In this document: positions 1 to 64,000 of the stretch, in pieces
Layout of the letters: the number at the start of each line of letters is the position of its first letter
Position numbering within the stretch: the first letter of the stretch is position 1
Assembly (NCBI RefSeq): GCF_026914265.1
Contig: NC_069130.1
Coordinates: 45,469,929-45,533,928, forward strand
Length of the DNA stretch: 64,000 bases
Source: Mya arenaria
Taxonomy: Eukaryota > Mollusca > Bivalvia > Myida > Myidae
Reading direction: 5' to 3'
The notes under the pieces: generated by a model
The model's input: only the letters and a program-made list of their open reading frames with translations
Told to the model about the DNA's origin: nothing
The model's database searches: none
Position numbers and translations under genes: made by a program

Positions 1-1400
1 TACAAAAAATAAAAATGCTGATATTCGCTATAATGAATTTTTTAGGCAGCTTGGTCGAGTTTTAGGCGAAATGCAGACATTCGTTAAAGGATGGTGATTT
101 GTGAAAGAAACAATAACTTTGTCATTTTTTAGAGGAGGAAAGGCATGCATAAATAGTTTATATTAGAAACCAATTTTAGGCCGCTAGGCCGCTAGGCCGC
201 TGAACTGCTTGATCGACTATTTTGAAAAAGAAAGTTAGTTGCTTAAGTGTGATTATTTGTGCACAATACAGTAAATATATCATTGTTTTAGAAGAACATG
301 CATGTGTATTCTTTAAACTAGTTGACTACTTTATCGACATTTTTGAATTTTCGTCAGTCTGACAATAAGGCAAGAATATATGTTACGTCATAGGACGATT
401 CAGTTTTCTGAATGTCCCTAATGACGGTGTTGTGCTTTGTCGTAACATTTATTCCATCCTTTAGTCGGGTTTAACGTCATTTCAAACGTTTTCGCAGAAA
501 GATCAATTGGTTTGGTTCACATTTGAACCGATCTTACTAAATCTTTGTCAAAAATTACGTCTCTAAAAGTCTAGTTCAAAGCTTGTTAAGTGGACATAAA
601 AAACTAAGACCGATCTTGATGAAACTTTATCAACCACATTTGTACTAGTATGTGTTTTAATTGCTTTTTATGTGGCGAAAGTGTGCCTTTTTGCCCCATA
701 AAGAAATCCTTTTTTATGCGTGAAATCACCGCATAAACGAAAAAAACACGTTTATGCGGCGATGCCGCTATGCGGCGTTGCACAGCTCCCGTACAGTCAC
801 TGTGCAGTCCGCTTTCAGTTTCTCTTCAATTGACGTCACGACTAACGGTGCCATTTGAAAACAAGCGCACGGAAACGTAGTTTTCTCCCCGTGTCAGCTT
901 TAGTAGCTTATACGTTTCGGATTGTGTTTTCCTATTTCTTTGAAAATTAAATGTTTGAGCGAATTTCAAAACGTTCTTGTGACGATATATTTCATAGCAA
1001 GCCAATCTCATTAAAATCAGATCCCCAATACACGCTTGACGACGTTACATAACGTAATGAAATAAAGTGAACGTCACGATATGATTTTAATGAGATTGAT
1101 AGCAAGCTTGACTGTCTAAGAGCAGACGTTGTTTATTTCAAAATGCAACGACCGATTGACGTCAAATGTTAAGATGACGTCGCGCAAACGTCGTCAAACA
1201 AAATCGCGGAGTTTTTAAGATTTTCTGCAGCTGATATTTATTTCATTAAGTTTTTAAATTCAGCATGCGTAGAACAAAACGTCACATGGGCCGGTAGCGC
1301 GTTACTATGGTTGCATTATAAAAATATTACTGTGTTGTTTCGTGCTCTGCTATGTCATGCTACTCTTATCGAGGCAGTAAGGAGAATATTACTATCTTTT
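1..1400. other. Intergenic DNA, no gene seen
   Basis: AT-rich sequence without a convincing coding region. A short direct repeat (GGCCGCTA repeated three times) lies at 179-202. An imperfect inverted repeat pairs about 1003-1020 with 1081-1098, with a roughly 60-bp loop. GACGTC-type motifs recur near 830 and 1155-1185. A 61-codon open frame on the minus strand (1011-826) has no support beyond being open. Confidence 0.5.
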
Positions 1401-1401
1401 A

Positions 1402-1640
1402 TGTGTTTCCGGTACGGATAGAAAAATCCGACCCGAGGGCACACACGTAACGAGGCTTGCCGAGTTACCGGTCACGCAGCGTGCCCGAGGGTCAGATTTT
1501 TCGATCCAGACCGGAAAATCGTGATTGATATTTTTTCTTGCATACCTAAAGTTATGAATTTGTGGAAAACTTGACGATGGAAACGCATTTTTGTACATTT
1601 CATAAAAAAGCGCGTGCGACGAACTATCGCATAGATTATT
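1402..1640. repeat. Foldback (palindromic) MITE-like copy 1, partial
   Basis: Left arm 1406-1442 and right arm 1479-1517 are inverted copies of each other around a centre that is itself palindromic. The right side continues through the outer segment, ending in the AAAAGCGCGTGCGACG block near 1605-1621. The matching left outer arm is missing, so this copy is truncated. It belongs to the family seen complete at 7619-7946. Confidence 0.75.
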
Positions 1641-2213
1641 GCCTCAGCCAATCACCTTTGAGTTTTATCTCATGTGTCACTGAACATCCAATCGCGGTAC
1701 CATGTAGCCATTACTGATATATTTTTAGCGTTGGCGAAAGCGTGGGCATTTTATTTTCACAAAATCCACCACCACCATCTCCACCACCTACCGTTTAAAT
1801 ATCTGTCAGTATAAAAAGTTGGAGAAATGAGCCGATCGAACTGTTTTCGTGTCAATATTGGATGGTGAACACATCGTTAACGTCCATGTTTTTCTCAATA
1901 CTTTCTTACCATAAGTAGTGTTACAGTTCTTTGTTTCTTTTCCATTTTCCACTTTTGTCTGGCACTATTTACAAAATCATATTTTTCTAGTAGGGTTGAC
2001 TGTCCACCCTGATATGTATTTCGGGAAATGTTATTATACAGATGCTATTGACTCTTTATATGTTTTGGTTTACGATATTTCGTAAAAATACTTTTATGGC
2101 ATTCATTAGTGTCGTATTTTCATTCAAAGCTTGTTTTACATTTCCCCTATATCCATACGAGTTAGACCCGGCTTGTGACTAAGTACCTTGACCTTGGGCA
2201 ATACATATATATA
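1641..2213. other. Intergenic DNA, nothing recognised
   Basis: AT-rich sequence. No open frame, repeat array or RNA gene stands out. Confidence 0.5.
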
Positions 2214-2215
2214 TA

Positions 2216-2375
2216 CAGTCGAACCCCGTTGGCTCGAACTCCCATGGACCGGCGAAAATACCTCGAGCCTCGGGAAATTCGAGCCAAGCGTAAATGCTTA
2301 CATTAAGTAGAAAGAAATCGGTCCTTTACCTACAGTTCAAGCCAACGATGAGTTCGAGCCAATGGGTTTCGATTG
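2216..2375. mobile_element. 160-bp MITE with TA target duplication (Tc1/pogo-type ends)
   Basis: The left end CAGTCGAACCCCGTTGGCTC and the right end are inverted repeats over about 26 bp with a few mismatches. TA dinucleotides flank both ends (2214-2215 and 2376-2377). The interior also contains shorter inverted copies of the TTCGAGCCAA motif. It is too short to encode a transposase. TA duplication and CAGT-like ends fit the IS630/Tc1/mariner/pogo superfamily; that assignment is inferred from the ends alone. Confidence 0.75.
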
Positions 2376-2829
2376 TAAACACTATTTTTAAAATAACTGG
2401 TATTAATGTGGAAGACCAACCCAGTAAATTTAAAATTGGAAAAATACGTCATCACTGCGAAAGCTACATATCTATATACGTGTATATAGTGTCGTAAGCG
2501 ATGGGATATCTGCAGTAAGTAAGATTCAATGCGTTGTATTCAAAAATCAATATTAAGATTTTGACATTTTGAAATTTTCCTCTTCTTGCAAATGTATTAT
2601 ATAGTGTCTTTATAAATATCTGATCTCTGATTTTTATACATTTGATTATCTGTTAGGTATCCCTACCAATGTATTACATTTATCCAACAAGAGCGGCGCA
2701 ACAAAAACGATGCACGGCGAACGCCAACAACTGTGTTTGTATTTCTAAAAACGGGTATAACTCAAGAAAAATCAATACTTGTAAGTCTTATGGCTGTCGA
2801 GAGTTTTATTTGAATATCTTGAGCGATGT

Positions 2830-3207
2830 TCAGTAACGGCACAAAGGTTAAGAATACGCAACGACGCAGATGCCGTCCGCATCAGCACTATGACATTACA
2901 ACCGCAGTACAGTGAGGAATCGGCTTATAGAGCGGGACATACGCTGCATGAGACCTATCGTGACATGATTCTCACGTGGCGTCACCGTCAAGTTTGTCGT
3001 CAGGGGACGGTCGACAATCGTGCTCGTCGATGGCGTTTCGTGACATTTAGTGATGTATCACGATTTAATATCACCAATGCTGACAAGGGACTGCGTTTAT
3101 ACAGGCGGCGTCATGAACGCAACGCACGTTACTGCATATTACAATATATCCGTTTGGGTGGCGGCAATCAATTTAAATTAAATTTCACCTTACAGCATTA
3201 TGATTGA
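2830..3207 (+). pseudogene. Tc1/mariner-family transposase relic
   Basis: The 105-codon open stretch 2890-3207 contains WRFVTFSDVSRFNI followed by NADKGLRLYRRRHERNARYC. This matches the family pattern around the second catalytic Asp (W..V.FSDESRF.L..ADGR..VYRRR.ER). The Glu usually found in SDESRF is Val here. Just upstream (about 2830-2890) the similarity seems to continue in another frame with in-frame stops, and downstream only an LQY..GGG remnant survives. The DDE catalytic core is incomplete and no terminal repeats were found, so this is a dead fragment. Confidence 0.75.
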
Positions 3208-3454
3208 TTTGCGACTTTCTGCATAATTTAATTTCCACAGGAGTGTTGTTTCATATTTTATTCATTTGTGGTTTGGTTATTAAATACAGCCTTAATTCAA
3301 CCACTGTAGCGTTTTTATTTACATACGTTTAGTAGTAAGGATTTGCGAAAGTGCGATGAGGCCAAATATTAATTGTTCACGGAAGATCATGCAAAGAGCT
3401 TACTTTTCCTCCTAGACTGCGAATAATCCCACTCAATATATTAAGTTAACTTCA

Positions 3455-3540
3455 TCATAATCATCATCATCATCGCCGTCGTTACCACGGCTACCACCAT
3501 CATCATTATCGACATCGTCTCAAGCTATACCACCACCACC

Positions 3541-3623
<83 letters not shown>

Positions 3624-3915
3624 CCTCCTCCTCAACTTCATCATCATCGACGTCGGCGTCGTGGTTGTTGTCATCATTATAATACGTATACTCATCATTC
3701 TAACACATTTTCATACTCATCGTATTAACCACCACAACCACCATCATCATCATCATCGCCGTCGTTACCACGGTTACCGCCATCATCATCATCGACGTCG
3801 TCGACATCGTCTCAACCACAACCACCACCCTCATCATCATCATCATCATCGTCGTCGTTACCACCACCGCCATCACCACAATCATTATCATCATCATCAT
3901 CATTCTAACACATCC
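3455..3915. repeat. CAT/CAC/ATC trinucleotide microsatellite
   Basis: Long runs of CAT and CAC triplets, interrupted by CGTCGTTACCAC-type variants that recur at roughly 3475, 3765 and 3855. Histidine-rich (+) and methionine/valine-rich (-) open frames here are artefacts of the triplet periodicity. Confidence 0.95.
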
Positions 3916-4693
3916 TCACCCTCATTGTATTAAATACAAATCAAACAATATTTTCAACGTTTAATCATATATTCTTCAATTATAATCAAATTGTGCGATA
4001 TGTTAAATAATACGCAATTATATATTCTATTATTTAGGTAACTAAATCTACTCAATGTTTGGTTATTTCTTTTGTAGCATTTGTTGATACATAATATCAT
4101 TTTGTAGATTTCATAATAATGTGAAATTTATGTAATCGATTATAAACATAGAAAGTCAACGTGTTATTGGTATACTCCTCTAATACAGAATATAAAATAC
4201 AGCTGAGCAAGGATGCCATTGTAAATAAAGAAAAAACTAAATATTCTCCATTAATTCATAATCCATAAGCGAAGTAAATACCTAACATTTATCAAATGAT
4301 ATCACATTAAACTAGGAAATTAGTTGCTTTATTAAGAGATTCTTTAAAAAAAAAAGTCGATCAAGATTAATTAACCGACTATTGCACGTGTTGATTACGG
4401 ACTGTTGTGTTATAATTAAAAAAAGAAAGTTTTCATCCGCGTTCGATATATTAAAAACACCAGCCCCAACAACATTGCTCTGTCATCTGTCAAGATAAAT
4501 CTATTTTTGGATGCATGCAAATACACAGCATAAAACAAATTAACTTTGAATACACATAGAAAGTGGTGATAATAATTAGTTCAGGGAAAAATGACATATA
4601 TTTCTATAAATAGAATGACACTTTCATTGATTGTTTCACTGTTTTTCATCAAATATGAATTCCCATAATCGATGCTAACACTAAACTTATTGT
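3916..4693. other. AT-rich region downstream of the NLR gene
   Basis: No coding region recognised. It should include the 3' UTR of the minus-strand NLR-like gene. AATAAA-like words on the minus strand are common in such AT-rich DNA, so no single polyadenylation site can be chosen. Confidence 0.5.
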
Positions 4694-6969
4694 TCACATT
4701 TTGGTGGATCTGAAATGAAGCCTTCCACTCGTATTGCCAAACGGGAGAACCTCGAATGACGGCGAACTGTCCATATGTTCTCGGATGTCTTTCATCTCAC
4801 TGGCAGGTTCCACCCTGCATAAGTGCATGTCGCATGTAATGGTGTGTGGTATGTTCTTCATCGTCTCTATCAGACTCCGCACCGCCCCCGCTGTCATTGT
4901 CACATGCGTAAGTGTAATATCGGTGATGGAGGCTGGAGGGAGGAGGTGGAGATCACCTAGATCTGTACGCTCTATGTCAAGGTGTTGTAACTGAGGGAGA
5001 CTTGGTAGTGTATCCACAAGTAACTGGACATTCTTAACTTTCCATAACACAACACGTTGTAGTTTACTCCACCTTTGATCGTGTTTAAATAATCTAAATA
5101 TGTACATTTCAACATTCGATGATACACTCGATAAGGTACATGTTGTAATATGTGTTGGATCAACCTGCACACGTGTTGTATTGTCTCCCACTATACACAG
5201 ATATTCCAGCCTGTGACACTGGGACAGGTCATACTGCCCATCACGGTTCCACAGTCTCACTGCTTTGAGGGAGTCGGAGGAGGATGTGATCATCTCCTGC
5301 AGCTCTTCCCCATTAATTTGATCATTGCATCCACGGATGTCTAGTGACTGAATACGTTCCTTGTTTATCATCATCAGCTTTTTTAACACTACGACATCGT
5401 AGATACTATGAATCCAGAAGTGTGCGAGATAGAGCGGTATGTCACCATAGTTGTTCGCCCTGGCTTCACGGTTCCCGGAGAGAATCAGGTCCTGAAGTAG
5501 ATCAGCCTCTTCACTGTAGAGTGATGGTTGTAATGGTGGTCTAGAACTATTGATCCATGAAGACATTTGTACACCGAGCTCGGGCTTCATTCCACATATG
5601 AAAATAAATGTCTGAGAAACATCTCCCAAGATATTTTCCTTATTATCTTGTTCGTACTTGTTTGATAGCTGACTGTAGTCGTTTTCATTTAAACATAAAT
5701 GAAGAGCCGCTAAAAACTCTTGAAGTGTTTTATGAAAGAATGAAAAGTGAGATGATTCCTCGATTAATGAGTTGGATTTCTTCTCCGTGAGTAAGCCTGA
5801 CTTTAATGCAAATTCAACCTGCTCCCCTATTAACAAAGCGTTGACTGTTGTGTTGCTGAAGACAACAGACGAATCTCTGCACTCTGAAAACAAAGTTGTG
5901 TATGCCAACTTTGCCAGCGCAAGATAAACCATGGGATTTTGCATGAAGCATTTATGTTTCTTTAGTACGGGTGGCAGATCGATTTCCGGAATGTTATTCC
6001 CGCTTTGCTTACAACTATGTCTACGTGACAGCATGTTTATAACGCCAGCATAAATGTCACATTTTGAATCAGTTAACGATTTTCCCTCGAACCACAGGCA
6101 CACGAGCTGGGTGATACTGATAGGTGCTGACAATAATCCTTTAAGACCCTTCGCTGACACCATTTTCATGAAAGCCTCTGGTGTCCGTTCATCCTCAGAA
6201 TCCTCATTAAGAATGTTGATGATATTTTCCACGAGTTGCTTTGTGTCTGCTGCTCCTTCTATTTCAAGATATTTGTCGATCTTTGAATCCTGCACTCTAA
6301 ACTGTGACATTCGCCAGGGACGCGTTGTCGTGAAGAGTGTGGCCTTGTTGGCCGAATTACGGAAAGGGATGACTTTTTCCTCAGTTTTGCAGGTACAGTT
6401 TACGTTTTCCGGATGGGTCCATTCGTCGAGGCCGTCAGCTATGATTAAACATTTCTCACTTTCCAGCACCGTCTGTAATAGCCGGTAACCATCATCGGCA
6501 TCCTTCTCGTGGTAGATTTTACGTATAAGTTGATCCTTGATCATTTGTGCTAGATCACACGTTTTACCTGAATCTCGTAGAGTGACATGAAACAAAAATG
6601 CAAACTCTTTGAAGAATTCTGGGTCGGCAAAGCTTGTTTTAATACCGACGTTTTCCTCCGCTGGTAAATACTGGTGAGTCCATTCTAGGGCACACATTAC
6701 GGAGAATGTGGATTTCCCGTTGCCCGGTTCTCCAACAAGGAAAACATTTCTGAGCAAGTGATCTTCTTTTAAGAAAACATCTGAAAATTTTACAACATCT
6801 TTACCGCTTTCTTCCTTGTCATTTTTGCCGATTTTTCTATGATTTTTCTCCACAATTTTCGGTGCCACGTAGAATTTGTTGAGTTTGGCGTTCTTTTCTC
6901 CAAGAATGGGAGATATCGGCATGTCGGCCAACGTGGTTCGGTAATGGTTTGCCAAACGTAGTCGTAGTC
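4694..6969 (-). CDS. NLR-like NACHT protein, 3' terminal exon
   Basis: One open exon of about 755 codons ends with TGA at 4696-4694. Residue numbers below count from codon TTG at 6955. An N-terminal linker is followed by a NACHT NTPase: Walker A GEPGNGKS at about 75-82, Walker B IIADGLDEW at about 171-179, and a sensor-like TTRPW at about 210. An FSFFHKTLQEFLAA motif typical of the helical region after NACHT follows near 410, then a leucine-rich C-terminus with degenerate LRR-like segments to about 750. No in-frame ATG precedes the domain. A polypyrimidine-AG acceptor lies directly upstream (exon base 1 at 6969, two bases before the first full codon), so this is a downstream exon and the N-terminal effector exons are not seen here. 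In this family NACHT oligomerises on ligand sensing in cytosolic innate immunity; that role is inferred from family. The catalytic motifs are intact and no frameshift was found. Confidence 0.85.
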
Positions 6970-7067
6970 CTGTAGTAAAAAATATATAACATTTAAAACA
7001 TAAAAGTTAAAAACAGATACGTATGCATTATTTTAAAACACTTGGTGAGAAAACATGAATCATTGTT
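6970..7067 (-). other. Intron start upstream of the NLR exon
   Basis: Contains the TTTTTTACTACAG-type 3' splice acceptor on the minus strand. The 39-bp array begins immediately beyond it, so the array probably lies in an intron of the NLR-like gene. Confidence 0.5.
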
Positions 7068-7625
7068 TGATAAGACGCTTGGTACAAAAGATAAAAATCA
7101 GCAATATCACAAGACCCTTGATGCAGAAGATTTGAAGCAGAATTATAAAAAGACGTCTGTTGCAAAAAATAAGTATCAGCCTTTCACAAGAGGCCCGGAA
7201 CAAAAGATTAGAAGCAGCGTTATCACAAGACGCTTGTTGCAGAAGATAAGTAGCAGCCTTAACCAAGACATTTGGTCCAGAAGATAAGTAACAGCATTAT
7301 TACAAGACGCTTGGTACAGAAGATAAGAGGCAGAATTATTACAAGACGCTTGTTACAGAAGATAAGAAGCAGCATTATCACAAGACGCTTGTTGCAGATG
7401 ATAAGTAGCAGCCTTTACCAAGACATTTGGTACAGAAGATAAGTAACAGCATTGTCACAAGACGCTTGGTACAGAAGATAAGAGGCAGCAATATTACAAG
7501 ACGCTTGGTACAGAAGATAAGGGGCAGCAATATTACAAGACGCTTAGTACAGAAGATTAGTAACAGCATTGTCATAAGGCGCTTGTTGCAGAAGTTAAGA
7601 AGCAGCATTATCACAAGACGTAAAC
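7068..7625. repeat. 39-bp minisatellite, about 14 units
   Basis: The unit is approximately ACAAGACGCTTGGTACAGAA followed by GATAAGNAGCAGCATTATT. It drifts between copies (CGCTTGTTGCAG, CATTTGGTACAG variants). A 39-bp period is 13 codons, which leaves long open frames on both strands. Their translations are simply periodic and not taken as genes. Confidence 0.9.
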
Positions 7626-7946
7626 AACGTCGCACGCGCTTTTTGGTGAAATGTACAAAATCTCGTTTTCTACGTCAATTTTTCCACAAATTGCTAATTA
7701 TAGATATGCAAGAAAATATATCAAGCATGTGTTTCCGGTCAGGATCAAATTTCCGACTCTCGGGCACGCTACGTGGCCAGTAACTCGGCAAGTCTCGTTA
7801 CCGGCCACGCAGAGTGCCCGAGGGTCGGATTTTTGTATCCACACCGGAAATACATGATTGATATATATTTTCTTGCATATCTAAATTTATCAATTTTAAC
7901 TTTTGTACAATTACACCAAAAAGCGCGTGCGACGTTGTTTACTGAC
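7619..7946. mobile_element. Complete foldback (palindromic) MITE-like element, ~330 bp
   Basis: The outer left arm contains GTCGCACGCGCTTTTTGGTG near 7630. Its inverse appears near 7918-7938 (CACCAAAAAGCGCGTGCGAC). Moving inward, ATATGCAAGAAAATATAT pairs with ATATATTTTCTTGCATAT. The inner arms with CCGACTCTCGGGCACGC and its GCGTGCCCGAGGGTCGG partner close the hairpin around 7770-7810. Almost the whole element can fold on itself. No coding capacity. A TGACGTCA site lies just outside the right end. Confidence 0.8.
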
Positions 7947-8094
7947 GTCATAGAGCGCAGTAATTTTTTATAGCTAAAATAGCGTTCTTAACGATTAATT
8001 ATTTTCAATATTAATTTAAACATATATATTTGATTGCGTTTTATTAAAATGGCAAATATATTTTTCATAAACCATGCAATAAATGAAATAAGAA

Positions 8095-8275
8095 GTGGCG
8101 CGTTGTTGCGCGTGACTCATCTTACATGGGAGATGTCAAGAAAATACATAAGAAAGCGCGTTTTTGTACATTTCACCAAAAAGCGCGTCGATGATGTTTA
8201 CTGACGTCATGACGCGCAATAAGTTGTATTCACCGCATACGTCAATAAGTTCCTTCGATATCACGTCTTTTAAGG
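8095..8275. repeat. Duplicated segment lacking the central hairpin
   Basis: Closely parallels 8397-8830: shared GCGTGACTCATCT start, shared AAGAAAATACATAA, then the CACCAAAAAGCGCGT block, a perfect TGACGTCATGACGCGCA stretch and CGTCAATAAGTTCCTTCG. The roughly 240 bp of hairpin-containing sequence present in the other copy is absent here. Confidence 0.75.
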
Positions 8276-8396
8276 GTTATTTTGTTTTGATTTTCAGGAA
8301 TATTTTTGTATAGTTACTGTTAATCGAACTCATCTATTGAAATCTCATAACTATTGTTACATTTAGTGTTTAATAAAAGAAAATGAAAATATTACG

Positions 8397-8830
8397 TCAC
8401 AGCGCGTGACTCATCTGGCATGGGGGATGCCAGATGGAGTTTTCCAGCACGGCTGAATTCACCGGAAATGCCTATCAGGTGTGCTAGAGTGATAATATCT
8501 GTCATGTGTTCCCGTTCCGGATCGAAAAATCCGACCCGAGGGCACCTGCGTTGCCAGGTAACGAGGCTTGCCGAGTTACCGGCTACGCAGCGTGCCCGAG
8601 GGTCGGATTTTTCTATCCGGAACGGACACACATGATAGATTTTTTTCTAGCATGCCTTAAATTACATTTTTGTGAAGAAAATACATAAAAAAGGGCGTTT
8701 TTGCACATTTCACCAAAAAGCGCGTGCGATGATGTTTACTGACGTCATGACGCGCAGTAATTTGTATTCACTGCATACGTCAATAAGTTCCTTCGCTATC
8801 ACGTCTTTTAAGGGTAATTTAAGGTATGCT
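8397..8830. mobile_element. Foldback element copy with intact inner hairpin
   Basis: Inner arms 8503-8545 and 8591-8633 are inverted repeats of about 43 bp with few mismatches. Between them CTGCGT pairs with ACGCAG and GGTAAC with GTTACC. A CRE palindrome TGACGTCA occurs near 8742. Open frames through this segment on both strands follow from the palindrome and are not genes. Confidence 0.8.
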
Positions 8831-8990
8831 AGAAAAAATATATATCATGTGTGTCCGTTCCGGGTAGAAAAATCCGACCCTCGGGCACGCTGCGTTGCCA
8901 GATAACTCGGCTTGCCGGAACGGGAACACATGACAGATATTATTATTCCAGCACGGCTGACGTCACCGAAAATGCCTATCCAGTGTGCTA
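8831..8990. repeat. Third hairpin copy, 3' truncated or rearranged
   Basis: The left inner arm (GTGTCCGTTCCGGGTAGAAA onward) runs at about 8847-8890. The right arm is shortened to CTTGCCGGAACGGGAACACA. The GGTCGGATTTTT part is missing, as if deleted within the palindrome. It is followed by CCAGCACGGCTGACGTCACC, as also seen beside the 8.4-kb copy. Confidence 0.65.
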
Positions 8991-9567
8991 GAAATACAGA
9001 GTTTCAACACTATCTAACTTTCTTAACGAAAGTTAGTGGGCGGAAACCATGTTTCTTTCTAAGACACAGTGACCTACACCTTACTTCTCATAAGCAACCC
9101 CAAGTTAGCTCTTTACATAAGCCACCCTACACACAGTTTCATCCATATCCATATACGTCAATTTAATCAAAAGCATCTCTTACCTTCCTTCAATATCTCC
9201 CCTTCGTTCTCAGCACTGAGCTTGAAATCGTCTGTTTGCAGCTGTCAACAAAACAGATCAAGACATTAAGCATCCCATTATTGAAAGGCTATTTTATAAA
9301 ATAATATAAAGACAAAATTTTAACGGAAAACAATTTTACAATATTAGAATTTGGTAGAATGTGTAAATAAAACTAGTTTTTTATCTCGTGATCACGACTA
9401 ATTACTCGTTCCCACGACTTGCATGTTGTTGCCACGACTTAATAATTTCGAAGCCATATTTCGTTCGTTTAAGACGTAGGAGGGTTCAGACCAGTTGACG
9501 ATTTGTGTCATGGGTGACCGGTCTGTAACGGTCGTGACCCATTGGAACGCTACCTTGGTTTGGCCTC
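8991..9567. other. Intergenic DNA with two small stem-loops
   Basis: A perfect 9-bp-arm hairpin CTAACTTTC/GAAAGTTAG sits at about 9016-9038. Another imperfect hairpin around 9509-9542 pairs ATGGGTGACCG with CGGTCGTGACCCAT, directly before the 53-bp array. No gene seen. Confidence 0.55.
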
Positions 9568-12112
9568 GCTTCTAATAAGGTCAAATAGGGACTCCCAACT
9601 ACATTTAAATCCAGTGATCTAATTAGGTACATGGTCAAATAGGGGACCCACCTACACTAAAGTCCGATGATCTAATTAGGAGCAAGGTCAAATAGGGACC
9701 CGCACCTACACTAAAGTCAGGTGATCTAATTAGGTGCAAGGTCAAATAGGGACCCCCATCTTCACTGAAGTCCGGTGATCTAATTAGGTGCAAGATCAAA
9801 TAGGGACCTACACTAAAGTCCGGTGATCTAATTAGGTGCAAGGTCAAATAGGGATGCCCACCTTCACGAAAGTCCGGTGATCTAATAAGGTGCAAGGTCA
9901 TATAGGGACCTACACTAAAGTCCGGTGATCTAATTAGGTGCAAGGTCATATAGGGACCTACACTAAAGTCCGGTGATCTAATTAGGTGCAAGGTCATATA
10001 GGGACCTACACTAAAGTCCGGTGATCTAATTAGGTGCAAGGTCAAATAGGGATGCCCACCTTCACGAAAGTCCGGTGATCTAATAAGGTGCGCAAGGTCA
10101 AAAAGGGGCCCCACCTACACTAAAGTCCGGTGATCTAATTAGGTGCAAGGTCATATAGGGACCTACACTAAAGTCCGGTGCTCTAATTAGGTGCAAGGTT
10201 AAATAGGGATACCAACCTAAACTATAAAGTCCGGTGATCAAATTAAGTGCAAGGTAATATATGGACACCATCTACACTCAAGTCCGGTGCTCTAATTAGG
10301 TGCAAGGTTAAATAGGGACCCCAAACCACACTAAAGTCCGGTGCTCTATTTAGGTGCAAGGTCAAATAGGGATACCAACCTAAACTAAAGTCTGGTGATC
10401 AAATTAAGTGCAAGGTAATATATGGACCCCATCTACACTCAAGTCCGGTGCTCTAATTAGGTGCAAGGTTAAATAGGGACCCCAAACCACACTAAAGTCT
10501 GGTGCTCTATTTAGGTGAAAGGTTTAATAGGGACCCCACCTACACTAAAGTCCGGTGCTCTATTTAGGTGCAACGTTAAATACAGACTCCCACCTACACT
10601 AAAGTCCGTTGATCTAATTAAGTGCAAGGTCAAATAGGGACCCCACCTACACTAAAGTCCGGTGATCAAATTAAGTGCAAGGTAATATATGGACCCCACC
10701 TACACTAAAGTCCGGTGATCAAATTAAGTGCAAGGTAATATATGGACCCCACCTACACTAAAGTCCGGTGATCAAATTAAGTGCAAGGTAATATATGGAC
10801 CCCACCTACACTAAAGTCCGGTGATCAAATTAAGTGCAAGGTAATATATGGACCCCACCTACACTAAAGTCCGTTGATCTAATTAAGTGCAAGGTAATAT
10901 ATGGACCCCACCTACACTAAAGTCCGGTGATCAAATTAAGTGCAAGGTAATATATGGACCCCACCTACACTAAAGTCCGGTGATCAAATTAAGTGCAAGG
11001 TAATATATGGACCCCACTTACACTCAAGTCCGGTGCTCTAATTAGGTGCAAGGTTAAATAGGGACCCCCAACTACACTAAAGTCCGGTGCTATTTTTAGG
11101 TGCAAGGTTAAATAGGGACCCCAACTACACTAAAGTCTGGTGCTATATTTAGGTGCAAGGTTAAATAGGGACCCCAACTACACTAAAGTCCGGTGCTCTA
11201 ATTAGGTGCAAGGTTAAATAGGGACCCCCAACTACACTAAAGTCCGGTGCTCTAATTAGGTGCAAGGTTAAATAGGGACCCCAACTACACTAAAGTCCGG
11301 TGCTCTAATTAGGTGCAAGGTTAAATAGGGACCCCAACTACACTAAAGTCCGGTGCTCTAATTAGGTGCAAGGTTAAATAGGGACCCCCAACTACACTAA
11401 AGTCCGGTGCTATATTTAGGTGCAAGGTTAAATAGGGACCCCAACTACACTAAAGTCCGGTGCTCTAATTAGGTGCAAGGTTAAATAGGGACCCCAACTA
11501 CACTAAAGTCCGGTGCTCTTATTAGGTACAAGGTTAAATAGGGACCCCAACTACACTAAAGTCCGGTGCTCTAATTAGGTGCAAGGTTAAATAGGGACCC
11601 CAACTACACTAAAGTCCGGTGCTCTAATTAGGTGCAACGTTAAATACAGACTCCCACCTACACTAAAGTCCGTTGATCTAATTAAGTGCAAGGTCAAATA
11701 GGGGCCACACCTACACTAAAGTCCGGTGATCTCATTAAATGCAAGGTCAAATAGGGACCACACCAACACTAAAGTCCGTTGATCTAATTAAGTGCAAGGT
11801 CAAATAGGGACCCCACCTACACTAAAGTACGTTGATCTAATTAAGTGCAAGGTCAAATAGGGACCCCACCTACACTAAAGTCCGGTGATCTAATTAAGTG
11901 CAAGGTCAAATAGGGACCCCACCTACACTAAAGTCAGGTGGTCTAATTAAGTGCAAGGTCAAATAGGGACCCCACCTACACTAAAGTCCGTTGATCTAAT
12001 TAGGTGCAAGGTCAAAAAGGGCCCTACTTACACTAAAGACCGGTGATCAAATAAGGTGCAAGGTCAAATAGGGCCCCACCTACACTAAAGTCTTGTTATA
12101 TTATTAGGTGCA
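9568..12112. repeat. 53-bp satellite array, about 48 units
   Basis: The unit reads approximately ACACTAAAGTCCGGTGATCT then AATTAGGTGCAAGGTCAAAT and AGGGACCCC. Successive TCCGGTG starts are 53 bp apart (for example 10711 and 10764). Variants occur in blocks: GATCTAATTAGG near the left, a run of near-identical GATCAAATTAAG/GGTAATATATGG units at about 10640-11030, GCTCTAATTAGG/GGTTAAATAGGG units at about 11030-11640, then GATCTAATTAAG units. The 159-codon minus-strand frame at 9635-10114 is periodic and not considered coding. Confidence 0.95.
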
Positions 12113-12674
12113 TGGACGAATAAAAATTTGTTAGTTGTCAACGTAATTGTACCTCACAAAACCGGACGTTTATTTGTTCAAACATGTCAAAATAATTTTG
12201 TGTATTATGCCACACCAAATTAATAACTTGTTCATCGGATTTCCCGCACCTATTTCTTCAGAAAAGCAAAAAAAATATTTTTATCACTTGCGCCCGCACC
12301 ATCTTAAAAAAGATTATATTTTTGCCTGATTTGTTTAGTAGAATGTAGCCTTCCCCCCCCCCCCCCCCGCGTTTTTCAATAATTACAATTATCAAAGCAC
12401 CGGGTCAATCATGCAGCCGCTCTAATTAGACTAAATGAACGATATACAAGCGTCTAGATGATCGAGACTAAATTGGAAACAGTTCACTTCCTGATTCTTG
12501 AAAATTAATACGTCAACAAATGACAATTTTACCACCATTTCAAGTTTGATTAAATTTTGGAAAAATGTGTTTGTTTGAATTTGGCTCCTCTAAAAGTAAA
12601 CGTATATATACTGGACAAGAAGTGCTGAATTTTATCGTGAATGACTGATTATCAAAAGTGAATTTGGTTCGAAC
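12113..12674. other. Intergenic DNA with poly-C tract
   Basis: An 18-base C run lies at about 12351-12368. A TATATATA-like stretch lies near 12603, some 70 bp before the candidate start codon of the next gene. Nothing else recognised. Confidence 0.5.
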
Positions 12675-13232
12675 ATGTATGACGGGAATTCGGATGCTTA
12701 CAGTGAAAAGACAGTTTCCAATCTGTCATCTATACCTACTACACCTGTCCAGGTAAAAACTTCAGGTGTGTATTTTAACTTCTTTGCTGTTGATATAGCA
12801 AATATGATGTAGTTTTTGTATTATTTGTTTCCTTCAAAAATACAATTTACATTTTATGATTTATGCATGTTTGTTTTTATTTTTATACAGATCTGAGTAT
12901 AGTGTTTATTAAATTCATATACAATGCATGTAAAGTAATAGAAAAATGAAGTTTGGTCAAGAAACGAACACAACCTTTCTTGTGTTATCATCAAATTGTT
13001 TCAGTAATGCATACTACATTATACTACAATGAACATCTATGTATTATATTGCTTATTAAAATTTCAGATTCCTCCGACGCAGCAGATCATGAAATTCCTG
13101 TCCCCAAGAGGCAACGACGGCATGCATGGGTATGAGGCCTTGGTCACCAATGAGTCAATGTTCGTGGACAGTAGGATGACACTAAAAATTAATCTGACTG
13201 ACATTCATATGTGCTTCATGCAATCCCATTGA
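12675..13232 (+). CDS. Candidate two-exon small gene, unknown function
   Basis: Exon 1 is 12675-12752: ATG then 26 codons (begins MYDGNSDAYSEK), ending CCTGTCCAG before GTAAAA. A polypyrimidine-poor but usable ATTTCAG acceptor precedes exon 2 (13068-13232), which continues in phase 0 (IPPTQQIMKFLSPRG...) for 54 codons to TGA. The joined product would be 80 residues, hydrophilic, with no signal peptide, membrane segment or recognised domain. Codon content looks protein-like and the phases agree, but both exons are short. The true gene may continue through a further donor, or may have been cut by the LINE that begins about 0.3 kb downstream. Function unknown. Confidence 0.4.
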
Positions 13233-13581
13233 GTGTTACCATTCACACAAAAAAACATCAAACAAGCCAGATTGTGTATATTTTGTAATTATTAGTCAAA
13301 AAGGATTAAAAAAAAATGGTGTCAGACTGTGTGATTGGAAAAGGGTATTAATCACACTTTGTGTTGTGAATAAATGTTTGTAGATTTTTTAGATGTTCAT
13401 TTGTATATTGACTTCCGCTTCCGGTCTGATAAGGTGGACAAAAATGAAAGCTGATTAACATTATTATTAATCAAGTGTAATCTTGGATTATAATGTGAAA
13501 TATATTAAATTACCTTTGCAGAAATGTGTTTTGTGGACTTATCTTACATTTGGGCTGCTTAATTTTGTTACTGTATGTGAA

Positions 13582-14457
13582 ATGGCGGATGATCAGGATT
13601 CTGCAAAAACGTGCAAGGATTGCACTCAAGCTTTGGGAAACAAACTTAAGGGCTTACAGTGTAGTTTCTGTGAAAATTATTACTGTCAAAAGTGCACCAA
13701 ATTGAAAACAACCTTGTTTAATGACATTTCAAAGGAGGAAAGTGTCTTGTTCTCCTGTGTACATTGCAGGATTGCAATGCCGGCCATGAGGAAAATGATG
13801 GCGAAAATTATCTCGTTTGAACAGAGGATTGAAAAATTAGAAGAGTCAATGGTTTCTTGTGACAAGGATATGGTCAGAAATGTGATTCTTGAGGAAAAAG
13901 AGGAAGAGCTGGAGAGAGATAGAAGGAGGTTGAATGTTGTTATTTATTCCTTACCGGAAAGCACAAATCCTAGCATTGAACAACGAAAAGAAGAGGATAT
14001 CAGGGAAGTAGACTTTATTATTAACAATACATTAAACTTGAATGTGACTGTTGACAATGTATTTAGGTTGGGTAAACTCGTGCCAAATAATGCACGGCCT
14101 AGACCGGTACGCTTTACAGTTAAGGACTTTCCAGCTAAGAGGAATGTCTTGAACGCTGCAAGTAAATTGAAAAATCATGAAAAATACTCTCGTATTTATC
14201 TGACAAATGATCTCACCCCTGTTCAGAGGAAGGCTGCTTTCGAGCTGCGCGAGGAAAAGAGGCGTAGAGAGAGAGGAGGCGAAGTTGGCTTAGCCATTCG
14301 TAAGGGAAGAATAGTTAAACTACCACCTTACAAGGCTGGTGTAGGAGACCACGACTATATTCCAGCTAGAGATAAGGCTGGTGTAGGAGATCACGACTAT
14401 ATTCCAGCTAGAGATAGGAACTCTCCACCCAGTAGGAGGGGTTCTTTTCACCAGTGA
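13582..14457 (+). CDS. LINE ORF1 protein: PHD-like zinc finger, coiled coil, RRM-like
   Basis: 291 residues. The start is the first in-frame ATG (GAAATGGCG); the open frame extends upstream only through non-ATG codons. CxxC pairs lie at residues 11-14, 27-30, 35-38 and 59-62, giving a Cys4/PHD-like zinc module. A heptad-rich charged segment lies at about 76-115. An RRM-like domain begins with LNVVIYSLPES at about 117 and runs to about 250, resembling the nucleic-acid-binding ORF1p domain of L1-like elements. The tail carries a perfect 42-bp tandem duplication giving KAGVGDHDYIPARD twice. In this family ORF1p binds element RNA in the ribonucleoprotein; that role is from family knowledge. Ends in TGA and overlaps the open ORF2 frame by about 70 bases. 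Confidence 0.85.
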   Translation: MADDQDSAKTCKDCTQALGNKLKGLQCSFCENYYCQKCTKLKTTLFNDISKEESVLFSCVHCRIAMPAMRKMMAKIISFEQRIEKLEESMVSCDKDMVRNVILEEKEEELERDRRRLNVVIYSLPESTNPSIEQRKEEDIREVDFIINNTLNLNVTVDNVFRLGKLVPNNARPRPVRFTVKDFPAKRNVLNAASKLKNHEKYSRIYLTNDLTPVQRKAAFELREEKRRRERGGEVGLAIRKGRIVKLPPYKAGVGDHDYIPARDKAGVGDHDYIPARDRNSPPSRRGSFHQ

Positions 14458-17400
14458 CACTCAGTCAAACTCTTCTACATGTATATATGTTAACAGTTCA
14501 AGTTTTGACAGTTCGCTATTATCAGATAGTTCATTTTCTTTAAATTCTATTGACACTGAAGAAAGTTTGAACACTAGTTCTACCAATATTTTTTCTGAAA
14601 GTTATTTATCAGAAGAAAAATCCTCGGTCGCAGAAAGCTTGAACACTAGTTCTACAAGTATTTATTCTGAAAGTTCATTGTCAGAAGAGAAATCCTCATG
14701 TAATTTGAAAATTTATTATACAAATGCAGATAATTTGTTAAACAAAATTGACGAGCTTGAAATATTAGTTTCAATAAAAATGATTGACGTTATCATTGTA
14801 ACTGAAGTATTCCCAAAAAATATAAAAGCTATGAACATTGACTCTAGAGAGTATTCTTTGAAGGGTTATCAGTGTTTTAGTGCTAAAGTTCAAGAAAACA
14901 GCCGTGGGGTAGTTATTTATGTTAAAGAGACTATAGTTGCAGATTATTGTGACATTTTGTGTGAAGCTGACTTTTCGGAGTCTGTTTGGTGTGAATTGAG
15001 ACTTGCAAATGCTAAAAAACTTTTAATAGGGGGAATATACAAATCTCCTTCAAGTAATTTGGTAAATCAGAGGAATTTGAATTTTCTTTTATCACAAGCA
15101 TGTAGTTTAACTTTTGACCATCTGGTGATTCTGGGTGACTTTAATTTCCCGGAAATAGACTGGTCCACATGGACAGTACACAGAAATGAAACACATCCTG
15201 CTTTCTCTTTTGTCGAATGCCTCAGGGATAACTTTCTTAATCAACATGTACAGGGTGTTACAAGGTATAGACAGGGTCAAGACCCTAGTTGTTTAGACTT
15301 ATTACTAACTGATAACCAGACTGAAGTTGAAAACTTAACTTTGAGTAGCAAACTCGGCGCAAGTGATCACATATCAATAATCTGTGAAATTCCATGTGTA
15401 GTAAACAAGGACAGGAAACCAGTAAATAAAGTAAACTTCTTTAAGGGTGATTATGTTAAAATTAAAAACTACCTAAGTAGGGTAAACTGGAAGGAGATGG
15501 CGGATATGAATGTTGAAGATTCTTGGTCCTTTCTATTGCGGCATATGGATTTCTGTGTTGAGAATTTTATTCCAGAGTGTAATACTAAGAGGGGATGTAA
15601 AAAACCAAAATGGATGGACTATTACTGTGTGAGAAAGGTCAAGAAAAAGTATCATGCATGGAAGCGTTACACCTACAGCCGTAGTTATAGGGACTATCAA
15701 TCATACTGTAAAATAAGAAATAGTACAACTAAAGCTATTCGGTTCTCTAAAAGGAAATACCAAAAAGGTGTAGCAGAAAGTTCAAAAACAAGTCAAAAAT
15801 CGTTTTGGAGTTTTGTAAAAGGGGAGACAAATACCAGGAGTGGGATTGGTGATCTAAGAGATAAGAACGGTAATATTGCTACTGAAATTAAAGACAAAGC
15901 TAACATTTTAAATGATTTCTTTGCATCAGTATTCACGAGGGAAGATAACTCAGAAATTCCTAATTTTGAGGATAAGTTGGAAAAAGAAAATTTCATCTCG
16001 GACATTATTTTATCACCCCAGTTGGTGTTAAAACATTTAAAAGCTCTAAATGCTTCTAAAGCGTGTGGTCCAGATAACTGCCATCCTTTCTTTTTAAAGC
16101 AATGTGCTGAAGAAATATACATACCGTTGAGCGAAATATTTCAGAAGTCGGTTACCACCGGGATCCTACCATGTGATTGGAAACTAGCAAATGTAACATG
16201 CATTTTTAAAAAAGGAGACAAAACAGACCCAGGAAATTACCGCCCCGTGTCATTGACTTCTGTGATTTGTAAACTGCTTGAGAAAATAATTCGGCTTGTT
16301 ATAGTTGAACATTTGTCACGTCATAAACTTCTGTCAGACTGTCAGTATGGCTTTCGTAAGAACAGAAACACTATTATCCAACTACTGTCAGTATTGGAGG
16401 ATTGGACTGAAGCAGTTGACAATAATATTCAAGTTGATACAATATACCTTGACTTTAGAAAAGCTTTTGATAGTGTACCTCACCGTAGACTTCTCAAGAA
16501 AGTAAATGCATATGGTATTTCTGGACAAATTTTGAACTGGCTTGAGAACTTTTTAAATGGACGCAAACAAAGAGTAGTTGTTGATGGTCAAAAATCTGAG
16601 TGGAATCCAGTTTTGTCAGGAATTCCCCAGGGCTCCATACTTGGGCCGATTCTTTTCATAATTTTCGTGAACGATATACCGGATGTAGTTGGATGCCTCT
16701 GTAAAATGTTTGCAGATGACTGTAAAATCTATAAAAATATTCTTTCCGCAACTGATCAACAACAGCTTCAGGAAGATATTGACCGTTTATGTCAGTGGAG
16801 TAAGGACTGGTTACTGAAATTTAATATTAAGAAATGTAAAATTGTGTCATTTGGTAATGAAAAATTTTACAATGACTATAACATGATAGATGAGAATGGA
16901 AATGTTCACAAACTTGCAAGGGATTTTTCTGAAAAAGACCTGGGTGTGCTCTTCACAAATAATTTGAATTTTGAAACCCACATTAATATTACAGTCAACA
17001 AAGTAAACAAAATCATTGGGCTTATTAGAAGGAAATTCACCTTCATGGACAAATCCTTGTTCTTAACATTGTACAAGTCTCTTGTTCGTTCCCACTTGGA
17101 CTATGGAAATTTAATATACTTCCCATACACGAAGAAGTGTAAGCAAGTTCTGGAGAATGCGCAACGTAGAGCCACAAGACTAATACCTGAATTTCGTGGA
17201 CTTTCCTATCAAGAACGATTGAAAGAACTGAATCTCCCAACATTGGACTACCGTAGAAAAAGATTTGACATGATACAAGTTTTCAAAATTATTCACGAAG
17301 TTGATGACATCAATGCAAGTGTATTTTTCAATTTTGCGGACAATAGTGGAACAAGAGGTCACTGTTTGAAGCTTGCAATGCCTAAAGCTCACAAGTCTAT

Positions 17401-17509
17401 TCGATTAAATTCTTTTGGACATCGTACTATATCCATTTGGAACGGCCTTCCACATAATATTGTTACATGCAGCACCGTGAACAGTTTTAAATCACAACTC
17501 GAGGGGTGA
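14387..17509 (+). CDS. LINE ORF2: AP-endonuclease and reverse transcriptase
   Basis: The frame is open from 14387, after TAG at 14384-14386, to TGA at 17507-17509. Residue numbers count from codon 14567. A Ser-rich leader contains a 24-residue tandem duplication. The apurinic-type endonuclease follows: YYTNADNLLNK at about 50, VTE at about 78-80, LGDFNFPEIDW at about 189-199 and ASDH at about 265-268. The reverse transcriptase has NYRPVSLTSV at about 558, QYGFRKNR at about 593, YLDFRKAFD at about 627, SGIPQGS at about 684 and FADD at about 715-718, so the catalytic Asp residues are present. A C-terminal thumb/connection with FGHRTISIWNGLP follows. No internal stop or frameshift was seen. The first ATG in this frame is at 14780, already inside the endonuclease, so the start is not conventional. 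The element makes cDNA by nicking the target and priming on it. Confidence 0.92.
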   Translation, partial: EITTIFQLEIGTLHPVGGVLFTSDTQSNSSTCIYVNSSSFDSSLLSDSSFSLNSIDTEESLNTSSTNIFSESYLSEEKSSVAESLNTSSTSIYSESSLSEEKSSCNLKIYYTNADNLLNKIDELEILVSIKMIDVIIVTEVFPKNIKAMNIDSREYSLKGYQCFSAKVQENSRGVVIYVKETIVADYCDILCEADFSESVWCELRLANAKKLLIGGIYKSPSSNLVNQRNLNFLLSQACSLTFDHLVILGDFNFPEIDWSTWTVHRNETHPAFSFVECLRDNFLNQHVQGVTRYRQGQDPSCLDLLLTDNQTEVENLTLSSKLGASDHISIICEIPCVVNKDRKPVNKVNFFKGDYVKIKNYLSRVNWKEMADMNVEDSWSFLLRHMDFCVENFIPECNTKRGCKKPKWMDYYCVRKVKKKYHAWKRYTYSRSYRDYQSYCKIRNSTTKAIRFSKRKYQKGVAESSKTSQKSFWSFVKGETNTRSGIGDLRDKNGNIATEIKDKANILNDFFASVFTREDNSEIPNFEDKLEKENFISDIILSPQLVLKHLKALNASKACGPDNCHPFFLKQCAEEIYIPLSEIFQKSVTTGILPCDWKLANVTCIFKKGDKTDPGNYRPVSLTSVICKLLEKIIRLVIVEHLSRHKLLSDCQYGFRKNRNTIIQLLSVLEDWTEAVDNNIQVDTIYLDFRKAFDSVPHRRLLKKVNAYGISGQILNWLENFLNGRKQRVVVDGQKSEWNPVLSGIPQGSILGPILFIIFVNDIPDVVGCLCKMFADDCKIYKNILSATDQQQLQEDIDRLCQWSKDWLLKFNIKKCKIVSFGNEKFYNDYNMIDENGNVHKLARDFSEKDLGVLFTNNLNFETHINITVNKVNKIIGLIRRKFTFMDKSLFLTLYKSLVRSHLDYGNLIYFPYTKKCKQVLENAQRRATRLIPEFRGLSYQERLKELNLPTLDYRRKRFDMIQVFKIIHEVDDINASVFFNFADNSGTRGHCLKLAMPKAHKSIRLNSFGHRTISIWNGLPHNIVTCSTVNSFKSQLEG

Positions 17510-17575
17510 AAGCGAAAAGGTTCTATCTGCTTATTTATTTAATGTCACTTAGAACCTTTTCGCTTTCACCCCTCG
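17500..17575 (+). other. 25-bp perfect hairpin across the ORF2 stop codon
   Basis: Arm 17500-17524 (CGAGGGGTGAAAGCGAAAAG plus GTTCT) is perfectly complementary to 17551-17575, with a 26-base loop. The ORF2 TGA (17507-17509) lies inside the left arm. It is probably the 3' UTR structure of the LINE or a recent inverted duplication of its 3' end. Confidence 0.9.
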
Positions 17576-17600
17576 AACTGGATAAGTTATGGGCACACAA

Positions 17601-19374
17601 ACGTTTTGATCTAAGTGATGTGTATTAATTTCATCAGCAAAAAATCAGACTGGAGTAAATTTCAATATTTTCATTGATAAACAAAATCAGATCGGAGTGG
17701 AGATTTGCATAGAAGTAGTCTAAAGGGATCAACTAGCCTAAAGGGCTAAACATTTCCCTAGAAGACACAAGGTAGGTAAGGTAGGTAGGTAGTATATTTA
17801 AACTATATATGAAAATCATTCAAGTGTTAAATATTTATGCTGATATTTTTTTTCTATGAAAAAGAAGTAAAAGTGTCTATTTTATATTTATGTTTATGTT
17901 TTCTTAATTACTTGTCTAAATTTGAACAAGATATCTAAAAAAATAAGGAAAATCCGCAAGTTTAAAAAAGATAGGCGTTAAATTCTGAAAAAGCCTAATA
18001 TCAATATGGCGCTGGCTGGAATTTTCTGTGACATATTTTCAGTTGAAATAATTTACATTTTTTTAGGTTTTTTGTAAATTCTCTTCCAGAACTTAGATGG
18101 CTACCAAGGCCAATCATGTAGTCAATGCAAGAATGATAGCTGTAGTTTAAATTTGATTGCAAATGCCTATATTCATTTCCATGGCATGAGATATGATAAT
18201 GTATTTTAATAGATAAATATTTTTAATAGAGAATTATTTTTAACCAAGTTTTCCTAAGGAAAAGTGGAAAACCTAGTAAATAGATTTGGATATGCCATTG
18301 GGCAGGCGGGTGGCTGTGACCATTGGTGTTTGTGTCCAGGCTTTAACTTAGCCATGCATAGGGTATTTTGAAAAAAAAAATCAAAAGGTTTTAAAAACTG
18401 GAAAACTGGTTTTAAGTTCTCTCATTTATGAAATAGTTTAAAGAAATAGATTTGCTTGATCTCAAATAGCATTTGTTTGATATCAAAACTAATATTTGTA
18501 TAGAATTATCTGTTAGTGTTATCATTCTTTCACTGGATGTTATCCTTTTACTATTTACAATATCATTGTTTAGTTTATAAGTGAATAAAATGTGAGCAAA
18601 AGTGAGTTAAATGACAATATATATTTGTTCGCTCTTCGCTCGCTCCTCTTTTTTGCAAAATGCAAAACAAATATTTTTATTATTATTTCGCTCGCTCGCC
18701 GTATTATTTTTTGGAAAAAATTCGATGAACAAGTTATCAATTTGGTGTGGCCTTAGGAATTCGCGAATCGCGTGTCACTTTGTTTTGACAGCCGGTGCGT
18801 CATTAAATATTACACCTGTGATGTTGTGTTAACTCAATAATCGATTATGATGATTGCGCTGTGGATTGACTGTCGCGCGATAATCAAACTTGTGAAAAGA
18901 AAATTGATTGAAAAATTAATTTGTTTGTTGCAGAAAATAAAGAAATAGACCGGTTATTTAGTATCAATCATTTTGGAGGGTTGTTTTATCTGAAGACTTT
19001 TATGATTGAATCAAATTAGAGCGGTGCGTTAATTAAACTATCAAACATACTAAACAAGCATTAAATTACGCGAGTTGTTTTATTTCAAGACTTGGAAAAA
19101 AGATGATTATAAAAACGCAGAAATGTTTAATTAAATGCTTATCACTTTTGTAAGTGCTTTAATCATGTCTGAACCTCCGTCTAAATGGCAGAGAATTGAA
19201 CTGTCCCTAGAGGACAAAAGCCTTGTAAGGTTAACTCAGTTAATATTTTGAGTAAACTTACTCCGTACATCAAATCCTCACTAAACCGAAATCCTCACTA
19301 TAATTCGAAATCGCTCCTCTTACACAAGAGTACACAAATATCTTTGCACAAGTTTATCGAATCTGATACAAAAA
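17601..19374. other. AT-rich intergenic DNA, no convincing gene
   Basis: Contains a GGTA-rich tract at about 17772-17790. A 20-codon ATG-initiated stretch at 19165-19224 is followed by GTAAGG. It could be a small first exon, but no partner exon was found. Nothing else stands out. Confidence 0.45.
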
Positions 19375-20795
19375 AGGACACTGCAATCATACCTTTTATC
19401 AGCTGTTTCACGACCTGTTGAAGCACTTCTACGGCTTTTTGAGCTTAGGGTATGCTAGTTCAATTGTGTCCCCTTACATGATAATTCAATTCCGGGTGCA
19501 CACATGCGCTGAAGTTGGCAGTCAAGTTATGTTACAATTTAAAAGTACTCTTCCTGCAAGTTACTATGTATTTCTACACGCGTCGACCGAATTTAATACA
19601 AAAAAGTAAACATTAACTCAAACCCTTTCTCATACCTTGTCTGCAGCCTGTTGTGAATTACATCAGTATGCTAGTTCAGCTGTGTCATCTATCATGTAAA
19701 GTCACACCTGTTTAATCTGTTCCACGGAATGTGGTGCTATGGGCCGGTATGCTAGTTCAGCTGTGTCATCTATCATGTAAAGTGACACCTGTTTAATCTG
19801 TTCCACGGAATGTGGTGCTATGGGCCGGTATGCTAGTTCAGCTGTGTCATCTATCATGTAAAGTCCCACCTGTTTAATCTGTTCCACGGAATGTGGTGCT
19901 ATGGGCCGGTATGCTAGTTCAGCTGTGTCATCTATCATGTAAAGTCACACCTGTTTAATCTGTTCCACGGAATGTGGTGCTATGGGCCGGTATGCTAGTT
20001 CAGCTGTGTCATCTATCATGTAAAGTCACACCTGTTTAATCTGTTCCACTGCGTGTTGTGCCTAGGGTCGGTATGCTAGTTTAGTTGTGTCATCTTTCAT
20101 GTAAAGTTACACCTGTTTAATCTGTTCCATGGCGTGTCGTGCTTAGGGTCGGTATGTAAGTTCAGTTGCGTCATCTATCTTGTAAAGCCATACCTTTTAA
20201 TCTGTTCCACGGCATGTCGTGCCTAGGGCCGGTATGCTAGTTCAATTTTGTCATCTCTCTTGTAAAGTCAAACCTGTTTAATCTGTCCCACGGCGTGTCG
20301 TGCCTTAGGTCGGTATGCTAGTTCAGTTGCATCATCTATCTTGTAAAGCCATACCTTTTAATCTGTTCCACGGCATGTCGTGCCTAGGGCCGGTATGCTA
20401 GTTCAATTTTGTCATCTCTCTTGTAAAGTCATACCTGTTTAATCTGTTCCACGGCGTGTTGTGCCTTGGGTCGGTATGCTAGTTCAGTTGCATCATCTAT
20501 CTTGTAAAGCCATACCTTTTAATCTGTTCCACGGCATGTCGTGCCTAGGGCCGGTATGCTAGTTCAATTTTGTCATCTCTCTTGTAAAGTCAAACCTGTT
20601 TAATCTGTTCCACGGCGTGCCATGCCTTGGGTCGGTATGCTTGTTCAGTTGTGTCATCTTTCTTGTAAAGCCATACCTGTTTAATCTGTTCCACTGCTAG
20701 TCGTGCCTAGGGCCGGTATGCTAGTTCAATTTTGCCATCTCTCTTGTAAAGTCATACCTGTATAATGCGTTTAGTCTGCTATCATGTAAATTCAT
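19375..20795 (-). repeat. 81-bp tandem array derived from an exon-intron junction
   Basis: About 14 clear units (19660-20795) plus two or three decayed ones to the left, spaced 81 bp (GGTAT at 19746 and 19827). Read on the minus strand each unit carries a version of the last ~60 bases of exon 2 of the adjacent gene (GTGGAACAG-type end) and then a GTGTGA or GTATGG donor-like start with intron sequence. Units nearest 19.7-20.0 kb are almost identical, while those nearer the exon are more diverged. Three central units are jointly open in frame, each encoding 27 residues including AYRPIAPHSVEQIKQ. Confidence 0.85.
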
Positions 20796-20797
20796 AC

Positions 20798-22104
20798 CTT
20801 CTTAAGCTGTTCCACGGCGTGTTTTGCCTTGGGTCTGTTAGCTAGGTCAGTCTTATCCTCCAGCAGGGTGCGGAGCTTGAACAGGAAGTCCACTAGTTCT
20901 GTGTCCTTGACCCTCTGGTCATTGGAGTGGCGTACGCGTCGACCAAATTCCCGAACCTTAAATGTTAAGTTTGAAATAAGTATTGTCTAACATAGCTTGT
21001 AGTTGTGGTGAACATGGCCCAAAATTGAAATTCATTCAATATAAAGAAACGTGTACATGCACGTTAAGACTCCTTGGTTTATGTCATAAGTCGCAAATGT
21101 ACAATATTATCAATTAGATAGTGTATTTGTAATTGTTGCCATGGTTTTAAATGAGTATACATGGGAACTTATATATATACTTATAATACTAAACAATCTG
21201 CATTAATAACGAACATTCTTTAAAGCGGCATTCTCACAAATTGGCTGTTAAGACAACATTTTTTATATTTTGTCTGGGAATGAGCCAATGTTTGCGTTAA
21301 TGTCTGGAAACCAGTGATATAATGATAATATAGTGAGATGTTGTATGGAAAAAAGTGTTAGTAAAAAATGAGTTTCTCTGCAGTTCTTAAGTAAGTTGTC
21401 TTATCGGACTGAATTAAATGTATTGATGTGCGAAATCAGCTGAATTTGAGATAAAAATTTAATAAAAGTCAAAACTGTCAATCTGTGAGAGTGCAGCTTT
21501 AAAAAGTCAACGGAATCGTATAATATGATCATAGTGCGATTCATATTTTTACCTCTGTTAATAAATTTTGCTGTGTCGCAACGTTAAACGACAGTTTGGT
21601 GTTGAAATCCTCGCAATTCATCATGACGCTGATCACTCCGTTAAAGTCACTGTCTTTGATGGAGGCCACGGTCTTGTAACCATCAGGAGGCAGGAAACAC
21701 TTGCCTATCTCCCAGGGAATGGTGCTCCATTTGTTGGCATTCGTATTCTTCCATGATGGTCCCGAAAACCTGTGATGTTGAACTATTTCATCGCGAACAC
21801 CTTCACAAATCCCGATTAGACAAGGAACATACTGTTTTGAAGGACCGTTATGAAATCTACAGTTTCTGGTACATATTCCACGAGTTGGGCACTTCAACAC
21901 GTTTTCTGTGAAACAATGGACACATGCTGCCACGGATGGAAGACCCTTGGATGTTCTAACGGTGCTATAGATGTCCTGGTGAACGCATGTCAGCACATCC
22001 TCCAGGAAATCTTGTAATCCGTCCTTGGTGATGTTGAGGGCGAGGGCGGCCTTTACCCAGTTCTGGGCTTCCTTCTCCTTTAACAATTCTCTATAACAGG
22101 CCAT
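20798..22104 (-). CDS. Cys-rich protein of a bivalve-expanded family, exons 1-2
   Basis: Exon 1 (22104-21553) starts at ATG in ACAATGGCC and gives 184 codons ending ACAGAG before GTAAAA. Exon 2 (20956-20798) follows a TTTAAG acceptor in phase 0 for 53 codons and ends AAGAAG before GTATGA. An acceptor just upstream (exon base 22132) implies a 5' UTR exon. The N-terminus (QNWVKAALALNITKDGL) looks helical, possibly HEPN-like. A Cys/His cluster at about residues 62-98 (VHCF, KCPTRGICTRNC, PCLIGIC) suggests metal binding. The PSWKNT...PWEIGKCFLPPDGY block and the FGRRVRHSNDQRVKDTELVDF segment in exon 2 are features I associate with a large uncharacterised bivalve family; this is recollection, not a search. 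No stop ends exon 2, so further exons must lie downstream, but the adjoining DNA is the 81-bp array and none was found. A short upstream ATG frame overlaps the start. Function unknown; members may sit near immune-type NACHT proteins. Confidence 0.7.
21230..21505. mobile_element. TTAA-flanked palindromic MITE in intron 1
   Basis: The ends read TTAAAGCGGCATTCTCACAA and the inverse of TGTGAGAGTGCAGCTTTAA. It is the same family as 28452-28813 and 62497-62856. It lies between exons 1 and 2 of the Cys-rich protein gene. TTAA at each end suggests a PiggyBac/Kolobok-type insertion preference; this is inference from the target site only. Confidence 0.7.
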
Positions 22105-22132
22105 TGTTCTGCCATTAGATCTTATTTAATAC

Positions 22133-22221
22133 CTGGTAAAAGAAACAAGTCACTGAGTATTACTTACATTACAAAAGTCCCCTCGGATTCTTAAACAAAT
22201 TGAAATTACTAGCATTAAAAT
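22133..22221. other. 5' flank of the Cys-rich protein gene
   Basis: Contains the minus-strand polypyrimidine-CAG acceptor at about 22133-22145. No upstream exon is defined. Confidence 0.4.
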
Positions 22222-24421
22222 AAGAGCTGCACTATCACAAAGTTACTGTTTGCCAACTTATTTATTATTGTCTTGGAATGAGCCATTTTTTTGCATAAAT
22301 ATCTGCAAACTAGTGGTATTAGACTGCTGACAAAAGATCAGATTGCAGATTTTCATATTTCCATCGAAAATTGATCTTTTATGGCTAAAAGAGTTACTAA
22401 CGGTTTAAGAAAAACGCATAAAACGTCAATTTTTTTAACTAAACTGAAAATCTGCGATCTGATTTTTGTTAGCAGTCGTAGACGTATATCACTGGTTTCC
22501 ATTCATTTCATATAAATTGGGTCGTTCCAAGACAATAAAAACAAGAGATGTTTGTCAAACACTATGCCCCCCCTGAGCGCCATGTTGTCAGGATTATATG
22601 GACAATTGAATGAAATATGCATGGACCGAAATGACAGCTGATTTGTCGCTAACATTGTATGCCGTTGAGGCAGTTTTAAGATTATGACCATTCAAAGTTT
22701 GAGGATAGAGTGTGTTATGACCATGACCTTTGACTCTATGACCTCAAAATCCATAGTAGTCATCAGCTGGTCACCAAAAATCTAAATGTTAAGTTTGAGG
22801 GCCATGGGTGCAGGCATTGACAAGTTATCACACAGACAAGCATTTTTCGTTCAAGGTCACTGTAACCTTGACCTTTGATCCAATGACCCCTTAAATCATA
22901 AGGGGTCATCTACAGGTCAGACACAACTCCAAGTCAAGTTTGAGGGCCATGGGTGCAGGCATTGTCCAATTATCATTTGAAACATTTTCGCATTCAAGGT
23001 CACTGTGAACCTGACCTTTGACCCAATGACTCCTAAAATCAATAAGGGTCATCTCCTGGTCAGGCCCAACATACATGTCAAGTTTGATGATCATAGATTC
23101 AGGCATTGTTGAGATATCACTGGGAGAAGATTTGTTAACTTTTTTGCGTTAGAGGTTACTATGACCTTGACCTTGGCCTAATGACCCCCAAAGTCAAGAG
23201 GGGTCATCTACTGGTCAGGCCCAACCTTCATGTCAAGTTTGATGACTATAGGTCCAGGAATTGTCGAGTTTGCTTTCAAGGTCACTTTGACCTTGACCTC
23301 TGACCCCTTAAATCAATAGGGGTCATCTTCTGGTCAGGCCCAACCTCCAAGTCAAGTTTGAGGGCCATGGGCGCAGGCATTGTTGAGTTATCACTCTGGC
23401 AACCTTTTATCTTTCAAAGTCACTGTTACCTTGACTTTTGGCCCAATGACCCCTAAAATATATAGGGGCCATCTACTGGTCAGGCCCAACCTCCAATTCA
23501 AGTTTGATGGCCGTGGGTGCAGGCATTGTTGAGTTATCACTCAGACAACCTTTTACCATTCAAGGTCACTGTGACCTTGACCTTTGGCCCGATGACCCCC
23601 CAAAACAATAGGGGTCATCTACTGGTCAGGCCCAACCTGCAAGTCAAGTTTGAGGGCCATAGGTGCAGGCATTGTCGAGTAATGACACGGACAACCTTTT
23701 ACCATTCAAGGTCACTGTGACCTTGACCTTTGGCCCGATGACCCCCAAAAACAATTGGGGTCATCTACTGGTCAGGCCCAACCTCCAAGTCAATTATGAG
23801 GGCCATGGGTGCAGGCATTGTTGAGTTATCACTCGGACAACCTTTTACCATTCAATGTCATTATGACCTTGATCTTTGACCCGATGAGCCCCAAAAACAA
23901 TAGGGGTCAGCTACTGGTCAGGCCCAACCTCCAAGTCAAGAATGAGGGCCAAGGGTGCAGGCATATTCGAGTTATCACTCGGACATCCTTTTACCATTTA
24001 AGGTCACTGTGACCTTGACCTTTGGCCCGATGACCCCCAAAAACAATAGGGGTCATCTAATGGTCAGGCCCAAATTCCACATCAAGTTTGATGACCATAG
24101 GTCTAGGCATTGTTGAGTTATCACTCGGACAAGCTTTAAAATTATTTTACCATTAAAGGTCACTGTGACCTTGACCTTTGACCCGATGACTCTAAAATCA
24201 ATAGGGGTCATCTACTGGTCAGGCCCAACCTTCATGTCAAGTTTGATGACCATACGTCCAAGAATTGTTGAGTTATCACTCGGACAAGCTTTGGTCTACT
24301 GACGGACCGACCGACCGACATACCGACATGCCTGTGCAAAGCAATATACCCCTCTTCTTCGAAGGGGGGCATAAAAATAAAAGTTGTCAAAACGTTTAAA
24401 CTGTGAGAGTGCAGCTTTAAA
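22222..24421. mobile_element. TTAA-type MITE split by a later insertion
   Basis: The left part (22222-22540) begins AAGAGCTGCACTATCACAA and matches the intact copy at 28452-28813 through GTCGTTCCAAGACAAT. The right part (24375-24421) resumes with AAAAGTTGTCAAAACGTTTA and ends at the GAGAGTGCAGCTTTAA terminus. The interior 22541-24374 is a different element. Confidence 0.8.
22541..24374 (+). mobile_element. Tandem-repeat element A, Helentron/HINE-like architecture
   Basis: Starts ACAAGAGATGTTTGTCAAAC, followed by CTATGCCCCCC. The core holds about 10 units of roughly 145-150 bp with TGACCTTGACCTTTGACCC, GGGGTCATCTACTGGTCAGG and TGAGGGCCATGGGTGCAGGC. An ACCG/GACC microsatellite (about 24301-24320) follows. 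The 3' end folds as CCCCTCTTC-TTC-GAAGGGGGG and ends GGGGGGCATAAAA. The 5' TATGCCCCCC is the exact inverse of the 3' GGGGGGCATA. Subterminal inverted repeats, a tandem core and a 3' hairpin are known for non-autonomous Helentrons (HINEs); the assignment is inferred. Open frames here are products of periodicity. Confidence 0.75.
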
Positions 24422-24892
24422 AGTGTTGAAATAGCAACCTCATTTTTCACGACGTAAATTAAAAACATTATTGGCCAGCATAATATCCAGATTTCCCTCT
24501 ATCCGCATTTAACACTACATGAACCAAGTTTTAATACTTCATTATACATTGTAAAGATCCAGTTAAGAGATTGGTGTATTCACTGCCATAGCAGCCAAAT
24601 GTATCATAGGTGCTATACAAAGCAGATTTTATAATCTTTGGATGACATTTTTGCTGTTATAATAGGACCCTTTTCATGTGTAGTAAATTGATTCTTTATG
24701 TTGCCATGGCAACCACATTTTTGTCTGGCACGTTCGACATATCAAGTTTCTAAACACTTTTTAGTTACATATGTAAAGATTGATTCTAAGTAACATTTTC
24801 ACTATTTGTCGAACAATAAAATAAAATGATGTGCACGATGTTCGGACGGATATCCCCTACGGTGAAATCAGTAGGGGGTTAAAATTATTACA
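24422..24892. other. Intergenic DNA, nothing recognised
   Basis: AT-rich, no gene, array or inverted repeat noticed. Confidence 0.5.
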
Positions 24893-24957
24893 TAAGGCCA
24901 AAAAAAAAAATAGATGTGTTTCTGGTGGCATGGTAAAAAAAAAGAGGGTCGGTAGGT

Positions 24958-24995
<38 letters not shown>

Positions 24996-25358
24996 CTTTT
25001 ATCGGATCATAACTATCAGCGAGTAGTATCTTTTCAACTGCTATATAGGGTTAATGTTTGAATTATCAATTTTGTCATGTTTTGCCATATTGAAGCACAG
25101 ATTTTATTTTGTTTGCAGTTCATGTATTTGTTGTATGTTGTGTTTATGTACTATTTTGATATTGAATATTAAAAATGGAAAATCATTGTGATATTATCTT
25201 TTTTATTGACCAGAGTGATGGCTCTATGATATCGACATTCTTGAATCTGTTGGAAACAGCAGTATTCAGCGACACATCAAACATTCATTGTCGCTAAATA
25301 TCATGTTTTAGAGGAAGACATTCCACGATTTCACCCTTATGATTGCTCTATAGTTAAT

Positions 25359-25601
25359 GGCCCAGTTGTTCGAAACTTAACAGTCTGTTAAACTAACAGT
25401 CTGTTAAATTTCAAGACAAGGTACTTTCTTTTATGAAACAAAATTATGAAATATACTTTTAAATGAGAAGAATTATACATAATCTTTCTCCTTTTGGTAT
25501 AATTTAGTGACATTACGTCATAGAACACTTGTATTAAATACAACCTTGAAATTTAACAGACTTTAGGTTTAACAGACTGTGATGTTTCAGACAACTGGGC
25601 C
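25359..25601. mobile_element. 243-bp palindromic MITE
   Basis: The left end GGCCCAGTTGTTCGAAACTT and the right end (inverse of ACAACTGGGCC) are inverted. Further inside, AACAGTCTGTTAAA pairs with TTTAACAGACT, and AATTTCAAG with CTTGAAATTT. A possible AT target duplication flanks it. It is nested in the 3.4-kb TIR element. Confidence 0.7.
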
Positions 25602-26031
25602 ATTGTGTTTTAGAAGCTACACACATCAGTCAATTGTAGAGCTGTGAGTGATAGGTATATCTAAGACAATCAACTCCATATTAAACAAGCAACGTATTTT
25701 AACAACAAGTTTATTCTTTAAAAACTTTAAAATATTCTGACTAGAAGAATTGACTAGAAGACAATGACTATATAAAACACACAGAAAAAAGCCTGGTCAG
25801 TTGACATTGTATTTTAAAGTCTCAAGTTGAAAATGGACTGAAACCTGTTCATGCCAGACCATCCATGGTGACCAATACTTTTTTTTAAATAATTTGGTAA
25901 TGATTAATAAAAATCAGAACAGCATCTTAAAAAACAAACCATGAACATATGGAATTATCAGTATGCCAGTAAAAACAACATATTTACTGTTTATATACTA
26001 AACAAATTTTTTTGTTTCAATAGCACACCTT

Positions 26032-28155
26032 TTATCTCAGTCTATGACTTTTTACCATAAGGTCTGGCATGAACTGGCTATCAAAAACTGGACGACTGAG
26101 TAAGCTGAAAATAGCCTCTGCATGACTATTCAACTGGATCTGTTGCAATGGCTGCGATTTCAGTTTCTTTCTCTTGATTTCATTGTAACCTTGGAAACCA
26201 TCAAAATCTGCCGGTATTGAGGAAACATCCTTGAAACGCAAAGCTGCATCATTGATGGTGGTGTGATGGTTCGTCAAATACCATAAAGCGTTTGTAACTA
26301 CCTGAAAAAGAATATTTAAAGAGAAACATATAGCAGTTTCTAAAAAAATTTTACCTTTTGTTTTTGTTTGAGTTTAACGCCGGTTTTAACAAATTTTCAA
26401 TCATATAACCAGCGGGTAGTTTAGTAAGAAGTGTTCCTGGAATACCAGTACTAACCCAATTTTCTTCGCAAGTAACTACCAACTTCTCCACTTGAAATGA
26501 TAGGCGGTGGAGAACAAATGAAAGTTGTCACTAAGAACATTCCCCGCCGATTTGAACCTGCAACCTTCAGAACACAGGTTGACCGCTTTACCTTTTTAGC
26601 TAGCCGGGCATTTAAAGAGAAACTTATTGCAATTTCTAAGTATTTTTCATACAAAAATAAAGAACTTTCAAAACAGATAAAATTTGTGTTTTAATTCTTT
26701 CACTTTAAATAACACTATTATATCACTTTGACATATTTATTAAAGACACTTTGACAATCTAGTTTGTATGGTTTTATGATTTTCATTTTGTACCTGTACA
26801 GCATAGACACGTTCATCAGCTACAATACTCCTGTGTAATTTCAGGTTTCTCTGGACAAACATATCCACAACATTGTTGTACATTTCGTCTTTTCTGTTCT
26901 GGCTGGAAATAAAAATAAAATACCATACTTTAATATAAAATATAAAACTTTCAGTCTGACAAGTATTCTGAAGGTATTGCATGTAAACCAATAATAATGA
27001 ATTTTAATTTTGAACCAGTTTGATATTTATACTTTTAAATACTGTTTTTAATATTATTTATGGTGGCTGGATCAACTACTTGCACTTTTAATACCAGCTT
27101 CACTAGCACTACTTTACGTTCACATACAATCGCTGGAAACTGACAACTGCCATATTAATGTCTCAGCGATGGAAAAAGAATGACTTGAGGATTATTGTCA
27201 AATTCAATATTGACTTTTGCAGATTTTAAAAAAAACTTACCAGACAGCTTTTTTTACTGGAGGAACCTTAGCACCGCTCATCAGAATGTTGAAGGCGTTG
27301 ACCTTTTCTGCTTGGGACACCTTTGTTGGAATGGCTGCGGTCTGTGCACTTGCACAACAACACTTCAGCAGTAGTAATTTTATGTCTTGAATTGCCATCA
27401 GGGCACCAATTGTCAAGTCTGGATTGACATCATAAAGTTCATTTGAATGCAAGTTGGTCTGGAAAGAAAAAATTAATAAGAAATTACAGAAGATCCCTTA
27501 ATTTTGGAAATTCTAATCTAGGGGAATACGGACACATCTGCCCCCTCCCCCACTGACTAGGTACATTATTTATTTTAATATATATTTACATGGGGGTTAC
27601 AGCAAACCAACACTATATGTAGGTATAAATATATGGCGTCATACAGGACTGAAAATTTTGGTTCTTCATCTCATTTATACATCCAGATAAAATATGAGGT
27701 GTAAAATCAAAACTTGCACACCTGCTGGAATCACAGGGATACTGCAAACCAATTGAATTAAGTACGCCCTTGGCTGATGTATAATAATATGTTCATATGA
27801 AAGGAGAGTGTCTAAAACATCCCACAAATTGCAAGTTGCATTGCTTCAGAATGCAGACTACTTTTCACGTTTCACTGAATCATCAAAGACTCGAGACACT
27901 TTTAGTTTTTTTTCTTACCGAAACTTGTGCGTCGATTTTCCCTTTTTCTTGACCATGGATTTCTTCAAAAATATTTCGGATAGTAGCATTTGTTGGGACT
28001 TTTTTGATTTGTTTTGATCCCGGCTTGTGTTCGCAAGCCGCAAGCTCTATAGCGATCAAAAAAGATGAGATATTATTGTTATCATCCGTTAATGCCGCCA
28101 TTTTGACGCTAAGCTTAAGTATCGGCGAATAGTTTGTGTCGTCGCCGTCTAACAT
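26032..28155 (-). CDS. Four-exon gene of unknown function inside the TIR element
   Basis: Exon 1 is 28155-27919 (79 codons, from MLDGDDTNY; a second ATG at 28101 in AAAATGGCGGC has the better context). Exon 2 is 27458-27241, exon 3 is 26902-26794 and exon 4 is 26301-26032, ending TAA. Donors are GTAAGA, GTAAGT and GTACAA; acceptors are TTTCCAG, TTTCCAG and TTTTTCAG. Phases run 0, 2, 0 and all three joins keep one frame, giving 277 residues (259 from the second ATG). Intron lengths are about 460, 338 and 492 bp. The protein is soluble, with Lys-rich patches (KPGSKQIKKVP, EIKRKKLKSQP), a Cys run in exon 2 (LLLKCCCASAQ) and aromatic/His motifs in exon 4 (NALWYLTNHH, DFDGFQGYNE). No DDE, zinc finger or other domain is recognised. 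The whole gene lies inside the TIR pair and its 5' end is only about 150 bp from the right terminus, so the TIR may supply the promoter. It could be an element accessory protein, a captured host gene, or a host gene the ends happen to bracket. Confidence 0.65.
26371..26610 (-). mobile_element. tRNA-derived SINE-like insertion in intron 3
   Basis: On the minus strand the head (about 26610-26545) reads GCCCGGCTAGCTAA, GGTAAAGCGGTCAACCTG and then GGTTGCAGGTTCAAATCGGC, giving A-box-like and B-box-like (GGTTCAAATC) promoter motifs in tRNA order. A non-tRNA body continues to about 26371 (GTTAAAACCGGCGTTAAACT). The sequence type is one I recall as dispersed in mollusc genomes. No poly-A tail was identified. 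Confidence 0.6.
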
Positions 28156-28451
28156 TTACGAATTTTAATATTGTTGTCGTCTTAATTATCATTTGAACCC
28201 GAGAACATCGTCGGCGTGGGTCGAAGGGTCATAAAAAAATTACGGTCGGCGGTAAAAAAATACGGTCGGTCGGGCCACCAGAAACACATCTATTTTTTTT
28301 TTGGCCTAATATACAGCATAAAAGTATTTAAGTAATAACCTTTGTAATGGTTCACGGTTATAATACTGTTTACCAAAATAATCAATTTAATGCGATGCAG
28401 TCGCATAGCTCTTTATTTTGGTAACAAAATAAATACATACTGACATAACCC

Positions 28452-28813
28452 TTAAAGCTGCACTCTCACAGATTTACCATTTTTACAACTTTTTTATTTT
28501 TTGTCTTGGATACAGCATTTTTTTGCGTAAATATCTGCAAACCAATGATTTAAGATTGCTGACAAAAATCAGATCGTAGATTTTTATATTTACGCTTGAA
28601 AACTAATGTTTTATGACTTAAACCGTTACTAATAGTTTAAGAAAAATGCATTAAAAATCATTTTTGAACTTAAATATAAAAATCTATGATCTATTTTTTT
28701 TGTCAGCCGTCTTTTATACCTGGTTTTTATGCAGTTCCGCAAATACTGCCTCATTCCAAGACAACGAATAAAAAAGTTGACAAAACGTTCAATCTGTGAG
28801 AGTGCAGATTTAA
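28452..28813. mobile_element. Intact TTAA-flanked palindromic MITE (362 bp)
   Basis: Ends are TTAAAGCTGCACTCTCACAG and the inverse of GTGAGAGTGCAGATTTAA. Inside, TCTTGGATACAGCATTTTTT pairs with the inverse arm near 28750-28770, and AAAATCAGATCGTAGATTTT is mirrored near 28680-28705. Other copies at 21.2, 22.2 and 62.5 kb make this a family of at least four in the window. Confidence 0.8.
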
Positions 28814-29081
28814 AACAGCTTATTATTCGAGGGAATATTTTGTCTACTGATTCAGCCACTATAACAGCTGACTGCTCATTTTTTTTAAGTGAATGTATTG
28901 CAGATTTTAAAAATACTGTCATCCCATTGGGCAAAAATATAATTTCGATCTCCAATCACAGGTTCGATGAGTATATACAAATTTATTCTAGCTCGATAAT
29001 GTGAAGAAAGTTCAGCTTATAGAATAACACCGAGTCCGTTTCCTGGGCAGAGTGTCCATTTTGAGAGGCCATGAGAAAGTA
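28814..29081. other. Intergenic DNA, nothing recognised
   Basis: Open frames on both strands at about 28729-29004 partly overlap the MITE and show no domain. Confidence 0.45.
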
Positions 29082-29217
29082 CCCCTGATGGGGATTGAAC
29101 ACATTGGGTGAGAGGCGGGCACCAAAACCACTAGACCACTCTCACCCTGATGGGGATCAAACCCAAAACCTCTTGGATGAGAGGCGGACACCTATACCAC
29201 TAGACAACTCTCACCCC
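29082..29217 (-). repeat. Two tandem tRNA-like relics (SINE heads)
   Basis: Two roughly 70-bp units read on the minus strand as GGGTGAGAGTGGTCTAGTGG, ...GCCTCTCACCC..., then GTTCAATCCCCATCAGGG or GGTTTGATCCCCATCAGGG. TGGTCTAGTGG resembles an A box and GGTTTGATCCC a B box. Acceptor pairing is poor and there is no clean cloverleaf, so they are treated as tRNA-derived repeats and not working tRNA genes. Confidence 0.6.
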
Positions 29218-29290
29218 TATCGTGATAAATCCAACCTATGGAACCCATAGCACAATCACTCTGGTGAACGAGAATGATTAAATTGATGCT

Positions 29291-29363
29291 GATCCGTGGT
29301 CTAGTGGTATCTAACACACTTGACTGGCACTCCAGGGGTAGGAGGTTTGACTCCCATGCAGGC
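29291..29363 (+). repeat. tRNA-like relic, opposite strand
   Basis: Reads GATCCGTGGTCTAGTGGTAT, ...CTTGACTGGCACTCC..., GGAGGTTTGACTCCCATGCA. The A-box and B-box spacing is tRNA-like, but the stems are imperfect. Together with the two minus-strand units it forms an inverted tRNA-like cluster. Confidence 0.55.
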
Positions 29364-29447
29364 CTACAGCCTATATATTAGTATCAGGTATCACCAGATA
29401 AGGTAAATGAAATTATAAAACTATGCTTCATTCGTTATTTTTCAGTG

Positions 29448-30971
29448 CAGTCAAGTTACCCTTAGCGGATCTAACCAATAGCAGATCACTCTCTTGTTGA
29501 ATACACGCTATATTATTTTATTTAATTGTATTTTTTTCTGAAAATTGGCAGTTATGTACTTTAAAGTGATTGTGAAAATCACAACAAATATTTTTTAATC
29601 AAACTAAATCATCTGTATCATACGAACGATCGATGCAACTGTTTACGTGACCCAGTTATTCCGGCCTCAATTTGATTGCAACATGTGCTTTTTCTGAGAA
29701 CTTTTCGTCCGACTATAATGTGTAAGTGAACAATTTATACATTTTATGAAAGGCCAGTATATAACCTGATATATAATCAGTTAATTCATATGTCTTGTAT
29801 TTAGAATTTAATTGGCATAGTTTTGTTTTCAACAAATTTAGTGATAATTCGTTGCTCATTATTTCTCACCTGCAATAGAACTGCTTGATGTTATTGATCA
29901 TAGAATCTCCAAATTACAATTTTGATTGTAATAAGTACTTTATATGGGTTGTGGTTTTGTTTAGTTGTTTAATGTTTTTACTCAAAGTAGCTTGAATTTT
30001 GATTCAAATTGTTGCATCTTTTGCCATCAATCTTGTTCACTCCAGTTTTTGTGATGTCTGTGTATTTCGTTCAGGTTTAAGAAATAGGTTTACCTCATAC
30101 TATTTCTAACAGCTTTTAACCTGTTACCTCATATCATTGCATAGGTTAGTACCATAATATCAACACCTAGCTCAGGCTAGCTGGTCAAAATTTCTAGTCA
30201 ACTTGTTATGTGTTTATATATATTTGTTCATATTTTACTTTTTAAAATGTCTGTGATTTAATTCTTGATTACAATGTGATTTACTGTGATTTTATGATTC
30301 TGTTATCCTCAATCATTGTCAAATTATTTTTAAATGAAAATAAATGATCTCAATCAAAATGAGTTTATTCTATGCATAGAATTAGTAAATCATATTCATA
30401 AAAAGTTCACATATTTACTAGCACATGCATACACAGTTATTATTCATATCCATTTTGAAAATTTTATACAGTTATAAAAAGTCCAAAAGCTCTCAAAATT
30501 AACTGGACCTGAGTGTTTTCAGCTGAAAATTTGTTGAAATTATTAAACAAATCGCACATCTTTAAATACATGCGATCTCTACGGACTTGGCGTGATACAG
30601 ACCACCAAAGAATGATCCTATCATGATATCACCTATAGAATGCATAAAAGAGGGACTAAATATATTTAACAGAAAAGATAAACAAACTGATTGTCAGTTT
30701 TGACAGCTAAAATCTCGCTTCAGAGAACCCCCAATATCGGAATGTCACGTGATCCGTTATTGGTAAATTTGATTCGCTAATGCCTCATTTACTCGTACAT
30801 GCAAACAACGGTCAGTTAATCTGTTTCTGCACTGAAATTGAATTATTTTATGTCAATCAAAAGAGGAAATATTTTTCTTTTCAACTGTAAATGTTGCAAT
30901 CTCAGAATGTAAAACGTTTGTTCAATGCACAGCATTGTTTCCATACTGATCCGCTAAGGGTAACTTGACTG
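29448..30971. mobile_element. 1.52-kb element with 24-bp perfect TIRs, non-autonomous
   Basis: The left end CAGTCAAGTTACCCTTAGCG plus GATC is repeated exactly inverted at 30948-30971. The right flank is TA; the left flank is TG, so the expected TA duplication may have mutated. CAGT ends suggest Tc1/mariner-type mobilisation; this is inferred. No transposase frame lies between the ends. Confidence 0.75.
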
Positions 30972-33900
30972 TACTTGTGTAGATGCATTTTATTATACAG
31001 TATTATTCATTGTATTTATAGTTATCATTCTTACCTGATTTATATGTTTGTTGTATAACATTTACATAAAGTTTCATTCTATAAGACTGTATGTTTCTTT
31101 GTATATGTTCTGATTATCATGTGTCATGTCTCTTCATATCGGAGGAAATAAAGAATCTCTCTTTACTTTTTGACATGACATTTTAGAATAATAAATGTGA
31201 TGGTGTTAAAAATAAGGTACAGTACAGCCTTTTAGCTTACAGAGTCAGTGATAATATCTAAATAATCATACACAAAATTGATGATTATGTGTTACTATGA
31301 TTCACAGCCAAAATAAAAAGTGAGGTCGGACAAAAAATTTGTTTTGGGGAATGCTGTATTGTGATACATCATTTTAAATATATTTTATAGTAGAATAAGA
31401 GACGTATGCTCCAGAACTGTTATTGACACATCTGTATCAGACAATCGGATACTTGAAAATGCACCATTCCTGCATTCTCTCTGTCAGATTTTGCAGTTAT
31501 TGCACCAGTAATGTGCCCTGCTCAAAATTGTCTATATGAATGCATATTTTGACTGAAGTTAAACTAACTGATACCTTTAAACAAGTATTTCAAGTTCTAC
31601 TGCCTCTAAATCTCTGCCAAGCTGGAAGTTATACCGATTTCCAGGACACATGCAAATACCTTCTGAAAATAAAGTCATCATAGAAATTTCTTCCGCAACT
31701 GTTTCGCGGATTTTTTTTTATCCAGCTAAGAAACCAGAAATAAACAAATTAAACAGTTATACATGGATCTTGTAATTCAATGGACCTTGCATTTACCTCC
31801 CACGTTAAATATAACCTAAATCTAAACTCTTGACAGGGGCTCATTATTTAATTTCCCACTTAAGCTTTTTCGTAGCCAAGCGTGTTTTTAGATAACCGCC
31901 ATATTGCTTTCTCATAGAGAGTAGTAAAGGGAAGCAACCGCTGGTAGTCATGATTCACGAATTGAGAGGTGGGTCAAAAGATTTCCCTTGCGCCAGTTTG
32001 CGCCAGCGTTTTGGACTAGTCTATTTCCCGAAAAATACAAACAAATGATTTTACAAATGGACTAAACTGTTCACCAGTATTTATATTTATATTTAGATGT
32101 CCAGATGGCTTGTCAAAGTTGAGGCTTTTCATTTTGGGCTTCAAAGTCATATTTTCGATTTTCGAAATGTCCCATCATATCCCCTTATGAAGCCTCTTAC
32201 ATTGACAAAAGGTTTGTTGTAAGAAAAAAATTGATTGGATATTATAAATGGCTTATAAAATAGGTTGAGCTTGGGATTTCCCAGATTTGTGCGGACAAAT
32301 GCAAAGGTCGCGTAGGTTATTGCGTGAATTCTTAATCAATATCATCTCATTTAAGAGACTGCAGACGATATTTTTGGTTTATTTATGACAATTGAGCTTT
32401 GTTGCATTGATAAACGATAACGTTTATAATATTACAAACATTTAGCATACACATTTTACTTTTACGAAAAGGCATTACAAAAAGTCATGTTTACAAGGTT
32501 GACAGATATAACAACGGGCATGCGCGAAAGTGTCCGACCTTGTATGCGCTGGGATAACAAGATGGTTTTTCACAAAGCTTAATGATAGAAAGGCTGGTTT
32601 CCTACTATAAAAACAATAAAACATAAATTGAACCGAAATGCAATACTTTTGTCATAAAGAATGACAATTCGTAAAATATATATGTATAACTACATGTATG
32701 ATAAACAAGTCATCTATTCATGACATTTGTGCAACCGTTACATATCGTCCTAGTCCCTAAAATCGCGACCAACCTTGATTCGCGGCCATCTTTGTTTTTA
32801 CCTGGTTATCACTTGAAATGCACGTATCTGCAAAGCTATGACGTCATTTTTACTACGAACTATTTACAAGAGTAGATGCTTTCCAACTCGCGAAAAAATG
32901 TCTTTAAAACAGATAAATTCACTTGAAACAATGGTTAACACTGCAAACAACATAGTTTTACTAATCCCAAATTAATTGCCATAGAAACCAACCATATTTG
33001 CCACATAACATCCTTAGAAATTCGCTGGTTATTTCGTCTGCTTTGTATACATTTTATCAATGACGGTCACGTGACCTAAATTCTTGTAGGAAGGCAAAGC
33101 AAACTTATAATATGTGTTTTCATGACCCATAGTCTTAGTGTCAAAATAAAGAAATTAGTGAGTGTTAATTTCTGTTTTAGGTGCATCCCTAAGCAGTGAT
33201 AAAGCAGTACATAATTTATTTCCAACTGCCCTTAAACATGCTTATGTACAAAATGATCAGAGAGGAAGGCACTTATGTCCTTAAGTCATCTAGAATGTTC
33301 AGTGTTCCTGAAAATACACTTAAAGAGACAGTTTTGTCTTTGGGTTAAATTATACTTTCCCCCACTAAGAGTAATTTGACATGATTTAATGTTTTATGTT
33401 TACAAAATACTGTAAATCTTTTCTTACAAGTTGAAATTTTGAAATTAACATTTTTAAAGATATGTTTGACTGTTTTTCTCAAAAAACAATTGATCAAAAT
33501 AGTGTTGGCCTAATTAAAACGTGCTGACCTAGATTACGTCAGAGCTCGCGAATCAAGGTACTAGAATCAAGATGGCGGCCTAGTTTCAGTGTCTGTACTC
33601 TGTTGACATTATTTACGTGAACTATTGACCGTTTGTCCTTAAATACTTGTGGAAATATGGATAAATAAATGGCATGTCTGACAAAAGTAGTTAAATTATT
33701 TTATTGTTTTGCTCAACTTTATTATTTTTTATTTATTCCTTACATCCGCGAATCATGGTTAGTCGAGGATACTGTAGAGATGAATAAGTACAGTAGAATC
33801 TATGCGATATAATCAGAACGTATTTTGTTAATTCTAAGCCTTTTTCTCTTTAATAACTTATCTATTATTTTCACCCTCTTAACCAGTATGTATATACATA

Positions 33901-34167
33901 TGTACTTGTTACTTGAAGGTATCAATGGGAAAATGACCTTCAAAGTTTGAGCAGTATACATACACGTAAAACGAAAGCAGTTAGAAGCGTAATAAACAGG
34001 TCTAACAGGATCATGAAATAATACGTGAAATGAAACATGATTTTCAAATATTAAACTCAATTAATATGGTTTTGCATTTCCTAATGTCTCTGATTACACA
34101 TATAATGTGATGCTGATCTAAAAAAGCTGTTAAATTATGTTTAAAAAATCAAAACTCACATTCACGT
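30972..34167. other. 3.2 kb of intergenic DNA, no gene recognised
   Basis: AT-rich. Motifs CGCGGCCATCTTTG (near 32785) and CAAGATGGCGGCC (near 33570) are roughly inverted versions of each other and may be promoter-like or repeat ends. The minus-strand frame at 33800-34060 has no recognisable content. Confidence 0.45.
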
Positions 34168-37018
34168 CCGCTATCCGGTCGACGTTATATTCTATACACG
34201 CTCACGGTCTGACCATTGGAATCTATACAGCCTTAAATTTTTCCGTAAAGTAAACCATGAAACTGTTGACTGCGACCATTTCAACTTGTTCTATTTCCGG
34301 ATAACACTTTAAGCTCCCGTTTTAGTATAATAACTCTTTTAAGGGATTATAACTTGTCGACATGGATAAACAGCCTCAAGTCAACTTTGTAAGTGCTCCA
34401 TCACCATGATTTGTCGCTGTGGTATGAAAGGATTGGGATCAAGTATGCTTACAGTAAAAGATATATGATTTTACTTTGACGTTTGAAATATCAAACACGA
34501 ATATTTGAATGTTATTTTATGTATGTTTGGTTCATAATGGTACTTTGTCAAGTGTAAGACCCACAAACCTTCTTCAAAGTTGAAGTCACTATTGCAGTTA
34601 ATTGTTACCACAACCCAGGTCTGGGGAATAGTGGGGACTTTGACTTTCGGTCCAGCCTATCCAAGGTAAAATTCCGCCCTGCAGCGAAGAACTAATGGTC
34701 AAACCAAATCAAAGGCTCCCACATCCCGGGAACCCTAGGTAAGGTCCATTCCAGCTATATTTTGCGCGAAGATAAAACTACACTATTCACCGGCACTGCC
34801 AGGCCATCTTGAAGGTAAAAACATGGCCCATTTCCCTGACTGCATGTGTCCCTGGACTGGGTCGGGGCGTGGTTACAAATGAATGGTGCATAACATTCTA
34901 AATGCAATGTCAGATTCACATTGAGAGAATTGCTACCATTTGTCCAAATATTATTTTCATCAATTGTGGCAATGAAAGCAGATAGATCAGATATAATGCA
35001 CAGTAAAGATTTTCCTTTTCTTTTTGTAATATATCTTGAAGAATATCAAAGACTGTGGGAACTGAAAGGTTTTATACCAAGACTTACAGTCATAGTTGAT
35101 AATGACAAAGTTATCAAGTATTGCATTATTCAAATATAATTTCAGGTTATGCAGGTTGTTGAGAGCAATTAATATGATGAGGGAAGGCAGGAAAGAGTAC
35201 CAGTTTTATAGTCTGGTAATGTTAACAAAAAATGTTTAAAACACCTTCTTTTTTAATCATGATTTTCCAATATGATATTATGTGATCCTAAAATTGGACT
35301 TTTTTCTTTATTGGATTTTTAGGAATATTTAACTGCTTCAGACTTTGAAATAATATCATGACAGTAAAGCAAACCACAAAATATGTTTCAATATATTTTG
35401 CCTAATACTATCGTACAGACCATCCATATAGCATACTTTTGTTGTAAAAAAAACATCTTAATATTTGCACATTAGGTTTTAAGACTGATTTTTTGAAGGT
35501 GATCAACAAAAGAAAGATTTTTCATAGAATATTCTTTTATATTATGATTTAATTGCAGTATGTACTCGTGGCAAAATGGTGTTCGAGCGTTGGCGAATAA
35601 GGATTTGCTTGCAGCGTTGAAAAACGATAATATGTATGTTGTATTTGTTTTCTTCTATATATGTGAATACTGTGTTAAACTTTAAATCTTGCCATGAAAT
35701 AAGTAGCATGCATTCCAATTTTAATTTGCCAGTATTACTATATCATAATCCTAAAATGATCCTCTACAACTAAACTGTGTGCAAAAATGTTTTTTATACA
35801 TGTGAAATTCTTGTAATATCCTGCTGACAGCATTTATTCCTGTATTGCATATAAACTGATAAATGCCCAAGATTGCCAAAAAATTGCAAACTGCTGATCT
35901 TTGATAAATGGGGATGCTTTTAATTTATATCTTTATTATTTATTTTTTCAGGCAAAGAACAGAAAGAAAGGTTCTCTTAACATAGAAAGTAAAGAAATAA
36001 TGAAGTTCACACTACAGTTGACAATATGGATGTGTTTCCTTTGTTATTTGAACATGATTTATTTTAACTTACATAACAAGTATGCACTACAATAATGAAT
36101 ATCTATATTAATAGTAATGATATTCCATTAAACATGGATATGGAAAAAATATTCTTTGACAGTGCAAGATAAGATAAATCCAGACATAGTTTCATCCACA
36201 TACTTGAAATTTGTCTTGTAACTACATGTATTTTTATGAGGTTAAGTGGTGAGTAATCAACTTTTATCATTAACAGTTTCTTATTTGGGGATAGTATGTA
36301 TTTATGTTGACACTGTGTACCTTCATTCTCTTCATTTTTTCTGTACGAAACAAGACCAAATGTGTCATTTTAGTTTAACCGTTTTAAACTGTATTTATTA
36401 TACTCTTCATTGAATAGCCTAACAAATTTAAATGTGTTGTTATTTTGATTATATTGTATCGGTGTCATAGGGTACATGTCCATTCCTAGCCTACAAGATA
36501 AAACAGATATATTCTTTGTTGTAAAATGTGTTCTTTATGCATATATATACTACTAACTTACATTTTTCCGCTTAACAAGTATTCCAACATGCTACACATT
36601 TACTCACCGGTTGTCTAAAGTACCCGCCAACGTTGGTCGTCCCCGCATATCTGTCAATAATAGACCAGGGCATGTTTAAACTATAGGCGGTATTTCTCTT
36701 GGCTCGATGAACATATCGTTATAAGAAACTTAATATTTTTCATTATCTGATTTTTAGAAAAAATCAATGTACTTTTCTCTGTTCGAACGACATGAAGGCA
36801 AACAGCCAACGGTTGTCCGTGACACAAATAAATATCACGCTCTGATAGAATGCAGTTAAATTATAGACCGAAAATCTGAAATAAAACAGCTTCAAACTCA
36901 ACTTATTACAAATGATAAGGTAAACGGCATCTTACATGTAAACAAATAAAGAACTCGGATATGTTGAACATTTGAAGCGTGGTAGTTTACATGGCTCTTA
37001 TATTAATACCATAGAAAC

Positions 37019-37923
37019 TAGGGATGGAAGCGAATATCCGAGTATCCGGATATCACGCAAGTATTCGGATACCAAAATGGGTATTCGAATATTCGTTTAG
37101 AAATAAAATTTCAATGAAATAGTTTAGCAGAGACATAGCAATTGTTATAAAACTTTTTAGATGAAATATTTCAGGTGATCAATGTTCAGTGTCTGTCGCG
37201 AAGCGGGTATGTGTCACAAATCGTCTGCTAATTGGGTGTTTGCACAAGGCGTGATATTGTGCAGCACCCTGTGAAGTTCTATGACCTTGTTTACAATGAC
37301 AAGTGTTGTTTTATGATCTCAGATGTGCTTAATTGGCACTAGTTGATATTAAACGGATTGATCATTAATCCGTAGGAATTGATCGTCCAATCACAAGTAC
37401 ACGCATGTAAATAAAGAAAAATCAGATCGTCTTTTTGTCTTCTTATCTTTTCCGTAATTATATCCTTCATTACAAAACATTGCATTAAATCAAACAATGT
37501 AATGAAATAAAATTACAATCGACTATCATATAATCAAAGCGTCATTTAACATAAACCCTGCTGATAAATAACAAACTCGAAAGCACGTGGCAGTAACCAA
37601 GCAACCACCTGGGCCGAAGTGACTATCAAATTCGCGAGGTGTTTATGTGGTATTCATCATGAGTTTTATGACGTAAGATGAGTTGTTTAGCTTTGATTAT
37701 AACATTATAAATTATTAAGACTGAGAAAGAATGAATGAAAAAGTGAAATTGCCATATGACGAATTCTAAATTAAGTGGACAATTATGTCAAATAACAAAA
37801 GGTGGGTGACATAAATAGGAAATTTACTTATTATGAAAACAATTTGATACGAGTATCCGGATAGTATTCGAATACTTGATACGAATATCCGGATACCGAT
37901 TTGGTATCCGGTTTCCATCCCTA
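37019..37923. mobile_element. 905-bp hAT-like non-autonomous element
   Basis: Ends TAGGGATGGAAGCGAATATC and (inverse) TAGGGATGGAAACCGGATAC are TIRs. ATAGAAAC is duplicated exactly on both sides (37011-37018 and 37924-37931). An 8-bp duplication and TAGGGATGG ends are characteristic of hAT. The subterminal zones are packed with ATCCGGATA/TATTCGAATA motifs in both orientations, plausible transposase-binding sites. No coding sequence. Confidence 0.88.
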
Positions 37924-37932
37924 ATAGAAACA

Positions 37933-38415
37933 CAAGAAACTTGATAGTTTTCCTTTGTGCGACTATACGAACTCTATTTATATGTTAGAGTTCGATTTGG
38001 TGATTTACAGAAAATGGAACGAGTACAGCGAGGCCAATGTTTAAATCATAACAAGAAACTTGATAGTTTTCTTTTGTGCGATTTTAAGAAATCTATTTAT
38101 ATGATAGAGTTCGATTTGATTGTTAACAGAAAATGGAACGAGTACAGCGAGGCCAATGTTTAAATCATAACAAGAAACTTGATAGTTTTCTTTTGTGCGA
38201 TTTTAAGAAATCTATTTATATGATAGAGTTCGATTTGATTGTTAACAGAAAATGGAACGAGTACAGCGAGGCCAATGTTTAAATCATAACAAGAAACTTG
38301 ATAGTTTTCTTTTGTGCGATTTTAAGAAATCTATTTATATGATAGAGTTCGATTTGATTGTTTAAAGAAAATGGAACGAGTACAGCGAGGCCAATGTTTA
38401 AATCATAACAAGAAA
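37933..38415. repeat. 119-bp tandem repeat, four units plus a partial
   Basis: CAAGAAACTTGATAGTTTTC starts at 37933, 38052, 38171 and 38290, and a partial unit starts at 38409. Units 2-4 are nearly identical; the first is more diverged. The array begins immediately after the hAT-like element's target duplication. Confidence 0.92.
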
Positions 38416-38561
38416 CTTTTTTTCCTTGTGCGATATTTAGAAATATATATAGTACCTCATGTTATGTAATACATTATATTATATATGATCAATAAAACAG
38501 ATTAAAAACCAAAGCTGTTGTTAAATACTTTTTAAAAGCTGTATATGTACAAGACAATACT

Positions 38562-39745
38562 GAGACTGTATAGACACCAATGTTTGTCCCAACTTGAAGA
38601 TGTATAGATACCAATGATTGCCTTGAGTTAAGGCTGTATAGATTCTAATGTTTATCTAAATTTGAGGCTGTATAGATTCTAATGTTTATCTAAATTTGAG
38701 GCTGTATAGATTCTAATGTTTATCTAAATTTGAGGCTGTATAGATTCTAATGTTTATCTAAAGTTGAGGCTGTATAGATTATAATGTTTATCTTTAGTTG
38801 AGGCTGTATAGATTCTAATGTTTGCTTTCAGTTAAGGCTGTATAGATTCTAATGTTTTTCTTAAGTTGAGGCTGTATAGATTCTAATGTTTGCTTTCAGT
38901 TAAGGCTGTATAGATTCTAATGTTTGCTTTCAGTTAAGGCTGTATAGATTCCAAAGTTTATCTTAAGTTGAGGCTGTATAGATTCCAATGTTTGTCTTAA
39001 GTTGAGGCTGTATAGATGCCAATGTTTATCTTCAGTTGAGGCTGTATAGATTCTAATGTTTGTCTTCAGTTAAGGCTGTATAGATTCTAATGTTTATCTA
39101 AAGTTGAGGCTGTATAGATTCTAATGTTTATCTAAAGTTGAGGCTGTATAGATTCTAATGTTTGTCTTCAATTAAGGCTGTATAGATTCTAATGTTTATC
39201 TAAATTTGAGGCTGTATAGATTCTAATGTTTATCTAAAGTTGAGGCTGTATAGATTATAATGTTTGTCTTAAGTTGAGGCTGTATAGATTCTATTGTTTG
39301 CTTTCAGTTGAGGCTGTATAGATTCCAATGTTTATCTTTAGTTGAGGCTGTATAGATTCTAATGTTTGCTTTCAGTTAAGGCTTTATAGATTCTAATGTT
39401 TATCTTAAGTTGAGGCTGTATAGATTCTAATGTTTGCTTTCAGTTAAGGCTGTATGGATTCTAATGTTTATCTTAAGTTGAGGCTGTATAGATTCCAATG
39501 TTTGTCTTAAGCTGAGGCTGTATAGATTATATTGTTTGTCTTCAGTTGAGGCTGTATAGGTTCCAATGTTTGTCTTCAGTTGAGGCTGATTAGATTCTAA
39601 TGTTTGTCCAAATTTGAGGCTGTATTGAGTCCAAGATCTTTCAAATTTGAAACTGTTTAGATTCCAATGTCTGTTTTAATATGAAGCTGTATACAGTCCA
39701 ATGTTAGTTCTACGGTGTAGCTGTATAGATTCCAATGTAGATCGA
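38562..39745. repeat. 34-bp tandem array, about 34 units
   Basis: The unit is approximately GAGGCTGTATAGATTCTAAT followed by GTTTATCTAAAGTT. GATTCTAATG recurs every 34 bp (38641, 38675 and so on). Its TTAAGGCTGTATAGATTCCA variant matches the inner part of this element's own TIR. The right-hand end decays gradually toward the TIR. Confidence 0.93.
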
Positions 39746-39958
39746 ACTTGGGAACAGTGAGATATAATTGTTTATTTCCTTGCAAAATATTTATTTTATT
39801 TAAAATTGTCATCTTTTGCCTTAATTATTATCTGAAATCTCAAAAAATGTAGATAAAGAATTTTTTTATATATATTTTACGACATTGCAATGGGGGTGTA
39901 TAGATTCCAGTGGTCAGACCGTGAGCGTGTATAGAATATAACGTCGACCCCGCTATCC

Positions 39959-40559
39959 CTAGTAACGGTTAGCCTAAGGTACAGTACGGATTGTAGTATT
40001 GCCAGATAAACGACAGTGTGGATTTCAGCAGGTGCTTGGATGGTCTATTTACGTCATAGATATTTGTGTAAATAGAAAATAGACATTAAATTTGCCTTTG
40101 CAGCAAAGTATTAAGGTTGACAATGTTTTAAGGTTGACAATGTTTATCATAAATTTCTCTTGTCCGAATGAACTCAACTTTGATTGTGTTTATATAAAAT
40201 AATAATGTAAGTAGTTGCCACATTTTCCCATGATTATTTTATGAAATAATTAGGGTAAATCAAACAGTTCAGAAATAAAGGAAGATCTACACTGTACTTT
40301 ATCTTTGATTTAGATTTAGCTAATATTTTAGTACTCCATATAAACAGCCGCTTCTGAGTCTTTAACGGTTTTTGAATAGGCGAAAGTTCCCTTTACTCGC
40401 ATAATTGTGGCTAGTATTTTAGAAGGTGTAAACAAAGGTCCATTGTTTGAATTTTAATACCTATCAATCCTATATTTATGTTTATCATGAAAAGCATCCA
40501 ACTTTGACACTGAAATTTAAGACATCCATTACGTTTTGAAGTATTTTGACTGTAAATCA
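39959..40559. other. Intergenic DNA, nothing recognised
   Basis: A short direct repeat TTAAGGTTGACAATGTTT occurs twice at about 40110-40145. No gene. Confidence 0.5.
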
Positions 40560-43500
40560 TATGACTGTAGTGATCATTGCTGGGGAACACGTTCTAAAGC
40601 ACTGTAGTTAAAATTAATATATATATAGCTATACTGATAGTCATAGCTGGGGAACACGTTCTAAAGCACTGTAGTTTATCAAATGACCATATATCCTTAT
40701 ACTGGTGATCATAGGTGGGGGACACGTTCTAAAGCACTGTAGTTTAACAGTTGACCATATATCTTTATACTGGTAGTCATAGCTGGGGGACACATTCTAA
40801 AGCACTGTAGTTTATCAAAAGACCATATATCTTTATACTTATGATCATAGCCGGGGGACACGTTCTAAAGCACTGTACAGTACTGTTAAGACCAAACTTT
40901 ACACCCTTGTGCACTAGGAGTGAACTACTAGTGAACAATTTGTGCACTATTGATAAACTAATGTAGTCTCTAGTTTATTTGATAAGCCAGTATTGATTTT
41001 TCTGGTCCACTGAGATTGGCCATACTATATTGATTTTATATCACTGATAAAAACTTTTCCTCTACCAGTTCATTTCAAAACTTGCGACAAAATCTTTTAG
41101 TATTTACTGATGACTTTATGATGTAAAGCCATTGTACTAGGCTTATAAGACAAGGGGTTTCTATATTTGTTTATTTTCTTTTATTATTGATAAAAAAAGA
41201 ATATTACATTTCTTAAAATAAATACATTAAGTTTATTTGTAAGCCAATATTTTGAAACAGGAGTGTTATATAATATAATTGTGTTACTATTATAACATCT
41301 GAACAATTATGACAAGGGGATACTATATTTTTCAATTATATTTTATTGTTGATAAAAAAGAATATTACATTTCTTAAAATAAATACAATAAGTTTATTTG
41401 AAAGCCAATATTTTGAAACAGGTGTGTTATATAATATAATTGTGTCACTATTGTAACATCTGAACAATTATGACATTTTTTTGTAATTCAGACATTTGAT
41501 TTAAGTCATTAAGTGAAAACAAAATATTAATTCTGAATGCTTTGTATATACAGTTAACAGCACTATTTCTATCATAATATTTACAACACATAATACTGTT
41601 TTGCTCCCTTAAAAGACGTAAGCACGAACAGATGAAATGTCAAATTTCTTCCCAACAACTCACCACAAGTACACATTGTTTTTGTCCATAACACGCACAT
41701 ACTCAGCCCACACCTGATGATGTAAATCATTTTTTTCGGGCCAGTAACGAAAGAAAAGGGGACCCGTCATTTACTGGTCATATTTGTCAATTTTTAATTC
41801 TAATGCAGATGAAATAAAAATAAAACATTTCTTAAATAAATTATTTGTTAGCCAATATTTTAAATAAGAGTGTTATAAATATAATTGTGATACTATTGTA
41901 ACATCCAAACAATTGTGATTTTTTTGGTAATTCTAAATCCTTCGTATAAAAGTGAACAGCACTATTATATATTCAAACTGTCAATACAAAATCATTGTAT
42001 CAATTCAATTGTGATGAAAAAGTGAATGTGATTTAACAAAAGAAAAAAATGCATGCGGCTGAAAAAAGATCTTGCCTTAATTAGAATAATTTAAAATTAG
42101 TAGCTCAAGCTATTTTTTCTGATTTTTTTACGTAACTATATTCACGATTTATTTCATTAACTTTCCATAAATAAACATCTTTAAAGCCTAGTTTTAGCAT
42201 TTGATACTGAATGTATCTATTTATCTTTTTCTATAAAAATAGCACAAAGGGAATTGTCCTACCAAATGGCCAACTAACCAGGCATTAAAATTAATTGAAT
42301 ATCAGCAAAATGATAGAATGCTTATTCATACTTTTGTAATGAGATTACCCATTGTAACAGTGTTAGCCCCAATAGGTCGGAGCCAATAAACAATACACAG
42401 GAAGTATCAGGAACCCTGCTGTGTTAACATTCAAAATGGCAAAAGATGAAATTATCCTATGCATTCAACCATTAACCAGGCATTACAATGAATATTATTA
42501 CATATTAAACTTGCTATTTGATGTTAAAATACATGATATGCATGGTAAATATTAAACATCTCCACTCTTAATAATTTGATTAACAAATGATGAAAAGTGT
42601 AATTTAAGATGCAGAATAAGATTTACCAAAATTAATAATATTGTTTTAATATTCCAAAAAGGATGAATAAATGTCAAAAACAATGGTTCTTATAAGGGTA
42701 CCGAATTTAATTTGAAAGAAATGAGCATAAAACACGCTATCTCTACCTTATGAGACTATTGTAGACTACAGTAGTGTACAGTAAATCGTTTAGCATTCAC
42801 CAATCATTTAATATTTTTGCGCTTTCTGCTATTAACTTCACGGTAACAATCTTGTTATCAGAAGTTAATATTTTCCATAAATGCCTTATTTAGAAAGTAG
42901 TTAAGAGTGTCACTTTAAGAAAAAGTATTTTTATTTTATGATGCAGTTGCAACACAAAATATAATATAAATTAACTATTTTCCATCTTTTATTAAAACAT
43001 ATTTGTTTGCATCTCTTCTCTAAAACAAAATTCGTAAAAAATATATTGAGTTTCCTTCAAAGGCCCAGTTTTAGGAATGGTTGTCATGTTAATTGTCTGC
43101 TGTGTATCCCTTGTTTATTGCACTAGTGTCATTGCAGGGGCCAATTTCCTGTGTATTTGTTTATTGGCTTGGGGCCATTTAGAGTTGACAACATTTAGAG
43201 TAGAAAATAGCATTAGCTCATTAATACACAACCACTTCTGGCATAAACATATATGCATAGCAAATGTATTAATTTGACTGATTGGGAGTAAATAATAAAC
43301 AAAAAAAGTAAAAAGGGTTTCATTCCATTTAAGTTGTAAAATATAAATAATTTTAATGGGATATTATAAATAATACTACTCATATTCTTATTCTAAAGCA
43401 TCGAAATAGTGCTTTTAATATTATTTAAAAAGTAATCAAAATAAAACAATAAGTCAAACACTGACAGATCTAAGATTTGATAGTTAGCAGGAGGCAATAA

Positions 43501-44960
43501 AGATAAAAATCAATACACAGAATTGTGTACTATGGGGGGGGGGGGCTCTTAAAGAAGGCTTAAATTAGCCTTCAATGGATAGTATTTCATTAAATAATGG
43601 TGCAGCATAACCAATAATACAAAATGCCTAAAATATACGTTTATCTTTTATGTGTATCAAATTAGAAATGCAATTAATAAATCTGGGTACAATGTAGAAA
43701 ATATACTATAATATCTAATAATGGTGTACTTATTTGATGATGATTGCTGTCACCTTAAATCCGAACACATTTGTTAAACAAGAATAAACATAAAATTGAA
43801 AGTTTCAGAAGAGTTGGAAGAACATCTTTGTTGATATATCCTTTGAATGAATCAACAATGGCACAACAATTTCACAGTTTGAGCTTGGAACAATATATAA
43901 GGCGCGAACTTTGATATTTAACTATTACAAATAACGAACAACGTGTAATTATCACCTTGTGAAACTTTAAAGAAAGGCTCATGAACTCCTTTGAACGTTA
44001 TGTCATAAAAGTATTTGAAGATGAAACCCTTTTATTTAGAACCAAAGTTATATAATTAAAGCTATCAATTAAAATGAAAATAATGCAATGCATATTTATA
44101 AAGAAAACAAAAACATTTAAATGTCTAAATGTTTGACAAATTAACTTTATTTTATAAAACAACATCAATCATATAATTCTATATTGTTAAAATGAAAGGT
44201 CAAAATTGATTATAATTATTTTCTATAATAGTTAACATTAAAACATCTGTTGAAACTAAACACATCATTCTAAGTTTCACTGTAAAGATAGCATTTATTA
44301 TAGACTGAAGAAGCCTTATCTGGTCAGCCCCTTGTCTCCATTTAGTCTTTCCCTTGTCTTACCCTTGTCTTACCCTAGTGCACTACGAAGTGCACTACGA
44401 AGTGAACTGATAGTGAACACGATGTGCACTTACTGTCAAGTTTGGTCTTAACAGTACTGTAGTTTATCAAATGACCATATATCTTTATACTGGTTAATAA
44501 AGATCGGGGACACGTTCTAAAGCACTGTAGTTTATCAAATGACCATATATCTTTTTACTGGTGATTATAGCTTGGGGACACGTTCTAAAGCACTGTAGTT
44601 TATCAAATCACCATATATCTTTATACTGGTTAATAAAGCTCGGGGACACGTTCTAAAGCACTGTAGTTTATCAAATGACCATATATCTTTTTACTTGTGA
44701 TCATAGCTGGGGGACACGTTCTAAAGCACTGTAGTTAATCAAATGACCATATATCTTTATACTGGTGATCATAGCTGGGGGACACGTTCTAAAGCACTGT
44801 AGCTTAACAAGTGACCATATTTAGCTATACTAGTGATCATAGGTGGGGGACACGTTCTAAAGCACTGTAGTTTTACAAATGTCCATATATCTAAATACTG
44901 GTGATCATGGTTGGGGGACAAATTCTTAAGCACTGTAGTTTACCAAATGACCATTTTTAC
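40560..44960 (-). repeat. 68-bp satellite, interrupted by a TIR element
   Basis: Units of the type GGGGACACGTTCTAAAGCAC then TGTAGTTTATCAAATGACCA and TATATCTTTATACTGGTGAT occur at 40560-40877 and resume at 44460-44960. They are the reverse complement of the array at 56.5-59.8 kb. The element at 40878-44459 splits one unit between CACTGTA and GTTTATC. Confidence 0.92.
40878..44459. mobile_element. 3.58-kb TIR element with TA duplication, inserted in the satellite
   Basis: Left terminus CAGTACTGTTAAGACCAAAC plus TT is repeated exactly inverted at the right. TA flanks both sides (40876-40877 and 44460-44461), and removing the element restores a normal satellite unit. Subterminal GTGCACTA/GAACTACTAGTGAAC blocks are present near both ends. 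A block of about 120-130 bp (TGATAAAAAAGAATATTACA...) occurs three times at about 41188, 41344 and 41815. No transposase was found; the longest frames are under 70 codons. TA duplication and CAGT ends suggest the Tc1/mariner/IS630 group, here non-autonomous. Confidence 0.88.
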
Positions 44961-46469
44961 TTATGTTAATAGTTGATTGACACATTTTAAAGTGCTGTAG
45001 TTAAGCAACTGGTGACTTGCTAGGGGACATGTTTAAAAGTGACCAGCTCATAATTTGTTAAGTGCAAAGTGTGTCAAATCATAAGGAGTGTTAAAACAAA
45101 AATAGCAAAAGCTGGAACCCTTTAGCAAAATAATGTTGAAGACCACAATTTCAAACATGTAAATCAAAATTAATTACGGCTGTAGTGTTGCTTGATTGGT
45201 TGATTGACATTATCATGTGATATAATGAATGTTTCCTTAAGGGGTCACCATTTTTGTTAAAGTCCCGGTGGCTGTGTTGACTAGCCGGCTGTTTTTTTAC
45301 TGTATACTTAGTTTTTCCTGCTTCAATGCTTCATATGAGTAGTTATGGCAGTGACAGCTGATACGAAGTTCTAAATCTTAAGCAATGCAGTTTATCAACT
45401 GATCACCTGGAATCATGACTTGAGATTGGATTTTGGATTCACTTGAGGAGCAAAGAGATGTTAAGTTTGATTCACCTGAAAAACTATGAAAAAAAGGTTG
45501 TTTGATTTGAAGTTTACAGATAAAACTCAGGATCTTTACAAGTGTAAGAAATGTGGTGAGAATCAGTAAAGACTTAAAAGATAGTCTTCACTGGATGTGT
45601 TAAGAAATAGGTAACTTTTGGTTTAGTGAAGAGACATAAAAATGGAATTAGAGAAAAAAGGTCGCATTGGATTAAGAAAGTGATCTACAAGAATAGGTTT
45701 ATGTGAAGAAAACTACTAGCTCAACAATTGGATTCACCTGAGGAGTTACAAGAACATTGGATTAAGAAGATCTACAAAAATAGGTTGGATTATGTGAAGA
45801 AACTACTAGATGAACAGAATTGGATTCTCCTGAGGAATTACAAGAAACTATATGATGAAGGTCTTTTTTACTGTGCTTTGAAAAAAGTTCATCTGAAATG
45901 GGCCAAAGTTGAAGAGAAGATTGAAATAATATGAAAGAATTGTGTGGATTTTAGATGACATGATTGAGTCTGTGACAAAAACACTTCCATTGTAGGTAGT
46001 TTTCTATGCTTGGTGAAATTGAGAAATAATTTTTCATACAAGTATGGTTACTTATCTGCATGGAAAAATCAACATAAGCGGAACTTATGTGAACTGTGTC
46101 ACAAATTAATTCTTCTGTAAAAGTACACAGTAACTATTATACACTTTTGTTTGCAAATCAGCTAGAATACATAGATCAAGGGTCTGAAGCATTGATTGAT
46201 CTTGGCTTTTGTTCACGCTTAAACCACCAAGTGAATTTCCTTTCAAGTCTGACAGCTATGGCCTGTCATTTAACTTCATGCATCATTTTGCTAACATCAT
46301 CCGCAATTTGACCTATTGTTTAACTAATCACATAGAACTTTCTACCAAAAAAGTGGGCTCATTTCCACACAAACCATCCATGTTCAGTTTGCATTGATCT
46401 CCCCTTGACCGGGGCTTTAAAGTATACTGCTTACAACAACTGCATGGTTACAAAGGGAAATCTTTAAAG
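44961..46469. other. Intergenic DNA with internally duplicated, possibly decayed coding-like segment
   Basis: Between about 45430 and 45935, phrases such as GGATTCACCTGAGGAG and TGGATTAAGAA recur two or three times. A 68-codon plus-strand frame (45728-45934, no ATG; SPEELQEHWIKKIYK then DYVKKLLDEQNW) looks amphipathic and charged but has no recognised family and lacks supported splice sites. It may be a relic. Confidence 0.35.
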
Positions 46470-47495
46470 AGTTGATCATGACTACCTGGGTTATCTTTTA
46501 AGAGTTCATCATGACTACCTGGGATATCTTTGAAGAGGGGATCATGAATATCTGGGATATCTTTGAAGAGGGGATCATGACTACCTGGGATATCTTTGAA
46601 TGGGGGATCATAACTACCTGGGATATCTTTTAGAGGTGATCATGAATATCTGGGATATCTTTGAAGAGGGGATCATAACTACCTGGGATATCTTTTAGAG
46701 GTGATCATGAATATCTGGGATATCTTTTAATAGTTGATCATGACTACCTGGGATATCTTTGAAGAGGGGATTATGAATATCTGGGATATCTTTGAAGAGG
46801 TGATCATGACTACCTGGGAAATCTTTGAAGAGGTGATCATGACTACCTGGGATATCTTTGAAGAGTTGATCATAAATAACTGGGATGTCTTTGAAGAGAT
46901 GATCGTGAATATCTTTGAAGAGTTGATTATGAATACCAGGGATATCTCTGAAGAGTTGATCATGCAAATATCTGAGATATTTTTAAAGAGGTGATCAGGA
47001 CTACCTGGGAGGTCTTTGAAGAGGTGATCATGAATACCTGGGATATCTTTGAAGAGTTGATCATGACTACCATGGATATCTCTGAAGAGTTGATCATAAC
47101 TGTTTGGGATACCTTTGAAGAGGTGATCATGACTACCTGGGATAGATATCTTTGTAGAGGTGATCATAAATAACTGGGATATCTTTGAAAAGGTGATCAT
47201 GAATATCTTAATAGTTGATCATGACTACCTGGGATATCTTTGAAGAGTTGATCATGACAACATGGTATATCTTTGAAGAGTTGATCATGACTTCCTGGGA
47301 TATCTTTGAAGAGTTGATCATGACTACATGGGATATCTTTGAAGAGGTGATCATGAATATCTTTGAAGAGTTGATCATAAATACCTGGGATATCTTTTAA
47401 GAGGTGACCATGCATACCTGGGATAACTTGAAAGAGTTTATCATGACTATCTTTACCTGGGATATCTTTGAAGAGTTCATCATGACTACCTGAAG
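46470..47495. repeat. 33-bp minisatellite, about 30 units
   Basis: The unit is GATCATGACTACCTGGGATA then TCTTTGAAGAGTT, with frequent GATCATGAATATCTGGG variants and some shortened units. As 33 is a multiple of three, long open frames arise on both strands (up to 157 codons on the minus strand). These are not taken as genes. Confidence 0.92.
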
Positions 47496-48007
47496 GTGGT
47501 ATAAATTAACCATCTGCTTTTTGCAAAATGGAAAAATGCTTTTAATCATGCCTTAATACATGTAACAGATACTTTTTCAAGCTTCCTGTTGACCTTAGTT
47601 ATAAGGATTGTAGTAATCACTTCATACAAGAAATCAACATTTTTAAATACTTTATTTGAAATCATAATATGAAAATAAAATAAATCCATTCAAACAAGTG
47701 CTGACACAGCAATTTGACAATTGTTCTGGACAGGGATTACTTTACACAGAAAGGCAATTGTTCAATGTTCTGTTTGCATACATAAAAGCCCATATTAGGG
47801 AGAAACATTTACAGATATGCATCTTGATGAACCCACTGGTTCAATGAACTTTTAAAAGTTTGAAGGCAAAGCTATTACATTTGAGATGAACAGTTACCTT
47901 AAATGGAGCTTTAAGCAAAAATCTTAGTAATACACTATCTAATATAAAAGTAAGGTAAAAAAGTTCTTAGTTTAAGCTAACTTCTCTAAAATAAATAGGG
48001 TTGGTCA
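47496..48007. other. AT-rich intergenic DNA
   Basis: No gene, array or inverted repeat noticed. Confidence 0.5.
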
Positions 48008-49050
48008 GTGTGCTTTTTTTTCTAAAAAAAAAAGGGGCCCATGAGGGCCTATGCTCTACTGGCATGGCTCATGTGGTTATTTTTAATCCAGATATTGTTT
48101 ACGTTTTGTGTTTGGGTTAGCTTAAAAGTGTTGTAAGCAGATTAGTTGCATGAACTACTAGTATTCTGATATGTGCCAAGTAAAGGTCATCTGAGGAGAA
48201 TAAAATTTGCTACAAAACTGTACTATTGGTCAAAATTTCATTTTTGTAGCTTTAAAAGGACAAAAGGGATGGGGCCAGCTTTGGCCCCGGCCCAGGGCAC
48301 ATAATTTCAACTGTTTTGCTAGACTGTGTACATACATGTATAATGCTCCACAACAAATATCAAAGATATGAGCATTGTGGTTTGAAACAAGAAGATTTTG
48401 AAAATAGTTCTTAAAAAACTTGTGACCCCCGGGGGCAGTGCCAGTTTTGACCCTAGGGGCATAATTTGAACAACCCTGGTAGCAGACCACTAAAATAATC
48501 CCTATTCAAAATAACAAGGGTCTGCATAGTTGTTTCAGACATAAAGATTTTCAAACATTTCCCAATTTAAGTATATCAAACCTGTGAACCCAGTGGCGTG
48601 GCCAATAATGACCCCAGGGGCCTAATTTAAACAATTTTTCACATGAATTTGTGACTTTACATGTAAACTTTTCTAAAAATAGACTTCGCTCATGTAGACT
48701 TGGCTAAAAATAGACTTACATAAAAATAGCATTTTTTGAGGCCCATAAACTAGGCATGCATGGGCGGATCTGGTTTTCAAAAGGAACCAAGCACTAATTG
48801 ATATCTTAATACTGTACAAGTTTCATCTATATACAATCAAAACTGAAGACTGTATCATGTTCACAAGCAATTGTTTACAGACGTTCAAGGCCCATAATCT
48901 AGGCATGCATGGGCAGATCTGACTGGTTTTCGAAAGGAACCGAGCTATTGGATATCTAAATACTGTTTTTTTGAGATACAATCATAACTAAAGACTGTAT
49001 GGTGTTCACAAGCAATTGTTTACAGGCGCTCGGAAGCACATAATACATAC
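48008..49050 (+). mobile_element. Decayed tandem-repeat element (HINE-like family B)
   Basis: Begins near GGGGCCCATGAGGGCCTATG, then CTCTACTGGCATGGCTCATG. Core units contain ACCCCAGGGGCATAATTTGA-type phrases at about 48280, 48445 and 48610. Two later units of about 150 bp start GGCCCATAA.CTAGGCATGC (48740 and 48889) and end GTTCACAAGCAATTGTTTAC. No clear 3' hairpin was found. This is the same style of element as A, C and D but degenerate. Confidence 0.55.
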
Positions 49051-49164
49051 ACATTACAATCACATTAGATATTCTGATCTTTGGTCAGTAAAGCTAAAAT
49101 TAACACTGTGATTATGTACCAAAACTACCTATATCAGGGTATATCACTATTGTATTATTTAGGA

Positions 49165-51440
49165 TATACAAGAGCTGTCATGGGGCAGTGCTCTCAACTG
49201 TATGCCGCTTTGTCTTAGAAAAGAATACAATAATGATAAAGGTAATATGCAATAAAGAGACAAAATAAAAATTAAGCAAGAAATGCTGCAATGCAAAAAA
49301 AAACAAGTTTTCTATGATTGACAGACAAACCTAATTTTGCTTTTCCAATAAGATCTGTCCCAGAGACCTAGTTTTTGACCCTAGATGACACACTTTATCA
49401 TCTAAGATTTCATGTACATAAATATTTTTAAAGTTAATTAAAATTTAAATTTTTGAAAAATATGGTTAGATCTGAAATTCATGATTGGGATGTGTGTTTA
49501 TAAAATAACAATTGAATTTAGTTATTAACTGATATGGATAGCTTTGGTAAGCATAATTTTTTTTTTATGACATCAGGAAAGTATTTCCTAAGATTTGACC
49601 TAGTGACTTAGTTTTTGATCTGAGGTGACCTATATTCACAAATGATTAAGACAACATGTAGACAAATATTCAGACCAAGTTTAAAAAAGATTTGACTAAA
49701 ATTAATGAATTTTTATGACTGTGGAATTCTTTCTTCTAAGATTTGACCTTGTGACCTAGGTTTTGACCGGGGATGACCCATATTATTAAACTTTTAAGAT
49801 ATTATGCAGACAAATATTCTGACCAAGTTTCATAAAGATTTGACAACAAGAGTGACACTCACAAAATACGCCCATCAATAATTTCTTGGATTCTAAGACA
49901 ACTTACTGTCACATTGGCCCTTTGAGGCAAAGCATTTATACCGGCAAACATTCTTGGTAAAGATTTTATAGCTACAAACATTTTCAGCAAGTTTGGTGAA
50001 GGTCAGATGAGAATTGTTCAAGCTAGAGAGTAGACAAAGCTTAAATGGCAAGGGCAGTAATCCTGAAGTGCTTCGGGGCATTTGGCTGATTATCATACTT
50101 GACCGATTTATTTTACCAACAAATATTTTCAGCAAGTTTGGTGAAGATCAGATGATAACTGTTCAAATTGGACAGTGGACAAAGCAAAAATGGCAAATTT
50201 TGACCAATTCAAGGGCCATAATCCTGAAGAGCCTGGCTGGTTATAGAACTTTGCCAAGAATATATACCAACAAACATTTATAGTAGCAAGTTTGGTGAAA
50301 TTCGGATAAAAACTGTTCAAGTTTGAGAGTAGACAAAGCTAAAATGGCCAATTTTGATAAATTCAGGGGGCCATAACTCTGGAGTGCCTAAAGCGATTAG
50401 GCTGGTTATCGAACTTGACCTAGATATTTCACCAACAAACACTTTCATGAAGTTTGGTGGAAATTGGATGAGAAATGTTCAAGTTAGAGAGCGGACAGAG
50501 CTAAAATGGACAATTTTGACAAATTCAGGGGGCCATAACTCTGGAGTGCCTAAAGCGATTTGGCTGGTTATTGAACTTGACCGAGATATTTCACCAACAA
50601 ACACTTTCATGACGTTTGGTGGAAATTGGATGAGAAATGATCAAGTTAGAGAGCGGACAAAGCTAAAATGGCCAATTTTGACAAATTCAGGGGGCCATAA
50701 CTCTTGAGTGCCTAAAGCGATTTGGCTGGTTATCGAACTTGACCTAGATATTTCACCAACAAACACTTTCATGAAGTTTGGTGGAAATTGGATGAGAAAT
50801 GTTCAAGTTAGAGAGCGGACAACATTGTGGAGCCGCCCAATTTTGACAAATTCAGGGGGCCATAACTCTGGAGTGCCTAGAGCGATTTGGCTGGTTATCG
50901 AACTTGACCTAGATATTTCACCAACAAACACTTCCATGAAGTTTGGTGGAAATTGGATGAGAAATGTTCAAGTAAGAGAGCGGACAACATTGTGGCGCCG
51001 ACCGCCCGCCCGCCATGGGTGTTCCCATAATACGGCCATCGTAAGATGGGCGTATAAAAATTGTTCAATTTATGATGTGGAATGATTTTCCTAAGATTTG
51101 ACCTAGTGACCTAGAATGTGAACCGAGATGGCCCATATTAAAAAACTTTCAAGATAGTATGCAGACAAATATTCTGACCAAGTTTCATAAAGATATGAAA
51201 AAAATGTTGAATTTAGGACATGTAAATATTTTCTCTAAGATGTGACCTAGTGACCTAGAATTTGACCAGGGATGACCCATATTCATATATCTTCAAGATA
51301 ACATGCCAACAAATAGTCTGACCAAGTTTGATTACCATTGGATAAAAACTCTTGATTTTATTACATAAAATGAAAACTTTAACGCAGAATTGTTAACGAT
51401 AGTATAGCCCACCTATTCTTCGAATAGTCGAGCTAAAAAT
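49165..51440 (+). mobile_element. Tandem-repeat element (host), split by element C
   Basis: The 5' end is ATACAAGAGCTGTCATGGGG. Core units of about 170-190 bp carry AAGATTTGACCTAGTGACCT, GATGACCCATATT and TCTGACCAAGTTTCATAAAG, found both at 49320-49845 and again at 51060-51340. The 3' end near 51405-51437 has CTATTCTTCGAATAG and ends GAGCTAAAAA. The nested element C lies inside one core unit. Confidence 0.65.
49846..51057 (+). mobile_element. Tandem-repeat element C, Helentron/HINE-like, nested
   Basis: Starts ACAAGAGTGACACTCACAAA then ATACGCCCATC. The core has about 6 units, the last four spaced about 162 bp (CAGGGGGCCATAACTCTGGA). A CCGCCCGCCCGCC tract follows, and the 3' hairpin ATACGGCCATC-GTAA-GATGGGCGTAT ends in AAAAA. 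The 5' ATACGCCCATC is the inverse of the 3' GATGGGCGTAT. A period of 54 codons yields open plus-strand frames (50354-51085) that are not believed to be genes. Confidence 0.75.
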
Positions 51441-51829
51441 GCACAAATAATAATTTGCAATGCTAATAAGCTCTTGCTCAATTTCATCATGTCCCTTTCA
51501 CATATGAGTTGGACTGATTATCAATCACTAAATATTAATGGTCCTAGGTCAAAGAATTCAAGGGTCATTGTGCAGAATAACCACTGTTTGCCATTACCTT
51601 CACCTTCGACCAAAAACAATACTTGTCATGTTCTGGTCAAATATAACCTACCATAAATGTTTCATGGTGTGAAGTCAACCTACAAAATGTATTTTCAAGT
51701 TATTCAAAAATATAAATGTGTCTGTTTGAAATATAAATGTGTCTGTTTGAAAACATATGCTAAAACATATGCCCATTTGTTTTTACAATAGTGGCATGAT
51801 ACATATAAAATATCTTTAAGGTCAATAAA
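51441..51829. other. Intergenic DNA
   Basis: Short direct repeats (AAATATAAATGTGTCTGTTTG twice near 51712-51750). It should contain the 3' UTR if the candidate exon at 51830-52015 is real. Confidence 0.45.
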
Positions 51830-52015
51830 TCAATGACACAATGCAGCACAAAAGAGGTCTTTTATATCACAGATTCTCTGCAAGCCGAGGTAGGGTAATT
51901 CCATCCAAAGAGCATGCAAACTGACAACAGCCTGTTGAAGAGATTTTCCTGAGGAACAATCCTGGGGATTCATTCCCTTCCTTCTGTCAGAGTAGAGACG
52001 TTTCAAACTGACAGC
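51830..52015 (-). CDS. Candidate alternative terminal exon
   Basis: A TAAAATTGCAG acceptor on the minus strand precedes a 61-codon open exon in phase 0 (AVSLKRLYSDRRKGMNPQDC..., ending LFCAALCH and TGA). The candidate exon at 53197-53124 ends in phase 0, so this exon or the one at 52882 could follow it. No domain recognised. A TTAA-flanked MITE lies between this exon and the other candidate 3' end. Confidence 0.3.
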   Translation of the reverse strand, partial: AVSLKRLYSDRRKGMNPQDCSSGKSLQQAVVSLHALWMELPYLGLQRICDIKDLFCAALCH

Positions 52016-52175
52016 CTGCAATTTTAATGTACATATTTGAAAACTGTTTATATTCACAGTGACTTTTTATAATTTTTTTTACATAAAGTGATGTTACATA
52101 AAATGTTGCCCATATACAATAAAATGATTTAACAGACTATCATAAACAATAAGTCTACAAGTACGGTATAAGACC

Positions 52176-52559
52176 TTAAAGGGACTGTACACCAGACTGG
52201 CACTAAAAAAGTTTTTTTTCTGTAACATATCTCAGGACAATTATTTAATAGAATGTGTTACGCTTTTATGTCATAATTGTAAAAAAAGTACAAACATGTA
52301 AAAAAAAATGTGTCACCAAAATTGAAGTCCAGTGTTGTATCAACTGTGCTACGAAGGCTTACTTCAATCAAGTGGTATATTAAAGCTATACACCTAACTT
52401 GGTAATATCATGTGATAACATAGACTAGCCAATCACGCATAAGAAATGAATTCTACTAGATAGACATACCCAGTAATCTTTTTGAATGGAAAAATATGAA
52501 ATAACTGCTAAACTTAATAATCTTGCAAATTGATCATCTGGTGCACACTGTTGCTTTAA
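52176..52559. mobile_element. 384-bp TTAA-bounded MITE
   Basis: Left TTAAAGGGACTGTACACCAG and right end (inverse TTAAAGCAACAGTGTGCACCAG) are imperfect TIRs, with TTAA at both extremes. No coding capacity. Different from the TTAAAGCTGC family. Confidence 0.7.
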
Positions 52560-52798
52560 CAGCAATTAAAAAAAAACACATTCATGAAACAAATTATATA
52601 ATTTACTTTGCCTGTATATAATTATTTAAAACTATATTTATTTATTTTTTTAATTATTTTTAGTTTTAAATACAGAAATGCTTATGCTGAGGACTTGGAA
52701 AGTTTTATTCTTACACATGGAAGTGGTGCAGAATGTATCCATTAATAGGCAGATGTAATTCTGTAGATGTTTTCATGGCTGCTACTGATATCATGGAC

Positions 52799-53197
52799 TC
52801 AACTGTTGGTCCAGGCAGCGATATATCTGCCATCTCTGTGGAAGGCTCTGGATGAAGGGCGGCAAAGGTCCATGATCAACTCCTAATAGCAATATGAATT
52901 ATTATTCAGAGTATGAGATGCACTATTTATTGAACATGTAAATGTACATGGGTATATTATTTTTGTTCTCACTCATCAACTCAATACTCTTTAAATCGTT
53001 GTTTATATTTCAATCTTGTACTTGTGTATAGACCTGTACTTGTTCATAGACATTTCCTTTAGGCCTGGCGGAAACAATAAATGTCTTATCATACAAAATT
53101 ACAAACACAAAGCACAGTCTTACCAGTTGGCGTTTCAACACAGTTTGTTCTTCAACATTCCAGAAGCAAGCACGTGTAGACAGACACCAAGCACACA
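52799..53197 (-). CDS. Candidate 3' exons of an unknown gene
   Basis: Exon A (53197-53124) is open with CAWCLSTRACFWNVEEQ, then TVLKRQL before donor GTAAGA. Exon B (52882-52799) follows a TTGCTATTAG acceptor in phase 0 and encodes ELIMDLCRPSSRAFHRDG, then RYIAAWTNS and TGA. The phase match and protein-like composition across the junction argue for a real spliced transcript. The acceptor of exon A (CCCTAAAG) is weak and implies an upstream exon ending after one base of a codon. No upstream exon was identified; the next candidate coding sequence on this strand is at 60.7-60.9 kb and does not match in phase. Function unknown. Confidence 0.4.
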
Positions 53198-53368
53198 CTT
53201 TAGGGTGATAGTGGTGGTGGTCATTTTGTGCTATTGTGCATCTAATAGCTTGTTAACTGCTACAGGTCTTTTTAGGCCAAATCTAAAAAAAATGAACATC
53301 TGTCAATTGACCTACAGTGCATGAGAAAGTCACCTTTATAGAGATATATGGTAAGAGAATTTAATTAA

Positions 53369-56300
53369 ACAAGAGGGCCATGATGGCCCTGTATCGCTCA
53401 CCTGTGCACTCATAAGGCAAATCACAAGGCACAGATGGCTCTTAGAGCTTAGAGAGGCGGGTATTGACCTCCATCTGTTTTCTCAAAGTACCCTGCACAG
53501 ATGGGCTAGAAAGCTCATCTGCACCCAAACCAGATGGCCCAGCTGCAGTAGCAACCACAGGCACAGACCCCAGTGGATCTGTAAGGGCATCTCCACCCTC
53601 ATCAGGCACTGCAGGATGCACATCATGACAGTGACAGCAATCATCTACCTCGAACTTGACCTAGATTTTATACAGAGGATCCTTTTGACCAAGTTGCATT
53701 AAGATTACGCTAAAATTGTGACCTCTATTGTGTTCACATGGTTTTTCTACTAATTGACCTAGTGACCTAGTTTTTGACCCGGGTTGACCCAATATCGAAC
53801 CTGACCTAGCTTATGTTAAGATGATCATTCTGTCCAAGTTTCATTAAGATTAGGCTAAAATTGTGATCTCTATTGTGTTCACAAGGTTTTTTTACTAATT
53901 GACCTAGTGACCTAGTTATTGACCGCGGATGGACCAATGTCGAACTTGACCTAGATGTTATAGAAATGATCATTCTGACCAAGTTGCATTAAGATTAGGC
54001 TAAAATTGTGACCTCTATTGTGTTCATAAGGTTTTTCTAATATCTGACCTAGTGACCTAGTTATTGACTACGGATGACCCAATATCGAACATGACCCAGA
54101 TTTTATAGAGATGATCATTCTGACCAAGTTGCATTAACATTAGGCTAAAATTGTGACCTCTATTGTGTTCACAAGGTTTTTCTACTAATTGACCTATTGA
54201 CCTAGTTATTGACGGTAAATGACCCAATATCGAACTTGACCTAGATTTTATAGAGATGATCATTCTGACCAAGTTACATTTAGATTAGGCTTAAGTTGTG
54301 ACCTCTATTGTGTTCACAAGGTTTTTCTACTAATTGACCTAGTGACCTAGTTATTGACCGCGGATGACCCAATATCGAACTTGACCTAAATTTTATAGAG
54401 ATGATCATTCTGACCAAGTTGCATTGAGATTAGGCTAAAATTGTGACCTCTAATGTGTTCACAAGGTATTTCTACTAATTGACCTACTGACCTAGTTTTT
54501 GACCCCAGATGACCCAATATCGAACTTGACCTAGATTTCATAGAGATGATCAGTCTGACCAAGTTTCATAAAGATTAGGTCAAAATTGTGACCTCTGTTG
54601 TGTTCACAAGGTTTTTCTAATAATTGACCTAGTGACCTAGTTATTGACTGCGGATTACCCAATATCGAACTTGACCTAGATTTTATAGAGATGATTATTC
54701 TGACCAACTTGCATTGAGATTAGGCTAAAATTGTGACCTCTATTGTGTTCACAAGGTTTTTGTACTAATTGACCTAGTGACCTAGTTGTTGACCGCGGAT
54801 GACCCAATATCGAACTTGACCTACATTTTATAGAGATGATCATTCTGACCAAGTTGCATTGAGATAAGGCTAAAGTTGTGACCTCTATTGTGTTCACAAG
54901 GTTTTTCTACTAATTGACCTAGTGACCTAGTTTTTGACCTGGGTTGACCCAATATGGAACTTGACCTAGCTTATGTTAAGATGATCATTCTGACCAAGTT
55001 TCATTAAGATAAGGCTAAAATTGTGACCTCTATTTTGTTCACAAGGTTTTTCTAATAATTGACCTAGTGACCTAGTTATTGACTGCGTATGACCCAACAT
55101 CGAACTTGACCCAGATTTTATAGGGATGATCATTCTGACCAAGTTGCATTAAGATTAGCCTAAAATTGTGACCTCTATTGTGTTCACAAGGTTTTTCTAC
55201 TAATTGACCTAGTGACCTAGTTATTGACCGCGGATGACCCAATATCGAACATGACCCAGATTTTATAGAGATGATCATTCTGACCAAGTTGCATTGAGAT
55301 TAGGCTAAAATTGTGACCTCTATTGTGTTCACAAGGTTTTTGTACTAATTGACCTAGTGACCTAGTTATTGACCGTGAATGACCCAATATCAAACTTGAC
55401 CTACATTTTACAGCGATGATCATTCTGACCAATTTGCATTGAGATTAGGCTAAAATTGTGACCTCTATTGTGTTCACAAGGTTTTTCTACTAACTGACCT
55501 AGTGACCTAGTTATTGACCGCGGATGACCCAATATCGAACTTGACCTAGATTTTATAGAGATGATCATTCTGACCAAGTTGCATTGAGATTAGGCTAAAA
55601 TTGTGACCTCTAATGTGTTCACAAGGTATTTCTACTAATTGACCTACTGACCTAGTTTTTGACCCCAGATGACCCAATATCGAACTTGACCTAGATTTCA
55701 TAGAGATGATCAGTCTGACCAAGTTTCATAAAGATTAGGTCAAAATTGTGACCTCTGTTGTGTTCACAAGGTTTTTCTAATAATTGACCTAGTGACCTAG
55801 TTATTGACTGCGGATGACCCAATATCGAACTTGACCTAGATTTTATAGAGATGATTATTCTGACCAAGTTGCATTGAGATTAGGCTAAAATTGTGACCTC
55901 TATTGTGTTCACAAGGTTTTTGTACTAATTGACCTAGTGACCTAGTTGTTGACCGCGGATGACCCAATATCGAACTTGACCTACATTTTATAGAGATGAT
56001 CATTCTGACCAAGTTGCATTGAGATTAGGCTAAAATTGTGACCTCTATTGTGTTCACAAGGTTTTTCTACTAATTGACCTAGTGACCTAATTATTGACCG
56101 CGGATGACCCAATATCGAACTTGACCTAGATTTTATAGAGATGACCATTCTGACCAAGTTGCATTGAGATTAGGCTAAAATTGTGACCTCTATTGTGTTC
56201 ACAAGGTTTTTCTACTAATTGACCTAGTGACCTAGTTTTTGACCCCAGATGACCCAATATCGAACTTGACCTAGATTTTATAGAGATGATCAGTCTGACC

Positions 56301-56434
56301 AAGTTTCATAAAGATTAGGTCAAAATTGTGACCTCTATTGTGTTCACAAGCAATTGTGAACGGACGGACGGACGGACGACGGACGAAGAGTGATCACAAA
56401 AGCTCACCTTGTCACTACGTGACAGGTGAGCTAA
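53369..56434 (+). mobile_element. Tandem-repeat element D, 145-bp core, HINE-like
   Basis: Starts ACAAGAGGGCCATGATGGCC then CTGTATCGCTCACCTG. After a unique segment (to about 53640) come about 19 units of 145 bp with TGACCTAGTGACCTAG, GATGACCCAATATCGAACTT and GATGATCATTCTGACCAAG. A (GGAC)n tract (about 56360-56380) and a 3' hairpin AGCTCACCTTGTCAC-TAC-GTGACAGGTGAGCT follow, ending CTAAAAA. The 5' GCTCACCTG is inverse to the 3' CAGGTGAGC. CTAA directly after the hairpin resembles a Helitron CTRR end. Minus-strand frames of about 71 codons inside are periodic artefacts. Confidence 0.8.
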
Positions 56435-56555
56435 AAACAGAGCTTTTAAGGTAAAGTCCAGTCAAAATCTCTAATATAAATGTGTATGGTCAGTGGAATA
56501 AGAACACAGCTGAAGACAACATACTTCCTGTCATATCCACCAGTGTTAAGTATAG

Positions 56556-59500
56556 ATACAGTGCTTTAGAACGTGTCCCAAAGCTATGATCACCAGTATA
56601 AAGATATATTGTCATTTGATAAACTACAGTGCTTTAGAACATGTTCCCAAGCTATGACTACCTGTATAAAGATATATGGTCATTTGATAATCTACAGTGC
56701 TTTAGAACATGTCCCAAAGCTATTACTACCAGTATAACGGTATATGGTCATTTGATAAACTACAGTGCTTTAGAACGTGTCCCCAAGCTATGACTACCTG
56801 TATAAAGATATATGGTCATTTGATAAACTACAGTGCTTTAGAACGTGTCCCCAAGCTATGACTACCTGTATAAAGATATATGGTCATTTGATAAACTACA
56901 GTGCTTTAGAACGTGTCCCAAAGCTATTACTACCAGTATAAAGATATATGGTCATTTGATAAACTACAGTGCTTTAGAACGTGTCCCAAAGCTATTACTA
57001 CCAGTATAACGATATATGGTCATTTGATAAACTACAGTGCTTTAGAACGTGTCCCCAAGCTATGACTACCAGTATAAAGATATATGGTCATTTGATAAAC
57101 TACAGTGCTTTAGAACGTGTCCCCCAGCTATGACTACCTGTATAAAGATATATGGTCATTTGATAAACTACAGTGCTTTAGAATGTGTCCCAAAGCTATT
57201 ACTACCTGTATAAAGATATATGGTCATTTGATAAACTACAGTGCTTTAGAACGTGTCCCAAAGCTATTACTACCAGTATAAAGATATATGGTCATTTGAT
57301 ACACTACAGTGCTTTAGAACGTGTCCCCAAAATATGACTACCTGTATAAAGATATATGGTCATTTGATAATCTACAGTGCTTTAGAACGTGTCCCAAAGC
57401 TATTACTACCAGTATAACGGTATATGGTCATTTGATAAACTACAGTGCTTTAGAACGTGTCCCCAAGCTATGACTACCTGTATAAAGATATATGGTCATT
57501 TGATAATCTACAGTGCTTTAGAACATGTCCCCAAGCTATGACTACCTGTATAAAGATATATGGTCATTTGATAAACTACAGTGCTTTAGAACGTGTCCCA
57601 AAGCTATTACTACCAGTATAAAGATATATTGTCATTTGATAAACTACAGTGCATTAGAAAGTGTCCCCAAGCTATGACTACCAGTATAAAGATATATGGT
57701 CATTTGATAAACTACAGTGCTTTAGAACGTGTCCCCAAGCTATGACTACCTGTATAAAGATATATGGTCATTTGATAAACTACAGTGCTTTAGAACGTGT
57801 CCCCAAAATATGACTACCTGTATAAAGATATATGGTCATTTGATAAACTACAGTGCTTTAGAACGTGTCCCCCACCTATGATCACCAGTATAAAGATATA
57901 TTGTCATTTGATAAACTACAGTGCTTTAGAACGTGTCCCCAAGCTATGACTACCTGTATAAAGATATATGGTCATTTGATAAACTACAGTGCTTTAGAAC
58001 GTGTCCCCAAGCTATGACTACCTGTATAAAGATATATGGTCATTTGATAAACTACAGTGCTTTAGAACGTGTCCCAAAGCTATTACTACCAGTATAAAGA
58101 TATATGGTCATTTGATAAACTACAGTGCTTTAGAAAGTGTCCCAAAGCTATTACTACCAGTATAAAGATATATGGTCATTTGATAAACTACAGTGCTTTA
58201 GAACGTGTCCCCAAGCTATGACTACCAGTATAAAGATATATGGTCATTTGATAAACTACAGTGCTTTAGAACGTGTCCCCCAGCTATGACTACCTGTATA
58301 AAGATATATGGTCATTTGATAAACTACAGTGCTTTAGAATGTGTCCCCCAGCTATGACTACCTGTATAAAGATATATGGTCATTTGATAAACTACAGTGC
58401 TTTAGAACGTGTCCCAAAGCTATTACTACCAGTATAAAGATATATGGTCATTTGATAAACTACAGTGCTTTAGAACGTGTCCCCAAAATATGACTACCTG
58501 TATAAAGATATATGGTCATTTGATAATCTACAGTGCTTTAGAACGTGTCCCAAAGCTATTACTACCAGTATAACGGTATATGGTCATTTGATAAACTACA
58601 GTGCTTTAGAACGTGTCCCCCACCTATGATCACCAGTATAAAGATATATGGTCATTTGATAATCTACAGTGCTTTAGAACGTGTCCCCCACCTATGATCA
58701 CCAGTATAAAGATATATGGTCTTTTGATAAACTACAGTGCTTTAGAATGTGTCCCAAAGCTATTACTACCTGTATAAAGATATATGGTCATTTGATAAAC
58801 TACAGTGCTTTAGAACGTGTCCCCCAGCTATGACTACCTGTATAAAGATATATGGTCATTTGATAAACTACAGTGCTTTAGAACGTGTCCCAAAGCTATT
58901 ACTACCAGTATAAAGATATATGGTCATTTGATAAACTACAGTGCTTTAGAACGTGTCCCCAAGCTATGACTACCTGTATAAAGATATATGGTCATTTGAT
59001 AATCTACAGTGCTTTAGAACGTGTCCCCCACCTATGATCACCAGTATAAAGATATATTGTCATTTGATAAACTACAGTGCTTTAGAACGTGTCCCAATGC
59101 TATTACTACCAGTATAAAGATATATGGTCATTTGATAAACTACAGTGCTTTAGAATGTGTCCCCGAGCTATGACTACCTGTATAAAGATATATGGTCTTT
59201 TGATAAACTACAGTGCTTTAGAACGTGTCCCCGAGCTATGACTACCTGTTAAAAGATATATGGTCATTTGATAAACTACAGTGCTTTAGAACGTGTCCCA
59301 AAGCTATTACTACCTGTATAAAGATATATGGTCATTTGATAAACTACAGTGCTTTAGAACGTGTCCCCCAGCTATGACTACTAGTATAAAGATATATGGT
59401 CATTTGATAAACTACAGTGCTTTAGAACGTGTCCCACAGCTATGAATACCTGTATAAAGATATATGGTCATTTGATAAACTACAGTGCTTTAGAAAGTGT

Positions 59501-59822
59501 CCCAAAGCTATGACTACCAGTATGGAGATATATGGTCATTTGATAAACTACAGTGCTTTAGAACGTGTCCCCGAGCTATGACTACCTGTATAAAGATATA
59601 TGGTCATTTGATAAACTAGTGCTTTAGAATGTGTCCCCCAGCTATGACTACCTGTATAAAAGATACACATGTATGGTCATTTCATAAACTACAGTGCTCT
59701 AGAACGTGTCCCCGAGCTTCGATCACTAGTATAAAGATATATGGTCATTTGATAAACTACAGTGCTGTAGAACATGAGGCCCAGCTAGGACTACCATTAT
59801 AAAGCCAATTGTCATTTGTTTA
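56556..59822 (+). repeat. 68-bp satellite array, about 48 units
   Basis: The unit is CTACAGTGCTTTAGAACGTG then TCCCCAAGCTATGACTACCT, GTATAAAGATATATGGTCAT and TTGATAAA. CAGTGCTTTA starts at 56763, 56831 and so on, 68 bp apart. Variation is concentrated in the CCCAAAGCTATTACTACCAG versus CCCCAAGCTATGACTACCTG versus CCCCCACCTATGATCACCAG types, which alternate. Edge units at both ends are degenerate. Confidence 0.96.
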
Positions 59823-60684
59823 ACTTGTTAAGGTTAGTTTAGGTTAAATGTCACTAAATTTTGTAAAGGTCAAAATTCAGCTAATTCCCACCAAATCACT
59901 GTGAAATGGTAGTCTAAAATAATAGACGTGTTATACGGGATTCTTCCAATCCCTAACGTCTAAACGGGAATGTGCAAAAAACGGGGGTGTTTTAAAAATA
60001 TTGAAATTGTTTTAAGTGAATTATTTTATGGTTGAAATTGATCATAAAGAGTTAAATTCATATTTTGCCATGTAAGTGAAATGTTATTTTGCACTAAACA
60101 AGCATTTAATGCATTAAAACAAGTTGTTTACCTTTCTAATAAAACGAAAGTTGACTGACACAGATAACAATTATGCGAAGCGGAACAACTCGATACAATC
60201 GTAATAACTCGGCCTCCTCCGACAAAGCTTCGAGATAGACCTCGTTATACAATCGTAACAACTCGGCCATGGCCGAAATGTTCCGAGCGATTTAAAACTG
60301 TGCCCTGAAGCCTTGCAGGTGCCCTTCATGTATATATCGTTACGTTTTGACAGAATGAAATGAAGAAAAGCCGTCAAACTCATAATTATAAGTTGGATAT
60401 TTTTTGTGTGCGTACGGAACTAATATAAAATAACATTATCTGGTAATATTTCTTGTTTTTATGATATTTTATAGACGCTATATGCTTTAACCCGGAATCC
60501 TGATCGGAACAACTACCCACTTTTGATACTAAACAATTTGTACGTGAAGGATTTGCCATATCAAAAATCTAAAAAAAATCTGTCAACGTACAATTATTTG
60601 GACTATGTGAAATGGATGTGCTTTGCTGAAAAAAATGATTTGCAAGCATCAATAGTTAAATAATGCATAAAATTATGGAAATAT
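59823..60684. other. Intergenic DNA with ACTCGGCC motifs
   Basis: At about 60181-60300 an AACTCG/CAATCGTAA.AACTCGGCC phrase is tandemly duplicated and includes the palindrome CGGCCATGGCCG. A related ACAACTCGGCTTTCTCCGGC sits at about 60988 near the candidate promoter. The minus-strand frame 60171-60383 has no recognisable content. Confidence 0.45.
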
Positions 60685-60898
60685 TTAATACCGTCTTCCC
60701 AAAATTCTTCGTACTAGAGTCAGGCACAAATTATCTTGCATTTCCAGCTCCTGGATTTTCCTTAAAGCCTCTTCCAATGTTTTACAAACCAGCATTTTTG
60801 TTCGCTGTGGTGTACTCATGTGCTTTACACAGATATCAATGACGTAAAGTGTAAACACGCACCTGCCTAAATCCGCACTGTCGTTTATCAAAATCCAT
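60685..60898 (-). CDS. Candidate small coding exon(s), unknown
   Basis: Two alternatives exist. (i) ATG at 60898 gives MDFDKRQCGFRQ followed by donor GTGCGT (exon 60898-60863). (ii) An ATG at about 60819 gives 44 codons, MSTPQRTKMLVCKTLEEALR, then KIQELEMQDN, ending RRILGRRY and TAA, with a possible donor CG/GTATTA just before the stop. The second is helical and charged, like a short coiled coil. It lies directly beside a GC-richer promoter-like region, which supports a 5' exon of a minus-strand gene. No family recognised. Confidence 0.35.
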
Positions 60899-60939
60899 AC
60901 TGTATTTAATTTTTACGCCTAGTAACCGAATACGTGACG

Positions 60940-61090
60940 AATATTAAACAAAGCGCATGCGCGAATCACATGGGCGTCAACCCTTACAACTCGGCTTTCT
61001 CCGGCAAGATTCAAAATAGCCTTATTCCAGAAGCCCATAATGCTTTGCGACAAAGGTGACTTCCGGTTTATTTCCGCATTCAATTTCCTA
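60940..61090. promoter_or_regulatory. Probable bidirectional promoter (NRF-1- and ETS-like sites)
   Basis: A perfect GCGCATGCGC palindrome at 60953-60962 matches the NRF-1 core. ACTTCCGGTT at about 61059-61068 matches an ETS site. Local GC content is higher than in the surroundings. Candidate exons diverge on both sides (60898 leftward, 61141 rightward). No TATA box is obvious. Motif meaning is from vertebrate and insect transcription factors; activity here is inferred. Confidence 0.5.
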
Positions 61091-61900
61091 GTTATCGATA
61101 CGAGTGAAAGGAAGAGCATACTTGGCAAAATAGATCGATAGGTGAGTAAAACATGTTAGGAACATCAGGTTATACATTCGTCTATAAATATCTACCGTTT
61201 TTTGTAAATGTCAATGAAGTTTTTGACGTTTATACCCAACTTCAATACACATTTAAGTGGGTGGGGTAAAATAACAAATATAATGGTAAAGACTTTCATA
61301 GTAGTTCTCAAAGACTTCAAATACATATTGGTTGTTATAAAGTATGCATTCAATTGTGGTTTGTTGAGTTTGTTATTAAATTAAATGAATGATATGTTGC
61401 AATTAGTGTGAAATTGTTAAAATCTGCAACTTCAAAACAGTCAAGTAAATGAAGCTTAAATGTGATTAAGAAGGGCATTTAAATACTGACTGCTGTGCTG
61501 TATGTAAACAAATATGCAGGTCTTAAAATAAAAGCTTATTAATATTGTACTAGTAAATTGTAACTATTTAAATATCTGACTGATATTAAAGCTGATTAAA
61601 GCTGCACTCTCACAGATTAAACAGTTGGATGATGTTAAAACTATTTATTTTATTTCAGAGATGTCCATTCTGGATGTTTGATTCCGCCAAGTTGATGCTC
61701 AACAGGAGTAGGCAGTTGATACCATTGATCTGATAGCACCTGCTATATCAGTGGTTTTACAAGAAAAATTTGTGCAAAACACAAGAGACGGAATCGGTTC
61801 AAGAACAGAGATAAAATAAATGAAGTGTGTCAATATGAATGAAAACTTTCCTTGACTGCAAGGACTAAAGAAATGCACACAAGTGACATAAATTTAAATG
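61090..61900 (+). ncRNA. Candidate spliced transcript, probably non-coding or 5' UTR
   Basis: Exon 1 ends GATCGATAG at 61141 before a consensus GTGAGT donor. A TTATTTTATTTCAG acceptor opens exon 2 at 61659. Exon 2 holds only short frames (the first ATG gives MSILDV and stop) and an AAATAAAATAAATG stretch near 61817 that could serve polyadenylation. Exon 1's 5' limit is not defined. It could be a lncRNA divergent from the minus-strand gene, or the 5' UTR of a gene to the right. Confidence 0.35.
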
Positions 61901-62496
61901 TTTGGTACAAAAAGTAGACATGTAGAACTTAAAATTATGACACAGGATGTGAAACAACACTTTATAGCCGATAACAGTCGAACAAGAGATTTTTCAAAAA
62001 GAAGCAAGATGTGTTTTTTTAACCCTTGGCAAATGAACCTTTAAAGGGATTATTGCATACCAAGGACAATTTATTGTTATCATGTTTAATGTTATTATTA
62101 AATTGTAAAAAATACCGTTGTTATTAATATGATTGTCTATCATCTTTTTATTCCAATGACTGTGTAAACTCCCATGGTTAATATTAAAAAGACATAAAAT
62201 CGAGTTAACATTTGTGGGCAATAACTAGCCACCCGGTTAACTTAGTTTGTAGGAGCACCGTGCTTTTTCTGGCAGCCCTTGGTTCGAGCTTTTTCCTATC
62301 ATGTTACTTTAGTATTGTTATAGTCAATAAGCCTAGGTGTCGTTAGCGCAGTACTGTAGGCCGAATATTTTCTTGGCCCAAATTCAAACAGCCTTGAGAT
62401 TTAAATGAAACTTGGTACACATGCAAATTTCCAGAAACAATAGGCTCATGTCATGTTCATCATTGTAAATACAGTTTGTAAATACAGTGCTCAAGT
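61901..62496. other. AT-rich intergenic DNA
   Basis: A partial end of the TTAAAGCTGCACTCTCACAG MITE family also occurs at about 61607-61627, inside the candidate intron to the left. Nothing else recognised. Confidence 0.45.
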
Positions 62497-62856
62497 TTAA
62501 AGCTGCATTCTCAGACTGACCATTTTGACAAAAAAATGTCTGAAAACCAGTGATATAAGATTGCTGATGGAAGATCATAAAACATTTTTACAGAATTATC
62601 TTGACCGTTTTGACAAAAAAATGTCTGAAAACCAGTGATAAAAGATTGCTGATAGAAGATCAGATAACATTTGTACGTATCTTTGAAAATGGATATATTT
62701 ATGGTTCAATAGCGTTTCTAACGCTTTAAGAAAATGGAGTCTTTTGACAGTGTTTCAAACAACTGAGATCTGTTATTTTGTGAATCATCTTATATGACTG
62801 ACTGAATTGAAGGCAATGATATCAAAATCAGTAAATCTGTAAGATTGCAGTTTTAA
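62497..62856. mobile_element. TTAA-flanked palindromic MITE with internal duplication
   Basis: Ends TTAAAGCTGCATTCTCAGAC and (inverse) TTAAAACTGCAATCTTACAG. A segment of about 80 bp (GACCATTTTGACAAAAAAAT...) is tandemly duplicated near the left arm (about 62517-62690), making this copy asymmetric. Confidence 0.7.
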
Positions 62857-64000
62857 AGGTGCATGTCCCTAAAGGTCAATTGGCAGGAGATCTCATCAAA
62901 TTTAATGAAGAATCATACATTCAATGATGCAATTCAACTTATTCATTTTGATGAGAATCAGCATTTAAAGAAGTTACCATGAGCTCTGATTTTTTTTGCT
63001 GTGCTTTTTTTATGACAAATTTATCATTTCTGTAGAAAATGTCTGACACTATCATACAAATTGTAGCAAAAGAAACAAAAAATGGTTGTACAGAATTAAT
63101 GTTTATTTAAATATCTATAAAAAGAGTTGTTCATATAATAAAACATTATGATGCACATTGTAAATGTAAAACATAACTAAAGTACAAGGACATAAAAAAA
63201 TATTTAATTTTATATATTTATATGATTTTTGAATAATAATATTTCTTATGATAACAATAATAATAATAAGTGTTGAATACTAAGCACTTAACATATTATA
63301 CATGTATGAATATCAATAATAACAGTCAAAAAATAACAGTTCAACCAACAAAAGAGATCCAACAAGTACTAGCAATGGGAATCAAACCAATATGACCCAA
63401 CTTCAAAGGCCAACAGTGATTCAAATAACACTAGTTGTCTATCACACATTCTGTCCAACAAGCAGTCCAAACAACACTCGTGGTCCAACCAACACTTCCA
63501 GTCCAACCATTTATAATTGTTCAACCAACACGTATGGTCCATCCAATATAGCGGCCCAGTAAGCAATAGATGCCAAACCAACAATAGCATGTCAGGTACT
63601 AGCTGTCCATCACGTTGCTACCAATCTAGCAGCCCAACCAATTGTAGTGATGTTCTTCATTGAAAGTAATGATCTCAGAAGGTAACATCAGCATATTTGA
63701 ATCATATCTGTAAAGAAAGGAACGGAACATAAAAAGCATATTTTTATAAAAAAGTAAGTTACTCTCAGACTTATTTATGAATGGGTTTTAAGACAAGTAA
63801 GTTACTCTCAGACTTATTTATGAATGGGTTTTAAGACAATCTGGACACCGATTTAATTCCAGGCCTGGGGGTATGCGACTAGTCCGGTGGCCATCATAAT
63901 ATTTGAAAATAACAAATCATTCAGAAGACTACAAAGGTGACAGCATGACATAATTACTCTAAGTAAAATGTTTATTACATAGTAATAAAATACACACAGC
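62857..64000. other. AT-rich DNA with a degenerate minisatellite and a 43-bp duplication
   Basis: At about 63350-63640 the phrase GTCCAACCAACACT recurs in degenerate form about every 15-30 bases. At 63752-63837 a 43-bp unit (AAGTAAGTTACTCTCAGACT...) is repeated twice without differences. No gene recognised. Confidence 0.5.

Follow-up and report, generated by a model that had tools for sequence, protein, structure and literature searches.

The genome of the clam Mya arenaria contains a four-exon gene that lies between terminal inverted repeats (TIRs), and this locus raises the question of what such a gene encodes and why it is found there. The window, the whole stretch of DNA that was analysed, has a length of 64,000 nucleotides. 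An earlier note on this DNA proposed that the gene encodes a new accessory protein of a Harbinger-like element or that it is a captured host gene. It is most probably neither. With a probability of roughly 0.88, the copy in the window is an internally deleted, non-autonomous cut-and-paste transposon, and its gene is the 5' stump of a gene for a large protein, most probably a transposase. An orphan gene within TIRs can be an amputated transposase, and this matters for annotating repeat-rich clam genomes. The probable transposase family is one that the libraries searched do not recognise.

Ends and gene of the window element

The features of the element are collected in Table 1. Its two TIRs are identical over 33 bp, with one additional A in a homopolymer as the sole difference, and the gap-free match is 29 nt long. 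Thus, both the terminal match of about 33 bp and the TAA duplication that were reported earlier are borne out. The TIRs have the form GGCC-A(10-11)-TAGATGTGTTTCTGGTGGC, inverted at the opposite end, with TAA outside each. When a 20-base end pattern was searched for with up to 3 mismatches, two sites were found in the window, and these are the TIRs; the result was equalled by 0 of 100 shuffles. A palindromic insert is nested in the element and recurs inside other element copies. There was no match to Rfam at the gathering threshold in positions 24000-29000 of the window.

Table 1. Coordinates of the element, its gene, and associated features in the window.
Feature	Position	Strand	Basis or remark
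Mobile element overall	24896..28306		gene within on minus strand
TAA target-site duplication, left copy	24893..24895	.	sequence
Left TIR, 34 bp	24896..24929	+	sequence; also terminates other genomic copies
Right TIR, 33 bp	28274..28306	-	sequence
TAA target-site duplication, right copy	28307..28309	.	sequence
Exon 1 (frame of the earlier note)	27919..28155	-	in-frame joining; probable true start 28101-28099
Exon 2	27241..27458	-	in-frame joining; homology to diverged family
Exon 3	26794..26902	-	in-frame joining; borders matched in diverged family
Truncated exon 4, stop 26032-26034	26032..26301	-	last 14 residues beyond deletion joint
Deletion joint, 2-bp overlap (CT)	26078..26079	.	C4 copy has 2,521 more bases, holding an 824-codon frame
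Nested palindromic insert, ~249 bp, 3' of gene	25356..25604	.	60-nt arms, 88% complementary

Joined in phases 0, 2, 0, the four minus-strand exons encode 277 residues, in agreement with the earlier description. The splice sites on both sides of exon 3, as well as the exon 4 acceptor, are at identical positions in L024 and L025, which are two copies of one diverged family (the exon 1/2 borders are outside this comparison). The start assigned to exon 1 probably needs to be moved. All 9 other copies that could be read at codon 14 of the exon 1 frame have a stop there, and for this reason the true start is probably the second ATG, 54 nt downstream, which would give a product of 259 residues. This check was made on 11 other copies, with L020, another copy that covers exon 1, left out; two of the 11 were unreadable, and two of the nine are duplicates of the window locus. 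When read from the second ATG, exon 1 remains open in 7 of the 11 copies, is broken in three (L010, L017, and L023), and is only partly matched in L015. The short frame as a whole is open from this ATG in the window and in its duplicate, L011.

The 277-residue product had no significant match in Pfam or among PDB sequences. A match to Endotoxin_N (E 0.037) fails the Pfam cut-off and was treated as chance. The product had been considered unlike a DDE transposase or a Myb/SANT partner, and the profile search of the 277 residues likewise found neither.

Genomic copies and the deletion joint

A DNA search of the genome that contains the window (1.216 Gb, 18 contigs) gave at least 121 matching pieces, and 40 of 446 candidates were scored. 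Seventeen regions were fetched: 15 element copies (L009-L023) and the two diverged relatives, L024 and L025. Both ends of the element are present at 14 loci (L010-L023), and L009 has the left end only.

L009, located on contig C4, is the only independent copy read that carries exons 2-4. Its left end matches that of the window, and it is 98.3-98.9% identical to the window element in the matched parts. The placement of the gene within a TIR-bounded mobile element thereby holds: in a check of the genomic copies for the co-occurrence of TIRs and gene, the C4 copy has exons 2-4 together with this left end. In L009, exon 4 possesses 2,521 additional bases at the joint, the two sides of which share 2 bp. 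There is an 824-codon open frame at L009:4153-6624, and its stop is found just ahead of the resumed shared sequence. Exon 4 of the window has 75 ancestral codons and then 14 codons from 3' sequence. The last 14 residues of the 277-residue product, which come from downstream of the joint, are thus foreign to the ancestral gene. L009 is itself damaged, with a frame broken near L009:4220 and an insert of ~1.6 kb in intron 1. Its exon 1 and right end are absent from the 776 fetched bases past the last match. The full protein would have ~1,080 residues, with 170 codons from exons 1-3 (counted from the second ATG) and 913 codons from exon 4 of C4, and the window gene would encode about the first quarter of it.

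The long coding region is also present in the diverged family, where homologues of exons 2, 3, and 4 are recognisable. In both L024 and L025, the frame of exon 4 runs into a coding region that is homologous to the C4 segment, with one in-frame stop each. The window protein resembles these two copies only up to residue 263-265, which is the joint. L009 and L025 are 71% identical in the coding region, and over 368 codons they have a pN of 0.19 and a pS of 0.80, at which synonymous differences are saturated. Because pS is saturated while pN is at this level, the long coding region evolved as protein, under purifying selection. For the single exons, the same pair gives a pN of 0.36 and a pS of 0.66 in exon 2 (63 codons) and a pN of 0.24 and a pS of 0.75 in exon 4 (75 codons). 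Recent constraint is not evident between L024 and L025 (354 codons; pN 0.010, pS 0.009), and unconstrained differences are as expected for decaying recent copies. The DNA search listed the same diverged family at C9:8.47M and C7:47.08M, and five more loci have similar right ends. Among the window and the 17 fetched regions, there was no intact copy (the TIRs of L024 and L025 lie outside the sequence read).

A deletion accounts for the structure of the window copy. The full element would be a cut-and-paste transposon with GGCC-ended TIRs, 3-bp TWA duplications, and a multi-exon gene of ~1,080 codons. In the window copy, approximately 2.5 kb, including the D-D-E-like part, was lost from exon 4 by a deletion with a 2-bp overlap. 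What remains is exons 1-3 and, of exon 4, the first 75 codons, which run for 14 codons into 3' sequence. The element's own transposase would act on the TIRs of both kinds of copy, full and deleted, and the window copy, without the catalytic-looking part, would depend on other copies. The 277-residue product would then be unlike a transposase because the remainder, with the D-D-E-like motifs, has been deleted from the window copy. The reverse event, a 2.5 kb insertion into C4, was rejected in view of the continuity of exon 4, the homology in the diverged family, and the 2-bp overlap at the joint.

Deletion forms are common among the other copies. Exons 2-4 are missing in 10 of the 14 two-ended loci (L012-L017 and L020-L023), with a small piece of exon 2 kept in L020. 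L010 and L011 retain the short gene, and L018 and L019 carry another interior. Since L012 and L013 have identical breakpoints (1027/2573) at unrelated sites, the deleted form has moved. Further shared deletion forms are suggested by the DNA search matches listed. Ds of Ac and KP of P are internal-deletion derivatives of autonomous DNA transposons. Like such derivatives, the clam copies keep both ends and have an internally deleted gene, and one of the deletion forms occupies two unrelated sites. Unlike them, the clam element has a parental protein without a significant match in the libraries searched.

The short truncated gene is known from one insertion only among the copies read. The alignment of L010 and L011 (C9, 47.17 and 47.24 Mb) to the window extends across both fetched flanks with 98.9% identity, and thus the three loci represent one insertion and are not independent evidence.

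Twelve independent insertions were obtained from 16 element loci (L001, which is the window copy, and L009-L023). For this count, the window, L010, and L011 were merged, L018 and L019 were merged, and L009 was excluded as it has one end. TIRs together with a duplication of fixed length, as in cut-and-paste transposition, were found at all 12 sites. The duplications are all TWA; in element orientation, 11 are TAA and one is TTA (L015). Over the longer matches, among the matches listed, most copies at separate sites show 92-99% identity, and this suggests that the element family has moved fairly recently. A study of transmissible cancer in Mya arenaria reports the amplification of some DNA transposons (PMC10663159), and the element family could be checked in this cancer.

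Several other observations were made on these loci. The 11:1 bias toward TAA is an orientation bias for a 3-bp target that is nearly symmetric (two-sided binomial ~0.006). The element and its flanks (~24040-29157) have segmental duplicates on the same contig at a distance of ~1.7 Mb, with 98.9% identity over the stretch fetched. L010 contains an insert of ~0.9 kb, made up of internally repeated units (L010 positions 3174-4069), ~10 nt into intron 2. L018 and L019 (C3, 79.2 and 79.0 Mb) have identical near flanks, element ends, and TAA, and an interior of ~1.1 kb that is unmatched to the window element.

Affinities of the long protein

The 824-residue frame had no significant match in Pfam, NCBIfam, PHROG, or PDB sequences. 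Its best weak matches, PBDC1 (E 0.071), a PHROG (E 0.1), and a PDB chain (E 0.31), were treated as chance. At E up to 10, none of the Pfam DDE families matched this frame or partial frames from two relatives. Relatives were not confirmed in IMG/VR or GTDB contigs. When plasmids were searched by tblastn with a 264-residue query from the motif region, one match was obtained (E 7), and it was treated as chance. Candidate D-D-E residues can be picked out by eye: D339 (SDDKAKVPIG), D443 (SDGGTDQ), and E487 (APGNSWVNPAERVMS), with a spacing of 43 residues between D443 and E487. An AlphaFold2 model of the putative catalytic part, built from 3 alignment rows, has a mean pLDDT of 37.7 and is too poor to use. 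As the 824-residue frame has no significant family or PDB match, the name transposase is taken from the element context and the motifs seen by eye. On this basis, the large protein is most probably the element's transposase. It would be of the DDE type and would act in trans on deleted copies.

PIF/Harbinger transposons (PHIS) are one system to which the element can be compared. TWA 3-bp target duplications mark PIF/Harbinger according to PMC4482050, and TIRs with such a duplication are found in both systems. The Harbinger-type transposase and Myb/SANT domains were not found in the readable sequence. PIF/Harbinger possesses a DDE domain and a Myb/SANT partner; a Harbinger-type DDE domain did not appear in the Pfam search at E up to 10, and Myb/SANT is missing from the 277-residue product, a search that covers the product of the deleted copy. 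The clam element has one long multi-exon protein, as far as seen, unlike PIF/Harbinger. The TWA duplication is thus the single feature that points to Harbinger membership.

Zator and ISAzo13 (PF07592) are another possibility. The D-D-E-like motifs of the 824-residue frame resemble those of ISAzo13 only weakly, and they come in the same order, with weak statistics. A profile comparison aligns the three motif regions with ISAzo13 in the same sequence; D339 and E487 coincide with catalytic columns, but D443 is one column beside the ISAzo13 aspartate. A three-block chain scored at a level that 3 of 300 shuffles also reached, and its blocks and spacing limits had been chosen post hoc. The single blocks, however, are unremarkable, as their scores were equalled by 90, 83, and 59 of 300 shuffles. 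With hhalign, P was 0.15, and the observed score of 18.6 compares with one of 21.2 and one of 18.5 among 30 shuffles. A PF07592-type DDE domain was not found in the clam protein at E up to 10, whereas bit scores of 358 and 467 were obtained for two real ISAzo13 proteins. The ISAzo13 proteins for comparison were taken from plasmids. In size, the clam protein (probably ~1,080 residues) differs from an ISAzo13 frame, L032, of 405 residues, a comparison made with prokaryotic ISAzo13. The 3-bp duplication of the clam element is shared by ISAzo13 and Zator according to PMC10045372, and this paper and PMC5718144 describe ISAzo13 as the prokaryotic partner of the eukaryotic Zator. Taken as a whole, a Zator/ISAzo13-type DDE transposase seems unlikely, and the resemblance to ISAzo13 serves as a lead and not as proof of membership.

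No published description of this element was found in the literature searched (Repbase and most subscription papers were outside the search). It can be suggested tentatively, and with considerable doubt, that the parent belongs to a superfamily of animal DNA transposons that is still unclassified. GGCC-A(n)-TAGATG TIRs would characterise such a superfamily, together with a TWA target mostly in one orientation and a single multi-exon transposase of ~1,080 residues. The DDE core would be unlike that of any Pfam DDE family, and could perhaps be a distant eukaryotic cousin of ISAzo13.

Other explanations and surroundings

The short gene could be considered a true accessory protein of a Harbinger-like element, with the 2.5 kb of C4 as a later insertion. 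The TWA target duplications are like those described for PIF/Harbinger (PMC4482050), and no stop interrupts the short frame in the window or, when it is read from the second ATG, in L011. However, the C4 segment continues exon 4, and a homologous coding region is found in the same place in the diverged family. The overlap at the joint is 2 bp, against the 3-bp duplication of the element, and the short form occurs in one insertion only. The 277-residue product does not possess Myb/SANT or another significant domain. An accessory protein, as had been proposed, is thus contradicted by the long coding region into which exon 4 continues in the C4 copy and the diverged family, and is very improbable. 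The capture of a host gene fragment has the four exons, good splice sites, and missing transposon domains in its favor. It is scarcely credible, as these exons are present again in the C4 copy and, in diverged form, elsewhere (L024 and L025 were read and two more were listed); in L024 and L025, exon 4 is continued by the long coding region. This second proposal of the earlier note is therefore abandoned, since the exons are the 5' quarter of a large element gene whose remainder is on C4.

The truncated N-terminal product might also have been retained to repress the full transposase, by analogy with the KP-type deletion products of P elements. Copies with internal deletions are common, and both the window and L011 have an open frame when it is started at the second ATG. 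But L010 has a stop in the same frame in exon 1 as well as the insert just inside intron 2. The window and L011 differ by 4 nonsynonymous and 2 synonymous changes plus the codon 14 stop, so that constraint is not evident, and one insertion event alone is known to carry the short product. A role as a repressor is improbable. The preferred explanation is that the short gene is the stump of a deleted transposase gene.

There are other repeats in the surroundings of the element. Tandem arrays are found nearby at 22791-24292 and 20000-20766, with units of ~146 bp (rich in GATGACCCC) and 81/161 bp. To the right of the element, a large imperfect palindrome occupies 28452-28813. Its end, TTAAAGCTGCACTCTCACAG, recurs inverted nearby (24373-24420 and 21453-21502), and this palindrome is possibly a member of another miniature element family.
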